Source of the DNA: Armatimonadota bacterium
Lineage (GTDB): Bacteria > Armatimonadota > Fimbriimonadia > Fimbriimonadales > ATM1
Assembly (NCBI GenBank): GCA_003577165.1
Contig: QEUM01000009.1
Span: forward strand, 124,001-188,000
Direction of reading: 5' to 3'
Length of the DNA: 64,000 nucleotides
Under the pieces are notes generated by a model, which had not been told where the DNA came from, did not search any database, and saw only the letters and a program-made list of their open reading frames with translations. The position numbers and the translations under genes were made by a program. Within the stretch, counting starts at the first letter, position 1. Each line of letters starts with the position of its first letter. This document shows, one piece after another, positions 1 to 64,000 of the stretch.

Positions 1-1567
1 CAGGACGGTCGAGGCCGACGAGCGGACCGGTCGTCCGATCGTCGAGCAGAAGTTCCGTGGGGTCGAACTCCGCAACTTGGTATCCACGGCGGCGGAGGGC
101 CTCGGAGACATTCGCTGCGCTCAGCAGGGACACTTCCCTTTCCGCTGATTCTCCCCCGCCAAAGACTCCGACACGCAATCTCTCACCTTTTCGATGTATC
201 TCTTCGACCAGGTCTGGCGCGAAGGCGTCGATGTTGCCCGCGCCCATTCCGACGATTACATCGCCCGGCCGCGCAAGATCCGCAACGAATCGCGGTAACA
301 AGAATCGCGAAGAGACGTAATGAGTGTCGCATCCCAACTGTTCGAGTCGTTCTGCTATTACCGCGGAGGAAACGCCCGGTATCGGACTTTCACGCGCCGG
401 ATAGATGTCCGTTAGGACGACGCGATCCGCGGCAGACAGGGCGTGAGCGAACTCGTCCAAGAAGTCCCTTGTGCGTGTGTAGAGGTGAGGTTGGTACACG
501 ATCGTCAGCGCTCCCGACTCGGCTTCCCTCAGACCGGCGAGTGACGCTCGAATTTCGGCAGGGTGGTGCGCATAGTCGTCGTAGATGCGAACCTCGTCGA
601 CTTCCGCGATTCGCTCGAGTCTTCGCCGACAGCCGACCGCGTTGAGCACGGCGTTCAGCGCGACGTTCGGTTCGATGCCGATCCACTCCGCGACTCGCAA
701 CGCCGCGACCGCGTTTTCGGCGTTGTGCCTTCCGATCAGCTTCAGGCGACGGGGCGCGCCGTCCACAATGAGACAGCCGTTCGCGTACGAGAAGGGGGAT
801 CCTGGAATGTCGAGGCCGTACGGAACGCCGCCTGGCGTCTCGTCGGCCAGTTCACGACATCCCGGGTCGTTCGCGCAATAGGTGAACTTCGGCGTTCCTT
901 GGGCGGATGTCGCGAATCGGCCGACGCTCTTCTTCAAGTTCTCCCAGGTCTTATGGTGATCCAGGTGCTCCGGTTCCAGATTCGTGATGACGACGTAGTG
1001 GGGCTCGATGTCGTGGAAACCGTCGTACGCTTCGCATGCTTCGACGACGGCGTACCTCCCGGAGCCGAAGCGAACGTTGCCTTCAAACCCCTGGACGTCG
1101 GCTCCGACGATGCACAGCGGATCGAGTCCGGCCTCAATGAGAACTTGGCTAAGGATGGCGGTCGTGGTGCTCTTTCCGTGGCTTCCCGTCACCGCCAGCA
1201 CGTCGAATCCTTGCAGGACCCAACGCAGGGCTTGAGAGCGGCGGAACATCGGGATGTCCCGGCTGCGTGCAGAGACCGTCTCTGGATTGTGATCCAACGG
1301 GACCGCGTCGCTTACTACCACGGCGGATGCGCCATCGACCGCGGATTCCGAATGACCGACTTGCACGTACGCACCCATTTCGCTCAGGTCGTTCAACACC
1401 TTTGAAGCGGCCAGATCGGAGCCTGAAACTTCAAATCCGCGACGCAATAGGATTCGCGCAAGGCTGCTCATGCCGGCGCCGCCGATTCCGACGAAGTGAA
1501 CCCTGCCCTGTTTGGGAAAGGGCTGAGTCTGCGGGAACCAATCAGCGACTTCTGACTCCAGACGCAC
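1..1567 (-). CDS. murC: MurC-Ddl fusion (UDP-MurNAc:L-Ala ligase joined to D-Ala-D-Ala ligase), partial at left edge
   Basis: About 522 residues are visible. Residues 1-460 are a complete MurC, the cytoplasmic ATP-dependent ligase that adds L-Ala to UDP-MurNAc: the nucleotide-binding start VHFVGIGGAGMSS, the P-loop VTGSHGKSTTTA and the C-terminal GDVIVGMGAGNIDAFAP are all present. With no stop codon the same frame continues from residue ~464 (base 178) into RVGVFGGGESAEREVSLLS, the N-terminal signature of D-Ala-D-Ala ligase; the rest lies outside the window. I chose the GTG at 1567, preceded by GAGGAA about 8 bases upstream and overlapping murG by 26 bases. No ATG lies closer to the conserved core. 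MurC-Ddl fusions are known in Chlamydia. A frame error joining two genes is possible but would have to have removed a stop cleanly. Confidence 0.9.
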   Translation of the reverse strand, partial: MRLESEVADWFPQTQPFPKQGRVHFVGIGGAGMSSLARILLRRGFEVSGSDLAASKVLNDLSEMGAYVQVGHSESAVDGASAVVVSDAVPLDHNPETVSARSRDIPMFRRSQALRWVLQGFDVLAVTGSHGKSTTTAILSQVLIEAGLDPLCIVGADVQGFEGNVRFGSGRYAVVEACEAYDGFHDIEPHYVVITNLEPEHLDHHKTWENLKKSVGRFATSAQGTPKFTYCANDPGCRELADETPGGVPYGLDIPGSPFSYANGCLIVDGAPRRLKLIGRHNAENAVAALRVAEWIGIEPNVALNAVLNAVGCRRRLERIAEVDEVRIYDDYAHHPAEIRASLAGLREAESGALTIVYQPHLYTRTRDFLDEFAHALSAADRVVLTDIYPARESPIPGVSSAVIAERLEQLGCDTHYVSSRFLLPRFVADLARPGDVIVGMGAGNIDAFAPDLVEEIHRKGERLRVGVFGGGESAEREVSLLSAANVSEALRRRGYQVAEFDPTELLLDDRTTGPLVGLDRP

Positions 1568-2630
1568 TTGCGACTTCCTCGATAATCCGCCTGACTCTCT
1601 CCGTTGCGTCGGGGATCGACCAATTGCGCAGAGAGGAGGCAGCAGTCATTCTACGCCCTTCGTCGCGCGCCCATGCCGTCCACTCCGTTTCGAGGCGTTC
1701 GGGTGTGACGTCGCTTTGCGCGATGAGCGACGCTCCTCCGATCTTCACGATCGCCGCTGCGTTGTGCGTTTGGTGGTCGGCGTGGGCGAGAGGATAGGGC
1801 ACGAATATGGCGGGGATTCCGAACAGGGCCAGTTCCGAGACCACGCCCGCGCCGGCGCGGGCGATCGCAAGAACCGAGGCGGAGAGTGCGCTCGCCATGG
1901 CCGGTGCATCGAGGAACGGGACGACCCGGTAGCCGGATTGCGCCGACAGCCGCTCGGCTGCCTTCGCGGTCGCCTCGTACAACTTTGGGCCGGAAACATG
2001 CAACCACCGGTACTGTTCGCCGACTCTGAGGGCGAGGCTCAGCACCGCTTCGTTCAGGGCCGATGCCCCCTGCGAGCCGCCGATGCAAAGGGTTTGGAAT
2101 TCTGGATTGTCCGTCCGTGATTTCGATGCTTCGATCAGCTCCTCCCGGATGGGCATTCCTGTGCGGACGAACTTCGATGGGAAGTGCTCGCCCGTTTCTT
2201 CGAAGACACCGCAAATTCGTTCCGCGAATTTCGCAGCGATTCGGTGAGTTCTTCCGGGAATCGCGTTCTGCTCATGGAGCACGACCGGAATGCCGAGCGA
2301 GCGAGCCGCCTGCAGCGAGGGACCAGCAGCGTAGCCCCCGGTCGAAAACACGCAGTCCGGCTTATTCGATGCGAACGCACGCCGGGCTTTTGCGATGCTT
2401 TGAGCGAGGCGAAAGTATCCTGCCAATCCCGACGGAGTCCAGGGCTTGCCCAGCGGCGCGGATTGGAGACCGAAGAAGCGCACATTCGCCTTCTCGCATG
2501 CGTCACGCTCGATTCCGCGCAGGCTTCCGAAGTACGTAACATCGGCGCCGGCTGCTGAAAACGCCTTTGCTATTTCAAGCGCGGGATAGACGTGCCCGCC
2601 CGTGCCGCCGCCGGTCACGATGAGCCTCAT
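1542..2630 (-). CDS. murG: UDP-GlcNAc:lipid I N-acetylglucosaminyltransferase MurG
   Basis: This 362-residue GT28 glycosyltransferase acts at the inner face of the cytoplasmic membrane and converts lipid I to lipid II. The N-terminal glycine-rich loop TGGGTGGHVYPA, the HEQNAIPGRTHR segment and the C-terminal donor-site stretch IARAGAGVVSELALFGIPAI fit the family, as does the length. The ATG at 2630 is preferred over 2636 because GAGG lies six bases before it. The start lies inside the end of ftsW and the end lies inside murC, so it is translationally coupled on both sides within the dcw operon. Confidence 0.96.
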   Translation of the reverse strand: MRLIVTGGGTGGHVYPALEIAKAFSAAGADVTYFGSLRGIERDACEKANVRFFGLQSAPLGKPWTPSGLAGYFRLAQSIAKARRAFASNKPDCVFSTGGYAAGPSLQAARSLGIPVVLHEQNAIPGRTHRIAAKFAERICGVFEETGEHFPSKFVRTGMPIREELIEASKSRTDNPEFQTLCIGGSQGASALNEAVLSLALRVGEQYRWLHVSGPKLYEATAKAAERLSAQSGYRVVPFLDAPAMASALSASVLAIARAGAGVVSELALFGIPAIFVPYPLAHADHQTHNAAAIVKIGGASLIAQSDVTPERLETEWTAWARDEGRRMTAASSLRNWSIPDATERVRRIIEEVASASGVRSR

Positions 2631-3801
2631 GTGCATCCTCCCGAACCCGGCTCCCGCGCATCACGGCCTGACAGGCGCCGATTGCGATCGCCAACGTGAG
2701 CAGGCTCGTGCCACCGTAACTCATGAACGGGAGCGGAATGCCGATCGCCGGCAGCGCGCCTCCGGCCATCAGCAGGTTCAACACCGTTTGCACTCCTATC
2801 CACCATCCGACGCTCCCAAGAACGATGCGGACGAAGTCGTCATTAGTCGCCATCGCGTTCGAAAGCAGGCGCAGCGACAGCCCGCCGAGGAGCAGCACCA
2901 CGAGCAGACTTCCGAGCAAGCCAAACTCCTCTGCGATCGTTACGAACACGAAGTCGGTGTGGGCTTCCGGGAGCACGTGTTTGGCGCGGCCTTGGGCGAT
3001 GCCGACTCCCGTCGAGCCGCCGTAGGCCATCGCGAGTTCGGCCTGCGCGCTCTGGAAACTCGTTCCGTCCACCGTGCCCTGCTCCCATCTGTCTGCATGC
3101 TTGGCAAACCGTTCGACGCGATACTCGCGGGACATCGTGAACAAGACTCCGAGTGCCGCGCAGACCAAGAGGATCGCGATCAGACCGCGGAAGGGGACGC
3201 GGGCGAGCGTGAGGGCGCCGAATGCGATCGCGGCGAGTATGAAGGCGGTGCCTAAGTCCGGCTCCAATTCGACGAGCAGGAGTAAGAAGAGCACGGCCAC
3301 GACGGGACCCCACCTCTTCATCGCGGGAATCAACCGCATCTCGGCGAAGTCGATCCAGTCGCGAATTCGACCGGACTTCTGCATGTGCTTCGATGTGAGG
3401 GCGACTGCAACGAAGCCCACGAGCGCGATCTTTATCAATTCGGCGGGCTGAAACTGAAGCGAACCATATCCAAGCCACCTCGATGCGCCGTTACGCGTGA
3501 TTCCGATGCCGGGGATCAGCACCAAGATGCACGCCACGAGAAGAACGTAGAAGAACGGAATGGACCACCGCCTCACGAACTTGACGTCCTTCGTCGATAT
3601 CCATATGTAGGCGACGGCACAGACGAAAACCCACGCGAGTTGTCGCTTGAATTCGGAGGAGATCCAAGATCCACCGGAGGCGAGCGATGTCGAAGTCGTT
3701 GCATCGAGCACCGCGAACAGGCCGACGAGCGTCGCTGCGATCGACAGCCAAAAAATCAGAGGGTCCTTTTGTACGAACCAAGCATCCTGCTTACGTCTCA
3801 T
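2575..3801 (-). CDS. ftsW: FtsW-type SEDS peptidoglycan glycosyltransferase
   Basis: The 408-residue polytopic membrane protein belongs to the SEDS family (FtsW/RodA/SpoVE), which polymerises lipid II at the division site with a partner class B PBP. About ten hydrophobic segments are visible. Signature pieces include PGIGITRNGASRWL, the QPAELIKIALV stretch, EFGLLGSLLVVLLL and the C-terminal GIPLPFMSYGGTSLL. The start at 3801 (protein MRRKQDAW) overlaps the murD stop by 11 bases; an upstream in-frame extension would lie wholly inside murD and was rejected. Position in the dcw cluster next to murG and a PBP favours FtsW over RodA. Confidence 0.94.
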   Translation of the reverse strand: MRRKQDAWFVQKDPLIFWLSIAATLVGLFAVLDATTSTSLASGGSWISSEFKRQLAWVFVCAVAYIWISTKDVKFVRRWSIPFFYVLLVACILVLIPGIGITRNGASRWLGYGSLQFQPAELIKIALVGFVAVALTSKHMQKSGRIRDWIDFAEMRLIPAMKRWGPVVAVLFLLLLVELEPDLGTAFILAAIAFGALTLARVPFRGLIAILLVCAALGVLFTMSREYRVERFAKHADRWEQGTVDGTSFQSAQAELAMAYGGSTGVGIAQGRAKHVLPEAHTDFVFVTIAEEFGLLGSLLVVLLLGGLSLRLLSNAMATNDDFVRIVLGSVGWWIGVQTVLNLLMAGGALPAIGIPLPFMSYGGTSLLTLAIAIGACQAVMRGSRVREDAHEAHRDRRRHGRARLSRA

Positions 3802-5164
3802 CTCCCGTCCACTCCTTGACAAGGTTTCTAAATGCATCGCCTCTTGCGATGAAATCTTCGAACTGGTCGAAACTGCTGCAGCCCGGCGAGAGGATGACCG
3901 TGTCCCCTTCCTTTGCCAATTCGACGGCGGACTGGAACGCATTCCGCATGGAATCGGTGGTCCGGACTTGCGCAACTCCTTCTTCGAACACGCGACGCAG
4001 CGACTCGGCGTCCTGTCCGTACAGTAGGACGGCTCGGAGTTGGGGAAAGACGCTTGACACAGCGCCCCAGTCTTCGACCTTGTTGATCCCGCCTGCGATC
4101 AGCACGACCGGCCCCCCCACCGAGCGCACGGAAGCCGCGAGGGCGTCCGGGTTCGTGCACATGCTGTTGTTCACGAATCGCACCCCCGCCTTTGCGCCGA
4201 CGGGCTCCATGCGATGCCGGATGCCGCGGAAAGATCGAACTGCGGACCAACACGATTCGAGCGGGATGCCTTGGGAGTGGGCGAGCAGCGCCGCACAGGC
4301 GGCGTTTTCGAGATTGTGGCGACTCGGATGCCAGAGATCGGCCCTTTCCAAAACTGTCTCGCCGGATGGCAAGGTCAAGCGAGCGTCGTCCACGCGAATG
4401 TCTCCTTCCGCTTCGCCGTAGGCGAATATCCGAACGGTTTCGGGGAGGGGGGCGTGTGTTTCCGGCCGCATGAGGTTGCGGACGACGGTGTCGCCCGCGC
4501 CAGCGTTCTGAAACATCTTGAGTTTCGTCTCTGCGTACTGTTCAAAGGTGTGATAGCGGTCGAGGTGATCGCCGCTGATGCGTGTGATCGTGGAGGCCCG
4601 TGGGCGAAAGGCGCCGATCCACTCGAGTTGGAAGGAGGAGACTTCGGTGACGAGGAACGCGCTCTCCGGGGCTTCCAGCGCCGCCTGGTTCACCGTCAAT
4701 TCGCGCAGGCCCGTTCCAGCCACGTTGCCACAGAGATACGCCATCCTTCCGGAGGCTTCGAAAATGTGGTGGGTGAGCGCGGTTACCGTGCTCTTGCCGT
4801 TCGTGCCGGTGATGCAAACCATCGGCGCGCGTGCGATGCGGTATGCGATTTCGATCTCGCCCCAAACTGGAACCGTGCGAGCAACGGCTTCGACGAGCAC
4901 TGGGTGATGTCGCGGGACTCCCGGCGAGACTGCGATTGCGTCGACCGTGTCCCAATCCACGTCTCCCGCCCACCCGGTCACAACCTCGATGCCGAGGATG
5001 CTCAGCGCATCCATGGGATCGAACATCGACGGGTCGTCGGCCTGCTTCTGGTCAACGACGAGAACTCCCGCTCCGGTCCACCTCAGCGCCTTGGCCATTC
5101 CCAGGCCAGCCCGGCCCAGTCCAATGACCAACACCTTCTGACCTGCAAAGGGATTCATTGCCAT
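3791..5164 (-). CDS. murD: UDP-MurNAc-L-alanine:D-glutamate ligase MurD
   Basis: This cytoplasmic Mur ligase of 457 residues adds D-Glu to UDP-MurNAc-L-Ala. The N-terminal Rossmann motif VLVIGLGRAGLGMA, the P-loop CITGTNGKSTVTAL, the RISGDHLDRYHTFEQY segment and the C-terminal SPGCSSFDQFEDFIARGD are typical of MurD. The start at 5164 has CTGAGG about five bases upstream and overlaps the mraY end. An ATG at 5158, which overlaps the mraY stop as ATGA, is the alternative. Confidence 0.96.
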   Translation of the reverse strand: MAMNPFAGQKVLVIGLGRAGLGMAKALRWTGAGVLVVDQKQADDPSMFDPMDALSILGIEVVTGWAGDVDWDTVDAIAVSPGVPRHHPVLVEAVARTVPVWGEIEIAYRIARAPMVCITGTNGKSTVTALTHHIFEASGRMAYLCGNVAGTGLRELTVNQAALEAPESAFLVTEVSSFQLEWIGAFRPRASTITRISGDHLDRYHTFEQYAETKLKMFQNAGAGDTVVRNLMRPETHAPLPETVRIFAYGEAEGDIRVDDARLTLPSGETVLERADLWHPSRHNLENAACAALLAHSQGIPLESCWSAVRSFRGIRHRMEPVGAKAGVRFVNNSMCTNPDALAASVRSVGGPVVLIAGGINKVEDWGAVSSVFPQLRAVLLYGQDAESLRRVFEEGVAQVRTTDSMRNAFQSAVELAKEGDTVILSPGCSSFDQFEDFIARGDAFRNLVKEWTGDET

Positions 5165-6066
5165 GTCGACCTCAGAGTGAGCGCTCCTGCGGCGAGGACC
5201 GCTTGGGCGAGGATGAAGCACCACGTGACCTTCGATTCGGGCCAGCCGCGGACTTCAAAAGCGTGGTGGATGGGCGTCGCTGGGAAGATGCGCCGCCGGA
5301 TGGTCTTGACTGCGAGAATCTGGAGCGGCACGAGAACGAGTTCGAGGACGAAGATCAGGGAGACCAGCCACGGCCAGGGCTGAGAGTCCCAGGGCGACGA
5401 CGCGAAGAGGAAACCGTAGGCCCCGCCGAGGGCGAGCGCGCCCAGGTCGCCCATAAAGAGTTTCGCGGGCGGAGCGTTGATCACCAGGAACGGGATGACC
5501 CCCCCCGCAACGGCGGCTCCCACCGCGACGAGCGCGGGCTGAGAGTTCGATGAGAAGTGGACGACGAAAGGAACGAGGGCGATGAGCAGCAGAGATCCGG
5601 CAAGACCGTCCAAGCCGTCGGCGAAGTTCACAGCGTTGACACAGCAGAGAATCCAGAACGCACCTGCGAGAGACATTGCGTCGACTCCGTGCATGAGCGC
5701 GGGGACTGCGACGACTATCACTTGAAGAACGAGCTTGGGAATCCAGCCCAGCCCTCGTTTTCCCGTCCAGCGCGGAATGATCAGATCGTCGAGAAGTCCG
5801 ATCGCTGCAAATCCCGAGATGTAGATTAGGCCCGTGAGGGATTCACCCGATACGCCGGTCGTCGCGATCAGAGCGAAGATGACTGCGAGAACGACGAACA
5901 GTCCGCCCATCGTAGGAGTACCGACTTTCTGCTGGTGCGCTTCGGGCGCATACCGGCTAATCACCGAACCGACTTTGAGCGCTCGGAGTGCGAGCAGCGT
6001 GGGCCACGCGAGCGCTGCAGAGACGAAGAACGCGATCCAAAACGGCTTCATCCAAATGTCATGCAT
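5155..6066 (-). CDS. mraY: Phospho-N-acetylmuramoyl-pentapeptide transferase MraY
   Basis: MraY transfers phospho-MurNAc-pentapeptide to undecaprenyl phosphate to make lipid I, and is an integral membrane enzyme. The 303-residue protein has roughly ten hydrophobic segments, an early HQQKVGTPTMGGL motif, the catalytic-region NAVNFADGLDGLAG and the late MGDLGALALGG and PIHHAFEVRGW stretches, all family hallmarks. It is shorter than the ~360 residues of proteobacterial MraY, mainly at loops. Its ATG overlaps the murF stop by eight bases (ATGCATGA). Confidence 0.96.
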   Translation of the reverse strand: MHDIWMKPFWIAFFVSAALAWPTLLALRALKVGSVISRYAPEAHQQKVGTPTMGGLFVVLAVIFALIATTGVSGESLTGLIYISGFAAIGLLDDLIIPRWTGKRGLGWIPKLVLQVIVVAVPALMHGVDAMSLAGAFWILCCVNAVNFADGLDGLAGSLLLIALVPFVVHFSSNSQPALVAVGAAVAGGVIPFLVINAPPAKLFMGDLGALALGGAYGFLFASSPWDSQPWPWLVSLIFVLELVLVPLQILAVKTIRRRIFPATPIHHAFEVRGWPESKVTWCFILAQAVLAAGALTLRSTWQ

Positions 6067-7429
6067 TTGTTTTCACCGCTCGCGAGCGCGCCTGCGTGAC
6101 GGCCCTTTCTAATTCGAATTTTCGCGAACCTTTGATTAGGGCTACGTCGCCCTCCCGAAGGCCAGAGAGGATGGAAGCCGCGGAGTCGAGCGATTCGAGC
6201 CGTTCCACCGCAAGGTGAGGATTACGCCGTGCTGCCTCTTCAGCGAGCCATGCCGTGTCTTCACCAAGAACGAAGAGAGAGTCGATCAGGTCGAACTCCG
6301 GCAGGGCTCCGACCTCTCGATGAAGCCGCTCCGATTCTTCGCCGAGTTCGAGCATGTCGGCGAGGATGGCAACTCTGTGTCCTGACGGCGCCTCGGCGAG
6401 CACTCGCAGGGCCGCTGCACAAGATTCCGGGCTGGAGTTGTACACATCCACAAGCAGTCCGCCCCGTCCCATGGGTTCGAATCGGAGTCGGTCTGTGGGG
6501 AGCACTGCGTTCTCAAGGCTGTCGGCGGCCTTTTGTGGATCGACTCCGACCGCCCCGGCTGCCGCAATCGCGGCAGCAGCGTTCAAAGCCTGATGGGTGC
6601 CAAGTCCCGGGCACTTTCCCTCCACTGACTGCCCGTCCAATTCGATTCGGAATCGAACGCAGTTCTCGTCAAAAGCGGTGTCGGACGCAATAACTCGAAC
6701 GTGGCTTTCGGCGGAAGAGCCGAATGTGATGACCGGGCACTTTGCGATGGAACGAAAGTAGTCCTCGTGTGGACCGGATGGCACGATCCCGCGACCTTCG
6801 GGGGGGAGGTTTGCGATGAGTTCGCCTTTCGCCTTCGCAATGCCTTGCGAGCCCCCCACCTCTCCCGCGTGTGCGCTGCCGATAGAAGTGATCACCCCGA
6901 TGCGCGGCCGTGAAAACTTGCAGAGAGCGTCGATCTGACCGAAACCTCGCATAGCCATTTCCAGGATTGCGAATGCGTGTTCCGGTTCGAGGCGCATCCA
7001 AGTCATCGGAAGTCCGTATTCCGTGTTCTGATTCCCAAGGGATTTTAGGACCGGTCCTTCGGGGGCGAGAGCGGCAGCGATCAACTCCTTGACGGTCGTC
7101 TTTCCGACGCTCCCCGTGACTGCCACAACCGTTCCGGCGAAATCGTTTCGAATGTGATGCGCGATCGAAGCCAGTGCGTCGGGGACGGAGGGCACGCGGA
7201 GAACGGGCAATGGCGAGGGCACTTCTCGTGTCACCAGCGCAGCCATTGCGCCGCGGTTCGCTGCGTCGTCGAGATAGTCGTGGCCATCTACGCGCGCGCC
7301 GACGATCGCGCAAAAGATGTCACCCGGCCTGACGGAACGGCTATCAACCGCGATACCGGTTACGGGCACGGAGGGAAACTCACCCGTCGCCCCGACGAGC
7401 GTCGCGATCTCCCGCAGGTCGAGCGTCAT
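6059..7429 (-). CDS. murF: UDP-MurNAc-tripeptide:D-Ala-D-Ala ligase MurF
   Basis: This is a 456-residue Mur ligase that adds the D-Ala-D-Ala dipeptide, completing the pentapeptide precursor in the cytoplasm. The N-terminal GIAVDSRSVRPGDIF module, the P-loop AVTGSVGKTTVKELI, the NTEYGLPMTWMRL segment typical of MurF, and the C-terminal LADMLELGEESERLHREVG are visible. The start codon overlaps the murE stop as ATGA, so the two ligases are translationally coupled. The dipeptide substrate would come from the Ddl domain at the left edge of the same operon. Confidence 0.95.
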   Translation of the reverse strand: MTLDLREIATLVGATGEFPSVPVTGIAVDSRSVRPGDIFCAIVGARVDGHDYLDDAANRGAMAALVTREVPSPLPVLRVPSVPDALASIAHHIRNDFAGTVVAVTGSVGKTTVKELIAAALAPEGPVLKSLGNQNTEYGLPMTWMRLEPEHAFAILEMAMRGFGQIDALCKFSRPRIGVITSIGSAHAGEVGGSQGIAKAKGELIANLPPEGRGIVPSGPHEDYFRSIAKCPVITFGSSAESHVRVIASDTAFDENCVRFRIELDGQSVEGKCPGLGTHQALNAAAAIAAAGAVGVDPQKAADSLENAVLPTDRLRFEPMGRGGLLVDVYNSSPESCAAALRVLAEAPSGHRVAILADMLELGEESERLHREVGALPEFDLIDSLFVLGEDTAWLAEEAARRNPHLAVERLESLDSAASILSGLREGDVALIKGSRKFELERAVTQARSRAVKTNA

Positions 7430-8895
7430 GCGGGCATCCGTCCGATCGCCGCGGCGGCGACTTCTCGATCGTCGAAGTGAATTCTCTCGGTGCCGAGAAT
7501 CTGATAGTCCTCGTGGCCCTTGCCGGCGATGACGACGACGTCGCCCGGCTCGGCGCTGGACACGGCCATTTCGATCGCTTTTCGGCGGTCGGGCTCGACG
7601 AATGGGTCGGTCCCCGGGTCCATCCCCTCAAGGATGTCTTCGATGATGCGAAGCGGGTCCTCGGTTCGCGGGTTGTCGCTCGTGACGAAGACCACGTCCG
7701 AGAGCCTCGACGCGGCGCGCGCCATGAGTGGACGTTTCGTCTTGTCACGGTCTCCACCGCAGCCGAAGACTGTGAGGACTCGTTTAGGCTTCAAGTCACG
7801 AACAGACTCAAGGAGTTTCTCGAGCGCGTCAGGGGTGTGGGCGTAGTCCACCAAAACGTCGAAGTCCTGACCCGTTGGGACCGACTCGAAGCGGCCTGGC
7901 GCCGGGCTTATTCCGGAGAGAGCCTCGGCGATTGCCGTGGCCTCGTAGCCGAGCGTCAGGCCAGCGCCCATGGCAGCCAGGGCGTTCATGACGTTGAAGC
8001 GCGCGCCCATGGGCGCATGCACTTCGACTGTGTCCCCCCCCCATTCAGCCTTGAAGTGGATCTCGGAGACGGTGCAGCGAGAGGAGAGGAGCCGGAGATG
8101 CGCTGCGGAAGACTCGCCGAACGAGATCGCGTCCTTGACTTCCATGAGCAGTCGTCGGCCAAATTCATCGTCCGCGTTGATAACTGAGTGGAGCCGCTTG
8201 GAGGAGGGGAGATCGACGAACAGCCTTCTTTTCGCTATGAAATAGTCCTCGATGTCGGGATGGAAGTCGAGGTGATCTTGCGAGAGGTTCGTGAACACGG
8301 CCGCGTCGAACTCCACGCCGTCAATTCGTCTCTGGGCGAGAGCGTGGGAGGACACTTCCATTACAACGTGCGTCACTCCATCGTCGGCAAATCCTTTTAG
8401 GAGCGAGTTGATCTCCGGGGAAAAGGGTGTTGTGAGCCCGGTCGACAGTTGCCGATCCCCCACTCGCGCGCCGAGAGTGCCCATGTACGCAGTCTTGCAT
8501 CCGAACTGCGTCAATATCTGTGAGAGGAGCCAAGCGACGGTCGTCTTTCCATTCGTCCCCGTGACACCGACGACCACAAGTTTCGCGCTTGGATCGCCAT
8601 AGATCTGCTTGCTGACTCGCCAGCATGCATCCGTCGCGTCGATGACGAGCGCGCACGGCCGGTTTTGCTGCTGCAGTTCGTGAAATATCTCTGGCTGCGA
8701 GACAAGGGCGGCCGCCGCCCCTCGCTTCAATGCGTCTTCGACGAAGTAGTGGCCGTCGTATCGCGCACCCGGCATCGCGACGAAGAGGTCTCCCACCTTG
8801 ACGCTTCTGGAGTCGATGGCGACACCGGTGAGATCGGCGTCGGAATGGCAGGCCCTCAAGCCCGTCAGCGTCTCAGCGAGATGTTGCAGTCGCAT
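7426..8895 (-). CDS. murE: UDP-MurNAc-L-Ala-D-Glu:meso-diaminopimelate ligase MurE
   Basis: A 489-residue Mur ligase adding the third stem-peptide residue. The N-terminal GVAIDSRSVKVGDLFVA module, the P-loop GVTGTNGKTTVAW (about residues 110-120), and the carbamylated-lysine region with the TNLSQDHLDFH segment are present. Residues 407-410 are DNPR followed by TEDP; in the family DNPR marks meso-diaminopimelate specificity rather than lysine, which argues for A2pm-type peptidoglycan. The start lies 23 bases inside the end of the upstream PBP gene. Confidence 0.96.
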   Translation of the reverse strand: MRLQHLAETLTGLRACHSDADLTGVAIDSRSVKVGDLFVAMPGARYDGHYFVEDALKRGAAAALVSQPEIFHELQQQNRPCALVIDATDACWRVSKQIYGDPSAKLVVVGVTGTNGKTTVAWLLSQILTQFGCKTAYMGTLGARVGDRQLSTGLTTPFSPEINSLLKGFADDGVTHVVMEVSSHALAQRRIDGVEFDAAVFTNLSQDHLDFHPDIEDYFIAKRRLFVDLPSSKRLHSVINADDEFGRRLLMEVKDAISFGESSAAHLRLLSSRCTVSEIHFKAEWGGDTVEVHAPMGARFNVMNALAAMGAGLTLGYEATAIAEALSGISPAPGRFESVPTGQDFDVLVDYAHTPDALEKLLESVRDLKPKRVLTVFGCGGDRDKTKRPLMARAASRLSDVVFVTSDNPRTEDPLRIIEDILEGMDPGTDPFVEPDRRKAIEMAVSSAEPGDVVVIAGKGHEDYQILGTERIHFDDREVAAAAIGRMPA

Positions 8896-10657
8896 TCTTC
8901 GTCGGTTTGTGCGCGGGCGGAATGTGCCACCTTTTGAGCAAGTATGCGGCTATATCTTTGAACACCGGACCCGCAACTGCGGCGCCGTAGTACTGGCCGC
9001 CCCTCGGATCATCGAGGATGACGAGAACGACGGCCCGCGGGTTGTCAGCGGGAACATACCCGACGAAGGAACTGACATATCGTCCGCTCTGCATCACGCC
9101 CGTTTGGGGATCGGGCTTTTGGGCTGTGCCTGTCTTTCCGGCAAGCCTGTATCCGGGGATGGCGAGACTCGTCGCGGTTCCACGCGGCCCCTGGATCACC
9201 GCTTGCATCATCTTCAGCATCTCCCTCGCGGTCGCCGGTTTGAACAGCCTTGCCTGGATTTCCGGAGGCTGCTCTTTCTCCCCGATGCTCTTGACGACTC
9301 TCGGCTTCATGGACACACCGCCATTCGCAATGGATGCGAATGCAGACGCGAGCATCACAGGTGAGAGATTAATGGATTGGCCGAAACCGATGTTCGCCAT
9401 TTGAATGACCTTGTTCACTTCATTCGTGCGAAACATGCCCTTCGGGGAGGGGGACAGGAAGAGGTTTGGTTTTTCGAGGATTCGGCTTCGGTCGAGGAAA
9501 CTCTTGAACTTGTCGTAGCCGAGGCGAACAGCCCAAGTGGCGGCAGCGACGTTGCAGCTTGCTTCGATGCAGGTCTCCTTCGTGACGGCGCCGTGCGCCT
9601 TCCGTCCGTGAGAGCCTGTGCACCCCATCTCGATTCCAGAGAACGACTTCTGACCTGAGCAGTAGACCTTTTCGCCCGGCTTGATGACGCCGTTGTCCAT
9701 TGAAAGCGCAACGGTGAGGACCTTAAATGTAGATCCCGGCTCGAAGACAAGTCCCACGGCCGGGTTGATTTCCGGTGATGTTCGCTTCCCCGACAGAGCG
9801 AGAGCGAGTTCGCGGTCGACGCGATCCGGTTCAAACGAAGGAAGAGTTGCGACGGCGAGCAAGTCGCCTGTTTTCGGGTCCATGACGATGGCGATGCCAT
9901 TTGCCGCTTTATTCGAAACGAAACTCCGCTTCAGAGCCTGATACGCCGCGCGCTGGATGTCCGAGTCGATCGTAAGCACGACGTCTTGGCCGTTGACGGC
10001 CGGCTTAGAGTCCCTCTCGTCGATGAGCCAGGGGAGGAAGTTCCCCGAGCGATCGATCATCCCTACGACCTTGCCAGACTCTCCAGCGAGGACTGAGTCG
10101 AGCCCCTTGTCCAGTCCGAATCGAGCCTTACCGTCCTTGTAGGAGCCCAGGAGGCCGGCCAGGACGTCGCGGAACGGATACTCGCGCTCCTTCGCCAGAG
10201 TGAGCCAGACGCCGTCCGCTCCGTAGTCGGCCTTCGCTTGCTGGAATTCGCGGACCTGACTCTCCGAGAGGTCGACGACCCACTCCGTGACCCCAGTCGA
10301 AGAGGTGACTCGATCCATGATCTCGCTCGCTGGGATTCCGGTCGCCCTCGCGAGCGCCGCATAGAAAGCTGGGCTTTCCGGGACCTTCCCGGGCTTGACG
10401 CCGAAGCGATAGGCCGTGCCCGTCGAGGCGAGCACCCTGCCGTCCGATGACACGATCGAACCGCGTTTCGCGGGCAGCACTTGGGAGACGACGAGGCGGT
10501 GGACTTCTGCGGCTGCCGAGAGAATGCTCTCCCTTTGGAGCCACTGCTTTTTGAGTTGGTTCCAGGAAACCAACGCGAAGCCCAGGACCACGAGAGCGAT
10601 CGCGGCCCGGCCATGCCAGTCCGTTCGTGTTAGCCGCTTCCTACTTGCGTGCGCCAC
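8873..10657 (-). CDS. FtsI-type class B penicillin-binding protein (division transpeptidase)
   Basis: This membrane-anchored transpeptidase cross-links septal peptidoglycan with FtsW. A short basic N-terminus is followed by one transmembrane helix (AAIALVVLGFALVSW), then a PBP dimerisation domain beginning RGSIVSSDGRVLAS, then the transpeptidase domain. The three active-site motifs are clear: GSTFK (SxxK), SCN (SxN) and AGKTGTA (KTG). I placed the start at the GTG at 10657, which overlaps the ftsL stop by 15 bases. A TTG at 10708 would give a 611-residue form but overlaps ftsL by 68 bases; neither has a good ribosome-binding site. No PASTA domains are seen at the C-terminus. Confidence 0.92.
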   Translation of the reverse strand: MAHASRKRLTRTDWHGRAAIALVVLGFALVSWNQLKKQWLQRESILSAAAEVHRLVVSQVLPAKRGSIVSSDGRVLASTGTAYRFGVKPGKVPESPAFYAALARATGIPASEIMDRVTSSTGVTEWVVDLSESQVREFQQAKADYGADGVWLTLAKEREYPFRDVLAGLLGSYKDGKARFGLDKGLDSVLAGESGKVVGMIDRSGNFLPWLIDERDSKPAVNGQDVVLTIDSDIQRAAYQALKRSFVSNKAANGIAIVMDPKTGDLLAVATLPSFEPDRVDRELALALSGKRTSPEINPAVGLVFEPGSTFKVLTVALSMDNGVIKPGEKVYCSGQKSFSGIEMGCTGSHGRKAHGAVTKETCIEASCNVAAATWAVRLGYDKFKSFLDRSRILEKPNLFLSPSPKGMFRTNEVNKVIQMANIGFGQSINLSPVMLASAFASIANGGVSMKPRVVKSIGEKEQPPEIQARLFKPATAREMLKMMQAVIQGPRGTATSLAIPGYRLAGKTGTAQKPDPQTGVMQSGRYVSSFVGYVPADNPRAVVLVILDDPRGGQYYGAAVAGPVFKDIAAYLLKRWHIPPAHKPTKNATATSR

Positions 10658-10994
10658 TTTCCGAGGAAAGGGACGGACGGAAGCCGTGGGCCGATGCCCA
10701 CTCTTCAATTCGCGCGGGCGCAGCGAATTCGGCGAGTTCAGTTCTCAGTTTTTGCGCGGCGAGTTCTGCGCGCCCGGCTCTTTCTTTTGCGACTCTCGCT
10801 CCTTGCCGCGCCATCTCGATCATCTGAAAACCGATGAACCCGCCCGCCTGCGTTAAGACGACGGTTAGGAAGAAGACCCAAGCGACGAATCGGAAGAATC
10901 CTCCAACCGCAGATACGCGTCTACGTGTGACGACCTGTGCCCGGATTCTCGTTGCCTGCGCGGAGTAGGCGTCATTTCTTGGAATTGCGCTCAT
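10641..10994 (-). CDS. FtsL-like division protein
   Basis: A 117-residue bitopic membrane protein with a basic N-terminal tail (~30 residues), one hydrophobic helix (FFRFVAWVFFLTVVL), then an Ala/Arg/Glu-rich region that could form a coiled coil, ending with EEWASAHGFRP. FtsL sequences are poorly conserved; the call rests on topology, size and position between rsmH and the FtsI-type PBP, where ftsL sits in most dcw clusters. The start at 10994 is four bases after the rsmH stop, and GAGGAG at the end of rsmH serves as its ribosome-binding site. Confidence 0.75.
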   Translation of the reverse strand: MSAIPRNDAYSAQATRIRAQVVTRRRVSAVGGFFRFVAWVFFLTVVLTQAGGFIGFQMIEMARQGARVAKERAGRAELAAQKLRTELAEFAAPARIEEWASAHGFRPSLSSESGARK

Positions 10995-10997
10995 TTA

Positions 10998-11897
10998 TCA
11001 ATGCTCCTCATTTCTTTCAATGCACCGCAACTTCGCGCTTCGCGCGCTTGGATTGCTCGCGACTTCGTCCGTTGACGGTGCGATCGGCTTTTTGGTGATA
11101 ACTTTGAATCCCGAACGGGAGAGGTTTCGAAATGCGTTCTTGGCGGCTCTGTCCTCGCCGGAGTGGTAGGAAAGGGTGACCATCCTTCCGCCAGGCGCGA
11201 GTCTTTCAGCCGCTCGTTCAATGTGGTAATCGAGGTCTTCGAGTTCTTGGTTGACAGCGATTCGGATCGCCTGAAACGTGCGAGTCGCTGGATGAATTCT
11301 CTTCTCTCGGCGATGGGGGGGGACCGCTTCAAGCACCGCCTCCACGAGGTCATCCGTCGTCCGAAGCGTCCCGGCTTTCTTTCGTTCGACGATGCGCTTC
11401 GCAATCTCCGCGGCGTGTCTCTCGCCTCCAAACTCGCGAAGGGCGCGCGCGATCTCGCCGTAGGTCGCTCTGCCGAGCCACGCCGCAGCGGTCTCCTTCG
11501 CGCTGCGATCCATGCGCATATCGAGCGGCCCTGAACGGAGGAAGGAGAAACCGCGCAGTGGATCTTCAAAATGCTCGCGATTCACACCGAGATCGTAAAG
11601 AATGCCGTCGACGCGGTCTATCTTCAGCGCGTCGAGTTCTTCGGGGAGCCGTCGGTAGTCGGCGTGGACGAAGTGAACCCGGCCCGGCGCATTCGCTAGC
11701 GCCTGCTTTGCGTTTTCCAACATCGTCTCGTCCCAATCCATGGCTACCAAGGTTCCGTTTTCACCCAGGGCCTGGAGCATCGCCAAGGCATGCCCTCCGT
11801 GGCCCACCGTTGCGTCCACTGCGACCCCCCCCTCCGGCAGACGGAGCGCGTCGAGCGTCTCCTTCGCCATGACGGGGCGGTGCCGCTCGAGCGTCAT
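10998..11897 (-). CDS. rsmH: 16S rRNA (cytosine-1402 N4) methyltransferase RsmH (MraW)
   Basis: The 299-residue SAM-dependent methyltransferase modifies C1402 in the ribosomal decoding region. The N-terminal HRPVMAKETLDAL motif, the SAM-binding GGVAVDATVGHGGHA loop, the DGILYDLGVNREH segment, PLDMRMD and the late VTLSYHSGEDRAAKNAF are diagnostic. Its ATG overlaps the mraZ stop (ATGA). It is the second gene of the dcw operon, its usual place after mraZ. Confidence 0.96.
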   Translation of the reverse strand: MTLERHRPVMAKETLDALRLPEGGVAVDATVGHGGHALAMLQALGENGTLVAMDWDETMLENAKQALANAPGRVHFVHADYRRLPEELDALKIDRVDGILYDLGVNREHFEDPLRGFSFLRSGPLDMRMDRSAKETAAAWLGRATYGEIARALREFGGERHAAEIAKRIVERKKAGTLRTTDDLVEAVLEAVPPHRREKRIHPATRTFQAIRIAVNQELEDLDYHIERAAERLAPGGRMVTLSYHSGEDRAAKNAFRNLSRSGFKVITKKPIAPSTDEVASNPSARSAKLRCIERNEEH

Positions 11898-12469
11898 TCC
11901 GAAGTCATTGAGGCAACGGCTTTCGTTCGAGCCTGCTGCACCTGTGCTTCGAGTTCTCGCTCGAATGACTTGTACTTGTCCTTCGACCAGATCTCCATTC
12001 GGTCAACGCGGCCCACTAGGAGCACGTCACCGGGGTCCAACTTCGCTTCCCTGCGGAGTCGAATCGGGATGACGAAACGCCCCTGGCTGTCGCAGGTGAT
12101 TCCGTCTTCCGCGTTCGGCCCCAGGGTTCGGAGCAGGTATTCGCGTTCCGGGCTGAATGCAGGCTGCGCGCGAGCCGCGCGCGTCATCTGCTTCCACACC
12201 CGTTTGGGATAGGCCACGATCGCGCCGTCTCTCCAGACCCAAAGCACGAACTCGTCACCGAGCGCCGTCTGCTTCTTCTTGGAGATTCGGATCCGCCCCT
12301 TGTCGTCGAGAACCGCATCCTCTGTGCCGAGGATCTCCGGGCCGTCGTAGTCGGCCGGCTCGAGAAGTCCAAACGGATTCATCTGCGGTCTCAGACCAAA
12401 CGAGGCCGGTTCAGCATCCATGCCTGCCGGCCTCCCGAACTTAGCGAGAGCGCCCAGCTCCCTCTGCAT
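11894..12469 (-). CDS. mraZ: MraZ transcriptional regulator of the dcw operon
   Basis: MraZ is a DNA-binding regulator with two SpoVT/AbrB-like half-domains that binds its own promoter as a ring-shaped oligomer. Both half-domains are visible with their characteristic D...GR turns: DDKGRIRISKK and DSQGRFVIP. The protein is 191 residues against about 145-150 typical, because of ~45 extra N-terminal residues. The ATG at 12469 is supported by GGAGGAG about eight bases upstream, so the extension is probably real. As first gene of the operon it is likely autoregulated through the repeats at 12521-12582. Confidence 0.93.
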   Translation of the reverse strand: MQRELGALAKFGRPAGMDAEPASFGLRPQMNPFGLLEPADYDGPEILGTEDAVLDDKGRIRISKKKQTALGDEFVLWVWRDGAIVAYPKRVWKQMTRAARAQPAFSPEREYLLRTLGPNAEDGITCDSQGRFVIPIRLRREAKLDPGDVLLVGRVDRMEIWSKDKYKSFERELEAQVQQARTKAVASMTSE

Positions 12470-12496
12470 GGCCAACTCCTCCGATCCGTGGACTCG

Positions 12497-12515
12497 TTGA
12501 CCACTTGACGGTCAA
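12497..12515. repeat. Short inverted repeat in the mraZ leader
   Basis: TTGACC and GGTCAA form six-base inverted arms around a seven-base centre, lying between the TAGATT hexamer (12514-12519 on the minus strand) and the mraZ ribosome-binding site. It could be a second operator half-site pair or chance. The centre also carries one more AGTGG core. Confidence 0.35.
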
Positions 12516-12520
12516 TCTAC

Positions 12521-12582
12521 ACCACCCCCACTCCAAGTACCGCCACTAATCATCCATTTTTGGCCACTTTTTTCCGCCACTT
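12521..12582 (-). promoter_or_regulatory. Probable MraZ operator: direct repeats AGTGG
   Basis: On the minus strand, AGTGG or TGG cores are arrayed with plus-strand CCA starts at 12528, 12533, 12543, 12554, 12564 and 12577; three successive spacings are 10, 11 and 10 bases, one helical turn. Four of the cores are the full AGTGG. Known MraZ boxes are TGG-containing direct repeats of about 10-base period. The array covers the -35 area of a TAGATT hexamer at 12514-12519, so repression by occlusion is plausible. The link to MraZ is inferred. Confidence 0.72.
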
Positions 12583-12655
12583 GTAGACGGATTTCTGGCT
12601 GTTTGCAGGCAAAATTACGAGTACGTCTACCGGTTTTCAGGGCCGAAGACTCGAA

Positions 12656-14203
12656 TTACTTCGAGGGCAGAACTCTGTACACGGCGAACTCACCGCTCGA
12701 TTTCAGTTCGTACACCCTCATCCCGAGAGCCTCGAGCGCCTTTCGGCCGTCGGGTTCGAACCTTCCCCGCCGCGACAGGACGAGCGACTCCCGGTCTATG
12801 CGGGCAGCGAGTTCGTCGGGCCAGTCTGCGCTCGACATCCTGTCGGGAAGGTAGTAGCGGAGGCTCGGATAGCCGGTGGCTCCCCTCGCGCCCAGACCGC
12901 TCATCCGGTATTCCACCACAGGTAGGTTCGGCTCCCGGAGGAGCGACTTCGACACCTCGTTCAGGTCCTTGTAGGCTTCCCGGTGATAGGCGGGCATGCC
13001 GAGCAGCGCGGCAGTGAGGACGATTGGATACACCGAGGCCGCAGACTCCAAGAAGAGGATAGGGGTTCTCAGGGCGAAGAAGACCGAAGCGACGAGGCCG
13101 AACACTGCGCCGATTCCAAGCGGCATGAGCACCACCGTCGGCCCCTTCCCCATTCCGGCGGCGATGAAGCAGGCGGCAGCAACTAGGGCGGCGAAGATCG
13201 TCGGGACGAAGCGCTGAAGGGGGGGGCGAGTCGCAAGGGTGCGAGCGAGCAGAATCGCAAGGGGGGGGACGGCCGGAAGTATGTAGTGCGGAAGTTTGGT
13301 TCCCGCCGCCGAGAATAGAACAAACGCGGCGATTGCCCAGCACCAGAGGAACTTCCCGACTGCGTCCGTCCGAGTCGACTTCCAGGCCTGCAGAAGCGCG
13401 AGGGAGAACGGAGCCAGCGTCAGCAGAACGACGGGAATGTAATAGATGCCGGGTCCGAGATGAGCCTGGTCCTCGCCGAAGAACCGCCCCAGGTTCTGCT
13501 CGTACAGGAAGCCGCGAAGAAATGCGCTTCCCTGCTGGACGTAGATTGGCCAGTACCAGAGCGCGACGGTGACGGCGAAGCCGGCAATCGCCGCGAGCCA
13601 CACGGCTGCGCCGACGCTTCGCTCCGTGCGGAGTCGAAAGACGACGTACAGAGCGACGATCGCGAAGATGACCAACGCCGCCGGCCCTTTTGCGAGAACT
13701 GCCACACCGAGTGCGGGTCCGATCAACCACCGAGACAGGCCCGGGGGGTCGGAGACTGCCGACCAGAGCCCGAATAGTGAGACGGAGAGAGCGCACACGA
13801 ACGCCGTATCGGGCATGAACAGGCGCGAGACGCCGATGAGCAGAGGGCACGAGGCGAGGATCAGCACAGAGAAGAGAGCAGTGAGATCATCGAATCGCCG
13901 GCGCGCGAAGGAGATCGTCGCGCCGATGAGGCCCGCGTAGGCGAGAACGGAGAGCAATCGAAACGCGAGTTCGCCGGGAAGGCCGATCCTGAAAAATGCC
14001 TGCGCGCTCCAAAACATGAGAATCGGCTTCTCGAAGAAGGGCCTTCCGTCGAAAGTCGGGAGGAGCCAGTCTCCTCGTTCCGTCATTTCTCGGACGGCAG
14101 TCGCGTAGAGCCCTTCGTCGACGTCGAAGAAGCGAATGTGCCAGAAGCCCCAAAGGGGGATCAAGGCGAGCACCCACGCCATGACCCACACCTTCCGCGT
14201 CAC
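12656..14203 (-). CDS. ArnT/PMT-family membrane glycosyltransferase
   Basis: This 515-residue polytopic protein resembles the ArnT/dolichyl-phosphate-mannose mannosyltransferase group, which transfers a sugar from a polyprenyl-phosphate donor to lipid A, protein or glycan outside the cytoplasmic membrane. The first periplasmic loop carries FFDVDEGLYATAVREMTE, with the acidic pair expected for catalysis, followed by PTFDGRPFFEKPIL. About a dozen hydrophobic segments follow, then a soluble C-terminal domain of ~110 residues. The acceptor is unknown. The GTG start is preceded by TAATAT six bases upstream, suggesting a leaderless transcript. It is divergent from the PafA-type ligase with only 39 bases between them. 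Confidence 0.82.
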   Translation of the reverse strand: MTRKVWVMAWVLALIPLWGFWHIRFFDVDEGLYATAVREMTERGDWLLPTFDGRPFFEKPILMFWSAQAFFRIGLPGELAFRLLSVLAYAGLIGATISFARRRFDDLTALFSVLILASCPLLIGVSRLFMPDTAFVCALSVSLFGLWSAVSDPPGLSRWLIGPALGVAVLAKGPAALVIFAIVALYVVFRLRTERSVGAAVWLAAIAGFAVTVALWYWPIYVQQGSAFLRGFLYEQNLGRFFGEDQAHLGPGIYYIPVVLLTLAPFSLALLQAWKSTRTDAVGKFLWCWAIAAFVLFSAAGTKLPHYILPAVPPLAILLARTLATRPPLQRFVPTIFAALVAAACFIAAGMGKGPTVVLMPLGIGAVFGLVASVFFALRTPILFLESAASVYPIVLTAALLGMPAYHREAYKDLNEVSKSLLREPNLPVVEYRMSGLGARGATGYPSLRYYLPDRMSSADWPDELAARIDRESLVLSRRGRFEPDGRKALEALGMRVYELKSSGEFAVYRVLPSK

Positions 14204-14209
14204 GAGCCG

Positions 14210-14215
14210 ATATTA
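14210..14215 (-). promoter_or_regulatory. -10-like TAATAT six bases before the glycosyltransferase GTG
   Basis: TAATAT on the minus strand ends six bases before the GTG at 14203, so transcription would begin at or next to the start codon. No Shine-Dalgarno sequence is present in the interval. Confidence 0.55.
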
Positions 14216-14230
14216 CCGGCGGAGTCGTCG

Positions 14231-14236
14231 TAGAAT
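14231..14236 (+). promoter_or_regulatory. -10-like TAGAAT six bases before the pafA-like GTG
   Basis: TAGAAT ends six bases before the GTG at 14243, placing +1 at the start codon. Together with TAATAT at 14210-14215 on the other strand, it forms a back-to-back promoter pair inside 39 bases. Confidence 0.55.
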
Positions 14237-14242
14237 AGGATC

Positions 14243-15712
14243 GTGCCTGATGGCCTGAACCGGATCTTTGGAGTCGAGACGGAATTCGGATGCCTCGTCG
14301 ACCCGGCGTCTCATCTCCAATACGAGCAGGTCGTCGAGGCGGTCAAGGACCACGTTTTCCACACGCAGAGGCTCGGAGCGATCGACCTTCAGCCAAGGGA
14401 CGAGGCGTTCGAACCTGCGTTCAGCGGGGGCTTTCTCATCAACGGCGGGCGACTGTACGTCGACGCCGTGGGATCGCACGAGGAGTACGCAACGCCTGAG
14501 TGCCGAAGCGTATTCGATCTGATCGCTTCGGACCGCGCGGGCCAAAGGCTGATTCAGCGGGCACTCGAAGAAGTCGGACTCGCGGATATCGCGTGGTTCT
14601 ACAACAACAGCGTGGACCACTTCGGAGGACACACCTTCGGCTGCCACGAGAACTACCTGGTCAAGTCCATCGACGGTTTTCTGAACGACGCGGTGCAGCT
14701 TCTCTATCCGTTCCTTGTGACCCGACAGATATACGCAGGCGTCGGGCGCGTCGGTGGACACAGGATTCAGTATTCAGGCACACGCCTCACGGGGAACGAC
14801 CTCAGGAACGTCGTGGATTACATCTGGGTGAGCAACGTTTACGGCGTCGACCCGGACGAGTCAGTCACGTACCAACTCAGCCAGAGGGCCGACCACATCA
14901 TCAAGACCATCGCGAGTCGCGTCCGCTTCAACAGGGCGCTCATCAATCCGAAGTGGGAGTCGTTTTACAGTTACGGAGATACGACGCGCCTGCACCTATT
15001 ATTCGGCGAACCGAATCAGATGCAGTACGCGTACGCGTTGAAAGTCGGAACCACCTGCTTGATCTTGGACCTCGTCGAGCGGGGCATGATCCCGACGCAC
15101 TTGCGTTGCGCCGATCCGCTCGGAGACCTAAAGAACATCAGCCGGGACCCGACTTACAAGTGGATGATCACACTCGAAGACGGAACTACCCTCCGCGCGT
15201 GCGATCTGCATCGAGAGTACATCGCGCTCGCCGAGAGTTTCCGCGGGAGAGATGAGGAAACGGACTGGATTCTCGACGAGTGGAAGAACACCATCTCCGC
15301 TTTGGAATCGGACCCGATGCAGTTGTACGACAAACTCGATTGGGTCGCGAAGAAGCGAATCCTCGATGAGTACGTTGCAGACGCCGGAGTGGATTGGTCG
15401 GATGACTCGCTGCACTCGGTCGACCTCGAATATCACAACCTGAATCCGGAAAGGAGTCTCTACGACGCTTGGGAGGCCATGGGCAATGCGACGAAGGTCG
15501 TGCGAGAGACTCAGATTCTCGATGCCATGACCGATCCACCACCGAACACCCGGGCGTTCGCGCGAGCGCACCTCGTCCGGCGACTCATTTCGGAATTGCG
15601 GCCGACCTATTGGGTGGACTGGGACGCGGTGTATCTCAATCGGCAGACGGCGGTGGAACTGCCTGATCCGTTCGACAACTATGCGGACCTAATCGAGGGA
15701 ATCGGCAAGTAA
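14243..15712 (+). CDS. PafA-type ligase of the Pup/UBact protein-tagging family
   Basis: The 489-residue protein belongs to the PafA/Dop carboxylate-amine ligase family, related to glutamine synthetase. PafA activates the C-terminal Glu of a small protein (Pup, or UBact in some diderm phyla) with ATP and links it to a substrate lysine. Visible here are the metal-binding GVETEFG near residue 10, NGGRLYVD with the catalytic-base Asp at ~74, then VGSHEEYATPEC. Further on come HTFGCHENYL, PFLVTRQ, LKVGTTCLILDLVE and a C-terminal PYWVDW-like stretch (RPTYWVDWDAVYLN). The VGSH.EYATPEC form matches PafA rather than Dop (which has YYVDHAHPEYS), and the long Dop-specific loop is absent. No Pup or UBact gene, proteasome subunit or ARC/Mpa ATPase is adjacent. 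The GTG start has TAGAAT six bases upstream and a leaderless layout. Confidence 0.86.
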   Translation: MPDGLNRIFGVETEFGCLVDPASHLQYEQVVEAVKDHVFHTQRLGAIDLQPRDEAFEPAFSGGFLINGGRLYVDAVGSHEEYATPECRSVFDLIASDRAGQRLIQRALEEVGLADIAWFYNNSVDHFGGHTFGCHENYLVKSIDGFLNDAVQLLYPFLVTRQIYAGVGRVGGHRIQYSGTRLTGNDLRNVVDYIWVSNVYGVDPDESVTYQLSQRADHIIKTIASRVRFNRALINPKWESFYSYGDTTRLHLLFGEPNQMQYAYALKVGTTCLILDLVERGMIPTHLRCADPLGDLKNISRDPTYKWMITLEDGTTLRACDLHREYIALAESFRGRDEETDWILDEWKNTISALESDPMQLYDKLDWVAKKRILDEYVADAGVDWSDDSLHSVDLEYHNLNPERSLYDAWEAMGNATKVVRETQILDAMTDPPPNTRAFARAHLVRRLISELRPTYWVDWDAVYLNRQTAVELPDPFDNYADLIEGIGK

Positions 15713-15722
15713 CATCGCGCCG

Positions 15723-15728
15723 TATACT
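15723..15728 (+). promoter_or_regulatory. Candidate -10 (TATACT) for the DUF1326-like gene
   Basis: TATACT lies 20 bases before the ATG at 15749 and just after the pafA-like stop. It would give a short leader containing GAGAGG as ribosome-binding site. No clear -35 was found. Confidence 0.4.
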
Positions 15729-15748
15729 GTTAGAGAGGCTAAAGAATT

Positions 15749-16360
15749 ATGCTCACTACTCTCCTCACGTGCGCGGCGATCGGCGTCAGCGGGTCCTATT
15801 TCGAGGCTCGAAGCTGTTCGATCTTCGCCGGCCCTTGCCACTACAGCGGCGAGGTGATGACCGACGGCAGAACGGCCGTCATCGGCCTGAAGTTCGAGAT
15901 TGGCTCTTACAAGGGCGTATCTCTGTCGGGCCTCGAGGCGGCTGCCGTGGTTCAGTCGCCGGAGAACCTGTCGTTCGGGAAGGAGCGCGTCACGCACGCG
16001 TACGTCGACACCGACGCGACTCCACAGCAGAAGTCAGCGCTGCTGGAACTCCTCCGGAGCCGTTCCGACCTCGGAAAGGTCGTCTCCGTCACGGCTGCTG
16101 AGATCGATCTGCGAATCGGCCAGGCCGAGGGACACGCCGCAATTCGAACTCAAGCGGGCGTCGTGTACTCCGCGACGACCAGCAGCCGCGAGTGCCTGGC
16201 CTGCAACATGCCCGGGGTGCTCTGGTATTCGCCTCTGACGCAAGGCGCGAGCGTCAGCGTGGCGACCGTCGAGTCCCAGACGCTTACCCAGGGGGCGCTC
16301 GGTGAGACGTTCAGGCGGGACGACGAGTCGGCCGCCTTCGTGGGCACCTTCGCCTGGTAG
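15749..16360 (+). CDS. DUF1326-like protein of unknown function
   Basis: The 203-residue protein resembles the DUF1326 family. It has an N-terminal GSYFEARSCSIFAGPCHY motif, where the family has a Cys-rich EGxYLExCxCxxGCPC start, a central GSYKGVSLSGLEAA and the HAYVDTDATPQQKSALLELL segment. The family's function is not established. The first ~12 residues are mildly hydrophobic but too short for a confident signal peptide. Two pairs of cysteines (near the N-terminus and in the ECLACN stretch) could bind a metal or form disulfides. It follows the pafA-like gene by 36 bases. Confidence 0.7.
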   Translation: MLTTLLTCAAIGVSGSYFEARSCSIFAGPCHYSGEVMTDGRTAVIGLKFEIGSYKGVSLSGLEAAAVVQSPENLSFGKERVTHAYVDTDATPQQKSALLELLRSRSDLGKVVSVTAAEIDLRIGQAEGHAAIRTQAGVVYSATTSSRECLACNMPGVLWYSPLTQGASVSVATVESQTLTQGALGETFRRDDESAAFVGTFAW

Positions 16361-16395
16361 ACCAGGGATCGGACGGCCCACCTGAGTTCGCGGGC

Positions 16396-16401
16396 TAAAA
16401 T
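16396..16401 (+). promoter_or_regulatory. -10-like TAAAAT eight bases before the lipoprotein ATG
   Basis: TAAAAT ends eight bases before the ATG at 16410 with no Shine-Dalgarno sequence between, the leaderless arrangement seen at several other starts here. Confidence 0.5.
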
Positions 16402-16409
16402 CCGGTCAA

Positions 16410-16799
16410 ATGCGGGCCGGGATCGCCGTACTCTGTCTGACCCTCCTCGTTCTCGGGTGCAAGTCACCCTCGGTGGTCGGCAAGTGGTCAGTGGACGCGG
16501 CTTCGGACGCGCTCGCCGGAGCCAAGGACGCTGGCGTGGATGTCACTTGGACCCTGGACCTGCGGGCGGACGGCAGTTTCGAGATGAGTTCGAAGGCCAA
16601 AAGCCCGACTGCGAACGCACTCGCCAAATTTTCTGGGACCTACGTCGCCGACGGTGAGAGCCTGACATTGACTACGGCGGAGGAGAACGGCCTGCCCGTA
16701 GACCCTCCGAGGAACGAGGTGGCAACCCTGTCGCCGGATCGGGCGACTCTCACGTTTGAGGCGGGCGGCAAGAAGGTCGTATTCGTCAAGAAGAAGTAG
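16410..16799 (+). CDS. Small predicted lipoprotein
   Basis: A 129-residue protein with a signal peptide and lipobox (hydrophobic core LCLTLLVLGC, Cys at 17), so it is probably lipid-anchored. The mature part begins with SPSVVGKWSVD and is beta-rich (WTLDLRADGSFEMS, GTYVADGESLTLT, ATLTFEAGGKKVVFV), reminiscent of the small lipocalin-like or copper-resistance-type beta-sandwich lipoproteins that start with a G.W motif. No catalytic residues are recognisable and the function is unknown. It is followed after 52 bases by the MCE gene. Confidence 0.68.
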   Translation: MRAGIAVLCLTLLVLGCKSPSVVGKWSVDAASDALAGAKDAGVDVTWTLDLRADGSFEMSSKAKSPTANALAKFSGTYVADGESLTLTTAEENGLPVDPPRNEVATLSPDRATLTFEAGGKKVVFVKKK

Positions 16800-16821
16800 G
16801 CGGCGACACACTCGGCGTCAG

Positions 16822-16827
16822 TAGACT
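16822..16827 (+). promoter_or_regulatory. Candidate -10 (TAGACT) for the MCE gene
   Basis: TAGACT lies 24 bases before the MCE ATG and would leave a leader of about 17 bases carrying GGAGG as ribosome-binding site. No -35 was recognised. Confidence 0.35.
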
Positions 16828-16851
16828 GTCCTTAACTCTGATGGAGGCCGC

Positions 16852-18252
16852 ATGGAATCAGCCTGGAAAGTAGGACTCCTCGTCGTGGCGTTCGGCGCGC
16901 TCCTCGTGGCGGCCTTTGCGCTCGTCGGGAACAGGTTGTTTGAAGAGAAGTCCGACGTCTACTACGCCTCTCTCCCGGATGCATCAAACGTTCAGCCTGG
17001 CGCAGTCGTCACGATGGCGGGCGTGCGAGTGGGCCGCGTAAGCAATGTGAAACTGGTCAGCCCGACCGTGGCTGAGATGACCCTCTCCCTGTCGGCAGGC
17101 ACGTTCGTTCCGGCGGACGCGAAACTGATTGTGCCCACCAGCCTGTTGAGTCTTGGCGAGCAGCGAGTGGAGTTGGTGTCAAAAGAAGGGGCAGACGCTG
17201 GTCGCTTGGCGCCGGGATCGAGGATCGAAGGCGGAAGAGGCTCGTTCCTTGCCGATTACCTGCCGGAGGGCGAGGCCACACTCGTGGAACTCAACAAGAC
17301 GCTGGCCGCAACTCGCGAGTTCCTTTCCGAGGGCGGGCTAAAGGAGAAGCTCGAAGCGATCCTCGACAGCACGAAGGTGACGATCGAAGAAGTCGGCAAG
17401 GTGATGAAGAGCGCGCGAGGACTCATCGCCGCCAACGAAGGCACGCTTAAAGCGGCGCTCGTCGGAGCGAAGGGAGCCATCGAGGACCTGCGCCAGGGTA
17501 TCCGCTCCGTCAATGCATTGGTGGGAGATCCGAATTTGAAGCCGCAGGTCACTGCGATGCTCGAATCCCTCAATGCGACCGCCCAGCGGGCTGAGGAGCT
17601 GGTTGCGAATCTCAACTCCATGGTGTCCGATCCCAATCTGAGGACTTCCATCGAGAACACGCTCTATCACGCGGAGACAATCGCCCGCACGGGTACAGAG
17701 ATCGCCGCGAACACGCGCGACATCACAGCCGACGGAAAAGTCGTGAGCGCAAAGGCGATCGAACTCGCGGACCGCGCCAACGAGATCGCCGACGAAGCGA
17801 AGAAGCTCTTGGAGAAACTCAACGAGTTCGCAGATCGGCTCCCCAGCGAAATCAAACTGCCGAAGCCGAGCTTCTCGCTCGAGACCGGGTGGAACGTGCA
17901 CGAGGACCGGTTCCAGTCGGACCTGAGCGTCACCTACCCCGTAAAAGAGAACGCCTTCTTGATGGGCGGACTTTACGACGCCACGGAGACGGACCGGCTC
18001 ATTCTCCAGTACGGGGAGACGTACGGGCCGACCTCTCTCCGGTACGGGATTTACGCCTCCAAGCCGGGGGTTGGGGTAGACTGGCAGCCCTTACCGGGCG
18101 TCACGCTGAGTGGGGACCTCTTCAACCCGAACGATCTCCAGTTCAACGTGCGTGCTCGCCTGCGCCTCAACAACCAGTGGTACGGTTGGTTGGGCGTGCA
18201 GGACCTCTTCAAGAGGAACGACGCCCTGCTCGGTATTGGAATCCGGCGTTAG
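16852..18252 (+). CDS. MlaD/MCE-domain protein with beta-rich C-terminal domain
   Basis: MCE proteins form hexameric rings or tunnels that carry phospholipids between inner and outer membranes. The N-terminus has one membrane anchor (VGLLVVAFGALLVAAFAL), then an MCE domain at about residues 38-120 (NVQPGAVVTMAGVRVGRVSN). A long helical region at ~130-325 may form a coiled coil or tube. The last ~130 residues are unusual: alternating aromatic and polar strands (DRFQSDLSVTYPVKENAFLM, LRYGIYASKPGVGVDW, NVRARLRLNNQWYGWLGVQ) look like an outer-membrane beta-barrel or beta-sheet domain. Family length is usually 150-350 residues. GGAGG lies before the ATG. No MlaE permease is adjacent; an MlaF-type ATPase lies at 55898-56638. 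Confidence 0.85.
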   Translation: MESAWKVGLLVVAFGALLVAAFALVGNRLFEEKSDVYYASLPDASNVQPGAVVTMAGVRVGRVSNVKLVSPTVAEMTLSLSAGTFVPADAKLIVPTSLLSLGEQRVELVSKEGADAGRLAPGSRIEGGRGSFLADYLPEGEATLVELNKTLAATREFLSEGGLKEKLEAILDSTKVTIEEVGKVMKSARGLIAANEGTLKAALVGAKGAIEDLRQGIRSVNALVGDPNLKPQVTAMLESLNATAQRAEELVANLNSMVSDPNLRTSIENTLYHAETIARTGTEIAANTRDITADGKVVSAKAIELADRANEIADEAKKLLEKLNEFADRLPSEIKLPKPSFSLETGWNVHEDRFQSDLSVTYPVKENAFLMGGLYDATETDRLILQYGETYGPTSLRYGIYASKPGVGVDWQPLPGVTLSGDLFNPNDLQFNVRARLRLNNQWYGWLGVQDLFKRNDALLGIGIRR

Positions 18253-18276
18253 CCGAACAGGACAGGAATTCGAGCG

Positions 18277-18840
18277 ATGAAAGTGATCTTGAACCAGACC
18301 GTGCCGAAGGTCGGCAAGGAAGGCCAAGTGGTCAACGTGGCGGGAGGATTTGCCCGCAATTTCCTCTTCCCCCGCGGGCTTGCGACCATTGCGAACCGGG
18401 CCACGCTGAAGGCGCTCGAAATGAAGCACCAACGCATCGAGGCCGAGTTGGAAAAGACTCGCTCCACCGCCGAGTCCCTTGCGGCTTCGTTAGACGGGAA
18501 GACGATCACGGTCACCGGCAGCACGGCGAAGGGCTCCGCAAAACTGTTCGGCGCAGTGACCGCTGCGGACATCGCGGAAGCGATTCGGAGCCAATTGGGC
18601 CAAGAGGTGGACAAGAAGAACGTCGCCCTGCTCCACCCGCTCAAGCGGCTGGGCGCGTACCCGGTCCTCATCGCGCTCCACCGGGACGCCGAAGCGACGA
18701 TTCGGGTCGAGGTGCGGGACGAGGAAGGGCGGCTGAGCGTAGACGAAGTCGTGGAGGCGTTGCCCGAAGTCGCCGCCGAGCCCGAGGCTCCCGCTGACGC
18801 TGAAACGCCTGCCGAAACGGAATCGGAAAGCAAGGAATAG
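18277..18840 (+). CDS. rplI: 50S ribosomal protein bL9
   Basis: bL9 binds 23S rRNA near the L1 stalk. The N-terminal domain starts MKVILNQTVPKVGKEGQVV and contains GFARNFLFPRGLA, the family signature; a connecting helix and the C-terminal domain (KLFGAVTAADIAEAI) follow. The protein is 187 residues rather than ~150 because of an acidic, Ala/Glu/Pro-rich tail of ~30 residues. The order rplI-dnaB is conserved in many bacteria. AGGA lies ten bases before the ATG. Confidence 0.96.
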   Translation: MKVILNQTVPKVGKEGQVVNVAGGFARNFLFPRGLATIANRATLKALEMKHQRIEAELEKTRSTAESLAASLDGKTITVTGSTAKGSAKLFGAVTAADIAEAIRSQLGQEVDKKNVALLHPLKRLGAYPVLIALHRDAEATIRVEVRDEEGRLSVDEVVEALPEVAAEPEAPADAETPAETESESKE

Positions 18841-18866
18841 TCGCCTACGAGTAGAACTCTGCTCCT

Positions 18867-20240
18867 GTGGCAGTAAGCCGGCTTCCCGACGCACTCCCCC
18901 CGCATAACGACGAGGCGGAGATGGCCGCGCTTGGGGCCATGCTCATCGACAAGAACGCGGCAGACCTGCTCGTTGCGTATCTCAAGCCAGAAGACTTTTA
19001 TCAGCGCTCGCACGAAGAGATTTTCAGGGCGATGCTCGCTGTTGCTAAGAGTTCGCGTCAGATTGACGACATCACCGTACGAGCAGAGCTGGACGTTCGC
19101 GGAAAACTGGATGCGGTTGGCGGGCCGGAATACCTCTACCAGTTGGCGGAGTTCGTTCCGTCGGCTGCAAACGCCGAGTATTACGGTGGGATCGTCCGCG
19201 ATCTCGCCATGCTACGCGCACTACAAGAGGCCGCCCGTCAGATAGTCACTATTGTGCATGACGGTGAGCTATCGGCAGAAGAGAAGGCTGATCGATGTGA
19301 ACACGCCGTGTTCGAGGCAGCGCAAAAGCGAACATCGAAAGAATTCATGGGCCTCGAGCATCTCATGCAGGAGTACTTCTTGGAGGTGGACCGTAACCTC
19401 GAATTAGGCGAACCGCTCCATGGCATGCCCACAGGTTTTTTGGACATCGACCGCATGCTAACTGGCCTCTATCCAGGCAATTTAGTCATCCTGGCGGCAC
19501 GGCCCGGCGTAGGTAAGACATCGCTCGCGCTGAGACTCGCTCTCAATGCTGCGAAGATTTCCAAGAAGTCCATCGCCATCTTTAGTCTTGAGATGTCCCA
19601 GATTGAGCTGGCGAGGCGACTGGTGGCAATGGAGGCTGGCGTCGATTCGAACATTCTGAAGAGGAGCAGGATCTCCGATGAGGACTACCATCGCATCGCA
19701 GATGCGTGCGACCGCCTGTTCAAACTGAAGGTATTCGTGGACGATTCATCGGATATCACGCACCTTCAGATGCGGGCAAAGTGCAGGCGTCTTGAGGCTA
19801 GCCAACACGATCTCGGACTGATCGTAGTCGACTATCTTCAGCTAATTCAGCCCATAACTCGCAGCGATAACCGAGCCCAACAAATTGCCGAGATCGCGCG
19901 GGCACTGAAGATCATGTCGAAAGAACTGAATGTCCCTGTACTAGCACTCAGCCAGTTGTCGCGCAGCGTCGAGCAACGCGAGAATAAGCGCCCGATGCTG
20001 AGTGACCTCCGTGAGTCGGGGGCGATCGAGTCGGACGCAGATGTCGTGCTGCTACTCTATCGCGAAGACATGATTCGCAAAGATGTTCCGGGAGACCAGA
20101 TTGAAGACGTTCCTACTGCGACCAGAGTTGTGCCTGTCGAAGTGATCATTGGGAAGAACCGGAATGGCCCAACAGGTACGATCACGCTCGCGTTTCAGCC
20201 TGCGTTCACGCGGTTCAGCGACGCGGCAAGGTACGAATGA
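18867..20240 (+). CDS. dnaB: Replicative DNA helicase DnaB
   Basis: DnaB is the hexameric 5'-3' helicase that unwinds DNA at the fork. The 457-residue protein has the N-terminal DnaG-interacting domain (PPHNDEAEMAALGAMLID), then the RecA-like core with Walker A ARPGVGKTSLALRLALNA, FSLEMSQIEL, Walker B region LGLIVVDYLQLI and the SDLRESGAIESDADVV segment. No intein is present. A GTG start is used; TAGAAC ends nine bases before it, a weaker version of the leaderless pattern. The stop overlaps purD by ATGA. Confidence 0.96.
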   Translation: MAVSRLPDALPPHNDEAEMAALGAMLIDKNAADLLVAYLKPEDFYQRSHEEIFRAMLAVAKSSRQIDDITVRAELDVRGKLDAVGGPEYLYQLAEFVPSAANAEYYGGIVRDLAMLRALQEAARQIVTIVHDGELSAEEKADRCEHAVFEAAQKRTSKEFMGLEHLMQEYFLEVDRNLELGEPLHGMPTGFLDIDRMLTGLYPGNLVILAARPGVGKTSLALRLALNAAKISKKSIAIFSLEMSQIELARRLVAMEAGVDSNILKRSRISDEDYHRIADACDRLFKLKVFVDDSSDITHLQMRAKCRRLEASQHDLGLIVVDYLQLIQPITRSDNRAQQIAEIARALKIMSKELNVPVLALSQLSRSVEQRENKRPMLSDLRESGAIESDADVVLLLYREDMIRKDVPGDQIEDVPTATRVVPVEVIIGKNRNGPTGTITLAFQPAFTRFSDAARYE

Positions 20241-21496
20241 ACGTTCTAGTGTTGGGTGGGGGCGGACGCGAGCATGCGCTCGTGTGGCGGCTGCGAAGGT
20301 CTGCCAGCGTCAAAGAGGTGCATGCCCTGCCCGGCAATGCGGGCATCGCCGCCGAGGCGACCTGTTGGGCCGGCGCAGCGGATGACATCCCGCGGGTCCT
20401 CCAAGTCTGCCGAGAAGGTCGCATCAACTTCGTCATAGCCGGGCCGGAGCGCCCGCTGATCGCCGGTGTCGCTGATGCGGTTCGCGATATGGGCGTTCCC
20501 GTGTACGGGCCGTCGAAGGCGTGCGCGCAGCTGGAGGGCAGCAAGGCGTTCGCTAAGAGCGTGATGCACGCAGCCGGTGTGCCGACGGGCCATTACCGCG
20601 ACTTCACTGAATTCGAGCCAGCGGTCGCTTACATCTCTGAGGAGTGGCGCTCGGGCAGGCACGTCGTGGTCAAGGCGAGCGGGGAGGCGATGGGCAAGGG
20701 GGTCATCGTTCCGACGAACGAAGACGAAGCGATTGAAGCGGCCCGCCGCGCGCTCGTCGACGGCGAGTTCGGTGAAGCGGGCCGAACCATCGTCGTCGAA
20801 GAGAAGTTTTCCGGCCGGGAGTTGAGCGTTCTTGCGATCTGCAGCGGAACGGAGTATCGGGTGCTCCCCCCCGCAAGGGACTACAAGAAGGCGAACGATG
20901 GGGACGATGGGCCGAATACAGGCGGAATGGGGGCGTTCTCTCCGGTGCCGGACGTGACGGACGCTCAGGTCGCAACATGCGCAGAGACTTTCATCGCGCC
21001 GATTCTGCGTGAAATGGAGCGGCGCGGAACGCCGTACGTGGGCACCCTTTATGCAGGACTCATGCTCTCGCCTTTCGGCACCATCGCGCTCGAGTACAAC
21101 GTGCGGTTCGGTGATCCGGAAACGCAGGCGATTCTTCCGAGATTGGCGGGCGACTTTTGCGACCTGCTGTATCGGGCGGCGACGGGAGCGGACTTGCCCG
21201 ACGTGACGGTCGCCGAGGAAGGCGCTGTCGCCGTCGTCGTCGCGGCGTCGGGTTATCCCGGAGATTACAAGAAGGGGATTCCCGTGCCGCAAGTCCATGC
21301 GGACGACGCTCTGTTGGTATTCCACGCAGGCACGATGCTGAGCGACGGACAACTGCTTTCGTCGGGCGGGCGCGTGCTGAACGTCGTAGGTATTGGACCC
21401 ACGCTCGATGCCGCAAGAGAAAGGGCGTACGCGGCAATCGACGACCGATTCAATTCCGAATGGCACTTTCGGAAGGACGTGGCTCTCATCTCGTGA
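20237..21496 (+). CDS. purD: Phosphoribosylamine-glycine ligase PurD (GAR synthetase)
   Basis: PurD joins glycine to 5-phosphoribosylamine with ATP in purine synthesis. The 419-residue ATP-grasp enzyme begins MNVLVLGGGGREHALVW, has the ATP-grasp region VVKASGEAMGKGVIVP, the PARDYKKANDGDDGPNTGGM signature and the NVRFGDPETQAILPRL metal-site stretch. The start overlaps the dnaB stop (ATGA) and the stop overlaps the next gene (GTGA), so three genes are coupled. Confidence 0.96.
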   Translation: MNVLVLGGGGREHALVWRLRRSASVKEVHALPGNAGIAAEATCWAGAADDIPRVLQVCREGRINFVIAGPERPLIAGVADAVRDMGVPVYGPSKACAQLEGSKAFAKSVMHAAGVPTGHYRDFTEFEPAVAYISEEWRSGRHVVVKASGEAMGKGVIVPTNEDEAIEAARRALVDGEFGEAGRTIVVEEKFSGRELSVLAICSGTEYRVLPPARDYKKANDGDDGPNTGGMGAFSPVPDVTDAQVATCAETFIAPILREMERRGTPYVGTLYAGLMLSPFGTIALEYNVRFGDPETQAILPRLAGDFCDLLYRAATGADLPDVTVAEEGAVAVVVAASGYPGDYKKGIPVPQVHADDALLVFHAGTMLSDGQLLSSGGRVLNVVGIGPTLDAARERAYAAIDDRFNSEWHFRKDVALIS

Positions 21497-22341
21497 GCAA
21501 TCGCCTCGCCCACGCGCTGTCCGACGCGGCAGCGGCGGCCGCCGAGGTGTTCGATCTCAACGCGCAGGAGGTGGTCTCCGAGTTCCTAAACCGCGTAGTG
21601 AGCGGCGACGGACCTTCAATTCCGAAGGACTCAGAGGCTGCGGATCGCTTCGCTGCGAAAGTCGCGGCGGAAGTGTGCTTCGGAATGAATAAGTCCTTGC
21701 GCATTGCGATTCAAGAGAGCGAACTCACAGAGATTCTTGAAGCGATTCCTGACAATGCCTCGCCCCTCGCTTTGGATGCGATGTTGCTTCGCACGATCGG
21801 TGCCGAAGTCGAGCGGATCGCCAAACTTCAAGGTCTGAGAAGGCTGACGGTGCTGCAGAATCTAGCGCGTGCGGAGAGGCTGGTCTCGGGCCGCGCTCGG
21901 AGGGGGGGGAGCGCTCCCGAGCGAAGTGATCCACTTGAAGCGCTTGCGCAGGTGATCGCGGCGCGGGCTGCTGCGCGAGGCACGCAACTGAGGATTCGGC
22001 CTCGATCCGTGCAAATCGTGATGGGACGGCCTCGGCTGGAAGATGCCCCGAGACCGTTCGTCGCCGACTTGCCGCGCCGAGCCGCAGCAGAGCAAATCGC
22101 GCGGTACTCGGCAGGAAGGGACCTTCGGGTCACCGATGCGCACCACGGCTGGTCCATCACCATGCGGACGCAGCGAGAGGAACGCCGATGCACGCTCTCG
22201 TTCTGGATGAACGACGGTTCAACCCCCGTTCGCATACGCACCGGAGATGAACTGTTGGCGCTTCTGGATCCGGGAGAGCAGGTCGCGTCCTCCGCGGCGG
22301 TGGGAGACTCAATCGAAATCCGCGGACTTCCGCAGGCGTAG
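21493..22341 (+). CDS. Unknown protein coupled to purD
   Basis: No family is recognised. The start is a GTG overlapping the purD stop (GTGA), giving 282 residues (MSNRLAHALSDAAAAAAE). The N-terminal ~135 residues are helical and rich in Ala, Glu and Leu. A basic, Arg-rich linker around residues 135-150 follows (GRARRGGSAPER), then a mixed alpha/beta C-terminal half. There is no signal peptide or membrane segment, so it is probably cytoplasmic. Its tight coupling to purD suggests co-expression, not a shared function. Confidence 0.7.
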   Translation: MSNRLAHALSDAAAAAAEVFDLNAQEVVSEFLNRVVSGDGPSIPKDSEAADRFAAKVAAEVCFGMNKSLRIAIQESELTEILEAIPDNASPLALDAMLLRTIGAEVERIAKLQGLRRLTVLQNLARAERLVSGRARRGGSAPERSDPLEALAQVIAARAAARGTQLRIRPRSVQIVMGRPRLEDAPRPFVADLPRRAAAEQIARYSAGRDLRVTDAHHGWSITMRTQREERRCTLSFWMNDGSTPVRIRTGDELLALLDPGEQVASSAAVGDSIEIRGLPQA

Positions 22342-22345
22342 TCCC

Positions 22346-23728
22346 TCAGGCCGTGCCGAGAGGCGTCAGCAGGTGGTAATCCGTTTCCCGTTGGAAGTCA
22401 CGCACGACTTTGAGACAGATCCGCTCCTCGAGTGCCGGCGCGATGATCTGGCCTCCGAGGGGGGCGCCATCTTCGAACCCAATCGGAAACGCCATCGCCG
22501 GCCAGCCGAGGAGGTTTGCCGGTCCTAGATCGCCGCCCATGTTGGCAAAGGTCTCGCTAAACGGTCGGTCGATGGGGGGGGCTGCATGGTAGAAGACGGG
22601 GCTAAACACGCAGTCGCACTTCGTCCACACCTCATTCGCTCGCAGGGCTTCGGTGCGAAAACGAAGCGCCCAGAGGTAGTCCACTGCTTTGACGTCGAGC
22701 GCGGAAGCGAATCCGCCGACTTGCGACACATCCGCAAGCTCCTTGAATCGTGGCCCGCGAATGAAGTGCTCGTGGGCGCTGGCTCCTTCGGCGTCGACGA
22801 TGATGCTGATCGCCATCCAATATGGAAGGTCCGGGTACTTCACTTCGACGATCTCATAGTCGAGTTTCCTAAAGACCTCGACCGCGTCCTGGTAGGCCTT
22901 CTTACACGCGACCGCCTGGTTCTCGTCAAAAGCTTCCGGAAGCAGGCCGATGCGCAGCTTCTTTTTCGGCGCTGAGAGGTTGAGTGGGCCGAGAACGCTG
23001 GATGCGTCTCTCGCGTCGTGACCGGAGATGGCTTGGAGGACGGCGGCGCAGCACTCCGCAGACCTGCAGATCGGTCCGATCTTGTCGAGGGTCCAGCAAA
23101 GGGCCATCGCGCCGAACCGGCTCACGCGCCCATAGGTTGGACGAAACCCGGTTGCGCCATTGAACGCGCTGGGGCAGGTGATGCTGCCGCTCGTTTCGCT
23201 CCCGAGGGTGAAACCGACAAGGCCGAGGGCGGCCGCTGCCCCGGACCCGCTGCTGCTCCCCCCCGCCCATCGTGACTTGTCCCATGCACAGAGGCAGGCG
23301 CCGTTTGCGCTTGCGTGTGCCCAGTTGTAATTCCCGCCGCCGGCCAGTTCGATCATCGAGAGTTTTGCGGCGAGGACCGCCCCTGCATCACGCAGCCTTT
23401 CGACGACGGTCGCATCGTAGTCGAAAACCTGATCAGAGTGGCCCGGAGATCCCCATCGGGTCGGGATTCCCTTCGTTGCGAGCAGATCTTTCGCACCGTA
23501 CGGAATCCCGTGGAGTTTCCCGACTCTCTCGTTCTTCGCGATTCGCTCATCGGCGATCCTCGCCTGTCGCAGCGCGAGGTCTTCGGTGAGTTCGGCGACG
23601 GCGCGATGTCGCGCGCCGATCGTCTTGAGTCGCAGCAAGTAACTCTTCGTCAACTCCTCCGAAGAGATCTTCTTTGATCGGATGGCGCGGTGAAGTTGTT
23701 CGATGGTGGAAAAGGGGCTGATGTTCAT
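22346..23728 (-). CDS. Amidase-signature family hydrolase
   Basis: The 460-residue protein is an amidase-signature enzyme with the Ser-cisSer-Lys triad: Lys in GAKDLLATKG, the glycine/serine loop AGGSSSGSGAAAALG and the nucleophile Ser in GSETSGSITCPS. The family hydrolyses C-N bonds in diverse amides; the substrate here is not predictable. It is not GatA by context, as no gatB or gatC is adjacent. No export signal is seen on the enzyme itself. Its ATG overlaps the stop of a Tat-signal protein (ATGA), so the pair is co-translated. Confidence 0.88.
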   Translation of the reverse strand: MNISPFSTIEQLHRAIRSKKISSEELTKSYLLRLKTIGARHRAVAELTEDLALRQARIADERIAKNERVGKLHGIPYGAKDLLATKGIPTRWGSPGHSDQVFDYDATVVERLRDAGAVLAAKLSMIELAGGGNYNWAHASANGACLCAWDKSRWAGGSSSGSGAAAALGLVGFTLGSETSGSITCPSAFNGATGFRPTYGRVSRFGAMALCWTLDKIGPICRSAECCAAVLQAISGHDARDASSVLGPLNLSAPKKKLRIGLLPEAFDENQAVACKKAYQDAVEVFRKLDYEIVEVKYPDLPYWMAISIIVDAEGASAHEHFIRGPRFKELADVSQVGGFASALDVKAVDYLWALRFRTEALRANEVWTKCDCVFSPVFYHAAPPIDRPFSETFANMGGDLGPANLLGWPAMAFPIGFEDGAPLGGQIIAPALEERICLKVVRDFQRETDYHLLTPLGTA

Positions 23729-24027
23729 CTCGTTTTGTCCTTCGATGATGCGAAGAACAAGGTGCAGGGCTCGCTGTTCTCCGGGAGTTTCACAGCAAGC
23801 CTTCCTTTCGCCACACGCCTTGAACCGGCGAGGTTCTCCTGGGCTATCTTCCTGGCTTCGTCCGAGAGCTTCTCGTGAAGTTGAGCGTCGATCTCGGCGA
23901 GCGCAGTCTCGAATTGCTCCGTCTTCTCTTGGCCCTGGGCCGCGCCCACCAAGCCGGGCGCGACCACGGCGGCGGCGCCGAGGGACAATGTGCGCGCGAA
24001 CTGACGGCGGCTGACTTTTTCAGGCAT
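23725..24027 (-). CDS. Small Tat-signal protein coupled to the amidase
   Basis: The product is 100 residues starting MPEKVSRRQFARTLSLGAAA. It has a twin-arginine signal (SRRQFARTL), a hydrophobic core and an AAQGQ cleavage-like site near residue 34. The mature part is short, helical and charged (ETALAEIDAQLHEKLSDEAR), with no known enzymatic motif. The stop overlaps the amidase start. The ATG at 24027 was chosen over an upstream in-frame ATG because it begins directly at the Tat motif. It may be a small export or accessory subunit of the amidase, but that is inference. Confidence 0.75.
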   Translation of the reverse strand: MPEKVSRRQFARTLSLGAAAVVAPGLVGAAQGQEKTEQFETALAEIDAQLHEKLSDEARKIAQENLAGSRRVAKGRLAVKLPENSEPCTLFFASSKDKTR

Positions 24028-24082
24028 GGAATTGGGTTCTACGCCGGAACTTGCGTTCCTCTCATCCCGTCTATTGAAGCGA

Positions 24083-24601
24083 ATGCCCTTCGAGACCGAA
24101 CGCCTCATCGTGCGCCCCTGGAGCGTCTCGGAGGCTGCCCGTTGCTTTGAGATCTACTCCGATCCGCGTGTCACCGAGTTTCTCGGCGGCGGCCCTTCGC
24201 TTTCGCTTGAGGAGCAGGCGGAGAGGATTCGCGGGATCAACCTACGATACGCGGACAGGCCGGAGTTCGGACTTTGCGCGATCGTGGAGAAGAAGTCTCA
24301 GCACATCGTCGGCTCTTCGCTTCTCAAACTGCTCCCCGAGTCGAGCCTATTCGAGGTGGGGTGGCACCTCGCTCCGGAGTTCTGGGGCAACGGGTACGCC
24401 ACCGAAAGCGGCCGAGGGGCGATCGACTTCGCGTTTCATGAAATGCAGCTTCCCGCGGTTTACGCGGTCGTGAACCCGAAGAACACGCGATCGCTGCGAG
24501 TGTGCGACCGGCTCGGAATGACCGGCCTCGGCATCACCACCGCCTTCTACGGTCAGAGCCTGGAACTCTTCACGCTCGCCGATAATCCGTTGCCGGGTTA
24601 G
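24083..24601 (+). CDS. GNAT-family N-acetyltransferase (RimJ/RimL-like)
   Basis: The 172-residue protein begins PFETERLIVRPWS, the usual opening of RimJ/RimL-type acetyltransferases, and has FEVGWHLAPEFWGNGYATES, the acetyl-CoA pyrophosphate-binding loop, followed by NPKNTRSLRVCDRLGM. It transfers acetyl from acetyl-CoA to an amine, in this subgroup often a protein N-terminus or small molecule; the acceptor is unknown. The start at 24083 is chosen at the family's conserved N-terminus; the ribosome-binding site is weak. Its stop overlaps the convergent small gene. Confidence 0.88.
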   Translation: MPFETERLIVRPWSVSEAARCFEIYSDPRVTEFLGGGPSLSLEEQAERIRGINLRYADRPEFGLCAIVEKKSQHIVGSSLLKLLPESSLFEVGWHLAPEFWGNGYATESGRGAIDFAFHEMQLPAVYAVVNPKNTRSLRVCDRLGMTGLGITTAFYGQSLELFTLADNPLPG

Positions 24602-24801
24602 TTCTTCTTCTTGTCCGGCCGTGGACGCCGCTGCGGGCTCAGTTTGTCGCTGGGCGCACCGGGTTTGAAGGTCTGCACGTCGTGCTGGTCGGTTTGTGGT
24701 GCCTTGGGCTTTGCTCGCGCCGCGCGCTGCTCGAGGTCCGTCTTGAGCCGTTCGACCTTCTTGTCTTTTCGTTGGCCGCCTTTCTTTCTTTCGTGGCTCA
24801 T
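24598..24801 (-). CDS. Small basic, probably disordered protein
   Basis: This 67-residue protein is dominated by Lys, Arg, Gln and Pro (start MSHERKKGGQRKDKKVERLK, end RRPRPDKKKN). A central TDQHDVQTFKPGAPSDKLSP stretch is the only less-charged part. No known domain is recognised; such composition suits nucleic-acid or ribosome binding, but that is a guess. Support for a real gene is a TAGAAT hexamer nine bases before the ATG and tight packing between neighbours. Its stop codon overlaps the convergent acetyltransferase stop. Confidence 0.58.
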   Translation of the reverse strand: MSHERKKGGQRKDKKVERLKTDLEQRAARAKPKAPQTDQHDVQTFKPGAPSDKLSPQRRPRPDKKKN

Positions 24802-24810
24802 GCCGTTATG

Positions 24811-24816
24811 ATTCTA
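24811..24816 (-). promoter_or_regulatory. -10-like TAGAAT nine bases before the small basic protein
   Basis: TAGAAT on the minus strand ends nine bases before the ATG at 24801. It is the main evidence that the short gene is transcribed. Confidence 0.5.
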
Positions 24817-24872
24817 CGACGGAGCGCGTGCCGCCATGACCGACGTCATCCTGCTTTCATGAATTGCGCCGG

Positions 24873-26069
24873 TCAAACGAGAACGTGGACCTCGTCCTGT
24901 CTGCTCGACAGGAACTGACAGCCGTCCTCCGTGACACGCACCATCTCCTCCAACCCGAGGTATCCCCGTCCGGGAACATCCACACCGAGTTCGAGGGTGT
25001 AGACCTCGTTGGGTCGCACTTCGATGAACGGCGTGTCGCCGTACCGCTCCCATGCGGGCCCCAGGATCGCGCCACCATCGTGGGCCATGGTGCCGACTTG
25101 GTGACCGACGGCATGCATGTACTGAGGATAACCGCGCCGCTGAATCTGCTCACGCGCCGCAGCGTCAACCTCGACTCCCCGAACACCTGGACGAAGCGCA
25201 GACGCCGCGACGGTGATCGTTTCGTGAACCGCCTCGAACGCGCTTCGGACGTCGGAGGGTACTCCCTCACCGCCTGACACATACCAAATGCGCTGAAGGT
25301 CCGAGCAGTATCCCCCGTGCTTCACTCCGAGGTCTATGTGAAATACGTGGCCAGGCGAAATCCGAACGCTTGCAGACGGAATTCCATGTCCCACCATCGA
25401 ATCCGGACCGGAGTTTACGATCGGGTCGCCGCGCCGATCCCAAGCATAGTCCATCCCATTCTCGTCAATCCAGCGCTGAATGTGCGAGTAAACCTCGCGC
25501 TCCGACGCTCCGATCTTCGCGACTGTCGGAACCTTGGAGAATATCTCATCGGTTCTTTCGATGGCCGCTACGATTCTCCGCAATTCCTCGCTCGTCTTCT
25601 CGCCGCGCAGGCGCATCAGCATCGGCTCCGAGGATTCGAGTCTTCCTTCCAGTCTTGTGCCTTTCAAGTAGGACTGGAGGAGAAGGTACATCCCGTGAGT
25701 GAGTCCGTCGGCCTTGTCGTCGTTCATCGAGTAGTTGACTGCAATTCGGGGTTGGTCGCCGCACACAGCATCGAGCGTCGCGACCAGAGCGTCTCGAATC
25801 GAATCGTCGTATCGGACGACCTCGTCCCAGTTTCCAGATACCGCAAGAGGATCAGCGTCGTAAGTGCCGACGACTGCGCGCGTCGCTCCATCTCGTGAAA
25901 CGATGAGCGCGCTCTGCCAAGTGAGAGAACTGTCACAAAGGAACTGAAGGCAGGGATCGCCGCCCGCGGATGTCTCCCGAACGAAGATGAGCCAGGCATC
26001 GAAGTGGAGATCGCGAAGAAGGGATGCCGCCTGGGCCAGCTTCTCGCGATGCAGCGCGTCGTTCGACAT
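24873..26069 (-). CDS. M24-family metallopeptidase (Xaa-Pro aminopeptidase-like)
   Basis: The 398-residue protein has a creatinase-like N-terminal domain and a C-terminal pita-bread catalytic domain. The five metal ligands are in place: Asp in HIDLGV, Asp in YCSDLQ, His in HAVGHQVG, Glu in TLELGV and Glu in GLEEMV. The family removes N-terminal residues preceding proline, or hydrolyses creatine-like compounds; cytoplasmic location is likely as no signal peptide is seen. TAAAGT ends six bases before the ATG, a leaderless layout. Confidence 0.88.
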   Translation of the reverse strand: MSNDALHREKLAQAASLLRDLHFDAWLIFVRETSAGGDPCLQFLCDSSLTWQSALIVSRDGATRAVVGTYDADPLAVSGNWDEVVRYDDSIRDALVATLDAVCGDQPRIAVNYSMNDDKADGLTHGMYLLLQSYLKGTRLEGRLESSEPMLMRLRGEKTSEELRRIVAAIERTDEIFSKVPTVAKIGASEREVYSHIQRWIDENGMDYAWDRRGDPIVNSGPDSMVGHGIPSASVRISPGHVFHIDLGVKHGGYCSDLQRIWYVSGGEGVPSDVRSAFEAVHETITVAASALRPGVRGVEVDAAAREQIQRRGYPQYMHAVGHQVGTMAHDGGAILGPAWERYGDTPFIEVRPNEVYTLELGVDVPGRGYLGLEEMVRVTEDGCQFLSSRQDEVHVLV

Positions 26070-26075
26070 GCCCGG

Positions 26076-26081
26076 ACTTTA
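26076..26081 (-). promoter_or_regulatory. -10-like TAAAGT six bases before the M24 peptidase
   Basis: TAAAGT on the minus strand ends six bases before the ATG at 26069 with no ribosome-binding sequence between. Confidence 0.5.
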
Positions 26082-26133
26082 CCGCCCCGCAGGACGGGGA
26101 GGAATCTCAACGGGGTCGTCGAACAGAGGCGCC

Positions 26134-27306
26134 ATGCTCGTCACGGTTGCAGCGTCGCTCCTTCTGGCGCAGGATGCGCCAAACTTGCAGGCCATGCTTT
26201 CGCAAGTCTCGCCCGAACGACTCGAGGCAACGGTTCGCAAACTCGCTTCTTTTCAGACGCGGAACACGCTGAGCCCCACCCTCAACGACGCCGCCGAGTG
26301 GCTCACAGGCGAATACAACAAGATTCCTGGCGTCAAAGCCGAGCTGATGAAGTACACGCTTCCGAAGGGCAGGCGAGTACCGGAAGACAAAGAAGTCGTG
26401 CAGGTCGTCGCGCGCCTTGAGGGCGAAGATGATCGAATCGTCCTCGTCGGAGGACACCTGGATTCGCTGAACCTTCAGGTCGACCCGGTCACGGGTCGCG
26501 CGCCTGGGGCAAACGATGACGCGAGCGGCACCGCGCTTGCGCTCGAACTCGCGCGCGTGATGAGCGCTAAGAAATGGAAGCACACTTTGGTCTTCGTCGG
26601 CTTCACTGGTGAGGAGCAGGGGCTACACGGCGCGAGGGCGCTCGCGGCGCGAGCGAAGACCGAAGGCTGGAAGATCGACGCCGTATTGAACTGTGACACG
26701 GTCGGATCCAGCGCAAACCTCGCAGGGCAGAGCGATCCGTTTCGAATCCGCGTGTTCAGCGAAGAAGCAGAGACACACAAGAGTCGAGAACTTGCGCGCA
26801 TTATTGAATTTCTGACCAGGGGAAAGATCCAAGTTGAGCCGGACAAGCCATTCGGCGTCAAGTTGGTCTTCCGAAGGGATCGTTTCGGGAGAGGCGGCGA
26901 TCACACTCCTTTCGCAGAAGCGGGATTCAACGCCGTTCGCTTCATCGAAGTGCACGAAGAGTACACACGGCAGCACACTCCCGACGATCTGCCCGAGCAC
27001 ATGGACTTTGCGTATTTGGCGAACGTATCCCGCTGCGTCCTTGCCGCGATGGCCGCTCTCGCTGATGCAGGCCCGACTCCGACGGACGTGCGAATCGACA
27101 TGAGGCAAGGTCATGACACGACCGTGACTTGGAAGCCAGAGCCGGGCACCCGATACGTCGTGTACTGGCGCGAAACGACGAGCCCCGTGTGGCAATGGTC
27201 GCGGGACGTCGGAGAATCGGGCACTTGCACTGTGGAAAAAGTGAACAAGGACGACCACATCTTCGCCGTGGGAGCCGTCGGAGGGATTCCGGTAGCAGCG
27301 AATTAG
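26134..27306 (+). CDS. Secreted M28-family zinc aminopeptidase
   Basis: The 390-residue protein starts with a short hydrophobic signal (MLVTVAASLLLAQ). The M28 ligands are seen in order: His in GGHLDS, bridging Asp in GANDDASG, catalytic Glu pair in TGEEQG, Asp in NCDTVG and His in RFIEVHEEY. The last ~80 residues (VTWKPEPGTRYVVYWRET) resemble a fibronectin III-like module. It probably degrades peptides outside the cytoplasm. The ATG at 26134 is chosen over upstream in-frame codons because it begins the signal peptide. Confidence 0.88.
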   Translation: MLVTVAASLLLAQDAPNLQAMLSQVSPERLEATVRKLASFQTRNTLSPTLNDAAEWLTGEYNKIPGVKAELMKYTLPKGRRVPEDKEVVQVVARLEGEDDRIVLVGGHLDSLNLQVDPVTGRAPGANDDASGTALALELARVMSAKKWKHTLVFVGFTGEEQGLHGARALAARAKTEGWKIDAVLNCDTVGSSANLAGQSDPFRIRVFSEEAETHKSRELARIIEFLTRGKIQVEPDKPFGVKLVFRRDRFGRGGDHTPFAEAGFNAVRFIEVHEEYTRQHTPDDLPEHMDFAYLANVSRCVLAAMAALADAGPTPTDVRIDMRQGHDTTVTWKPEPGTRYVVYWRETTSPVWQWSRDVGESGTCTVEKVNKDDHIFAVGAVGGIPVAAN

Positions 27307-27361
27307 CGTTTCGGCTGACTTTTCATGGAGGAGAAGCGGCGACGGCGTCTAACTACGCCGC

Positions 27362-29728
27362 ATGCCTGCCGCATCCCTAATTTCCGCAGCGCTTCTGCTC
27401 TTCTCGCCGCTCGGCGCCGGGACGCCCCCTGCCGAGGCATCTGTTCAGGGCCGCCAGGGCGACCAAGCCCTGAAACCGTACAACGAAGTCATCACCGACA
27501 AGGCGGTTACCAAGTCGGGGGTCATCAAAGTTCACATGGTCGGCGAGCGCCTCTACTTCGAGATCCCGACAGCGCAGTTGGAGAAGGATTTCCTCTGGGT
27601 CACAGAAATCGCCCAGACGCCGGCCGGCGGATACAACGGAACCGCCGCGGGCGATCTTCTCGTTCAATGGAGCCGCCGAGGGAACAAGATCCTGCTTCGC
27701 CGTCCCAACTACTCGATTCGAGCCGCGGAAGGCGAGGAGATTAAGACCGCCGTGCGCGCATCGAACGTGTATCCGATCATCATGACTTTCAACATCGATA
27801 CGGAAGGCGCTGGCAGCGCGCCGGTCATCGAAGTGACGCGCCTCTTTACGACGAATCCCACGGAGTTCTCAGTGTCCGGCGCGCTCGGGGTTGGTGGGAT
27901 CGACACGTCCCGATCGTTCCTCGAATCGTTCAAGGCTTTCGAAACTAACGTCGAAGTGAGGTCGCTCCTTACGTTCACAGCGGGGGCTGCGCCGGCGTCG
28001 CCGTTCGGCCCTCGGAGGGGGGGATCCGGACCGAGCAACACGGCGCTCGTCAATTACAGCATCGTGCGCCTGCCAGATAAACCCATGATGGGCAGGCTCT
28101 TCGACTCGCGGGTCGGGTTCTTCACCACGTCGTTCGAGGACTACGGCACCTCCGACCACGGCGTCACGCAGAAGCAGTACATCACACGCTACCGACTCGA
28201 AAAGAAGGACCCGAAGGCGGCGGTTTCCGATCCCGTCAAGCCGATCGTGTACTACATCAGCCGCGAGGTTCCAGCGAAGTGGCGTCCTTACATCAAGCAG
28301 GGAGTCGAGGATTGGCAGGTCGCCTTCCGGCAGGCCGGGTTCTCGAACGCCATCCTCGCTCGGGACGCGCCAAACGATCCGGAGTGGGACCCGGAAGACG
28401 CTCGATTCTCCGTCATTCGGTGGGCGCCGCTGCCAATCGAGAACGCGATGGGGCCGCATGTGAACGATCCGAGGAGCGGTGAGATCATCTCGGCTCACAT
28501 CATCGTTTGGCACAACATCCTCAAACTGCTCACGGATTGGTATTTCGTGCAGGCATCGCCGAACGATCCGCGCGCACAAAAACTTCCCTTCCCCGACGAC
28601 CTGATGGGGGAACTGGTTCGTTATGTCACGGCACATGAGGTCGGGCACACGCTCGGCCTTCAACACAACATGAAGGCGTCCTCCGCGTACACGGTCGAGC
28701 AACTCCGTGATCCCGACTTCACGAACGAGTACGGCACCGAAGCGAGCATCATGGACTATGGTCGGTTCAACTACGTCGCACAGCCTGGCGACGGAGCGCG
28801 GCTCATTCCCCTCATCGGTCCCTACGACAAGTTTGCGATCGAGTGGGGCTATAAGCCGCTCGAATTCGTGGACGATCCGGAAGACGAGAAGAAAGCACTG
28901 GATGCTATCGCTGCAAGACAGGTGACCGACCCCAAACTTCGCTTCGGAGGCAACCCGAACGAAGACCCTTCGCAACAGACGGAGGACCTCGGCAGCGACT
29001 CGATCGAAGCGACGAAGCTCGGCCTCGCGAACCTCGAGAGGGTGGCATCCTATCTCGTTCCGGCCACGATCAAACCGGGCGAGGACTACACTTTGCTCGC
29101 CGCGATGTACGGGGAGATCTGGGGCCAATGGAACCTTGAATTGCAGCACGTCGCCGCAAATGTCGGTGGAGTCGTGATGACCGACTACCACGCGTTCCGG
29201 GGGGGAGAGGTGTTTACGCCTCTACCGCGAAGTCGGCAGAAGGCCGCCGTTGATCTCATCGTTTCGCGCGGCTTCAATGCCCCGGCCGCATTCATACGCA
29301 CCGACGTTCTGGCGAGGATTCAGCCTGCCGGCGTTCAGGCAACCGTCCTCGGCAGCCAGTCTGCGCTCATGAATCGGATCCTGTCCGACTCCCGACTCGC
29401 GAGGATGCTCGAATTGGAGCAACTTCGCAAGTCGAATTACTCTGCTGCCGAACTGATGTCCGATGTGACGAACGGGATTTGGGCGGAGGTCTTCTCGAAT
29501 CGAAGGGATGCGAGCATCGACCTGTTCCGCAGGAACCTTCAGCGAGCCCATCTCCAGGCGCTGATCGGAAAGATGACGACTTCCGCATCGGATGTGCGCG
29601 CTCTGGCGATTGGAGAGATCGAGAGGATTCACCGCACGTGCAGTTCGTATCGGACTCGCGACCGGGTCACGTCGCTGCATCTTGCGGACATGGCGAGGCT
29701 GGCAGACGCGGCTCTGAATCCGAAGTAG
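27362..29728 (+). CDS. Secreted zinc metalloprotease (DUF5117/DUF4953 type)
   Basis: The 788-residue protein has a signal peptide (AASLISAALLLFSPLGAG), a DUF5117-like N-terminal region (ITDKAVTKSGVIKVHMVGER) and a metzincin-like catalytic domain: zinc-binding HEVGHTLGLQH, an invariant Glu as general base, and a downstream SIMDYGR Met-turn. The C-terminal ~250 residues match the DUF4953-type extension. Such proteases are common in Bacteroidota and several other diderm phyla; natural substrates are unknown. It lies next to the M28 peptidase, suggesting a local peptide-degrading set, though each has its own start region. Confidence 0.87.
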   Translation: MPAASLISAALLLFSPLGAGTPPAEASVQGRQGDQALKPYNEVITDKAVTKSGVIKVHMVGERLYFEIPTAQLEKDFLWVTEIAQTPAGGYNGTAAGDLLVQWSRRGNKILLRRPNYSIRAAEGEEIKTAVRASNVYPIIMTFNIDTEGAGSAPVIEVTRLFTTNPTEFSVSGALGVGGIDTSRSFLESFKAFETNVEVRSLLTFTAGAAPASPFGPRRGGSGPSNTALVNYSIVRLPDKPMMGRLFDSRVGFFTTSFEDYGTSDHGVTQKQYITRYRLEKKDPKAAVSDPVKPIVYYISREVPAKWRPYIKQGVEDWQVAFRQAGFSNAILARDAPNDPEWDPEDARFSVIRWAPLPIENAMGPHVNDPRSGEIISAHIIVWHNILKLLTDWYFVQASPNDPRAQKLPFPDDLMGELVRYVTAHEVGHTLGLQHNMKASSAYTVEQLRDPDFTNEYGTEASIMDYGRFNYVAQPGDGARLIPLIGPYDKFAIEWGYKPLEFVDDPEDEKKALDAIAARQVTDPKLRFGGNPNEDPSQQTEDLGSDSIEATKLGLANLERVASYLVPATIKPGEDYTLLAAMYGEIWGQWNLELQHVAANVGGVVMTDYHAFRGGEVFTPLPRSRQKAAVDLIVSRGFNAPAAFIRTDVLARIQPAGVQATVLGSQSALMNRILSDSRLARMLELEQLRKSNYSAAELMSDVTNGIWAEVFSNRRDASIDLFRRNLQRAHLQALIGKMTTSASDVRALAIGEIERIHRTCSSYRTRDRVTSLHLADMARLADAALNPK

Positions 29729-29734
29729 CAGGAG

Positions 29735-30403
29735 TCAGCGGCGCTCGAAGGCACGACGCACGCAGACGGCTAAGACGACGACGCCGATTGCCGACCATGC
29801 GACGGCCCAAACGAGCGCCGGAAGCCCCGTCGCGCGCTCCATCAGTGCTGCGTCCGACTGCGCTTGTGGCATTGCGCTGATGCCCACCAACACCAGCAGG
29901 CTCTGCAGCGAGGAGAGAGCGAGCATTGCGCCGAGGAACTGGATGGCGAACTTTGCCGGCTCCGATGGAAGTTTGTACGCGCAAAGCAAGAGAAGCGCGG
30001 CCCAGAAGACCCCGGCGATGAAGCCGATTCCGTCTCCTCTGACCCAGAGAAGGAGGGAAAGGGCGATCGCCCCCCCGCAAACCGCAAAGGCTCGCCTCGC
30101 TGCCCGTTCCGAGCGGCCACACAGGATCAGTACGCCGCCCACCGCTGCGCAACCGACATAACCGGCGGACGCCACGAGCGCGAGCCATCCGCCCGTAACC
30201 GGCGTCATGCCGCTTCCGTCAGCGAAGACGAGAATACGATCCGCGCTCCCGCCCGTCGCAACCGCCGTAACCGCGTGCAGCAACTCGTGAAAGTGGGTAT
30301 TGAGAAACGCGAGAGGAAGGACGACGAAGTAGCCCAGCGGAACGATCCACATCGCAACCGCGAGAAAGATCACTGCCAGCAGGCCCTTCTGCGCCTTCGT
30401 CAC
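29735..30403 (-). CDS. M50B-type membrane metallopeptidase-like protein
   Basis: The 222-residue protein has about six hydrophobic segments and HFHELLHA near residue 38, an HExxH motif inside a membrane region followed by VTAVATGG, as in the peptidase M50B family. A second metal-ligand motif is not obvious, so activity is uncertain. It begins with GTG, and TAAGGT ends six bases before it (leaderless layout). It is convergent with the DUF5117-type protease gene. Confidence 0.72.
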   Translation of the reverse strand: MTKAQKGLLAVIFLAVAMWIVPLGYFVVLPLAFLNTHFHELLHAVTAVATGGSADRILVFADGSGMTPVTGGWLALVASAGYVGCAAVGGVLILCGRSERAARRAFAVCGGAIALSLLLWVRGDGIGFIAGVFWAALLLLCAYKLPSEPAKFAIQFLGAMLALSSLQSLLVLVGISAMPQAQSDAALMERATGLPALVWAVAWSAIGVVVLAVCVRRAFERR

Positions 30404-30409
30404 TCTTGC

Positions 30410-30415
30410 ACCTTA
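30410..30415 (-). promoter_or_regulatory. -10-like TAAGGT six bases before the M50B-like GTG
   Basis: TAAGGT on the minus strand ends six bases before the GTG at 30403 and no ribosome-binding sequence lies between. Confidence 0.4.
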
Positions 30416-30442
30416 CGGGTCAGGCGGCAATTCGGTGGCGGG

Positions 30443-31750
30443 CTATTCCTCGGGAATTGCCGCGGCGGCGTTCCGCAGGTGATGCTCGAGGCTGAAGACG
30501 CGATCCAACTCTTCTTTCGAGAGCAGTCGGGCAACCTCGGGATCGGCCTCGACGGAGGCGCGGAAGTCCTTCCCTTCCCACGCCAGGGCAGCGTTTCGCT
30601 GCGCCGCCTTGTAGGCGTCTTCTCTCGACATTCCCGCTCGGATGAGGGCCACCATTACGTGCTCGCTGAACACGAGGTCGCCCATCTTGCGCAGATTCGC
30701 CATCATGTTCTCAGGCAACACGACAAGTCCGCGGAGAATCGTCGCGAGACGGTTCAGCATGAAGTCCGCGAGATGCATCGTGTCAGGGAGCACGATGCGT
30801 TCGAGGGAGCTGTTGGAAAGGTCGCGCTCATGCCAGGTGGAGATGCTTTCGAACATCGCGTGAACGTTGCCGCGAACGACTCTCGCCAATCCGCAGATCG
30901 TCTCGGAATTCCACGGGTTTCTTTTGTGCGGCATTGCGCTGCTGCCCGTTTGTCCTGCGGCGAAGGCTTCCTGCACTTCCAGGATTTCAGTTCTCTGGAG
31001 ATTGCGAAGTTCCGTCGCGAACTTCTCAAGCGACCCTGACAGAACTGCGAGAGCCGAGAAGAGGTTCGCATGTCGGTCGCGGCTGACAATCTGCGTGCTC
31101 GCGGGGTCCGGACGAAGGCCGAGTTTGTCGCAAACTGACTTTTCGATTTCAAGGGTCAGCTGCGCGTGAACTCCCACTGCGCCGCTCACCTTGCCGACTG
31201 CGATCTCCTCCTTCGCATTTTGGATCCTCTCGACGGAACGATCCAACTCGCGCACCCATCCGCCCAACTTGAAACCGAACGTGACGGGCTCCGCGTGGAT
31301 TCCGTGCGTTCTGCCGATACAAGGCGTGTTCGCGTGCTCCTTGGCGAGTCTCATGATTTCCGCGCGCAGCGCGCCTGCGCTCGCGAGCAGCACATCGCAC
31401 GAATCGCGAAGCATCATGCCGAGCGCCGTGTCGATCACGTCGTAACTGGTGACGCCGAAGTGAATCCATCGGCTGGGACCGGAGGTCGCACCGTTCGAGT
31501 TCTTCGCGATGTTCTCGCTGACGCATCTCACGAAGGCCATGAGATCGTGGCGGGTCTCTTTCTCAAGTTCGTCGCACCGGGCCAAATCGAACCGGGCGCC
31601 CTCCTGGATCTGCTTGAGGTCCTCAGCGGGGATCTCCCCAGCCTCTGCGAGCGCCTCACAGATCGCCAGTTCGACCTGCAGCCACCTCTCGTACTTGGCC
31701 TGGCGATCCCAGATGGCAGACATGGCCGAAGTCGTATAGCGATCGATCAT
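30443..31750 (-). CDS. purB: Adenylosuccinate lyase PurB
   Basis: PurB cleaves SAICAR and adenylosuccinate in purine synthesis. The 435-residue protein has MIDRYTTSAMSAIW at the N-terminus, HFGVTSYDVIDTALG, IGRTHGIHAEPVTFG with a catalytic His, and the GSSAMPHKRNPWNSE fumarase/lyase signature loop. The start at 31750 matches the family's conserved N-terminus; an in-frame extension upstream is not supported. TACGCT lies 11 bases before it. purD is 9 kb away, so purine genes are dispersed. Confidence 0.96.
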   Translation of the reverse strand: MIDRYTTSAMSAIWDRQAKYERWLQVELAICEALAEAGEIPAEDLKQIQEGARFDLARCDELEKETRHDLMAFVRCVSENIAKNSNGATSGPSRWIHFGVTSYDVIDTALGMMLRDSCDVLLASAGALRAEIMRLAKEHANTPCIGRTHGIHAEPVTFGFKLGGWVRELDRSVERIQNAKEEIAVGKVSGAVGVHAQLTLEIEKSVCDKLGLRPDPASTQIVSRDRHANLFSALAVLSGSLEKFATELRNLQRTEILEVQEAFAAGQTGSSAMPHKRNPWNSETICGLARVVRGNVHAMFESISTWHERDLSNSSLERIVLPDTMHLADFMLNRLATILRGLVVLPENMMANLRKMGDLVFSEHVMVALIRAGMSREDAYKAAQRNAALAWEGKDFRASVEADPEVARLLSKEELDRVFSLEHHLRNAAAAIPEE

Positions 31751-31827
31751 GAGAGGGTCTGAGCGTACCTCCGCCGGGGCCGCCAGGAGGGCCGTCGTAG
31801 TCTCGGCCGAAGTGACAGAATCTCCGC

Positions 31828-32970
31828 ATGACAGCCTGTGTCTGGATCGGCGCTTTGGCGTGCCTCGCGAATCTGGCATGCGATACGGCGGCACAAACCG
31901 AGGCCCCGACCGGGGCGGCCCCACAGGCTTCGACTCAGACCTCGTACAAGGTCGAGGTCGTCGCCGAGGGGCTTGAAATCCCCTGGGGCATCGCGTTTGC
32001 TCCCGATGGCAGGATCTTCGTGACGGAGCGGCCGGGCCACGTGCGCGTCATCGAGAAGGGGCGGCTCCTGTCGCAGCCGCTGCTGGTCTTATCGGACCTT
32101 CGGACAGGCGGCGAGTGCGGCCTGATGGACATCACGCTCGATCCTGATTTCTCGAGGAACGGATGGGTGTATCTGACCTATGTCTCGGAGTCCTCGAACG
32201 AAGTGCGCGTCGCGCGATTCACCGAGCGCGACGGGAAACTGGTGGATGAGCGCCTCGTATTAGGGGGCATCACCGCAGGAATGTTCCATGCCGGATGCAG
32301 GGCGCGGTTCGGGCCGGACAAGAAACTGTACGTCACGACGGGTGAACTCTTTGAGGGAGATCGTGCTCAGGACATGAACGACTTGTGCGGAAAAACCCTC
32401 AGGATCAATCCGGATGGAAGCGTGCCGACGAACAATCCCTTCTTCGGTCAATCCGGCAAGCGAGGCGAGATATGGTCGTTCGGCCACCGCAACTCTCAAG
32501 GGATTGCCTGGCATCCGGAGACGGGCATGATGGTTCAAACGGAACACGGACCGTCCGGCGGCGACGCGCCGGGTGGGGGGGACGAAGTCAACGTCGTCGA
32601 GCGCGGCAAGAATTACGGCTGGCCGATCATCCATCACAAGATGACTCAAGCGGGTTTAGAGTCGCCCGCCCTCGAATACACCCCAGCCGTCGCTCCCGCC
32701 GGCGCGACCTTCTGCACCGGCAAACGATTCCCCGGATGGAAGAACCACTTCTTCTTCGCGTGCCTTCGTGGCGAACGAATCATCCGCGTTCAATTCGACG
32801 GGAAGAGGACGGTGGCTCAAGAGGACCTGTTCAAGGGTCAGTACGGCAGAATTCGAGATGTCGCTGAAGGTCCGGATGGATACATCTACTTCTGCACATC
32901 GAATCGCGACGGACGCGGGAGCCCCCGAGCCGCGGACGATCGGATATTTCGCATCGTGCCCGCCAACTGA
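31828..32970 (+). CDS. PQQ-dependent aldose sugar dehydrogenase-like protein (YliI/Asd family)
   Basis: The 380-residue exported protein has an N-terminal signal ending in a Cys-containing stretch (CLANLAC) and then a six-bladed propeller. Family motifs include GLEIPWGIAFAPDGRIFVTE, GECGLMDITLDPDF, HAGCRARFGPD and the SFGHRNSQGIAWHP segment. The family oxidises aldose sugars using PQQ in the periplasm, though many members have no proven substrate or cofactor. The lipobox is imperfect (Asn at -3), so lipid anchoring is uncertain. Confidence 0.85.
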   Translation: MTACVWIGALACLANLACDTAAQTEAPTGAAPQASTQTSYKVEVVAEGLEIPWGIAFAPDGRIFVTERPGHVRVIEKGRLLSQPLLVLSDLRTGGECGLMDITLDPDFSRNGWVYLTYVSESSNEVRVARFTERDGKLVDERLVLGGITAGMFHAGCRARFGPDKKLYVTTGELFEGDRAQDMNDLCGKTLRINPDGSVPTNNPFFGQSGKRGEIWSFGHRNSQGIAWHPETGMMVQTEHGPSGGDAPGGGDEVNVVERGKNYGWPIIHHKMTQAGLESPALEYTPAVAPAGATFCTGKRFPGWKNHFFFACLRGERIIRVQFDGKRTVAQEDLFKGQYGRIRDVAEGPDGYIYFCTSNRDGRGSPRAADDRIFRIVPAN

Positions 32971-32982
32971 GAATTCGATACT

Positions 32983-33630
32983 TTACGGAGCGAGCAGCGC
33001 CGCGATCTCACCGTGTCCGTTTTCGCGCGCGTGGTCTGCGGGCGTGCGACCGTCGGCATCTCTCGCCGCTCGGTCTGCGCCTGCCGCAAGCAAAGTGGAC
33101 ACCATCTCTTCGTTGCCGCTTCGCGCCGCCTCGTGAAGAGGAGTGAAGTCGCGCTGCTGTCGGGCGTTGACGTCAGCCCCGACCGCAATCAGTTTACGAA
33201 TGACGCTCATGTTGCCGTTCGCGACCGCCGCGTGTATCGGTCGCACTTTGAAGTCGTTCTGCGCCTCCGAATCAACGTCCGCGCCGGCAGACAATAGCAC
33301 GTCGAAGGCCGCCTCGTTGCCGAAGAACGCCGCAAGACCGAGAGGCTGAAATCCATCGGGAGCGGTCGCGTTGACGCTTGTCGGATCGGATGCGACGCAC
33401 TCGCGCACTCTCTCTGTGTCGCCGACGGCGGCTGCTTCGAAGATGTTCAGTTCAGGGTTCTGGTCGAGGAGGAGTTGAAGTGCTTCATCGCGCCCGTAGT
33501 ATTTCGCCGTCAGAACGGCCGAATTCCCGTCCGCGTCCGCTTCCGCCAGAAGCGGTTGAGCCTCAAGCAGAGCCTCGACTTCGGCGGTGTCGTCGCGACG
33601 AATCGCCTCGATCAACTCGTGCACGTCCAT
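32983..33630 (-). CDS. Ankyrin-repeat protein
   Basis: The 215-residue protein is built of about six ankyrin repeats, the clearest being DGFQPLGLAAFFGNEAAFDV, KVRPIHAAVANGNMSVIRKL, DFTPLHEAARSGNEEMVSTL and DGRTPADHARENGHGEIAAL. It is a protein-binding scaffold of unknown partner, with no signal peptide. I chose the ATG at 33630 (MDVHELIEAIRRDD) rather than one nine codons upstream because it begins the first repeat and TACCTT lies nine bases before it. Confidence 0.85.
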   Translation of the reverse strand: MDVHELIEAIRRDDTAEVEALLEAQPLLAEADADGNSAVLTAKYYGRDEALQLLLDQNPELNIFEAAAVGDTERVRECVASDPTSVNATAPDGFQPLGLAAFFGNEAAFDVLLSAGADVDSEAQNDFKVRPIHAAVANGNMSVIRKLIAVGADVNARQQRDFTPLHEAARSGNEEMVSTLLAAGADRAARDADGRTPADHARENGHGEIAALLAP

Positions 33631-33685
33631 GAAGTGCCGAAGGTACCCGAAACGCACATGCAGGGATGCAAGTCGAAGGAGAGAA

Positions 33686-34633
33686 CTATCCGCCGTCGTC
33701 CGACAACTCGCGCATCATGTCTTCAATGGCCTTCTGCGCTCCCTTTAGCAGGTCGCTCGCAGCCGCGACACTCGCTCCGCTTTCGGGCGAGAGTCGAAAC
33801 TCGTTCGGGACACCGTACTTGCGGCAGACGCCATCCACGAGATCGTCGGCTGCGCGAATCCGCGCGTCGATTCGGTTCACGCTCTGGCCCTGGAGGCGCA
33901 ACAGGCGGTCGACGTCCATCGTCGCGAGGCCCTGCTCGATCTCGGACGTCATCCGCAGAATCTCATCCAGCGCGGCGTTGTATTCCGTCGCGATCGGGCG
34001 ACATTCCTCGGGTGGGGGGACGCTTCGGAAGAACTGAATCAAGTCGCGGAAGTAGTCCGAAGCCGATGCAACAGTGTTCGATGCCTCGCCGACGCGCGAG
34101 TTCTGCTCAGCCTCTACCTCTTCGGCCGTACCGACGTTCGGCCCGCCGAATTGGGGCAGTTGCATGTTGTTGGCCGTGACACGCCTGCGCTCCGTCTCGC
34201 GGAGGTGCTTGAGCCAGTTGTACACATCCGCCGGCATGCCGGCTTCGAGGTAAACGGATGGCGGGCTCTGCTGGCCCTCCACTGTAAGGCTTGGTGAGGG
34301 TTGGCTGCCGCCGATGGCGAGCGCAGAATTCGCCCCCTCTCCGGGGACCGTGAGCACCGATCCGTTCCGCTCGCCGCCGAAACTGAGCGACTCGTTCGTT
34401 TCGCCGCTTGCAGCAAGTTGCGGGTTCTTTGCCGCGGCGCCCCCAACGCGGATCAACCCGGCCTTCGAGAGCGACCATGTGACTCCTGCGAGGATGAGAA
34501 CTCCCGTCACGAAGGGCAGCCACTTCGGCAGCCGCGAACCGGAAACCGAGCCATTGGCAGGATGGCCGCACTGAAGGCAGAACGCGGCCGACGCCGAGAG
34601 GACGGTACCGCACCGCGGACACGCGTGGTTCAT
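33686..34633 (-). CDS. Membrane protein with N-terminal zinc ribbon
   Basis: About 315 residues. The N-terminus has a zinc ribbon of two CxxC pairs (CPRCG and CLQCG), followed by one transmembrane helix (LPFVTGVLILAGVTWSL). A ~60-residue low-complexity region and a helical domain of ~180 residues at the far side of the membrane follow. No enzyme motif is visible and the function is unknown. AAGG lies just before the ATG at 34633; a GTG at 34639 is the alternative. Confidence 0.75.
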   Translation of the reverse strand: MNHACPRCGTVLSASAAFCLQCGHPANGSVSGSRLPKWLPFVTGVLILAGVTWSLSKAGLIRVGGAAAKNPQLAASGETNESLSFGGERNGSVLTVPGEGANSALAIGGSQPSPSLTVEGQQSPPSVYLEAGMPADVYNWLKHLRETERRRVTANNMQLPQFGGPNVGTAEEVEAEQNSRVGEASNTVASASDYFRDLIQFFRSVPPPEECRPIATEYNAALDEILRMTSEIEQGLATMDVDRLLRLQGQSVNRIDARIRAADDLVDGVCRKYGVPNEFRLSPESGASVAAASDLLKGAQKAIEDMMRELSDDGG

Positions 34634-34682
34634 GTTCACCTTCTCCCTTATTCTCCCGACGTCCGAGGCGCCCTCATCGTTC

Positions 34683-36152
34683 TCAATTCATCCTGATCAG
34701 GGCGCGCGCCCCGCTCAGGCTGAACAGGGAGAGCCAGCCTCCTCCCATGATTTTGCCGCAGACGGGGAGAAACACCAGGGCGAACAGGATCGTGATCGTC
34801 AGAAGCCTGATCCACGGCTGAGATTCGAGGAACCCGGACTGGAGCAGGGCAAGTCCCACCCCTCCGCCGAGTACGGCAGGCAGAGCCGCCTGGCCCGTTA
34901 CGAGACCGAGTTGCCCTGCTGGGACCTGAAACGCCCGAGAAGCCGAGACCATTCCGATCACGCTCGCCGCGGCTGCCACTGCGGCGATCACGACACACGG
35001 CGGAATTGGGTCTCCGTGAGTCATCGGCGCGATCGCGAAGGCGATGACGGAACCCGCAAGAGCGGAGAGCCACACCGTTGCGGCCGGAACTGGCTTCCCT
35101 ACTGCCAGCATTGCGTTAGTAGAAATGAAGGTGAAGATGCGCAGAAACGCTCCGAGAGCGAGAATTTGCGCTGGCAGCACCGCATCTCTCCATTTCTCGC
35201 TGAACACGATCGGCAGGGCGTCCGGCATCACGACGATCATGAGCGCAACCAACCCCGCAGTCGCCATTCCGATCGACTTGACGGAACGAACGAACATGGA
35301 TCGCAATCTTTCGGGATCGTTCGCGTGGTTCGCAAGGATTGGAAACAGAGTGTTGTTTGCCGCGTGCCCCACGAGAGCGGCGGGAGTAATCGCTCCATTC
35401 GCCAGGCCGAACACTCCGGCCGCAGCGTCTCCGACACGCCAGTTGACCGCCGCTCGACTGAAAGACTCGAGGAGAGAACTCGGGATGTTGCTCATCAATA
35501 TCCCATATCCCCGCTTCGTGATTTCGCGCGCGACGTTGCGCTCGTACGCGAGTTTTGGAATCGTTGGACACAGGATGTTTGTGATGAGGACGCTTGCGGC
35601 GACGCGAGAGAGGTGCATGGTCACGAGAGACCACACTCGATCTTCTGGGCCGAAGTAGGAGAGCGACACGATGCCTGCCGCAACCCCGATCAGCGCTCCG
35701 GAAGCGTCCGATATGGATTGCTGGGCGAACTTGTAAGCGCGCATGAGCCGTGCGTAGGGCACGAGGCGAAAGCTGTCGAGCATTTGGCCGAGCGCCATCA
35801 CCTGCAGCACCGCGACAAGCCTCGGACTGTCGAGGACAGTTCCCGCGACGGGGGCCGAGAGGATGAGAATGCCCGTCCAGAGCAACCCAGACGAGAGGGC
35901 GAGTGTGTAGACGGTCGGTACGACACGATCCTCGTCGCCCTGATGAGCGATGAGGGCTTGGAGAACGCCTCCGACCCGCAGCATCTCGACGAAGACGGTG
36001 ATGGCGAGTGCGGCGTTGAGCACGCCGAAATCCTCCTTCGTAACGTAGCGAGCGAAGACGATGCTGGCGAGGAGGACGGCGCCCCTGCTCCCGAGTAGGC
36101 CGAGGCCCTGCCAGAGGCACCCCAGGGTGGCTGTGCGCTTCAGTCGGCTCAT
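34683..36152 (-). CDS. Wzx-like polysaccharide flippase (MOP superfamily)
   Basis: The 489-residue protein has about 12-14 hydrophobic segments and resembles WzxC-type flippases, which move undecaprenyl-linked sugars across the inner membrane. The N-terminal FARYVTKEDFGVLNAALAI stretch and a central SFSRAAVNWRVGDAAAGVFG are family-like. No glycosyltransferase or polymerase lies beside it, so the substrate cannot be inferred. The ribosome-binding site is weak. Confidence 0.82.
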   Translation of the reverse strand: MSRLKRTATLGCLWQGLGLLGSRGAVLLASIVFARYVTKEDFGVLNAALAITVFVEMLRVGGVLQALIAHQGDEDRVVPTVYTLALSSGLLWTGILILSAPVAGTVLDSPRLVAVLQVMALGQMLDSFRLVPYARLMRAYKFAQQSISDASGALIGVAAGIVSLSYFGPEDRVWSLVTMHLSRVAASVLITNILCPTIPKLAYERNVAREITKRGYGILMSNIPSSLLESFSRAAVNWRVGDAAAGVFGLANGAITPAALVGHAANNTLFPILANHANDPERLRSMFVRSVKSIGMATAGLVALMIVVMPDALPIVFSEKWRDAVLPAQILALGAFLRIFTFISTNAMLAVGKPVPAATVWLSALAGSVIAFAIAPMTHGDPIPPCVVIAAVAAAASVIGMVSASRAFQVPAGQLGLVTGQAALPAVLGGGVGLALLQSGFLESQPWIRLLTITILFALVFLPVCGKIMGGGWLSLFSLSGARALIRMN

Positions 36153-36215
36153 GGGCCTTGTGGGTGCTTCCTCTTCTTGCGCGCTGTCATACTTGCGACC
36201 ATTGGGGGTGACTCG

Positions 36216-36572
36216 ATGTCACGGACAATCGTGTTATACGGCCGGGCAACAGGTATTGAGCCCGGAGACAACGAAACGACGGCCGTAGTGCCCTGGAAGG
36301 ATGCGTTCAACTTCCAGGAGAACGCAGGTTATATGATAGACGGAGAGTACGAAAACGCTGTAATCCTCCCCGTTAATTCAACGCCGAACATGGCATTGAC
36401 CGGGGCTGTGCACATCAGCGTGGACCGGGGTCACGTGAATTTCAAGGAATTCAGGGTGGAGTTTTGGCTCGGCGAACTGCCGTACGCGAAGAACCATCAC
36501 ACTTCTGAATTGGCGCCTCTCGACTTCGATTGGGTGGCCTACGTCCCGTGCTTCGCAAGCGTTAGGGGATAG
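36216..36572 (+). CDS. Small unknown protein before the cytochrome b gene
   Basis: A 118-residue protein starting MSRTIVLYGRATGIE; GGTGA lies four bases before the ATG at 36216, which favours this start over one 13 codons upstream. It is predicted beta-rich, with FNFQENAGYMIDGEYENAVI and HISVDRGHVNFKEFRVEFWL, and has no signal peptide, membrane segment or known motif. It sits 17 bases before the cytochrome b gene. Function unknown. Confidence 0.62.
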   Translation: MSRTIVLYGRATGIEPGDNETTAVVPWKDAFNFQENAGYMIDGEYENAVILPVNSTPNMALTGAVHISVDRGHVNFKEFRVEFWLGELPYAKNHHTSELAPLDFDWVAYVPCFASVRG

Positions 36573-36589
36573 AATTCTCGCCGGTCGTG

Positions 36590-37291
36590 ATGGCTCGGAT
36601 CGTACGAAAGCATCCCTGGATCATAAGGTTCTGTCACTGGGCCAACTTCGCATGCCTCATCACGATGATGTGGAGCGGAATGCTCATCTACTGGGCTCAC
36701 CGACCTTACCGGATCGGAATTGGGGACTGGACTCTGGTTCGGCTGTTTCCTGATTCTTTCTATGACTTCTTCACTGACCTCGGCCCGCTTCGCATGGATC
36801 ATCGACTCGCGGAAGGCATCGCCTGGCACTTCGCGTTTATGTGGCCTTTCCTGCTGACGGGACTCGCGTACACCGTCGGCCTGCTATGGACGCGTGAGTG
36901 GCGCAGCCTTGTGCCGAATCGCAAAAGTATCAGAGATGCGATGCGAGCGATTTGGAATGATATTCGCCTTCGGAAACACGTAAGGCCGGAGGGCAAGTAC
37001 AACGGCGCCCAGAGGTTCGCGTACACGGGTGTCTTGGTGTTGGGCCTGTTCTCGGCTGCATCCGGTTTCGCACTCTGGAAACCCGTTCAGCTCGCGTGGC
37101 TCACTTCGCTGCTCGGAGGCTACCAGATGGCTCGCGCAATTCACTTCGCCTGTTGGCTGGGGTTTGCTCTGTTCCTGATCGTTCATGTCGTTCAAGTGAT
37201 GCGGGCCGGGTGGGGGAACTTTTTCGGGATGATTTCAGGTTGGGAGCGCGCGCCGCGCGAGCCTGCGATGGAGTCAGGAGAGGCATCATGA
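36590..37291 (+). CDS. Cytochrome b561-type membrane subunit
   Basis: The 233-residue protein has four or five hydrophobic helices with His residues placed for haem ligation (IIRFCHWANF, AEGIAWHFAFMW, ARAIHFACWLGF, FLIVHVVQVM), as in the cytochrome b subunits of formate dehydrogenase or Ni-Fe hydrogenase. It probably exchanges electrons with the quinone pool for the molybdopterin protein encoded next, whose ATG overlaps its stop (ATGA). A GTG at 36587 gives one more residue. TAGAAT ends 11 bases before that GTG. Confidence 0.85.
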   Translation: MARIVRKHPWIIRFCHWANFACLITMMWSGMLIYWAHRPYRIGIGDWTLVRLFPDSFYDFFTDLGPLRMDHRLAEGIAWHFAFMWPFLLTGLAYTVGLLWTREWRSLVPNRKSIRDAMRAIWNDIRLRKHVRPEGKYNGAQRFAYTGVLVLGLFSAASGFALWKPVQLAWLTSLLGGYQMARAIHFACWLGFALFLIVHVVQVMRAGWGNFFGMISGWERAPREPAMESGEAS

Positions 37292-38028
37292 TCGAAGAGG
37301 AGCGCGAGGATTTAGAACTCCAGCGGATGACGCGTCGGTCGCTTCTCGGCGCTGCGGGAGGGATCCTCACCGCAGGTGCCGGTCTCGGCTGGCTCATGAC
37401 GAGGAGCAAGGAGGGCCAACTGCCCTGGCCGCTCCGTCGAATGTTGGAGTTCAACGAGACGTTCGGGACATCCGTGGTGGGAGCGGACGCTCTCGCGCCG
37501 GATGCTTCTTCCCTGCCCCTTACTCAGCCGCCCAGGGTCAACGGCCGTATCGGCAGAGGTTCGGTGCCTCCCGCCAGCGAGTACGCACTTCGAGTCAGCA
37601 TCGGAGGACGCACGGTCGCGGCGCTGAGTCTTACTGACGTAATGGCGCTGCCCAGAACAGTTCTCACGACGGAAATGAAGTGCGTCGAGGGGTGGAGCCA
37701 AGTCGTCCGGTGGGGGGGAGTGAAGCTATCTGACCTGCTCGCATCTGCAGTCGGAAGCCAGGAATCGAAGTACGTGCAAACGGTGTCGCTCGACGGGAAG
37801 TACTTCGTCGGACTCGACTGGCGAAGCGCGATCCACCCGCAAACGCTGGTGTGTTACGAACTGAACGGTGCGCCTCTGCCTGCTCTGCACGGCGCGCCTC
37901 TTCGCGTGTATCTCACCAACAAATACGGCTACAAGAGTCTCAAGTGGCTTGGAGAGATCAGACTAACTTCGAACCGTCCGAAGGATTACTGGGCAGAGAG
38001 AGGGTACGACTGGTTTGGCGGGCTTTAG
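37288..38028 (+). CDS. Sulfite-oxidase-fold molybdopterin oxidoreductase (MsrP/SUOX-like)
   Basis: The 246-residue protein has a Tat-type signal (TRRSLLGAAGG) and a sulfite oxidase molybdopterin-binding domain. The Mo-ligating Cys lies in TEMKCVEGWSQ, followed by RWGGVKLSDLL, KYFVGLDWRSA and HGAPLRVYLTNKYGYKSLKW. With the overlapping cytochrome b gene it resembles MsrPQ-like or similar membrane-linked periplasmic molybdoenzymes; the substrate (methionine sulfoxide or other) is unresolved. Confidence 0.87.
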   Translation: MIEEEREDLELQRMTRRSLLGAAGGILTAGAGLGWLMTRSKEGQLPWPLRRMLEFNETFGTSVVGADALAPDASSLPLTQPPRVNGRIGRGSVPPASEYALRVSIGGRTVAALSLTDVMALPRTVLTTEMKCVEGWSQVVRWGGVKLSDLLASAVGSQESKYVQTVSLDGKYFVGLDWRSAIHPQTLVCYELNGAPLPALHGAPLRVYLTNKYGYKSLKWLGEIRLTSNRPKDYWAERGYDWFGGL

Positions 38029-38060
38029 AATCGAAAGCAGCCGCGCTCAATAAAGTTGCA

Positions 38061-38088
38061 GCCCGGATTCCCTAGTAGGAATCCGGGC
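38061..38088. terminator. Perfect 11-bp hairpin between convergent genes
   Basis: GCCCGGATTCC and GGAATCCGGGC pair perfectly around the six-base loop CTAGTA. It lies between two convergent genes and could terminate either, but neither side has a clear U-tract, so it may be a dispersed palindromic element rather than an intrinsic terminator. Confidence 0.6.
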
Positions 38089-38116
38089 TACGACTGTTCG
38101 AAGGGAAAGAAGGCCG

Positions 38117-38908
38117 CTACTCCTTGACGAAGCCTTCGTAGGCGACCGTGTACTCCTGTCGATTCGGGTCGTACTCAATCGTGTACTTCGTTGGATAGTA
38201 GCCGCGCTTCTGAAAGGCCGCGGGCATCTTGATGGGAATCGAGACCTTTTCCTTCTTCATGAGATGCGCGACTGTGACCATCGGCTCGATGAAGGTGACG
38301 GTGCCGTTGTAAGAGCCCCAGATCAGAGTGTAGGTGAAGGGCTGGCCGTTCAGCTCCGGAGTCGCGAGGTCAACCCAGTGGGCGCCCATCGTCGGCTCTT
38401 CCGACTCGGGAGCGTAGATGTAGCCTTCCGGCATGAACTTCGCGTCCGGCTTCTTCTGAAATTTCGAGAGATCGGACCTATCGAGCACGATCTTGCTCCG
38501 ATCGTCTTGAGAAATCATGTAGAAGTGGAAATCGAAGTGGGGCACGTCGTAGATCTTCGGCGGAATGTGGCCCTTCGGATTCCAATCGACTCCGATGTGG
38601 TCGAACACCGTCTTTCCGACTGCTTCCTTCGGAAGTTCGAGCCGATACTCGTAACTCCGCATCTTTGTGTCGGCGGGAAGATCGGCGGGAAGACCGGATA
38701 GAGAGTTTTGCGAGAAGGTGACTCCGAGGCTGATTGGAGTTCCATCCTTCGCCAGTCGTGCCCACGACCTTACGGTCCCGTTTCCGAGGAGCGTCGTTTC
38801 GCCGATGTAGTACCCGGAATCCTTAAGTTTGCAATTCTCGCATGCATCCGCCGATGAAGCAGTAGATAGGACGGCGAACGCTGCGGCGATCAACATTGTC
38901 CGCTGCAT
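38117..38908 (-). CDS. Secreted DUF5602-like protein
   Basis: The 263-residue protein has a signal peptide (LIAAAFAVLSTASSADA) and then CENCKL. The VPHFDFHFYMIS motif and the surrounding HIPPKIYDV are typical of DUF5602/TTHB210-like proteins, which have no established function. It is beta-rich and probably extracytoplasmic. An AGGAGGT ribosome-binding site lies about 12 bases before the ATG. Confidence 0.75.
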   Translation of the reverse strand: MQRTMLIAAAFAVLSTASSADACENCKLKDSGYYIGETTLLGNGTVRSWARLAKDGTPISLGVTFSQNSLSGLPADLPADTKMRSYEYRLELPKEAVGKTVFDHIGVDWNPKGHIPPKIYDVPHFDFHFYMISQDDRSKIVLDRSDLSKFQKKPDAKFMPEGYIYAPESEEPTMGAHWVDLATPELNGQPFTYTLIWGSYNGTVTFIEPMVTVAHLMKKEKVSIPIKMPAAFQKRGYYPTKYTIEYDPNRQEYTVAYEGFVKE

Positions 38909-39031
38909 GAGCTTTGTGGTTACCTCCTATGACAATTGGTGGGTGCGACCGTTCCGCCCTCGTGCGTCAAGGCCCATCGGGAACGAGTCGACCGGCGAAC
39001 TATACCGGGAAAGTCGCAGTCCAGAGTCCGA

Positions 39032-40849
39032 TCAGTTCGAGCCGGAGGCTGAGAACTGTTCCCACAGGCTCTCGAACTCGGAAACCATTCGAGCGAGAAC
39101 GGAGAACCCGCCTTCCCAGAAATCGGGATCCGACATGTCCACTCCTACGATGTTCATCATCTCCTGCGGAGAGATCGAGCCGCCGGATGACAACACCTCG
39201 ATGTACTTCTCCGCGAATTCGCTGCCCGACGCCCTTGCCATCTCGTAGAGCGACAGAACCAGCAGCTCACCGATGCTGTACGCGTACACGTAGAAGGGGA
39301 CCGACACGAAGTGCGGGATGTAACTCCACCAGATTCGGTGCTGATCGCCGAGTGTGAGGGAGGCGCCGAACATTTCCTGCAGGTTCTTTTGCCACAAGGC
39401 ACCGAAGTCGTCCGACGACAACTCGCCCTTCTCCCGACGCCAAGCGTGACACTCCGATTCGAAGCGATACATCGCAGACTGGCGGAAGATCGTGGCGAAG
39501 ATCCCCTCAACCTTCTCCGCGTAGAGGGCGACTTTGTCCTTCAGCGTCGCACGGGAGACGATGCTGTCGAAGACCAGCATTTCTCCGAAGGTGCTCGCCA
39601 GTTCAGCCATTGGAAGCGTCGGATGGTAGTTGAACAGGGACTGCTTGGAGGCGAAAACGTCATGCACGCCGTGGCCCAACTCGTGCGCAAGCGTCATCAC
39701 GTCGTCCATCTTGTTCATGTAGTTCATGAGGACAACCGGATGAAGGTCGGGCGTCACGCCCGAGCAGAACGCGCCTCCGGTTTTGCCTTGCCGTGGCTCG
39801 GCGTCAATCCAAGAATTGACGAAGAACCGCTCCGCTGCATCGGCGACCGGGTCGGAGAATCTCCTGAACGACGAGAGAACGATCTCCTTCGCCTCGTCGA
39901 ACCCTACTCGCTCCTCCGTTTCGAAGAGGGGAGCATACCGGTCAACGTGCGTGAGTTCCGAGAGGCCGAGGATGCTCTTCTTCACACCGTAGAATCGCTC
40001 CACCAGCCCATAGTGCTTCCTGCACAAGTCCATGACCATGTCCACCGTCTCGCGGTCGAGTTCGTTGGCGATGTGTCGGGACTGCTGCGGGAACTCGAAT
40101 CCCCGCATTTCGTCTTCGATCTTCTTGTCGAGAAGTAAGGTGTTGTAAGTCAGCACCAGCGGCCGCTCCAGATCCTTGAGCCCGTTCGTCAGCGCGTCGG
40201 CTGCCGCTTGGCGGAGCGCGCGATCCGGTGAGCGCAGGAGGTCGAGCACCTCGCTGAGAGACATCTCTTCCTCAGATTCGCCCTCAGGTCGTTTCAACCT
40301 AAAGACATGGTTCGACGTAAGTTCGTCGTGGAGGCGATTCCACGCCCTCGTGCCGACGTTGGCGGTCTTTTCGAGGACGATCTCTTCCGGTTCTGAGAGC
40401 CGGTAGGGCGAAAGGGCGCGCACGCGACCCAGCCAATGAGCGTACGGCTGCAGTTCTTGAGAGGCGATGAGCTCTTCGGCACGATCCTCCGAAAGCGCCT
40501 GCAACTCGAGTTCGAAGAACATCAACGTGACTTGCACGTCGCTTCCCCTCTCCTGCATCTCCTGCATGAGCGCTGCCACATTTGGATCGCTGGTGTTCGC
40601 CGCGAACATGAGGTGGCCGAACGTAACGGGCTTGTAGAGTTCGTTGGTGATGGACTCGACTTCCCGGATCGCTTCGAGCAGTTCAGCCGGTGAGAGGTTC
40701 CCTACCTTGCCTCGGTATTTGTCCGCGAAGCGGTTCGCGGACTCCTGTACGCGCTGAACTGTCGCGCGAATCTTGGGGTCGTCGATCCCGGAGAAGAGAG
40801 CGGAAAGGTCCCACTGTGCGGTGGCATGGGGCGCGGCTGCAGTTGTCAT
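39032..40849 (-). CDS. Oligoendopeptidase F-type M3 metallopeptidase
   Basis: The 605-residue cytoplasmic zinc peptidase hydrolyses short peptides. The catalytic motif is TLAHELGHGVHD, followed ~25 residues later by AELASTFGEMLVFD, which provides the third zinc ligand. The N-terminal helical region is family-like. The start at 40849 (MTTAAAPHATAQWD) is chosen because the upstream in-frame extension has no homology-like content. TATCCT lies 17 bases before it. Confidence 0.92.
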   Translation of the reverse strand: MTTAAAPHATAQWDLSALFSGIDDPKIRATVQRVQESANRFADKYRGKVGNLSPAELLEAIREVESITNELYKPVTFGHLMFAANTSDPNVAALMQEMQERGSDVQVTLMFFELELQALSEDRAEELIASQELQPYAHWLGRVRALSPYRLSEPEEIVLEKTANVGTRAWNRLHDELTSNHVFRLKRPEGESEEEMSLSEVLDLLRSPDRALRQAAADALTNGLKDLERPLVLTYNTLLLDKKIEDEMRGFEFPQQSRHIANELDRETVDMVMDLCRKHYGLVERFYGVKKSILGLSELTHVDRYAPLFETEERVGFDEAKEIVLSSFRRFSDPVADAAERFFVNSWIDAEPRQGKTGGAFCSGVTPDLHPVVLMNYMNKMDDVMTLAHELGHGVHDVFASKQSLFNYHPTLPMAELASTFGEMLVFDSIVSRATLKDKVALYAEKVEGIFATIFRQSAMYRFESECHAWRREKGELSSDDFGALWQKNLQEMFGASLTLGDQHRIWWSYIPHFVSVPFYVYAYSIGELLVLSLYEMARASGSEFAEKYIEVLSSGGSISPQEMMNIVGVDMSDPDFWEGGFSVLARMVSEFESLWEQFSASGSN

Positions 40850-41027
40850 GGGTGAGTTCCGTTCAGAGGATACCGACACGCAGGCTTCGAATTGCACTCG
40901 CAGTCCATTGGGCTCTGCGGGAGCGACTTCGCCTTTGGCGAGCGCTTCGGAGTGCGCTGTCGAACGCCGAAAGTTCGGGCGGCCCTGGAAGCGGTCGCCG
41001 GCATGCGCCGTGCATGGCGTGCGGAAT
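40850..41027. other. Intergenic region between pepF and tRNA-Arg
   Basis: This 178-base stretch, together with the tRNA and the 91 bases after it, is the longest gap between protein genes. No gene, strong hairpin with U-tract, or repeat is evident. Confidence 0.5.
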
Positions 41028-41103
41028 TGGCGCCCTCGGAGGGATTCGAACCCCCGACGCCCGCCTTAGGACGGCGGCGCTCTATCCTCTGAGCTACGAG
41101 GGC
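41028..41103 (-). tRNA. tRNA-Arg (anticodon CCU)
   Basis: A full cloverleaf can be folded: acceptor GCCCTCG/CGAGGGC, D-stem GCTC/GAGC with the loop AGAGGATA, anticodon stem CCGCC/GGCGG around loop GTCCTAA (anticodon CCT), a five-base variable region and a T-arm GGGGG/CCCTC with TTCGAAT (one G-U pair). The discriminator is G and CCA is encoded in the DNA. It reads AGG codons. Position 32 is G, where a pyrimidine is usual. Confidence 0.93.
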
Positions 41104-41180
41104 GCAGCGGCGAGAATACCCACCTGCCGGGCGCTTCCGACGCAGCCTTGCGTACAAAGTCTTGGACGCCCGTCTACCGG

Positions 41181-41186
41181 TAAAAT
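41181..41186 (+). promoter_or_regulatory. -10-like TAAAAT eight bases before the cysS GTG
   Basis: TAAAAT ends eight bases before the GTG at 41195 and argues for that codon over a TTG at 41162, which would lie upstream of the transcription start. Confidence 0.5.
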
Positions 41187-41194
41187 CGAACGAA

Positions 41195-42589
41195 GTGCCC
41201 GCAGTCCGCCTCTACGACACCCTCACGCGCCAAACCGTGACCCTGCAGCCCCGCGACCCAGATCGCGTATCAATCTACACGTGCGGCCTCACGCCACAGG
41301 GCGCTGCCCACGTCGGCCACATGAGGGGCGCGGTCTTCTTCGACGTCGTGCGCCGGTGGCTCGAGGAACTGGGCTACGAGGTCGCCTTCGTTCAGAACTT
41401 CACGGACATCGACGACAAGATCATCCGGAGGAGTTCGGAGGAGGGAATCGAGCCCGCCGAGGTCGCGAAGAAGTACGTGCAGCTGTACCTCGAGGACTTG
41501 AAGTTGCTCGGTGTTCGGCCGGCGAAGTGGGTCTATGTCACCGAGAACATGGACGCCATTATCGAGATGGTCCAGAAATTAGTGGAGGGGGGGCACGCGT
41601 ACGTCGCCGAGGGAGACGTCTACTTCCGAGTGGAGTCCATGCCCGAGTACGGAAAACTCAGCCACCGGCGGCTGAACGACATGCAGGCGGGTGCGCGCAT
41701 CGATGTGGACGAACGAAAGGAACACCCGATGGACTTCGCCCTATGGAAGGCGGCCAAACAGGGCGAGCCGAGTTGGGACAGTCCTTGGGGGCCCGGCCGT
41801 CCCGGATGGCACATCGAGTGCTCTGCGCTCTCGCTGAAAGAACTCGGCCCGAATTTCGACATCCATGCCGGGGGGGTGGACCTCGTATTCCCGCATCACG
41901 AGAATGAAATCGCCCAGTCCGAGGCGTACCTCGGTCGCCCGGAGTTTGCGCGGATATGGATGCACTGGGGCGCGGTGCGGCTTGCCGAAAGGAAGATGAG
42001 CAAGTCCGAAGGCAACGTGTTGGCCGCAAGGCAGGCGGTGGAGACCTTCGGCTCGGGCGCAGTTCGGCTCTTCCTGTTGAGCACAGGCTACCGGAGTCCG
42101 ATCGAGTACTCCGACGAGCGCGTGGCCGAGGCGAAGCAAGCCCTGGCCCGGGTCCATGCCTCGCTAGACCGGGCGCGACAGGTTTTCGGAGACCCGGATC
42201 CAGCGGGCCCCAAGTCCGACGCGCACGTCGCGAACTTTTCGCAAGCGATGAGCGAGGATTTCAACACGCCAGGCGCGATCGCCGCCCTCCACGGGGTCAT
42301 CGGAGAACTGAACGACCTCCTGGCCGATGGCGCCGAGGACCGGGCCGGCCGAGCGTCGGAACTCGTCCGGACGGCCGAGTGGATGATGGGGATTCTCGGG
42401 TTCGAAGCGGACCAAGAGGGCGACTTCGGACAACTCACGACGGAGTTGATGCGTCTAATTGTCGGATGGCGCAATGAAATGCGGCGCGAGAGGCTCTACG
42501 CCTTCGCCGATCGAGTTCGCGACGACCTGAAAGAAGTCGGAATTGTCCTCGAGGACAGCGTCGAAGGAACGACGTGGCGACGCTCATAG
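41195..42589 (+). CDS. cysS: Cysteinyl-tRNA synthetase
   Basis: CysS charges tRNA-Cys. The 464-residue class I synthetase has the zinc Cys in YTCGLTPQ, the HIGH variant HVGH (GAAHVGHMRG), GWHIECSA, FPHHENEIAQSEA and the KMSKS loop (ERKMSKSEGN). It is close to the usual ~460 residues if started at the GTG at 41195; an in-frame TTG at 41162 would add 11 residues but precedes the TAAAAT hexamer. Confidence 0.95.
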   Translation: MPAVRLYDTLTRQTVTLQPRDPDRVSIYTCGLTPQGAAHVGHMRGAVFFDVVRRWLEELGYEVAFVQNFTDIDDKIIRRSSEEGIEPAEVAKKYVQLYLEDLKLLGVRPAKWVYVTENMDAIIEMVQKLVEGGHAYVAEGDVYFRVESMPEYGKLSHRRLNDMQAGARIDVDERKEHPMDFALWKAAKQGEPSWDSPWGPGRPGWHIECSALSLKELGPNFDIHAGGVDLVFPHHENEIAQSEAYLGRPEFARIWMHWGAVRLAERKMSKSEGNVLAARQAVETFGSGAVRLFLLSTGYRSPIEYSDERVAEAKQALARVHASLDRARQVFGDPDPAGPKSDAHVANFSQAMSEDFNTPGAIAALHGVIGELNDLLADGAEDRAGRASELVRTAEWMMGILGFEADQEGDFGQLTTELMRLIVGWRNEMRRERLYAFADRVRDDLKEVGIVLEDSVEGTTWRRS

Positions 42590-42592
42590 GAT
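42587..42592 (+). promoter_or_regulatory. -10-like TAGGAT six bases before the VanW-protein GTG
   Basis: TAGGAT begins at the cysS stop codon and ends six bases before the GTG at 42599. It could give a leaderless transcript independent of cysS. Confidence 0.4.
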
Positions 42593-42598
42593 AGAGCA

Positions 42599-43987
42599 GT
42601 GAAGAAGTTCATCGTTTGGCTGATCATCTCCATCGTCACCATAGGTGGCGCCGCAGCCGCGTTTTTCGCGGTCCAGCCCCCCCGCGCGGCGGAGGGCGTC
42701 AGTTTTCGAGGGGCCAACTTAGAAAGGAAGACCCACGACGAAGTGCTCGCGCACCTGGAGGCGTGGTGGCGAACGGAGTCGCAGCGAACTCTGTCACTCG
42801 AATCTCCGTACCTCACGCGCCAGCCCGAGCCCATGACCCTCGCCGACCTCGGCATCGAGCCGGACTGGGACGCAACGCTCGCCGCCGTGAAGTTCCACGG
42901 CCTGTTCGACAAGGTCCTGGGGCGCGAAGGCCGCGGCGGTGAGATACAGGTGATCTTCCGCACGCGGGCGGCTCGCGCCGATTCGCTCTCCAAGTTCGTG
43001 GAAACGAACGCGCTTCCGAGCCAGCCGCCGAAGGTGACTTTCGAGGGGGGGCGCATCGTCCGGAGATACGAGGTCACGACCGTTCGACTGGACTCGGACG
43101 AACTGCCCGCAGCAGCGCTGAAGGCCTACGAAGCTGGCGAGAAATCCTTCGAAGTCCCGGTTGCGCAGTCGGAGGGACGATATCCGCGCGCGGCCATTGA
43201 CGGAATTACCGACGTGGTCTCGGAGTTCTCGACGAAGTTCTCCGAGGGCAAGGTCAACCGGTCGAGCAACATCCGCTTAGCAGCGGAGCACATCGACGGT
43301 ACGGTGCTGATGCCGGGCGAGGTGTTTAGTTACAACAAGACGGTTGGCCGACGCACGCCGCAAGCGGGCTTCAAACTCGCAGGCGTTTATCTGAACGGTC
43401 GTCACGAAACCGACTACGGCGGAGGCATCTGCCAAGTCAGCACGACGCTCTTCAACGCCGCCCTATTCGCAAACCTCAAGATCCGAGAACGCCAAAGCCA
43501 CGGCATGCCGGTGCCTTACGTGCCGCTTGGCCGCGATGCAACGGTGGATTACGCAGTCGTGGACCTGAAGTTCGAGAACACGACGGGATCGCCGATCGCG
43601 ATCTCTGCCGAAGTGACATCGGGTCAGATCACCTTCCGGATTTTGGGAAAGAAAGACCCTTCGCTCGAAATCGAGATCTACACGACGGATCACTCCAGTT
43701 GGGGGAATTCCGTCAAGTATGTGGACGACCCCTCGCTTCCGCCCGGAAAGACGAAGGTCGTCGAGAAGGGCAGCACGGGACACAGTTGCCGCACCTGGCG
43801 GCTGATCAAGAAGGACGGCGAGGTGGTCGAGCGCGAGAACCTCGGACCGAGCCTCTACCGGGCGAACCCGAGAATCGTCGCTCGTGGGCCTGGAGGCGGT
43901 GGAACGGCTCCGCCTACGGACCCCGGGACAGGTTCGGGCCCGCCAGGGGAAGGCGAGGGAGACGGTGAGGGCGAAGGCGACGGCTAG
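42599..43987 (+). CDS. VanW-domain envelope protein
   Basis: The 462-residue protein has an N-terminal membrane anchor (FIVWLIISIVTIGGAAAAFF), a ~180-residue region containing possible peptidoglycan-binding-4-like repeats, and a VanW domain. VanW motifs are clear: MPGEVFSYNKTVGRRTPQ, YGGGICQVSTTLFNAA and the HGMPVPYVPLGRDATVDY segment. VanW occurs in some vancomycin-resistance clusters and many cell-wall proteins, but its function is unknown. The C-terminus is a G5-like strand region and a Gly/Glu/Asp tail of GEGDG-type repeats. The GTG start has a leaderless layout. Confidence 0.85.
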   Translation: MKKFIVWLIISIVTIGGAAAAFFAVQPPRAAEGVSFRGANLERKTHDEVLAHLEAWWRTESQRTLSLESPYLTRQPEPMTLADLGIEPDWDATLAAVKFHGLFDKVLGREGRGGEIQVIFRTRAARADSLSKFVETNALPSQPPKVTFEGGRIVRRYEVTTVRLDSDELPAAALKAYEAGEKSFEVPVAQSEGRYPRAAIDGITDVVSEFSTKFSEGKVNRSSNIRLAAEHIDGTVLMPGEVFSYNKTVGRRTPQAGFKLAGVYLNGRHETDYGGGICQVSTTLFNAALFANLKIRERQSHGMPVPYVPLGRDATVDYAVVDLKFENTTGSPIAISAEVTSGQITFRILGKKDPSLEIEIYTTDHSSWGNSVKYVDDPSLPPGKTKVVEKGSTGHSCRTWRLIKKDGEVVERENLGPSLYRANPRIVARGPGGGGTAPPTDPGTGSGPPGEGEGDGEGEGDG

Positions 43988-44070
43988 GCCGGTAGGGGAC
44001 CAACGGCGCCAGTGAACCGTGCCTGGGGTATGACGTCTCTACCCTTACCTTGCATGAGGTGCAAACGGCT

Positions 44071-44517
44071 ATGAAGAGAATCTTATTTGGACTTTTGGCA
44101 TTTGGGGTGTGCGCCGCGGCCCTCGCAGTCGTCGTGCATATCGCCCACGGTCGAGGCGGAATCCGCATGGCGAATCACACCGTCGGTGTGTTCGACTTCG
44201 AAGTACGAAAGGTCGAGGATCACGTTCGCGGCTATTTCAAGTTTCAGCAGATGACGGCTTGGGGGAGACCCCTTGTGCGCGTTGGAGTTCCTGAAGTTCG
44301 GGGCGCTGCCTTCGCAGAGCACGCGGCGGAATTCGGCGGACCGGGCTACCTGAACGGTCATCTGGTGAGCGTGCACGTTCGAGTCTTCGACGGGGGTACC
44401 GCGCACCCGGACGCGATCAATCTGGTGTGCCGCAATCGCGCCGGAGAAGTCGTGTATCAGGCGCATGGAGAATTGGCCTTCGGCGACATCATCGTGGCCC
44501 ACCGAGAGGAGCCATAA
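44071..44517 (+). CDS. Small membrane-anchored unknown protein
   Basis: The 148-residue protein has one N-terminal hydrophobic segment (ILFGLLAFGVCAAALAVVV), either a signal peptide or an anchor, and a ~110-residue extracytoplasmic part with no recognised family. GAGGTG lies nine bases before the ATG at 44071, which I prefer over an ATG seven codons upstream. A strong intrinsic terminator follows its stop. Confidence 0.65.
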   Translation: MKRILFGLLAFGVCAAALAVVVHIAHGRGGIRMANHTVGVFDFEVRKVEDHVRGYFKFQQMTAWGRPLVRVGVPEVRGAAFAEHAAEFGGPGYLNGHLVSVHVRVFDGGTAHPDAINLVCRNRAGEVVYQAHGELAFGDIIVAHREEP

Positions 44518-44535
44518 AGGGAATCGCGGTCATTC

Positions 44536-44569
44536 AGGCACCGGGCTCGTCCCGGTGCCTCTCTTTTTG
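44536..44569 (+). terminator. Intrinsic terminator
   Basis: AGGCACCGGG and CCCGGTGCCT form a perfect ten-base stem around CTCGT, followed by CTCTTTTTG. It ends the transcript of the small unknown gene and lies just before the convergent stop of the acyl-CoA ligase gene. Confidence 0.9.
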
Positions 44570-46351
44570 TTAGTCTACGGAGACCTTTGTCCGTTCCATC
44601 AGGTCATCTACGATCGCCGCGTACTTTTCGCGGACGGCCTTTCGCTTCACCTTCATCGTGGGCGTTAGTTCCCCGGTTTCCTGAGTCCACCGGTCTGCCA
44701 TCAGCGCCCACTTCTTGACTCGCTCGTGCGATGGCAGCCTACGATTGATTGACTCGATCTCCTGACGGAAGAGATCGCGGAAAGCCGGATGCTCCACCAT
44801 CTCGTGCGGCTCAGGCGCGCCCAGTCCTCGCTCCTGGCACACGATTTTGAGCACTTCGAAATTCGGGACGATGAGCGCCGCAATGTAGTCCTGATCGTCT
44901 CCGAGCGCCATGGCTTCTTCGACGTACGCGCTCATCTTCAGCGCGTTCTCAATCGCCGCCGGCGAGACGTTTTTGCCGTTCGCCATGACGATGATGTCCT
45001 TCTTGCGATCGGTGATCCAGAGACGGTTGCCCTCCATTCGGCCGATGTCACCTGTGTGGAACCAACCCTCTTGATCGATCGCGGCGGCCGTGTCCTCGGG
45101 CCTATTGTAGTATTCGATCATGCGGCTCGGCCCGCGCATTAAGATCTCGCCGTCGTCCGCGATGCGCACCTCTACACCCGGCAGGATCTCGCCCACCGAG
45201 TCGTATCGGTTCCGATCCGGGTGGTTGACCGAGATCACCGGAGCAGTTTCGGTGAGGCCGTATCCCTGCAGCACGAGAATCCCGAATGCGCCGAAGAACT
45301 CGGCCAGTTCCGCGGGCAGAGCAGCGCCTCCGCTAACGCAGAACCTGAGCCTCGATCCGAATTTCTCCCGCACCTTCGACGAGACGAGCGAATCGAGTAG
45401 GCCGCCGAATAGCCCAACTGGCCGAAGCTTGTTTGCAATTCGAGCCTTCGCGCGCGAGAGCGTCATCGCGAAGAGCCGTTTGCCGAGTCCGCCCTTCTGC
45501 TCGACGGCAGCAAGAATCTTGTTCCTAACGCTGTCGAGGAATCGCGGCACGGCAAGAAGGATCGTGGGCTTGGCGGTGATGATGTCCTGCGCGAGAGTGC
45601 GCAGCGATCCTGCATATGCGATCTCTGCACCGCATGAAATCGGAAGGAAGTGCCCGGCGGTCCGCTCGTAGACGTGCGAAAGTGGAAGGTAACTCAAGAA
45701 CCTGTCTCTCGAGTCGACGGGCAAGTTCTTCACGATCGCGTCGCATTGGAAAACGAAGGCGCGGTGATCGAGCACGACCCCTTTTGGCTCGCCCGTGGTG
45801 CCGCTGGTGTAGATGATCGTCGCCACGTCGGACGGCTGGACCAATAGGCAGCCCTCTTTCCATGTTTCCAAGCTGAGAGGGGTTGCCTTTCCGTCGTCCA
45901 CCATGGCGCGCAAGGAGTACGTTCCCGGAACCGTCTGCTCCATGCTCACAACCACCACGCTTCCGGAAAGATCTCCGACTGCTTCGAGCGCTCGTTGGGC
46001 GAGTTTCGTTTCTCCCGCAAAGATCATCTTCGCGCCGGAATCTCGGAGAATGTACGCAACGTGTTCCGCGAGCAGAGTGGGATAGATGGGAACCGTGATC
46101 GCACCAAGACTCAGGACGGCCCAATCGAGGACCGCCCATTCAACGGAGTTCTCTGAGTAAATCGCGACTCGGTCTCCGGCCCGGACTTCGTTTGCGGATA
46201 AACCAGCCGCGTACTCGTGGACCATCTTCTCGAGGGCTGCGTAGGTAATTGGCTCGAATCCCGAGCCCGAGCGCCGAAGCATCGCCGGCTTTGCGGCGTA
46301 CTTCTCGCAACTAGTGAGAAGCATTTCGGGCAGCGTCTTGGCGGCAACCAC
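44570..46351 (-). CDS. Long-chain acyl-CoA synthetase (AMP-forming)
   Basis: The ~593-residue ANL-superfamily enzyme activates fatty acids to acyl-CoA via an acyl-AMP. Motifs are IIYTSGTTGEPKGVVL (P-loop), LSYLPLSHVYERTAG, GYGLTETAPVISVN, GWFHTGDIGRM, ITDRKKDIIVMANGKN and the C-terminal Lys in TPTMKVKRK. It is a FadD15-like long-chain subtype by its length. The start is uncertain: the GTG at 46351 has AGGGGA six bases upstream, while an ATG at 46369 lies inside a TACAAT hexamer. It is divergent from mfd. Confidence 0.9.
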   Translation of the reverse strand: MVAAKTLPEMLLTSCEKYAAKPAMLRRSGSGFEPITYAALEKMVHEYAAGLSANEVRAGDRVAIYSENSVEWAVLDWAVLSLGAITVPIYPTLLAEHVAYILRDSGAKMIFAGETKLAQRALEAVGDLSGSVVVVSMEQTVPGTYSLRAMVDDGKATPLSLETWKEGCLLVQPSDVATIIYTSGTTGEPKGVVLDHRAFVFQCDAIVKNLPVDSRDRFLSYLPLSHVYERTAGHFLPISCGAEIAYAGSLRTLAQDIITAKPTILLAVPRFLDSVRNKILAAVEQKGGLGKRLFAMTLSRAKARIANKLRPVGLFGGLLDSLVSSKVREKFGSRLRFCVSGGAALPAELAEFFGAFGILVLQGYGLTETAPVISVNHPDRNRYDSVGEILPGVEVRIADDGEILMRGPSRMIEYYNRPEDTAAAIDQEGWFHTGDIGRMEGNRLWITDRKKDIIVMANGKNVSPAAIENALKMSAYVEEAMALGDDQDYIAALIVPNFEVLKIVCQERGLGAPEPHEMVEHPAFRDLFRQEIESINRRLPSHERVKKWALMADRWTQETGELTPTMKVKRKAVREKYAAIVDDLMERTKVSVD

Positions 46352-46409
46352 AATCTTTCCCCTACACATTGTAGCGGAAACCAAGCCGGGATGGGAGTCA
46401 TCGCAAAGG

Positions 46410-46415
46410 TAGAAT
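46410..46415 (+). promoter_or_regulatory. -10-like TAGAAT eight bases before the mfd ATG
   Basis: TAGAAT ends eight bases before the ATG at 46424, with no ribosome-binding sequence between. It supports this start over in-frame codons upstream that fall inside the acyl-CoA ligase gene. Confidence 0.5.
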
Positions 46416-46423
46416 CCGAGCGG

Positions 46424-49400
46424 ATGCACTTCCGAGACTGGGTGCGATCCCTGGTCCCGCCCCCCATCCGAAAAGGCAGACAAGAGTGGCTTGGCGTTTG
46501 CGCCGAGGCCGCTGCGCCTTTAATCGCCTCCGCCTGGCTGGCCGACTCTCCCCTTGCGCGCCGTCTCGTCATCGTGGCCGCAGACTACGACCGGGCGATC
46601 CAATGGCAGGCGAAACTGGTCGTCTCGGGTGTGCCTCGGGAAGCCGTTCGAATACTCCCCAGCGCCCAAAGTTCCCTCTACGACGACGGCCCCCCAGAGA
46701 GGCTGGCGCTGTGCGACCGGTCCGCTGCGCTTAGCCTGATGGGCAGCGGAGCGAACGCGATCGTGGTGACGTTTCCCCAGGCCGCACTGGAGCGCACCCT
46801 CCCGCCCGAAGCCTTCCGAAGACTGACGCTCCACCTATCGAAGGAATGGGAGGCCGCGCCAGAGGCCCTGGCAATCAGCCTTGCGGCGATCGGCTACGAG
46901 AGGGAGGAACCGGTACGGCGGCCGGGCTCGTTCAGCCTCCGCGGAGGGATTCTCGACGTGTTCGCAGGTGGGAGCGAATTCCCAACGCGGCTCGAGTTTT
47001 TTGGAGACGCGATCGAGAGCATCCGGATCTTCGACCCAGAGAGCCAGAGGAGCATCAAAGAGATCTCATCCGTGAGCGTTCCGCCGGTGCGAGAGGTTCT
47101 GCTGCCCGAGAACTCCGACGAAGTTCTGAATCAGCTGCGGTCGGAACTCGAAAACCAATCGAAGGCCCTTCCCACCGACATTGCGGCGGAACTTCGAGCG
47201 AACATTCAAACGGACCTCGCACTGATTCAACAGCGAACGTTCTTCGATCGCGCTGAACTGTATCAGCCTTTGCTCACACAGCCGTTCACATGCGCTGTCG
47301 ACTACCTTGCAGATGGTCTGCTCGTGCTCGACGAACCCCTCGAATTGGAGGCGCGCGAACTTAGAAGCGTGGAGGACCTGCAGTCCGTGCTCGACAATCG
47401 GGCCGCACGCGGGGAATTGCTTCACACGGACGCCCGACAGTTTCTTGCACCGATCGATCGGCTCGGGAAACACGGTGATGTTCTCTCACTCACTTCCCTT
47501 CCCGCTTCCGTATCCTGGTTCTCACCCTCGGAGTCCGTGGATGCCGGAACTCAGTCGCTTGGAGCGTATCGCGGCCGCGCGGACGCGCTCGCAAAGGCGA
47601 TAACGGCGTGGCAAGCATCGGGAGTGCGGATCGTGTTTGCGACGGACCAGCCGAATCGAACCAAGGAGGCTCTGAAGAACATCGGGCTCAACGTGTCGGT
47701 TCCCGACGACGACGGCGAGATGGGCCTCCAGGACGGACTGCTAATGGTTCGCGGAAATCCTGCGGGGGGGTTCCTATCCCAAGCCGCGCAGACGGCAGTC
47801 GTGTCCGATCTGGAACTGTATGGAGGCGGAAAACTCCGTCTTCCACAACGCCGCTTCAACGAGGGCGCACCCATTGCGTCCATCCTCGACCTCGCCCCCG
47901 GCGATTACGTCGTCCACATTCAGTTCGGGATCGGGCGGTACCGCGGGCTGGTGGTTCGCAAGGTGGAGGGCGTCGAACGAGAATTCCTGCACATCGAGTA
48001 TCAGGCTCCGGATCGGCTGCTGCTTCCCACGGATCAACTCGATCGCATTCAGAAGTTCCTGTCACCGAGCGAGTCCCCGCCCGCCCTGCACAGGATCACC
48101 GGGGGGGATTGGCAAAGGGCGCTCCGCTCGGCGCGGAAAGGTGCCGAGGACTTTGCCCGCGACTTGATTCGCATCTACGCAAAGCGCTCTCAAGCCACTC
48201 GGCCTCCCTATGGCGAGGACTCGCCGTGGCAATCGGAAATGGAAGCGACCTTTCCATGGATGGAAACCCCGTCGCAACTGTCGGCGATCGACGACGTGAA
48301 GCGCGATCTCAACGTGGCTGTGCCGATGGATCGGCTCATCTGCGGAGACGTCGGTTTCGGCAAGACCGAAGTTGCGATTCGCGCGGCGTTCAAGGTCGCG
48401 CAGGCCGGGCGGCAGGTCGCAGTTCTCTGCCCGACGACGATTCTCTCCGATCAGCACTTCGAGACGTTTCGCGAGAGATTGGCCGCGTATCCGATCGAGG
48501 TCCGCGTGCTCAACCGGTTCCGAACCACCAAGGAGAGGCGAGAGACGCTGGATGGACTCGAATCCGGAAAGGTGGACATCGTGATCGGCACGCACGCGCT
48601 CTTGCAGAAGTCGCTCAAGTTCGAAGACCTCGGACTGGTCATTGTGGATGAGGAGCAGAGGTTCGGAGTCAAGCACAAAGAGAGGCTGAAGGAGATGCGC
48701 GTCAGCGTTGACTTCCTGACGATGAGCGCGACTCCCATTCCCCGAACCCTGAGCATGGCGCTGATGAACATTCGGCAAATGTCGCTGATCAACGACCCGC
48801 CTCCGGGGAGGCTCCCGATCCGAACTTTTTTGCGACCTTACGGTGAGGACATCGTTCGAGAAGCGCTGCTGCGAGAGTTCGCACGAGGCGGGCAGGCGTT
48901 CTACGTCTTCAACCGAGTGCAGGGGATACAGCACGTCGCAGAGCGATTGCGAAAGCTGATTCCGAATGCGCGCATCGCGGTCGCACACGGTCAGATGCAC
49001 GCCGACGAATTGGAACCGATCATGACCGCCTTCTTCCACCACGAGGTGGACATCCTCATCGCAACGACGATCATTGAGAACGGAATAGACAACCCGAACG
49101 TGAACACGCTTATCGTCGAGGGAGCGGACGCCTTAGGCCTTGCACAACTTTATCAACTCCGCGGGCGGGTGGGAAGGAGTGATCGCCAAGCGTACTGCTA
49201 CCTGCTCTACAGGTCCGGCAAGCGCATGACCGACAACGCGATCTCCCGGCTCAAGTCCTTACAGGAGTTTAGCCATCTCGGCTCCGGATACTCTTTGGCC
49301 TTTCGTGACCTGCAGATCCGAGGCGCGGGCGAACTGCTCGGTGCGAAGCAGCACGGACTCATGCACTCCGTTGGTTACGAGATGTACGTGCACCTCATTC

Positions 49401-49957
49401 ACGAAGCGGTCAAGCAACTGAAGGTCGCTCTTGATGAAGGCGGAGAGCAGGCGGCGCGTCTCACGCGCGTGGAAATCGAAGCCGAGAAGGTGTTCGAAGA
49501 GCTGCCGACATTCGAAATCCCTTCGGGAGCGCACTTGCCGAGAACCTACATCGAGAGCGAAGATCAAAGGCTGTACTACTACAAACGGCTGATGGAAGCG
49601 CGGACCGAGGACGAGGTGAAGGCTCTCGAAGGCGAACTCATAGACCGCTACGGCGCGATCCCAACTCCTGGACAGGCTGCGGTTCGGCTGCTCCGCCTCC
49701 GAATCCTGGCGAAAGAACTGGGAGTTCGCAAATTGGAGGGCAAGGGCGGTCGCTTGATGGCTTGGATCGAGAAGGGGCGGGAGATCCCGCTCAAGGCAGT
49801 TCATCAACTTCAGCGGCAATACAAGGGCCTGAGATTCAGGACGGACCTGCTCGAATGGGCCTACACGACGGACGCGCTGGCCTCGACGGAGCAACTGCTC
49901 CGCACGTTGAGCGACATTCGAAGCGGCGCCCAAGTGGCCGTTACGGGTCGAGCGTAG
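46424..49957 (+). CDS. mfd: Transcription-repair coupling factor Mfd
   Basis: Mfd displaces stalled RNA polymerase and recruits UvrA. The 1177-residue protein has an N-terminal UvrB-like module (GSFSLRGGILDVFAGGSEFP), a CarD-like RNA-polymerase-interaction domain (GDYVVHIQFGIGRYRGL) and a RecG-like translocase. Walker A is CGDVGFGKTEVAIRAAF, the DExx box VIVDEEQRFGVKHKERL and motif III TMSATPIPRTL. The C-terminal TRCF domain with ELPTFEIPSGAHLPRTYI follows. All expected domains are present. Confidence 0.96.
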   Translation: MHFRDWVRSLVPPPIRKGRQEWLGVCAEAAAPLIASAWLADSPLARRLVIVAADYDRAIQWQAKLVVSGVPREAVRILPSAQSSLYDDGPPERLALCDRSAALSLMGSGANAIVVTFPQAALERTLPPEAFRRLTLHLSKEWEAAPEALAISLAAIGYEREEPVRRPGSFSLRGGILDVFAGGSEFPTRLEFFGDAIESIRIFDPESQRSIKEISSVSVPPVREVLLPENSDEVLNQLRSELENQSKALPTDIAAELRANIQTDLALIQQRTFFDRAELYQPLLTQPFTCAVDYLADGLLVLDEPLELEARELRSVEDLQSVLDNRAARGELLHTDARQFLAPIDRLGKHGDVLSLTSLPASVSWFSPSESVDAGTQSLGAYRGRADALAKAITAWQASGVRIVFATDQPNRTKEALKNIGLNVSVPDDDGEMGLQDGLLMVRGNPAGGFLSQAAQTAVVSDLELYGGGKLRLPQRRFNEGAPIASILDLAPGDYVVHIQFGIGRYRGLVVRKVEGVEREFLHIEYQAPDRLLLPTDQLDRIQKFLSPSESPPALHRITGGDWQRALRSARKGAEDFARDLIRIYAKRSQATRPPYGEDSPWQSEMEATFPWMETPSQLSAIDDVKRDLNVAVPMDRLICGDVGFGKTEVAIRAAFKVAQAGRQVAVLCPTTILSDQHFETFRERLAAYPIEVRVLNRFRTTKERRETLDGLESGKVDIVIGTHALLQKSLKFEDLGLVIVDEEQRFGVKHKERLKEMRVSVDFLTMSATPIPRTLSMALMNIRQMSLINDPPPGRLPIRTFLRPYGEDIVREALLREFARGGQAFYVFNRVQGIQHVAERLRKLIPNARIAVAHGQMHADELEPIMTAFFHHEVDILIATTIIENGIDNPNVNTLIVEGADALGLAQLYQLRGRVGRSDRQAYCYLLYRSGKRMTDNAISRLKSLQEFSHLGSGYSLAFRDLQIRGAGELLGAKQHGLMHSVGYEMYVHLIHEAVKQLKVALDEGGEQAARLTRVEIEAEKVFEELPTFEIPSGAHLPRTYIESEDQRLYYYKRLMEARTEDEVKALEGELIDRYGAIPTPGQAAVRLLRLRILAKELGVRKLEGKGGRLMAWIEKGREIPLKAVHQLQRQYKGLRFRTDLLEWAYTTDALASTEQLLRTLSDIRSGAQVAVTGRA

Positions 49958-49984
49958 CCTCGGCGCACTCAGTCGCCGCCCGAC

Positions 49985-50020
49985 CGGCTCCGAATCGTAC
50001 ATAATTCGCCGCCGGAGCCG
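49985..50020. repeat. Inverted repeat flanking a CATAAT hexamer
   Basis: CGGCTCCG and CGGAGCCG are perfect eight-base arms separated by 20 bases that contain CATAAT (50000-50005), a candidate -10 for the downstream PLP enzyme gene. The placement suits an operator, but the binding factor is unknown. It could also be a chance repeat. Confidence 0.4.
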
Positions 50021-50032
50021 AACAAGACTGAA

Positions 50033-51190
50033 ATGAGATTCACAACCCGCGCGATCCACGGAGGATTTCCGAAGGATCCGCAATCAAAAGCCGTAACCTT
50101 CCCGATTTATCAAACTTCGACGTTCAGCCAGGAGCATCCGGGCGAACCCGTCGAGTTCATGGGTCGGGCGCTTTCCTACGCACGCACGGAGAACCCGACT
50201 CGAACGGCTCTCGAGGCATCGCTCGCCGAGTTGGAAGAGGCACGATACGGACTCGCCTACCCGACTGGACTTGCTGCCGTCACCTGTGTGATGAACACAC
50301 TCAACGCCGGCGATCATGTGATCGCGTGCTCCGACCTTTATGGTGGCTGCTATCGCATGTTTACGAAGGTCTACTCTCGGCACGGCATCGAGTTCTCGTT
50401 CGTGGACGCCACGGACCTCACCACTCTTGCATCCGCGTTTCGGGAAAACACTCGCCTCGTCTGGCTTGAATCTCCATCGAATCCACTGTTGAATGTCACG
50501 GATCTCGCGGCGGCGAGCGCGATCGCACGCGAACGCGGCGCCACTTCGATCGTGGACAACACGTTCGCGACACCGTATTTGCAGAGACCGCTCGAACTCG
50601 GAGCCGACGTCGTGCTCCACTCCACGACGAAGTACATCAACGGGCACGCCGACGTCGTCGGGGGGGCCTTGCTGACAAACTCGGACGAACTGTATCAGCG
50701 GCTAAAGTTTGTGCAGAACGCGTGCGGGCTCGTCCCCGCTCCCCAAGACTGCTTCCTCATCAATCGCGGCCTCCGAACGCTCGCGCTTCGCATGGAGAGG
50801 CATTGCGATAACGCAGAGAAGGTGGCGGAATTCTTGTCGCAGCACGACAAGGTCGAACGTGTCTATTACCCCGGGCTTGCAACTCATTGCGGCCACGGAA
50901 TCGCCAAAAAGCAGATGAAGCGGTTCGGCGCGATGCTCTCCTTCGACCTGAAGGCCGATGTCGAGAAGTCGAAGCGATTCGCCGCATCTCTCAAGTACTT
51001 CACGCTCGCTGAGTCGTTGGGCGCGATTCAATCGTTGATTTGCCACCCGCCGACCATGACTCATGCTTCGGTGGAACCCGACGTTCGCAAATCCGTCGGG
51101 ATTTCTGACGGACTGATTCGCATCTCCGTCGGCCTCGAAGATCCAGAGGACCTCATCGAGGACTTGGGCGAAGCCCTGTCGGCGCTCTAA
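50033..51190 (+). CDS. Cys/Met-metabolism PLP enzyme (cystathionine gamma-synthase/lyase family)
   Basis: The 385-residue PLP enzyme has SYARTENPTRTALEASLAEL, the SPSNPLLNVTDL segment and the PLP-Lys motif HSTTKYINGHADVVGG, followed by the C-terminal ESLGAIQSLICHPPTMTHAS. The family comprises MetB, MetC, MetZ and gamma-lyases, which cannot be separated by sequence alone here. Being followed after two bases by hom suggests methionine synthesis from homoserine (MetB-like). Confidence 0.9.
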   Translation: MRFTTRAIHGGFPKDPQSKAVTFPIYQTSTFSQEHPGEPVEFMGRALSYARTENPTRTALEASLAELEEARYGLAYPTGLAAVTCVMNTLNAGDHVIACSDLYGGCYRMFTKVYSRHGIEFSFVDATDLTTLASAFRENTRLVWLESPSNPLLNVTDLAAASAIARERGATSIVDNTFATPYLQRPLELGADVVLHSTTKYINGHADVVGGALLTNSDELYQRLKFVQNACGLVPAPQDCFLINRGLRTLALRMERHCDNAEKVAEFLSQHDKVERVYYPGLATHCGHGIAKKQMKRFGAMLSFDLKADVEKSKRFAASLKYFTLAESLGAIQSLICHPPTMTHASVEPDVRKSVGISDGLIRISVGLEDPEDLIEDLGEALSAL

Positions 51191-51192
51191 CG

Positions 51193-52464
51193 ATGGCAAG
51201 CTGCACAAAGGTCGGCCTCCTGGGGCTCGGCACCGTCGGAACCGGCCTCGTAGAACTCCTGACGAGAAACGCCCACCTCATCGAGAACAAGTCCGGCGTT
51301 TCGCTCGAAGTTTCGCGAGCTCTCGTTCGAGATCTCTCAAAGCCGAGAGTCTTGTCGAAGGAACTCATCACGAACGACCCAGAAGAGATTCTCGGCGACC
51401 CCGACATCAACATCGTCGTGGAAGTGATGGGAGGCATCGAGCCCGCCAAGTCTTACATCCTTCGTGCGCTCGAAAACGGTAAGAACGTCGTGACGGCAAA
51501 CAAAGCCGTGTTGGCCGCACACGGGTTGGAGATCTTCGAGGTCGCCGCCCGTCACGGAAGGCAGATCGGATTTGAAGCAAGCGTCTGCGGCGGAATTCCC
51601 ATCATCCGCGCCATCACGGGAGGACTGGTCGGCAACCGCGTCGAGGAACTCGTCGGAATATTAAACGGAACGACGAACTACATCCTAACGCGGATGCACG
51701 AAGAAGGGATCACCTTCGCGGACGCCTTAGCGGAGGCCCAGGCGAAAGGACTCGCAGAGGCTGACCCGACCTTCGACGTGAAGGGCATTGATGCGGCTCA
51801 CAAATTATTGATCCTCGCGGAAATCCTATTCCAGTCACGCGCAGAGCTGGAGGACATGGTCATCGAGGGAATCGACACGCTCGAATCCATCGACATCGAA
51901 GCGGCACAGGAGTTCGGCTTTCGCGTGAAACTGCTCGCGCTCGCCACGAGGAACAACGGCTCGATCGACCTGCGCGTGCATCCAAGCCTCGTTCCCAACG
52001 ACCACCCGCTGGCGAGCGTATCGAACGAGTTCAATGCGGTGTTCATGCGAGGCGACGCTACAGGAGAGTTGATCTTCTACGGCAAGGGGGCCGGCTCGAT
52101 GCCGACGGCGAGCGCCGTGCTTTCCGACATCGTCGAGATTTCCAGAAACCCGGAGTCGCGACTCATCTGGGATCCAGGCAAGAGCGTTCCCTTCGCTCCC
52201 GTCGAAGGCGACAGCCGATACTACTTGCGGTTCCCAATCTTCGACCGGCCGGGGCTGATCGGTCGTATCGCAACCATCCTTGGCGACCATTCGATCTCGA
52301 TTACCCACGCGCTTGCCGACCTCGTTTGCGACGAAACGAACCGGGGAAACGTGAAGATCATAACGCACCGCGGGAACGCATCCGCGGTCCGGCAAGCGCT
52401 CAAAGAGATCGAAGCGTCGGGCGTTCTGTCGTCCCCCCCCGTGGCTCTGAGGATCTTCCACTAG
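51193..52464 (+). CDS. hom: Homoserine dehydrogenase with ACT domain
   Basis: This 423-residue enzyme reduces aspartate semialdehyde to homoserine. The N-terminal NAD(P)-binding loop GLGTVGTGLVELL, the catalytic core with NGTTNYILTRMHEEG and KGIDAAHKLLILAE, and a C-terminal ACT domain (FDRPGLIGRIATILGDHSIS) for feedback control are present. It begins two bases after the preceding PLP enzyme. Its stop codon overlaps the convergent esterase stop at CTAG. Confidence 0.96.
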   Translation: MASCTKVGLLGLGTVGTGLVELLTRNAHLIENKSGVSLEVSRALVRDLSKPRVLSKELITNDPEEILGDPDINIVVEVMGGIEPAKSYILRALENGKNVVTANKAVLAAHGLEIFEVAARHGRQIGFEASVCGGIPIIRAITGGLVGNRVEELVGILNGTTNYILTRMHEEGITFADALAEAQAKGLAEADPTFDVKGIDAAHKLLILAEILFQSRAELEDMVIEGIDTLESIDIEAAQEFGFRVKLLALATRNNGSIDLRVHPSLVPNDHPLASVSNEFNAVFMRGDATGELIFYGKGAGSMPTASAVLSDIVEISRNPESRLIWDPGKSVPFAPVEGDSRYYLRFPIFDRPGLIGRIATILGDHSISITHALADLVCDETNRGNVKIITHRGNASAVRQALKEIEASGVLSSPPVALRIFH

Positions 52465-54917
52465 TCCCGGTAGGCGAACTCTCCGGAGGAGACGGCCCAA
52501 TCGTTTCCGAGGAATCCAGCGCACAAGACGCCATCGATCCCACTTTGAAGGGACTCCGTCGAGATGACGCAGACGTCAGGATAGGCGACTCCCGAAACGA
52601 AGGTCGGCATCCGGACAGACAGCATGGCGGCCGGCATACCCGCAGGCGCGATCACCGCGACGAGGCATCCTGGATCTGATCGGCTCGGCAGACAAGCAAG
52701 CAGCAGATTGTCGGGGCCAACGAACTCCCGAGAACCAATTGTGATGCGGTTCCTCTTGGCAATGATCTCGCTCTCCCCAACGACCGTTTTCCACGCACCA
52801 TTGGTCTGCGCATTGCCGTAGAGAATCACGTTGCGGCCGCGCAGATCGCGCGAGTACCTCTGCTTTGACACGAACTCCGCGTCCGAGATGACCTGCGGGG
52901 TTGCGTTGCCTCGGTACCAGAAGGACTCGGCGTCGAATCGCGCCTTGCTAATGGACCAGGCGTTCTCATGGTCCGTGCCCGCCGTGCCGTACACGAAGAT
53001 CATCCTGTTTTGGAATGCGTTCTTGAACGGCCCGCTTGCGTCGGGACGCTTCGATGATTCGGTAGGAGGAGGCGATGCCTTCCATCCCTCCGCGCCTTTC
53101 GCGAAGTGGTACCGACCGGGCTCCTTCATGCGCGGGACTGCAATCGTCTGTCCGTCGACTTCGAAGCGAAGCGAGTCTGCTCCGTCGAGCACGCTCGGAT
53201 CGAATGAGATCATCGCGACGTTTTCCGTCTTCCCGGAGATGCGCCCGAGGTTCCAGTCCCACGCCAGATCGACTCGGCTCGGCTTCATCGAGGACTGCTG
53301 CTGTTCGATTCTCACCCAGTAGTAGTTCGCGGAAGAACCGGGATTCACGGTAGTGAATGAGGCCCTTCTAACTTCCGTGGCGTGGGGCCGTAAGCGGCGA
53401 GCAAAGAAGTCCATCATCGGAGCCCAGTCAACACAATCCGCGCCTGGCTCCTCACTCGCATCCCACCAATGCCCTGCGCCAGCCTGCTCGTGCGACATGA
53501 AGTCCTTGTGAAACTCAGCCAGCGCTTTCGTCATCGTTCTGGCCTGATCTACGGGCACGTTGTCGTCGGCATCGCCGTGCAAAACGTACACACCGAGGTT
53601 CGTGAGGTTACGCACCAGGCCGAGCGTGTCGCTTTGTGATGCCGCGCGCGTGAACATCCCCGGAATCCCCGCATCGGAGAAACGCGCCCCCCCGGCATAA
53701 GTCCAGAAACTCACCCAGCCTGCGCTCGGCCCGATCGCAGCGAACTGATCGGGGAACGTGACACCGAGGTGCCAAGTTCCGTGGCCGCCCATCGAGTGGC
53801 CAGTGAGGTAGATCCGCCTCTCATCCGCGTCGAGTCGAGACTTCGCATCCCGGAGGACCTCCATCGCATCGAGCCTGCCCCAATCTTCCCAGTCGAAACC
53901 GAACGGACGCCGATTCGTGGCCGCGACGAGGTGCATCCACGCCTTTTGCCCGTATGCATTCGCCTGGCCGATCGCCTCGACACCCGCGCCATGACAGCTG
54001 AGAGCCAAGGCCTTCGGAACAGAATCTGTTCCCGAAGCAGGGTTGACGGCGTAGTACTGAACACTGCCATCCACACCGCTGACGAATGTGCGCTTGTGCA
54101 CCTGGAATGGGGACTTGACTTCGGCCTGCAAGTCGAGCTTCGATCCTTCGATCCACTTGCCCGCCTCCATTCGCTGAAGGGTCAATTTGATGGGAAGGCT
54201 CTTTTGCTCCGACTTCCCTGTCCAGTGAACGCGCACTGCCGCCTTGTGGATCGAGAACGGAAGCATCGAAGGAACAGTCGTGAGTTCGACCGTCCCCCCA
54301 TCAACTTGGGCCGACACTCGGAGCGCGGACTCCTGCATGTCGCCCGCGTTTATCACGATGACCCCGATCCAAACAGATCCAGGCTCGCCGAGGAGCAAGT
54401 CGGGCAGCGTTACATCCCTCGAAGTGAGATACACTCTCGCGGGCGCATCGAGGATGCTCGCCCGCATTGCGCCGCGCCCCCCCGCAAACAGAAAGGTGTT
54501 CTCCCCGCGCTTGAGATGGATCGGAAGAACTGTCAGTCCATTTCCATAGACGTCCCCGGCGCGAGGCTCGCCATTGACATACACCATCGAATGCCCCGAG
54601 GCTTCGAGGAGCGCGGCGCGCTCGACTTCGGAGGTAACGCGTGCAAACGCATATCCCCCCCGTACCTCAGGAACGTCGAGCGATCCGTCCTCTTTCGCGG
54701 TTACTTCTCTCCATGCGACCGAGTTGCCGCTTGCCCCGACGACTTTCTGGCCCGCCGCAGGATTCTTCCACTCGCCGTTCGCCATTGAGAGTTGAATCGG
54801 ATCGCGATGCAAAGGGGATCGACCGTAAGCGCCCACTGAAGGCAGAACGAGGTAGTCACGAATGACCAGGGGCTGCTGCGAAAGGGTCGAGAACGCGAGG
54901 ATCGCCGCGAAGAACAT
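52461..54917 (-). CDS. Large secreted alpha/beta hydrolase (prolyl-oligopeptidase-type esterase)
   Basis: The 818-residue protein has a short signal (MFFAAILAFSTLSQQ). A beta-rich region of ~300 residues precedes an alpha/beta-hydrolase domain with the nucleophile elbow TGHSMGGHGTW; Asp and His candidates lie in HGDADDNVP and GAGHWWD. The C-terminal ~300 residues form another beta-rich domain. It resembles the esterase-like S9 group found in planctomycete and armatimonadete genomes; the substrate is unknown. Confidence 0.82.
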   Translation of the reverse strand: MFFAAILAFSTLSQQPLVIRDYLVLPSVGAYGRSPLHRDPIQLSMANGEWKNPAAGQKVVGASGNSVAWREVTAKEDGSLDVPEVRGGYAFARVTSEVERAALLEASGHSMVYVNGEPRAGDVYGNGLTVLPIHLKRGENTFLFAGGRGAMRASILDAPARVYLTSRDVTLPDLLLGEPGSVWIGVIVINAGDMQESALRVSAQVDGGTVELTTVPSMLPFSIHKAAVRVHWTGKSEQKSLPIKLTLQRMEAGKWIEGSKLDLQAEVKSPFQVHKRTFVSGVDGSVQYYAVNPASGTDSVPKALALSCHGAGVEAIGQANAYGQKAWMHLVAATNRRPFGFDWEDWGRLDAMEVLRDAKSRLDADERRIYLTGHSMGGHGTWHLGVTFPDQFAAIGPSAGWVSFWTYAGGARFSDAGIPGMFTRAASQSDTLGLVRNLTNLGVYVLHGDADDNVPVDQARTMTKALAEFHKDFMSHEQAGAGHWWDASEEPGADCVDWAPMMDFFARRLRPHATEVRRASFTTVNPGSSANYYWVRIEQQQSSMKPSRVDLAWDWNLGRISGKTENVAMISFDPSVLDGADSLRFEVDGQTIAVPRMKEPGRYHFAKGAEGWKASPPPTESSKRPDASGPFKNAFQNRMIFVYGTAGTDHENAWSISKARFDAESFWYRGNATPQVISDAEFVSKQRYSRDLRGRNVILYGNAQTNGAWKTVVGESEIIAKRNRITIGSREFVGPDNLLLACLPSRSDPGCLVAVIAPAGMPAAMLSVRMPTFVSGVAYPDVCVISTESLQSGIDGVLCAGFLGNDWAVSSGEFAYRD

Positions 54918-54923
54918 CTGCTC

Positions 54924-55901
54924 CTACTTTATCCGAAGGACGGCGGAGCCTCGTATTCCGTCCGTTTTCAACTTCAAGAGCGCATCGTTTGCCTCTTGCA
55001 GCGAGAACTCCTCGACGCTTGTGCGAATGGGGATCTCCCAGGCGAGGCGCAGGAGTTCCCTGCCGTCTTCCCGCGTGTTTGCCGTGACGGAAGTGAGAGT
55101 CTTCTCGCCGAAGAGGTGGCGCGAGTACTCGAGGGGCGGCAGGTCGGACGAGTGGATCCCCGCGCAAACCACTGTCCCCGCCTTGCCGACGGCGGAGAGC
55201 GCCCGCGCGATGGCCTCGCCGGAAGGGGCGAAGACGATCGCCGCATCGAGGGGGCGGGGTGGGGCGTCGTCCGCGTCTCCAACCCAGTCCGCGCCCATGT
55301 CCTCCGCCAACTTCCGGTGCTTCGCTCCCCTGGTGATCACGCTCACGGCACAGCCCCAGTGCCGGGCGATCTGGATCACGATGTGCGCGGACGACCCGAA
55401 GCCGTAGAGGCCGAGGTCCTGGCCCGGCTCAACCCCCGACCGGCGGAGCGCCCGGAATCCGATAATGCCCGCGCACAGGAGCGGCGCGACCTGGGCGGCG
55501 TCGGCCTCCTCCGGGATCTCATACAGGAAGTCGCGCTTGGCCGCCACAGATTCGGCATAGCCGCCATCCACGTGGAATCCGGTGAACGTCGGCCGATCGC
55601 AGAGATTCTCCGATCCTCTCGAGCAAAAGGAGCATTGGCCGCAGGTTTCGTGCAGCCACGCTGCGCCGAATCGGACATTGGTGTCGCGCGCCCTGCCGAT
55701 GATCTGGTGACCCGGAACGATCGGCAGTTTCCCCCCCTCCAAGTCGCCTTCGACGACGTGGAGGTCGGTTCTGCAAACCGCGCAGACTTCCACGTCCAGG
55801 AGCACATCACCGTCACATGGTTCAGGTTCGGGAATCTGTTCAAGCGAAAGCGGTCGAGTTTCGACTGGCGCGCGCTGGTGGCAAACCTGTGCCCGCATCA
55901 T
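54924..55901 (-). CDS. Zinc-dependent alcohol dehydrogenase-like protein (MDR family), with internal deletion
   Basis: The 325-residue protein is a zinc MDR dehydrogenase: catalytic-zinc Cys in CAVCRTDLH, PGHQ, four structural-zinc cysteines in CGQCSFCSRGSENLC, and GLYGFGSSAHIVIQIARHWG for NAD(P). Between GHQIIGR and AWLHETCG there are only ~10 residues; relatives carry ~19, including the GDRVG turn, which is missing here. The enzyme may have altered or no activity. Its ATG overlaps the stop of the ABC ATPase (ATGA). Confidence 0.85.
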   Translation of the reverse strand: MMRAQVCHQRAPVETRPLSLEQIPEPEPCDGDVLLDVEVCAVCRTDLHVVEGDLEGGKLPIVPGHQIIGRARDTNVRFGAAWLHETCGQCSFCSRGSENLCDRPTFTGFHVDGGYAESVAAKRDFLYEIPEEADAAQVAPLLCAGIIGFRALRRSGVEPGQDLGLYGFGSSAHIVIQIARHWGCAVSVITRGAKHRKLAEDMGADWVGDADDAPPRPLDAAIVFAPSGEAIARALSAVGKAGTVVCAGIHSSDLPPLEYSRHLFGEKTLTSVTANTREDGRELLRLAWEIPIRTSVEEFSLQEANDALLKLKTDGIRGSAVLRIK

Positions 55902-56638
55902 GCGATGGATTCGGCTTGAGATTTCTCGACGATCTCGGCGATGGCAGGGTCTTTGGAGTTTCGAAATCTCTCCGGCGGAAGGTCCGCTGCGATGCGGCCG
56001 TCATGCAAGAACAGAACGCGATCGGCCACGCGCATCACCGCGCTAACATCGTGAGTGACGACTATGCTCGTCACATTGGTCTTCTCTGAAACTTCTCTGA
56101 TCAGGGCATCGATCGCGTACGCCGTAACCGGATCGAGTCCGCTGGTCGGCTCATCGTAGAAGACGACTTCCGGGTTCATCGCGAGAGCGCGCGCAAGGCC
56201 CACTCGCTTCTTCATGCCTCCGCTCAATTCGCTCGGGTACAGCCGCTCCGTGCCTTCAAGCCCGACGAGGCCGAGCTTCTCGGCGACCATTTCGCTGAGG
56301 GCCTTTCGGGTTAGTTTGAGATGCCTCTCTGCTCCGAAGGCGACGTTGTCGTGGACGTTCAGGTAGTCGAACAGGGCCGACCCTTGAAACACGACGCCGA
56401 GCCGCTTGCGCACCTGCGCGCGCTCGGACGAACTGGCCGAGTATAGGTTTACGTCGAAAAGCTCAACCGTCCCGCTTGTCGGTCTGAGCAGTCCTGCCAT
56501 ACAGCGCAGGAGGGTCGTCTTGCCTCCGCCGGAAGAGCCCATGATGGCGACCGTTTCGCCCGCCGACACGTCCACGTCGATCTCGGCAAGGACGACGCGA
56601 TCCCCGAACCGATGGCTCAGGCCCCGGACGCGGATCAT
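55898..56638 (-). CDS. MlaF-type ABC transporter ATPase
   Basis: The 246-residue ATPase has Walker A MGSSGGGKTTLLRCMAG, the Q-loop VVFQGSALFDYL, the signature LSGGMKKRVGLARALAM, Walker B EVVFYDEPTSGLDP and the H-loop VVTHDVSAVM. The SGGMKKRVGLARA signature is typical of MlaF, which powers MCE-dependent lipid transport. No mlaE or mlaD is adjacent; an MCE protein lies at 16852-18252. TATACT ends seven bases before the ATG. Confidence 0.9.
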   Translation of the reverse strand: MIRVRGLSHRFGDRVVLAEIDVDVSAGETVAIMGSSGGGKTTLLRCMAGLLRPTSGTVELFDVNLYSASSSERAQVRKRLGVVFQGSALFDYLNVHDNVAFGAERHLKLTRKALSEMVAEKLGLVGLEGTERLYPSELSGGMKKRVGLARALAMNPEVVFYDEPTSGLDPVTAYAIDALIREVSEKTNVTSIVVTHDVSAVMRVADRVLFLHDGRIAADLPPERFRNSKDPAIAEIVEKSQAESIA

Positions 56639-56645
56639 GTCGGGC

Positions 56646-56653
56646 AGTATACT
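56646..56653. promoter_or_regulatory. Palindromic AGTATACT serving as a possible bidirectional -10
   Basis: The eight-base palindrome reads TATACT on both strands. Minus-strand use places +1 near the ATPase ATG at 56638 (seven bases away, leaderless); plus-strand use gives a ~27-base leader with TGGAG for the gene at 56687. Confidence 0.5.
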
Positions 56654-56686
56654 CGTGAGTCAATCCGACCCCCTACTGGAGCATTC

Positions 56687-57502
56687 ATGACAGCAAGCCT
56701 TCTCGTCACAGCAGCATTCGCCGTTCCTTCCCTCATCCAAACCTACCCCCTCGAACTTCGGTTTGCGGAGAATGAGACCCTCAAGTATCGCGAGGCCATC
56801 GAGGTCACTGAATCGACAAGCGCAGGCGGCCAAACGCAGTCTATGAAGGCGGAGGGATCTCGAACGATCAACATCAAGGTGACGAGCATCGACGGCAACA
56901 AGGCATCGATGTCGTTTGCCTATTCCAATGTGACCGGAAAAGCCAAGGCATCCGGATTGCCGCCCAACGCGCCAAAGGCGGAAGTCGCGAAGATGGAACA
57001 GGAATACGCTGAGCGATTCAAGAATGACCTCGGCTCAGGCGAAAGGACCCAGATGGTGGATCCGAAAGGCAACACGGTTTACAAGTTCATCCTCGACGAT
57101 GTGAGGACGGTGTGGGTCTATAAGGGAGCCTTCTTGGCGCTGGCGCTTCCCGACCACGCGCCGAAGATGAACGAGAAGTGGACTTTGAAACTCGCGCAGC
57201 CAGATCCGACGACGAGCGCGCTCTTCGACTTCACGTTCAAACTCGTGGGCGCCCTTCCGCGCGAGGGTGAGACGGCCTACCGAATCGTGATCTCCGGCTC
57301 CACTTCAAATACTCAGAAGCAGAACGGCATGACCATGAAGCAGTCGCTGGAAGTCTCCGGTTGGGTGCTGCTTGGCGGCACGTCCGGCAAGATACTCGGC
57401 GCGGAGATCACCTCGACTTCCACCCAGTCCCTCACGCACCCGCAGCAGGGCACAAGGAAGGCCGTCAACAAAACGGTCCGGAAACTCGAAAAGATCGACT
57501 GA
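56687..57502 (+). CDS. Secreted protein of unknown function (possibly DUF6263-like)
   Basis: The 271-residue protein has a signal peptide (TASLLVTAAFAVPSLIQ) and a beta-rich mature part. It includes LELRFAENETLKYREAIEVT, SRTINIKVTSIDGNKASMSF and SLEVSGWVLLGGTSGKILG, a pattern of a two-domain beta-sandwich seen in DUF6263-like secreted proteins. No catalytic residues are seen. TGGAG lies before the ATG. It is convergent with herA. Confidence 0.7.
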   Translation: MTASLLVTAAFAVPSLIQTYPLELRFAENETLKYREAIEVTESTSAGGQTQSMKAEGSRTINIKVTSIDGNKASMSFAYSNVTGKAKASGLPPNAPKAEVAKMEQEYAERFKNDLGSGERTQMVDPKGNTVYKFILDDVRTVWVYKGAFLALALPDHAPKMNEKWTLKLAQPDPTTSALFDFTFKLVGALPREGETAYRIVISGSTSNTQKQNGMTMKQSLEVSGWVLLGGTSGKILGAEITSTSTQSLTHPQQGTRKAVNKTVRKLEKID

Positions 57503-57509
57503 CCCCGAT

Positions 57510-59456
57510 CTACGAGAAGGGATCTTCAGGGTCCGCCACAGGAACCGGCGGGCCCGCTTTCATTTCTTGAGCACGGCCGCCGCACCGCTGAATGACCTCT
57601 TTGACCTGCCTTCCTTCATTCCGCTTTTCCTCGGCAAGGCCTTCAAGGATGCGCCTCAGCCGGCTCTCGCGATCCTCGACCGGGACTGCGGCGAGGAGGT
57701 CACGAACAACAGCGGGCGCGATGTGGGGGTCGATGCTCTTGGCCACGCGCATGATTTCGTCTTCGAGGCTCTGCCTGTTCACCGGAAACTTCCGCATACC
57801 GTCGGTTCCGCGCAGACAGGTGGGCAGTGGGAATCGAATGAACAAAGGCTGAGAAAAGTGTGGGTGACGAACCATCAGTTCTCCCGGATCGGCCGTCGCG
57901 AGTTTCTCCCGCACGGCCGGCGGATAGACGGTGTATGTCGGATGCGTGAGTTCCTCGAGTTGGATGTTCCCGAACGCGGAGTTGGCACAGTTGCCGACGA
58001 TTTGCGGATCAACGCGTGAACGAAACTGCTGCGCGCTGAACAGCACCAGTCCAAGGTACCGACCCCGCGCCGCGATGTCCCGAAGTGACCGCATCACGTG
58101 AGTTTCGCGTCCTCCGCTCGGGGCGTACTTATTCAATTCGTCAACGACGACGATCAGTCTCCGGACACCAAGGTTGCCCTCCTCCATTCGGTTGCGCAAT
58201 TCCGAGATGACGGCCGCGAAGATCAAGTCCTGCGCGTCTGCGCTGCACTGCGCAACATCGACGACGTAGACGTGCCGATCCTCAAACCTGGCCGGGAGCG
58301 GCGGCACCTCCTCCGTTTGAGAGGCGATGAGGCCGGAGAACCTCTGGCGAAAGCCCTCCAGACGGTTGTACATCTTGCGAATGGTCGCCGAGTGGTGCGA
58401 GTGGTAGTCCCCGCGCCCTTCCTCCGCCTTCGCCAGCATCTGCTTGACCGCCTCGATGAGTTGGAAGAGAGAGTCCACCTTCAGCGGTGCCGAGTCCTCT
58501 TCGACTCTCCAGTCGCGTCCGACGACTTCGTTTTGGAGAAACGCAAGGAAGGAGTCCGCCTTCGCGTCGAGGTCTTCGCGTGAGAGCAGCACGTCGGCGT
58601 TCTGAAGCACCGTGTTCAGGCCGAAGCAGAAGCCGTGCGTGGGGTTACTCGTATCGAGGTCGGGATGGCGTCGGAGCGTGACCAAGCCGGAATGCGCTTC
58701 GGACTGATACGGCGCGTAGTAGGTGACGCTTTGAAACGGGGCAACAGGAATGTCAACTTGCCCGTACATGCGCGCAGACGCATCGTCGGGGCTCTCCCAA
58801 GCATGGTCAAGGTAGAGGAGATCGCCGCCCTTGACGTTAAACATGACGGCGGCAATGCCTTGATCTTCCCTCCCCTCGTAGTGCTGGAAGATCGACGAGA
58901 GCAGGAATTGAATGTAACTCGTCTTCGCCGCAAGGCCGCTTGTGCCCGTGATGTTGAAGTGACCGGCCTCCGGGCCGAGGATGTAGTCCGGATCCGCGTA
59001 CACAGGAAGTTCCTTGCCCTTCATCCCATAGAATCCGATCGGGATGCCTCCTTCAAACTTGTCCCCGCAAAGTGCGGTGCGCACATCGGCGGCTGTCGCC
59101 TCGTAAACCTCGCCAATTCCCACCGCCGCGACGGGCTCTTCCGGTATGCGCCGCAGCACGGCCGCTTCGTAGACTCGGATTTCCGGTCGCAGCGTGAGCG
59201 CCTCCCCCCCGGGCGTTCCTTCCCTGCCGAGATAGTCTGTCAGGGCGTTCGGGAGATCGTTGTAAGCGTAGGCTTCGACGACCACGCCGTAAATCCTCAC
59301 CGCTGGACCCTCGCCACGGCCGTATTCCACTCTCACGAGCGAGCCGATTCCGAGCGGCGCGGACAGTTCGGCCCAAAAATGGAACTTGTACGCCGTATTC
59401 GGGGATTGCTCCGTTCCTACTACGTGTCCGATGACTTGCTGTGAAGGTTCGCTCAT
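57510..59456 (-). CDS. HerA-like ATPase/translocase
   Basis: HerA is a hexameric DNA translocase that works with the nuclease NurA. The 648-residue protein opens with a HAS-barrel-like domain (QVIGHVVGTEQSPNTAYKF). The RecA-like core has a P-loop ITGTSGLAAKTS, in which the usual Gly-Lys is Ala-Lys, and Walker B LIVVVDELNKYAP; the FSAQQFRSRVDPQIVGNCA segment matches the family's C-terminal part. The ATG at 59456 overlaps the nurA-like stop (ATGA); earlier in-frame codons lie inside that gene and were rejected. It is the last gene of a three-gene operon. Confidence 0.85.
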   Translation of the reverse strand: MSEPSQQVIGHVVGTEQSPNTAYKFHFWAELSAPLGIGSLVRVEYGRGEGPAVRIYGVVVEAYAYNDLPNALTDYLGREGTPGGEALTLRPEIRVYEAAVLRRIPEEPVAAVGIGEVYEATAADVRTALCGDKFEGGIPIGFYGMKGKELPVYADPDYILGPEAGHFNITGTSGLAAKTSYIQFLLSSIFQHYEGREDQGIAAVMFNVKGGDLLYLDHAWESPDDASARMYGQVDIPVAPFQSVTYYAPYQSEAHSGLVTLRRHPDLDTSNPTHGFCFGLNTVLQNADVLLSREDLDAKADSFLAFLQNEVVGRDWRVEEDSAPLKVDSLFQLIEAVKQMLAKAEEGRGDYHSHHSATIRKMYNRLEGFRQRFSGLIASQTEEVPPLPARFEDRHVYVVDVAQCSADAQDLIFAAVISELRNRMEEGNLGVRRLIVVVDELNKYAPSGGRETHVMRSLRDIAARGRYLGLVLFSAQQFRSRVDPQIVGNCANSAFGNIQLEELTHPTYTVYPPAVREKLATADPGELMVRHPHFSQPLFIRFPLPTCLRGTDGMRKFPVNRQSLEDEIMRVAKSIDPHIAPAVVRDLLAAVPVEDRESRLRRILEGLAEEKRNEGRQVKEVIQRCGGRAQEMKAGPPVPVADPEDPFS

Positions 59457-60445
59457 GTACCCACCATGCCGGTCAATTGCGCATCGCTCGGCTGGAGCGA
59501 CCGCAAATACATCTCCACCCTGCGGATTGGATAGATCATCCTGTCGAATCGAACATCGGGCAGAGAGAGAGGCGCCCTCTCCGCGAGGATCCATGAACTC
59601 ACATCGTCTATGTATCGCATGGACTCCTCCGCGGGCGGCAATTCGACCCGAATGAGCCCGAAAAAGGGCCCCTGCGTGTCCGAGTGTCTCAAGCGAAGAT
59701 ACCAACTGTACGCCGCTCGTCGCTGAAGCGGATTCGCGAGAAAGACTGGACTCCTCTGGCCCGGACGTAGAGATTGGATGACTTCGAGTTTCTCACGCTC
59801 CTGGAAGTACATCTTCCGATGGGATTTCACAACACCCACGATTCGATGAAACTCGGACTTCCCCTCCAAGATGTTGGCGATGCCCCCGTCGACGAGGAGC
59901 CATCCAGGGTTGCCGTCTTCCAACCATTTAGCGATGATACGTCGCTCCTTTGCGTCCCTCTCCACGCTGATTCGATTTTGTATCGCCTTCGATGGCGATT
60001 CACCGCTCGCGAGATCGGCGCGGACCTGCGCGAACTCGTATCCTCGCTCCCTTAGTCGCGTCGCGGCCTGCGTGCCCTCGAAGGCGGCAACAAAAGTCTT
60101 CTGATCCACATAGCCGTGCGTGTGAAGCATCTCTCGGCCTTCGCGCTTCAGGATCGCCGCTCCGACGCAAGCGATGCAGCCCGGATAGAAGTCTTCGAAA
60201 AACGCCAATCGAGTCTTCTCTGTGCCGTCTTCGAACCACTCGAACGATGAGACACCCGATTGCGCGATCTCGCGGGCTTCGAAGGGACCTGCTTCGACCA
60301 CGTCCGAATCTACGAACTCTTCGAGAGCGGTGTCTTCTCGTGGAATCCAGCCGAGTTCCTGCGCTGCGTCGAATGGCTTGGCGACCATCCGCACGCCGCG
60401 AACATCGCGAAGCAGTTCCGAGAGCCGGAAAGGCAGGGATGTCAT
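59453..60445 (-). CDS. NurA-like nuclease
   Basis: The 330-residue protein resembles the NurA family, Mn-dependent nucleases that resect DNA ends with HerA. Two acidic motifs at the expected spacing are visible: FEWFEDGTEKTRLAFFED near residue 70 and WLLVDGGIAN near residue 195, followed by VVGVVKSHRK. The stop overlaps the HerA-like start, which strongly supports a NurA-HerA pair. The similarity is moderate, so the exact nuclease activity is inferred. Confidence 0.75.
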   Translation of the reverse strand: MTSLPFRLSELLRDVRGVRMVAKPFDAAQELGWIPREDTALEEFVDSDVVEAGPFEAREIAQSGVSSFEWFEDGTEKTRLAFFEDFYPGCIACVGAAILKREGREMLHTHGYVDQKTFVAAFEGTQAATRLRERGYEFAQVRADLASGESPSKAIQNRISVERDAKERRIIAKWLEDGNPGWLLVDGGIANILEGKSEFHRIVGVVKSHRKMYFQEREKLEVIQSLRPGQRSPVFLANPLQRRAAYSWYLRLRHSDTQGPFFGLIRVELPPAEESMRYIDDVSSWILAERAPLSLPDVRFDRMIYPIRRVEMYLRSLQPSDAQLTGMVGT

Positions 60446-60461
60446 GTTCGATCCGAACCCT

Positions 60462-61526
60462 CTATCCTACACTCAACCACTCAACGCTCTCCTTCAATTG
60501 ACGAACCGCATCCTCCGCCGCGGTTTCGCCTCTCCGTCGCGGTGTCGGAAGGTCCGCGTCGAGATAGGCGCTCACTTCGAGTAAGGACTGCACATCAGCA
60601 GGAATCCCTTCGGGAACGTCGCGGTCGAGCAAGGTGAGCGCGGCAGCAATCCACATACGCGGAACGGTCCTGAGGTTGTATCCTCCGCCTCCGCAGGCAA
60701 CCGTTGGCAGGTCGAGGCCGCGCACCTCCTGTACCGCCTCCAGCCATTCTTGCGCCGCGAGGTTGACGTGAGCGATCGGATCAAGAGCATGAGTGTCGGT
60801 ACCCATTTGCAGAACGATGGCCTCGGCGCCGAAGCGGCGCACCGCCGTCGGCACGATGGCACGAAATGCCTCAAGCCACACGTCCCCCGTCGTTCCCGCG
60901 TTGACGGGAATGTTGAGCGAAGTCTTCTCCGCACCCAACTCTCCGACGAACCCTGTGCCGGGAAACAGAGAACGACCCGATTCATGAATGCTGATGGTGA
61001 GAACGGTGGGTTCGTCGTAGAAGATCCACTGCACTCCATCCCCGTGGTGGACGTCGATGTCGATGTAGGCGACCCTCGAGAAGCGTTCACGCAGCAGGGA
61101 GATCGCCACTGCCAAGTCGTTGTAGATACAGAATCCGCTCGCTCGCTCAGGCATCGCGTGATGAAGTCCGCCACTGAGGGAGATCGCCAGGGGCGAACCG
61201 TCGCACACCGCGCGCGCTGCGGCTGCGCTGCCGCCGACATACCAGAGGCTGGCTCCGTGCATGTCCGAGAAAAGAGGATCGTCACCGTAGCCGAGGCCGT
61301 GCTCTGGTGATGGAACTCCCTCGCCTGCGCGCTTGACAGCCTCAAGATAGTCGCGCGTGTGGATTCGCAGGAGGTCGTCGTACGTCGCTGGGGGGGGCAC
61401 CGACACCTGGATGCCTTCGGCCTCTGCGAGAGCGATGGCGCGGCGAAGCCGCTCCGGATTCAGCGGATGGCCGGCTCCGAAGTCGTAGGAGAGCATCTCC
61501 GGCCGGTAGAAGAACTCGCCGCGCAC
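60462..61526 (-). CDS. Histone deacetylase-family amidohydrolase (AcuC-like)
   Basis: The 354-residue zinc enzyme has the catalytic features of class I deacetylases: LHHAMP, the zinc site DIDVHHGDG, SIHESG, MGTDTH and the catalytic-Tyr GGGGYN. Bacterial AcuC-type enzymes deacetylate proteins such as acetyl-CoA synthetase, or polyamines. The GTG at 61526 matches the conserved N-terminus FFYRPEMLSYDFGAGHP, and TACTCT lies six bases before it; a TTG at 61577 would precede that signal. It is the first gene of the NurA-HerA operon, 16 bases before nurA. Confidence 0.87.
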   Translation of the reverse strand: MRGEFFYRPEMLSYDFGAGHPLNPERLRRAIALAEAEGIQVSVPPPATYDDLLRIHTRDYLEAVKRAGEGVPSPEHGLGYGDDPLFSDMHGASLWYVGGSAAAARAVCDGSPLAISLSGGLHHAMPERASGFCIYNDLAVAISLLRERFSRVAYIDIDVHHGDGVQWIFYDEPTVLTISIHESGRSLFPGTGFVGELGAEKTSLNIPVNAGTTGDVWLEAFRAIVPTAVRRFGAEAIVLQMGTDTHALDPIAHVNLAAQEWLEAVQEVRGLDLPTVACGGGGYNLRTVPRMWIAAALTLLDRDVPEGIPADVQSLLEVSAYLDADLPTPRRRGETAAEDAVRQLKESVEWLSVG

Positions 61527-61532
61527 CCCGCG

Positions 61533-61538
61533 AGAGTA
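61533..61538 (-). promoter_or_regulatory. -10-like TACTCT six bases before the deacetylase GTG
   Basis: TACTCT on the minus strand ends six bases before the GTG at 61526. It would drive the deacetylase-NurA-HerA operon as a leaderless transcript. Confidence 0.45.
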
Positions 61539-61592
61539 CCGCGCCCGAGCCGAGCAGTCTCGGCGAAGCATGCGCAAAAGCGCGGCCGCCTC

Positions 61593-61622
61593 TTTACAGT
61601 CGGAGGTGGTGGGTGTTAGACT
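61593..61622 (+). promoter_or_regulatory. Promoter of the TerC gene: TTTACA-18-TAGACT
   Basis: TTTACA (61593-61598) and TAGACT (61617-61622) are separated by 18 bases, and TAGACT ends eight bases before the ATG at 61631. This is the clearest -35/-10 pair in the window. Confidence 0.62.
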
Positions 61623-61630
61623 CCGCGCCC

Positions 61631-62371
61631 ATGGAGTGGCTGTCCGACCCGAACATCTGGCTGGGTCTCATCACCTTGACGATTCTGGAAATCGTTCTCG
61701 GCATCGACAACATCGTGTTCATCTCGATCCTCTCCGGCAAATTGCCGCAGGATCAGAGGCCGAGGGCACGCAGAGTGGGGCTTGCGCTCGCGCTGATCAT
61801 GCGCGTGCTCCTCCTGCTCTCGATCTCTTGGGTGATGGGCTTGACCGCTCCGCTTCTGACGATTGTCGGGCGAGAGATCACTGGTCGGGACCTAATCCTG
61901 TTCCTGGGCGGCGGATTCTTGATCTTCAAGAGCGTCCGAGAGATTCATGAAAAACTTGAAGGCGAGCCTGGGCATGCACTCCCTTCGACTGGCGCAACCT
62001 TTGGGTCCGTGATCTTCCAGATCATGCTCCTCGACCTCGTTTTCTCTCTCGACAGCGTAATCACCGCCGTCGGCATGGTGCAGAGCGTGGCGATCATGGT
62101 GGCCGCGGTCCTCATCGCCGTCGCGTTTATGCTGATCTTCGTCAATCCGATCAGTGACTTCGTGGAAAAACACCCGACGGTGAAGATGCTCGCGCTCGCG
62201 TTCTTGATCCTCATCGGCGTCAACCTGATCGCGGAGGCGACAGGAAATCACATTCCGAAGGGATACACTTACTTTGCGATGGCGTTCAGCGTGGTCGTGG
62301 AGTTGCTCAACCTTCGCATGAAGGCAAAGGCCGCGCCGGTCCACCTGCGAAGCCCAATGGAGGAAGGATAG
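61631..62371 (+). CDS. TerC-family integral membrane protein
   Basis: The 246-residue protein has seven or so hydrophobic segments. The two family motifs are EIVLGIDNIVFISIL and LDLVFSLDSVITAVGM, each with an acidic residue in the membrane that may bind metal. TerC proteins are linked to tellurite resistance and, more recently, to manganese export in some bacteria; the substrate here is unknown. The start at 61631 is supported by the promoter spacing; an in-frame GTG at 61613 would precede +1. Confidence 0.9.
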   Translation: MEWLSDPNIWLGLITLTILEIVLGIDNIVFISILSGKLPQDQRPRARRVGLALALIMRVLLLLSISWVMGLTAPLLTIVGREITGRDLILFLGGGFLIFKSVREIHEKLEGEPGHALPSTGATFGSVIFQIMLLDLVFSLDSVITAVGMVQSVAIMVAAVLIAVAFMLIFVNPISDFVEKHPTVKMLALAFLILIGVNLIAEATGNHIPKGYTYFAMAFSVVVELLNLRMKAKAAPVHLRSPMEEG

Positions 62372-62507
62372 AAACGTCGGACGCGGCCAGCGCTTCGTTA
62401 CGCCCAGCGGCAGTGGTCACATCTTCGTGTGCGCCGGGCTGATCCTTGCCAGCCGCGATCCGATTGTATAGATTCAGACGACTTCCGCACGCCCTGGGTT
62501 CGGACGG
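62372..62507. other. Gap between convergent terC and antiporter genes
   Basis: This 136-base gap lies between two convergent stops. A weak GGCTG/CAGCC hairpin is present near 62437-62453 without a clear U-tract. Nothing else is seen. Confidence 0.4.
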
Positions 62508-64000
62508 TTAGTCGAATCCTGCGTGGCCCCTTGCGCTCGGAGCGTCCTCTACCGACTCCTCCGCCTTCCCTACCTGAATGCCGGTCAGCACCAAGCACTC
62601 CCGCACCATGGCCTTCGCAGTCTCCTCCTCTGCGACCACCGCGGCGTTCACCCCCTGGGTTTCGAGTTCGTCCGCCGAACCGGAACTGTGCGCGCGGGCC
62701 ACGATCGCAATGTTCGGATTCAGATTCCGCACGTGTTTTGCCGTAAGAACTGTCGTGAATCGATCCGGCATCGCGAGGATGGCGAGCTGCGCCTTCTCCG
62801 CCTGACACCTCTTCAGGATTTCCGGGTTGGAGGCATCGCCGAAGACGGTTGCGTAAGCATGCTCGCAAGCCGACCGTAGGGCGCGAGCGTCAAAATCCAC
62901 TACGACGACACGCAAGTTGAGTTCTTTCATCAGCCTGCAGATTCGGCGACCGACTCGGCCGTATCCGCACAAAATCGCGTGACCGGATGTGTCTTCGCCC
63001 GGCGGCTCGACGAACGAAATCAAGCGTCCGAAGTTCACACGCCGCGAGAGACGCTCTGCTATGGGATCCAAGGCAGCGAATAGGAGGGGCGACAAGAGCA
63101 GCGTCATGGCAGTCGCGGAGAGAATCAAGTCGTACAGTTCCCGTGGAATGACATCGAGCTTCAGGGCCGAATTCGCCATCACGAACGAGAACTCTCCGAT
63201 CTGTGAAAGCGCGAGACCGGTGGACACGGCGACCCTCGGGTGAAATCCGAGCATCTGGGTCAGCACTCCGATGATCAGAGTCTTTCCCAACAGAATCATG
63301 ACGGTGAGGCTGAGAACTGGAAGCCAGTGCTCCAACAGGAATTGGAGATCGATCAGCATCCCGAGGGACACAAAGAAGAAACTGCCGAAGAGCTCGCGGA
63401 ACGGAATCGACTCCGCGATGACTTGGTGCCTGAATTCGCTCCGGCTCAATGTCATTCCGGCGAGGAACGCACCCACTGCGATCGAGATGCCGATCTTGTC
63501 TGCGATCACGGCTGCGGCGAAGCAGAGCCCCAAAGCGGAGAGGATAAAGAGTTCGCGACTTCGTGTGCGGCTGATTGCGCGCAACATCATGGGAACGATG
63601 CGCGTCGAGGCCGCCCAAAGGGCAGCGACGAGAGCTAGGCTCCAACCAACCTGCGCGGCTGCGCCACCCAAACTCGCCGCGCCGACAGATAGGGGCAGCA
63701 ACGCGAGCGCAAGAACGAGCGACAAGTCTTGCACAAGCGCATAAGCGAGGACGGCAGATCCGAGATTGGAGCCGATGTGGTTTCTCGCCTCGAGAAGTTT
63801 GAGCGCAACCGCGGTGGAACTGAGCGCGCCCGCGTAGCCCGCGATAAGCGAAGGCACCATCTCAAATCCCAGAGATCGAGCGAGCAGCGCGCCGAGGCCG
63901 AGAGTAACCAGGATCTGCAAAGGGGCGCCGACCGCTGCAAGCCGGTTCGCAAGGTCCTGAAACGACACCTCCATCCCGACGATGAAAAGCAGCAGGGCCA
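62508..64000 (-). CDS. CPA2-type cation:proton antiporter with TrkA-N domain (KefB/RosB-like), partial at right edge
   Basis: About 497 residues are visible; the frame is open through the right edge, so the N-terminus lies outside. The membrane part has about ten hydrophobic segments with the family stretch AGALSSTAVALKLLEAR and AVGAFLAGMTLSRSEFRHQV. The C-terminal TrkA-N domain starts HAILCGYGRVGRRICRLMKE and has VVVDFDARAL and FGDASNPEILKRC. It probably exchanges K+ or Na+ for protons under nucleotide control. The first ATG at 63974 lies inside a conserved membrane helix (LLLFIVGMEVSFQ) and is not the real start. Confidence 0.9.
   Translation of the reverse strand, partial: ALLLFIVGMEVSFQDLANRLAAVGAPLQILVTLGLGALLARSLGFEMVPSLIAGYAGALSSTAVALKLLEARNHIGSNLGSAVLAYALVQDLSLVLALALLPLSVGAASLGGAAAQVGWSLALVAALWAASTRIVPMMLRAISRTRSRELFILSALGLCFAAAVIADKIGISIAVGAFLAGMTLSRSEFRHQVIAESIPFRELFGSFFFVSLGMLIDLQFLLEHWLPVLSLTVMILLGKTLIIGVLTQMLGFHPRVAVSTGLALSQIGEFSFVMANSALKLDVIPRELYDLILSATAMTLLLSPLLFAALDPIAERLSRRVNFGRLISFVEPPGEDTSGHAILCGYGRVGRRICRLMKELNLRVVVVDFDARALRSACEHAYATVFGDASNPEILKRCQAEKAQLAILAMPDRFTTVLTAKHVRNLNPNIAIVARAHSSGSADELETQGVNAAVVAEEETAKAMVRECLVLTGIQVGKAEESVEDAPSARGHAGFD

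Follow-up and report, generated by a model that had tools for sequence, protein, structure and literature searches.

The gene at positions 14243..15712 (+ strand, GTG start, 489 aa) of the window, by which we mean the whole 64,000-nucleotide stretch of Armatimonadota DNA that was analysed, is very probably the pafA of a complete UBact–proteasome system with its genes dispersed around the genome. By analogy with PafA enzymes, its product most likely attaches UBact to other proteins. The gene looks alone because the genes for the tag, Dop, the proteasome and the ATPase sit elsewhere in the genome. Its annotation as a pafA-type UBact-protein ligase draws on the match to PF03136, residue mapping and its clade in the tree; the observations behind the wider assignment are family membership, intact catalytic residues, the presence of every component in the same genome and their linkage as one cluster in relatives.

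In a Pfam search, Pup_ligase (PF03136) was the sole family matched by the window protein, which it covers at full length (E = 2.7e-121, 406 bits, model positions 1–440 of 441). Its sequence matches in the PDB are all Dop or Pup ligase, the best ones being Dop. With the NCBIfam equivalog models, which we take to have been built on actinobacterial proteins, it scores 293 bits for Dop (cut-off 492) and 284 bits for PafA (TIGR03686, cut-off 551), and the Dop of the same genome likewise falls below its own cut-off. As the two scores are about equal and both below cut-off, naming the window protein requires residue evidence. PafA and Dop are reported to differ in the Dop loop of ∼40 residues, which is absent from PafA, in the residues beside the catalytic Asp (LVGS in PafA versus VHA in Dop), in the α-loop, and in a C-terminal Ser of Dop that becomes Asp in PafA (PMC7947786). 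Aligned with PafAs and Dops, the window protein lacks the Dop loop, carries the VGS insertion beside its catalytic Asp (DAVGSH), has the PafA-type His at the start of the α-loop, and ends in a PafA-like C-terminus (VDW and DPF). Given these features, and given that the genome's second family member is a Dop, we assign the window gene as PafA and its paralogue as Dop. Of the PafA α-loop set (H, W, E, G, S, S, A, R, S), the window protein keeps the His and one Ser, while most others differ, and the remainder of this loop resembles neither PafA nor Dop. A predicted fold based on a four-sequence alignment (pLDDT 41, pTM 0.29) was too poor for use on the α-loop. Judged by its sequence, the window protein is a genuine PafA/Dop-family enzyme of the PafA type. 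A sequence-only reading of the same DNA had also favored PafA over Dop, citing signatures that included the catalytic Asp of LYVD. The type assignment stands, with LYVD and VGSHEEYATPEC both present, but the LYVD Asp is common to both enzymes (D94 in Acidothermus cellulolyticus Dop). PafA is told apart from Dop by its VGS insertion, its lack of a Dop loop and its C-terminus.

The metal ligands of A. cellulolyticus Dop are Glu8, Glu10, Tyr92, Glu99, His155 and His241, reported along with D94 (PMC8599861). Mapped onto this enzyme, the Mg ligands of the window protein are E12, E14, Y72, E81, H135 and H251, and its catalytic Asp, corresponding to D94, is D74. All seven residues are invariant in the alignment of Armatimonadota PafAs (43/43), confirming that the catalytic residues are kept in close relatives, a point on which the sequence-only reading had made its assignment depend.

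We searched the genome (2.75 Mb in 23 contigs, 97% complete) and found two members of the Pup_ligase family, the window gene on contig C7 and dop on contig C18. The C18 paralogue has the Dop loop (WDYALESPRCDLRGF) and DHGHPEY, and its best NCBIfam match is Dop (TIGR03688), with a score under the cut-off. Just 9 bp behind dop lies the gene for UBact, a protein of 62 aa (MAPVINAERRERDLPIPERKPGEDEGPSKRDVRKPQGDNELLRRMRKVDPDQAKKYRQRSGE) that ends in RQRSGE and exceeds the cut-offs of both NF033388 (NCBIfam) and PF20513 (Pfam). A second UBact match, at C7:118002 (E = 0.6), was too weak and was taken as chance. Genes for the proteasome β and α subunits are found at C18:190–191.6 kb, 48 kb from dop–UBact, and are typed by their best matches (α, TIGR03691; β, TIGR03690), though these are below cut-offs. 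An ARC/Mpa-like ATPase is encoded at C22:15.3–16.8 kb, its best model being pup_AAA (459 bits versus a cut-off of 505), and actinobacterial Pup (PF05639) had no match in the genome. All components of the system are present, in four places: pafA, dop–UBact, β–α and ARC. The genome-wide searches proposed earlier, for a short tag ending in Glu, Gln or Gly-Glu and for proteasome genes and a Dop homologue, located every item. The ligase had been described as lying alone, and its immediate neighbours indeed include no gene for Pup, UBact, the proteasome or the ATPase, but the description fails at the level of the genome. Similarly, the tag was supposed to be unlinked or unrecognised; it is unlinked, being encoded on another contig, but it is not unrecognised, since it scores above both model cut-offs and is clustered with pafA in close relatives.

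Within the window, no UBact-like motif was seen in short ORFs; a 33-residue ORF at 443–544 ends in GE, presumably by chance. The gene 36 bp downstream of pafA (15749..16360, + strand) encodes a 203-aa protein of the DUF1326 family (PF07040, E = 3.4e-10), as the sequence-only reading had suggested, and is possibly co-transcribed with pafA. It adjoins pafA in five genomes of family f1 (G003, G004, G006, G007 and that of the window) and is a case of local conserved synteny. The other border of pafA is formed by a divergent gene for a PMT-like glycosyltransferase (12656..14203, − strand; PF13231, E = 1.7e-16). Synteny shows this border to be conserved in family f1, to which the window belongs, and the PMT-like gene is outside the UBact system.

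In relatives from families f2 and f3 of the same order, dop, UBact, β, α and pafA are contiguous and in the same order (L069, L070, L072, L073). In other f2 members and in f4, pafA is separate, and in G003, of family f1, dop is still close behind pafA. The order ARC–dop–UBact–β–α–pafA recurs in most of 20 other Armatimonadota loci, a set selected because the two family members lie close together and hence not a measure of frequency. Based on the contiguous clusters of the relatives, the window gene is probably the terminal pafA of an ancestral cluster, from which it has moved away. Its isolation reflects the dispersal of these genes in one bacterial family and in the order to which that family belongs; linkage of pafA to the UBact cluster is usual, though not required for function. 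Pup_ligase is found in 30 of 31 related genomes and in 84/151 genomes phylum-wide; UBact scores above cut-off in 28/31 of the relatives. G011, a 96%-complete genome of the same order, is the sole relative with neither a Pup_ligase match nor UBact over the cut-off, and has apparently lost the system. At another locus (L159:6144–6812, in G064), the usual place of UBact between dop and the β gene holds an unrelated gene and no UBact ORF.

A mixture-model tree of 35 rows, the check earlier proposed for this protein, groups it with its family (support 98–100) within a clade formed by Armatimonadota PafAs (100/100). This clade joins actinobacterial PafA in the same tree, but weakly (69/35). In a FastTree/LG tree, actinobacterial PafA instead grouped with actinobacterial Dop. 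This is likely an artefact, as the grouping is lost in the mixture-model tree and is also opposed by three features that unite both PafA groups: the VGS insertion, the absence of a Dop loop and the VDW/DPF C-terminus. The placement of the window protein among the PafAs of UBact clusters is not in doubt.

Some features might be held against the reading of this protein as a UBact ligase, namely the NCBIfam scores under cut-off, the weak deep split in the tree and the altered NTRDEPH motif described below. One alternative is that the tag used by the ligase is not UBact but an unrecognised one with its gene elsewhere. The separation of pafA from UBact and the altered motif could both be read in this way, yet UBact is present in the genome and is the cluster partner of pafA in relatives, the altered motif is common to PafAs within UBact clusters, and neither a tag-like short ORF in the window nor a Pup in the genome was found. 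We regard such a tag as very unlikely. It is just as improbable that the protein is a Dop-type depupylase or some other non-ligase member of the family. The Dop model does score slightly above the PafA model, and the best PDB matches are Dop; against this, the protein is PafA-like at the positions set out in PMC7947786 (no Dop loop, the VGS insertion, the α-loop His, and VDW and DPF at the C-terminus), and the genome has a separate, true Dop. Glutamate-cysteine ligase and glutamine synthetase have in their favor only a superfamily shared with Pup ligase (PMC2588565). With PF03136 as the lone Pfam family and all PDB matches to Pup ligase or Dop, either identity is refuted, and we give it next to no weight. 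These comparisons leave the UBact-ligase reading, in which the window protein is an ordinary component of a system already known, and its tag is neither missing nor new. The gene is thereby removed as a candidate for an unknown tagging system. For other lone pafA genes, it follows that a new tag should be proposed only after the whole genome has been checked for UBact.

In established PafA/Dop-family chemistry, ATP phosphorylates the γ-carboxylate of the tag's C-terminal Glu, and lysine attack then yields an isopeptide. For the window enzyme, we infer that UBact is the substrate, that catalysis follows these steps and that tagged proteins go to the proteasome. By analogy with PafA and glutamine synthetase, it would phosphorylate the γ-carboxylate of the C-terminal Glu of UBact (...RQRSGE) with ATP, and the acyl group would pass to the ε-amine of a lysine in the target protein, to which UBact would then be joined by an isopeptide bond. 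Removal of the tag would fall to the Dop whose gene adjoins that of UBact, and tagged proteins would be unfolded by the ARC-like ATPase and fed to the α/β 20S proteasome. UBact ends in Glu already in this genome; several relatives have a UBact with a terminal Gln, which their Dop would have to deamidate beforehand.

One stretch of the active site sets the Armatimonadota ligases apart from Dop and actinobacterial PafA; the UBact ligases in this comparison are all from Armatimonadota. Residues 234–243 of the window protein, INPKWESFYS (codons at 14942..14971, + strand), are the variant of INTRDEPHAD in an alignment of 43 PafAs and 41 Dops. NP[KR].[DE] replaces NTRDEPH in all 43 Armatimonadota PafAs, whereas NTRDEPH is nearly unchanged in the 41 Dops and in actinobacterial PafAs. 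In Dop, Arg227 holds the catalytic phosphate via a short hydrogen bond (PMC8599861); its place is taken by Lys in 42/43 Armatimonadota PafAs, including the window protein (K237), and that of Dop His231 by Phe, Tyr, Val, Leu or Met. His231 stacks on the Dop loop in Dop, and actinobacterial PafAs retain the equivalents of both residues. A ligase with no Dop loop, and no need to retain phosphate, could tolerate these changes. We tentatively suggest, at somewhat less than even odds, that the remodelled site of the Armatimonadota UBact ligases (NTRDEPH to NPKW[DE], Arg227 to Lys, and His231 to an aromatic or aliphatic residue) may commit these enzymes to ligation and prevent removal of the tag by the phosphate-dependent route. 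The replacement is a mild novelty, and the change at the phosphate site across the lineage offers a small, testable point on how the ligase and deconjugase activities of PafA and Dop separated.

Divergent Pup_ligase genes were also seen at other Armatimonadota loci. In L186:850–9995 (G037:C18), two of them (E = 1e-75 and 3e-93) adjoin an ARC-like AAA ATPase gene (pup_AAA, 275 bits), and the locus also encodes a protein with a weak Prok-JAB match, a fragment weakly resembling ThiF/E1, and a further protein of 168 aa that looks E2-like by eye and has no family match. Conjugation genes of the pupylation type may be combined at this locus with ones of the ubiquitin type. In L185:5452–10124 (G105:C14), three tandem genes (477, 491 and 552 aa) lie apart from that genome's complete UBact cluster. 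Finally, a third Pup_ligase protein, which has diverged strongly (E = 1e-30), is encoded at L188:5308–6807 (G042:C2), next to a tandem pair of similar genes (248 and 261 aa).

The UBact conjugation system was reportedly described by Lehmann et al. in 2017. Our system resembles it (NF033388, PF20513) in its GE/GQ-ending tag, PafA and Dop paralogues, 20S proteasome, ARC-type ATPase and occurrence in a diderm phylum, and differs in that the genes of the window genome lie in four places rather than in one cluster. With actinobacterial PafA (PDB 4B0T, 4BJR), the window protein shares the fold family, the Mg ligands, the catalytic Asp, VGSH, the lack of a Dop loop and the C-terminal VDW...DPF; it is about 30% identical to the actinobacterial homologue that was identified. 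It differs in having NPKW[DE] for NTRDEPH, one residue more in the VGSH insertion and a mostly different α-loop, and the tag in its genome is UBact, unlike the Pup of the actinobacterial system. Dop (PDB 4B0R, 5LRT) is homologous to the window protein and has the same metal ligands and Asp; the window protein, however, has neither a Dop loop nor the residues that surround the catalytic Asp in Dop, and carries Lys and Phe as the equivalents of Arg227 and His231.

Follow-up and report, generated by a model that had tools for sequence, protein, structure and literature searches.

A gene for a histone deacetylase-like enzyme followed directly by genes for a NurA-like nuclease and a HerA-like translocase raises the question of whether the three products work together. 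Such a locus was found at 57510-61526 of the window, i.e., the whole 64,000-nucleotide stretch analysed here from an Armatimonadota bacterium (contig QEUM01000009.1). A sequence-only reading had located three ORFs there and suggested that the deacetylase might act as a third partner of NurA-HerA. The ORFs were found at these positions; they look intact, all lie on the minus strand, and follow one another in the order deacetylase, nurA, and herA. The deacetylase gene (60462..61526, minus strand) encodes 354 aa from a GTG start, nurA (59453..60445, minus strand) encodes 330 aa, and herA (57510..59456, minus strand) encodes 648 aa from an ATG start. The deacetylase start was assigned to the GTG at 61526, near which, within a few residues, most of the aligned relatives also start. 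A longer frame from a TTG at 61577 was considered unnecessary, as the starts of the relatives agree with the GTG. From the frame positions, the deacetylase and nurA are separated by 16 bases (60446..60461, minus strand), and the nurA stop and the herA start overlap by ATGA (59453..59456, minus strand), as had been described. With a gap of only 16 bases, one transcript may cover all three genes in this organism. Tight same-strand gene neighbours are common in bacteria, and thus adjacency in a single genome carries little weight alone.

The first gene proved to encode a class I-type zinc deacetylase, as proposed. Its product scored 254.2 bits with Pfam Hist_deacetyl (PF00850), and its best PDB matches were class I enzymes, namely, yeast clr6 and human HDAC3, 2, and 1. 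The active site was complete, with the double His (H122 H123), the Asp-His-Asp zinc ligands (D158, H160, and D244), and the catalytic Tyr (Y283) all invariant among 8 aligned sequences; the roles of these motifs were taken from PMC11532494. According to that paper, the double His, the Asp-His-Asp ligands, and the GFC and GGGY motifs characterize AcuC and class I HDACs, and all of these are present in this deacetylase. The RPPxHH motif, given there for cluster 1, was absent, with SGGLHH in its place; AcuC is assigned to sub-cluster 2c. The likeness to AcuC is one of described motifs, and no acu operon surrounds this gene. On contig C8, the same genome encodes an acetyl-CoA synthetase (968 bits) carrying the RSGKIMR motif, which PMC11532494 gives as the acetylation-regulated site, linked to AcuC, in the AcuC substrate. 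Given this synthetase, and by analogy with relatives, a metabolic role would be the default for the deacetylase. Such a widespread chromosomal enzyme would most likely strip acyl groups from the lysines of metabolic enzymes, e.g., acetyl-CoA synthetase.

The NurA-like identity of the second product was likewise confirmed. It exceeded the Pfam NurA cut-off (PF09376; 24.3 bits, cut-off 21), and a profile of 21 relatives found Deinococcus NurA (7f6d, E = 7.3e-6) and Thermotoga TM1739 (1zup, E = 9.5e-6), the latter being named as a bacterial NurA in PMC9960219. Residues D73 and D186 were invariant in 21 sequences. In the case of HerA, the matches to curated families were weak, and Pfam returned just a sub-threshold HAS-barrel match (19.7 bits, cut-off 25.2). 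Its identity as a HerA-like translocase, which had also been proposed, was established by the match to PDB chain 7f6d_B, Deinococcus HerA (E = 5.9e-44, 153.4 bits). Moreover, K178/T179 of Walker A and D439/E440 of Walker B aligned with K175/T176 and D487/E488 of Deinococcus HerA, so that the P-loop and Walker B residues of the latter are present here. According to PMC9960219, K175 and T176 of the Deinococcus protein bind nucleotide and Mg. The P-loop was unusual in having no glycine before the lysine (SGLAAKT, not the usual GK[ST]), and this form was conserved in relatives. A degenerate Walker A was considered and rejected, as the form is kept in relatives and is the same in Deinococcus HerA (GISGVATKTS, compared with GTSGLAAKTS here); the P-loop is therefore a feature of the subfamily, not a sign of decay. 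The Walker B segment reads VDELNKYAP here and LDELNKYAP in Deinococcus.

Two further observations were made on HerA. Gly 211 aligned with residue 220 of Deinococcus HerA, a catalytic acidic residue according to PMC9960219, and the adjacent Asp 212 was invariant in 16 aligned sequences. In addition, some genomes of the order encode a second, more distant HerA-like protein with 30-32% identity (L090 in G159, L091 in G168, and L088 in G189).

Judged from sequence, nurA and herA form a NurA-HerA pair like that of the bacterium Deinococcus radiodurans (7f6d). The same gene pair occurs in both organisms; HerA is similar over two stretches, whereas the NurA proteins are remote (28.7 bits by profile). 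PMC9960219 treats the Deinococcus nurA and herA as an operon and reports that their deletion raised tolerance to high doses of mitomycin C and UV. By analogy with D. radiodurans, a HerA hexamer would translocate on dsDNA and drive the NurA nuclease to trim DNA ends. The biochemical activities of NurA-HerA and of the deacetylase, as well as the substrate of the latter, we infer from relatives. PMC9960219 calls the biological role of NurA-HerA in bacteria uncertain, and the same caution applies here. Among relatives, 28 of the 56 fetched nurA loci also held herA, and within the order the two genes lay within 10 kb in 8 of the 25 genomes having both, the window's own counted. Hence the pair does not form an operon everywhere, as nurA and herA stand apart in many genomes of the order. 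They were on different contigs or far apart, for example, in G099 (L033 and L149), G205 (L148 and L147), and the complete genome G155 (L166). When the ORFs in the gaps of several relatives' loci were inspected by eye, no shared third protein was evident between nurA and herA.

Whether the three-gene order recurs, a check put forward by the sequence-only reading, was examined in 101 genomes of the order, including the window's genome. HerA was found in 27 of these genomes, NurA in 30, and the deacetylase in 74, 48 of which had the deacetylase with neither nurA nor herA. The remaining 26 genomes had the deacetylase together with nurA or herA, and the genes were within 10 kb of each other in the window's own genome only. 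Thus, the order deacetylase-NurA-HerA does not recur (1/26). Both the deacetylase and herA were present in 24 genomes: within 10 kb in one, far apart on one contig in three (281 kb in the single-contig genome G155, 697 kb in G099, and 1.65 Mb), and on different contigs in 20. Both the deacetylase and nurA were also present in 24 genomes, being within 10 kb in one, far apart on one contig in one, and on different contigs in 22.

Many of the relatives are fragmented drafts, in which different contigs can hide adjacency. Accordingly, the sequence around nurA was retrieved from all 56 relatives in which nurA had been matched. The deacetylase profile found nothing in any of these 56 nurA loci, although in 4 of them the sequence upstream of nurA is shorter than 1.2 kb, nor did it find anything in the relatives' 32 herA loci. 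As it derives from sequences of this order, the profile could miss a very distant family of deacetylases. As a control, all 7 included deacetylase loci were found by the same profile. In G156, the deacetylase ends approximately 560 bases from a contig end, and nurA-herA is internal on another contig. Beyond the phylum, a search of genome contigs for related loci returned one weak match of 30 residues (L032). Searches for literature linking NurA, HerA, and histone deacetylase found none, and those on Armatimonadota and histone deacetylase found nothing relevant. The deacetylase gene was unlinked to nurA-herA in all relatives examined, which is the outcome named beforehand as contrary to a functional third partner, and that proposal is therefore not supported.

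The comparison of 8 genomes of the family gave a consistent picture of where the arrangement changes. On the herA side, a gene for a 296-aa protein without a Pfam match (56612..57502, plus strand), convergent with herA, and a gene for an ABC ATPase (55898..56638, minus strand) also adjoin the herA locus in G156 and G164, as does the ABC ATPase gene in G160. On the other side, none of TerC, the antiporter, and the deacetylase was beside nurA in the family relatives, and the synteny breakpoint falls in the 16-base gap. The deacetylase also occurs, at 52-58% identity and in different surroundings, in three further genomes of the family, and its neighbours, read by eye, differ between relatives. 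With synteny present on the side of herA and absent on that of the deacetylase, the deacetylase/nurA junction looks, at the level of gene order, like a private arrangement of this lineage.

HerA-Sir2 and HerA-DUF4297 are defence complexes, in which, as here, the gene of a HerA-type ATPase stands beside that of another enzyme. On this analogy, drawn in the sequence-only reading, the locus would be an anti-phage module whose effector is either the deacetylase or NurA. HerA also matched the PADLOC mad8 model weakly (42.1 bits); however, the neighbouring ABC ATPase scored 48.0 bits on the same model, and membership in a defence system by this route was rejected as generic ATPase similarity. The PADLOC HerA model gave 13.8 bits, and the solved defence HerA chains (9c1m and 8ziq, which we take to be defence HerA complexes) gave 16.7-18 bits, compared with 153.4 bits for Deinococcus HerA. 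Unlike in the defence complexes, the partner here is NurA, and the deacetylase link is non-recurrent; no dedicated effector is kept beside herA, the deacetylase being in 0/32 of the relatives' herA loci. The neighbours tested comprise a transcription-repair coupling factor, homoserine dehydrogenase, a Cys/Met-metabolism PLP enzyme, the ABC ATPase, TerC, and a Kef-like antiporter. Among ten neighbours, the PADLOC hits were cross-matches of a helicase, which is the transcription-repair coupling factor by Pfam, and of the ABC ATPase. No match to Sir2 or DUF4297 was found among the window neighbours scanned, and the part of the window covered, from about 42.6 to 64 kb, showed no defence island, proximity to which had been suggested as a check. 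With HerA closest to the Deinococcus partner of NurA and the tested neighbours not being defence genes, the analogy is not supported, and an anti-phage module is highly improbable.

A genuine system of three genes, with the deacetylase regulating NurA-HerA or deacetylating a DNA-bound protein during end processing, would accord with the compact layout on one strand and with the key residues present in all three proteins. Cotranscription, plausible from the same-strand gap, can also reflect function. However, adjacency in a single genome of the order, its absence from all nurA loci of relatives, and the frequent occurrence of the deacetylase without nurA-herA make such a system very unlikely. 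A recent link between the deacetylase and nurA-herA private to this lineage is possible, because the set searched contains no second genome of the genus. A more specific version, in which the deacetylase was captured into the nurA-herA transcript in this lineage alone and tunes end resection with NurA, HerA, or a DNA-bound protein as its substrate, has very little probability. Nothing indicates that the deacetylase acts on the NurA-HerA complex. With high confidence, the trio consists of two independent units that chance has placed side by side in this lineage, namely, the NurA-HerA pair and an unrelated, probably metabolic deacetylase.

As a chance juxtaposition, the trio does not look like a new system; the nurA-herA pair is of a kind already known from Deinococcus, and the deacetylase is of a common type. 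Seen in one genome only, the three-gene order would have pointed to control of DNA-end resection by acetylation, a false lead that the comparison removes. Moreover, these genomes could serve the study of NurA-HerA, the pair whose role in bacteria PMC9960219 regards as uncertain.
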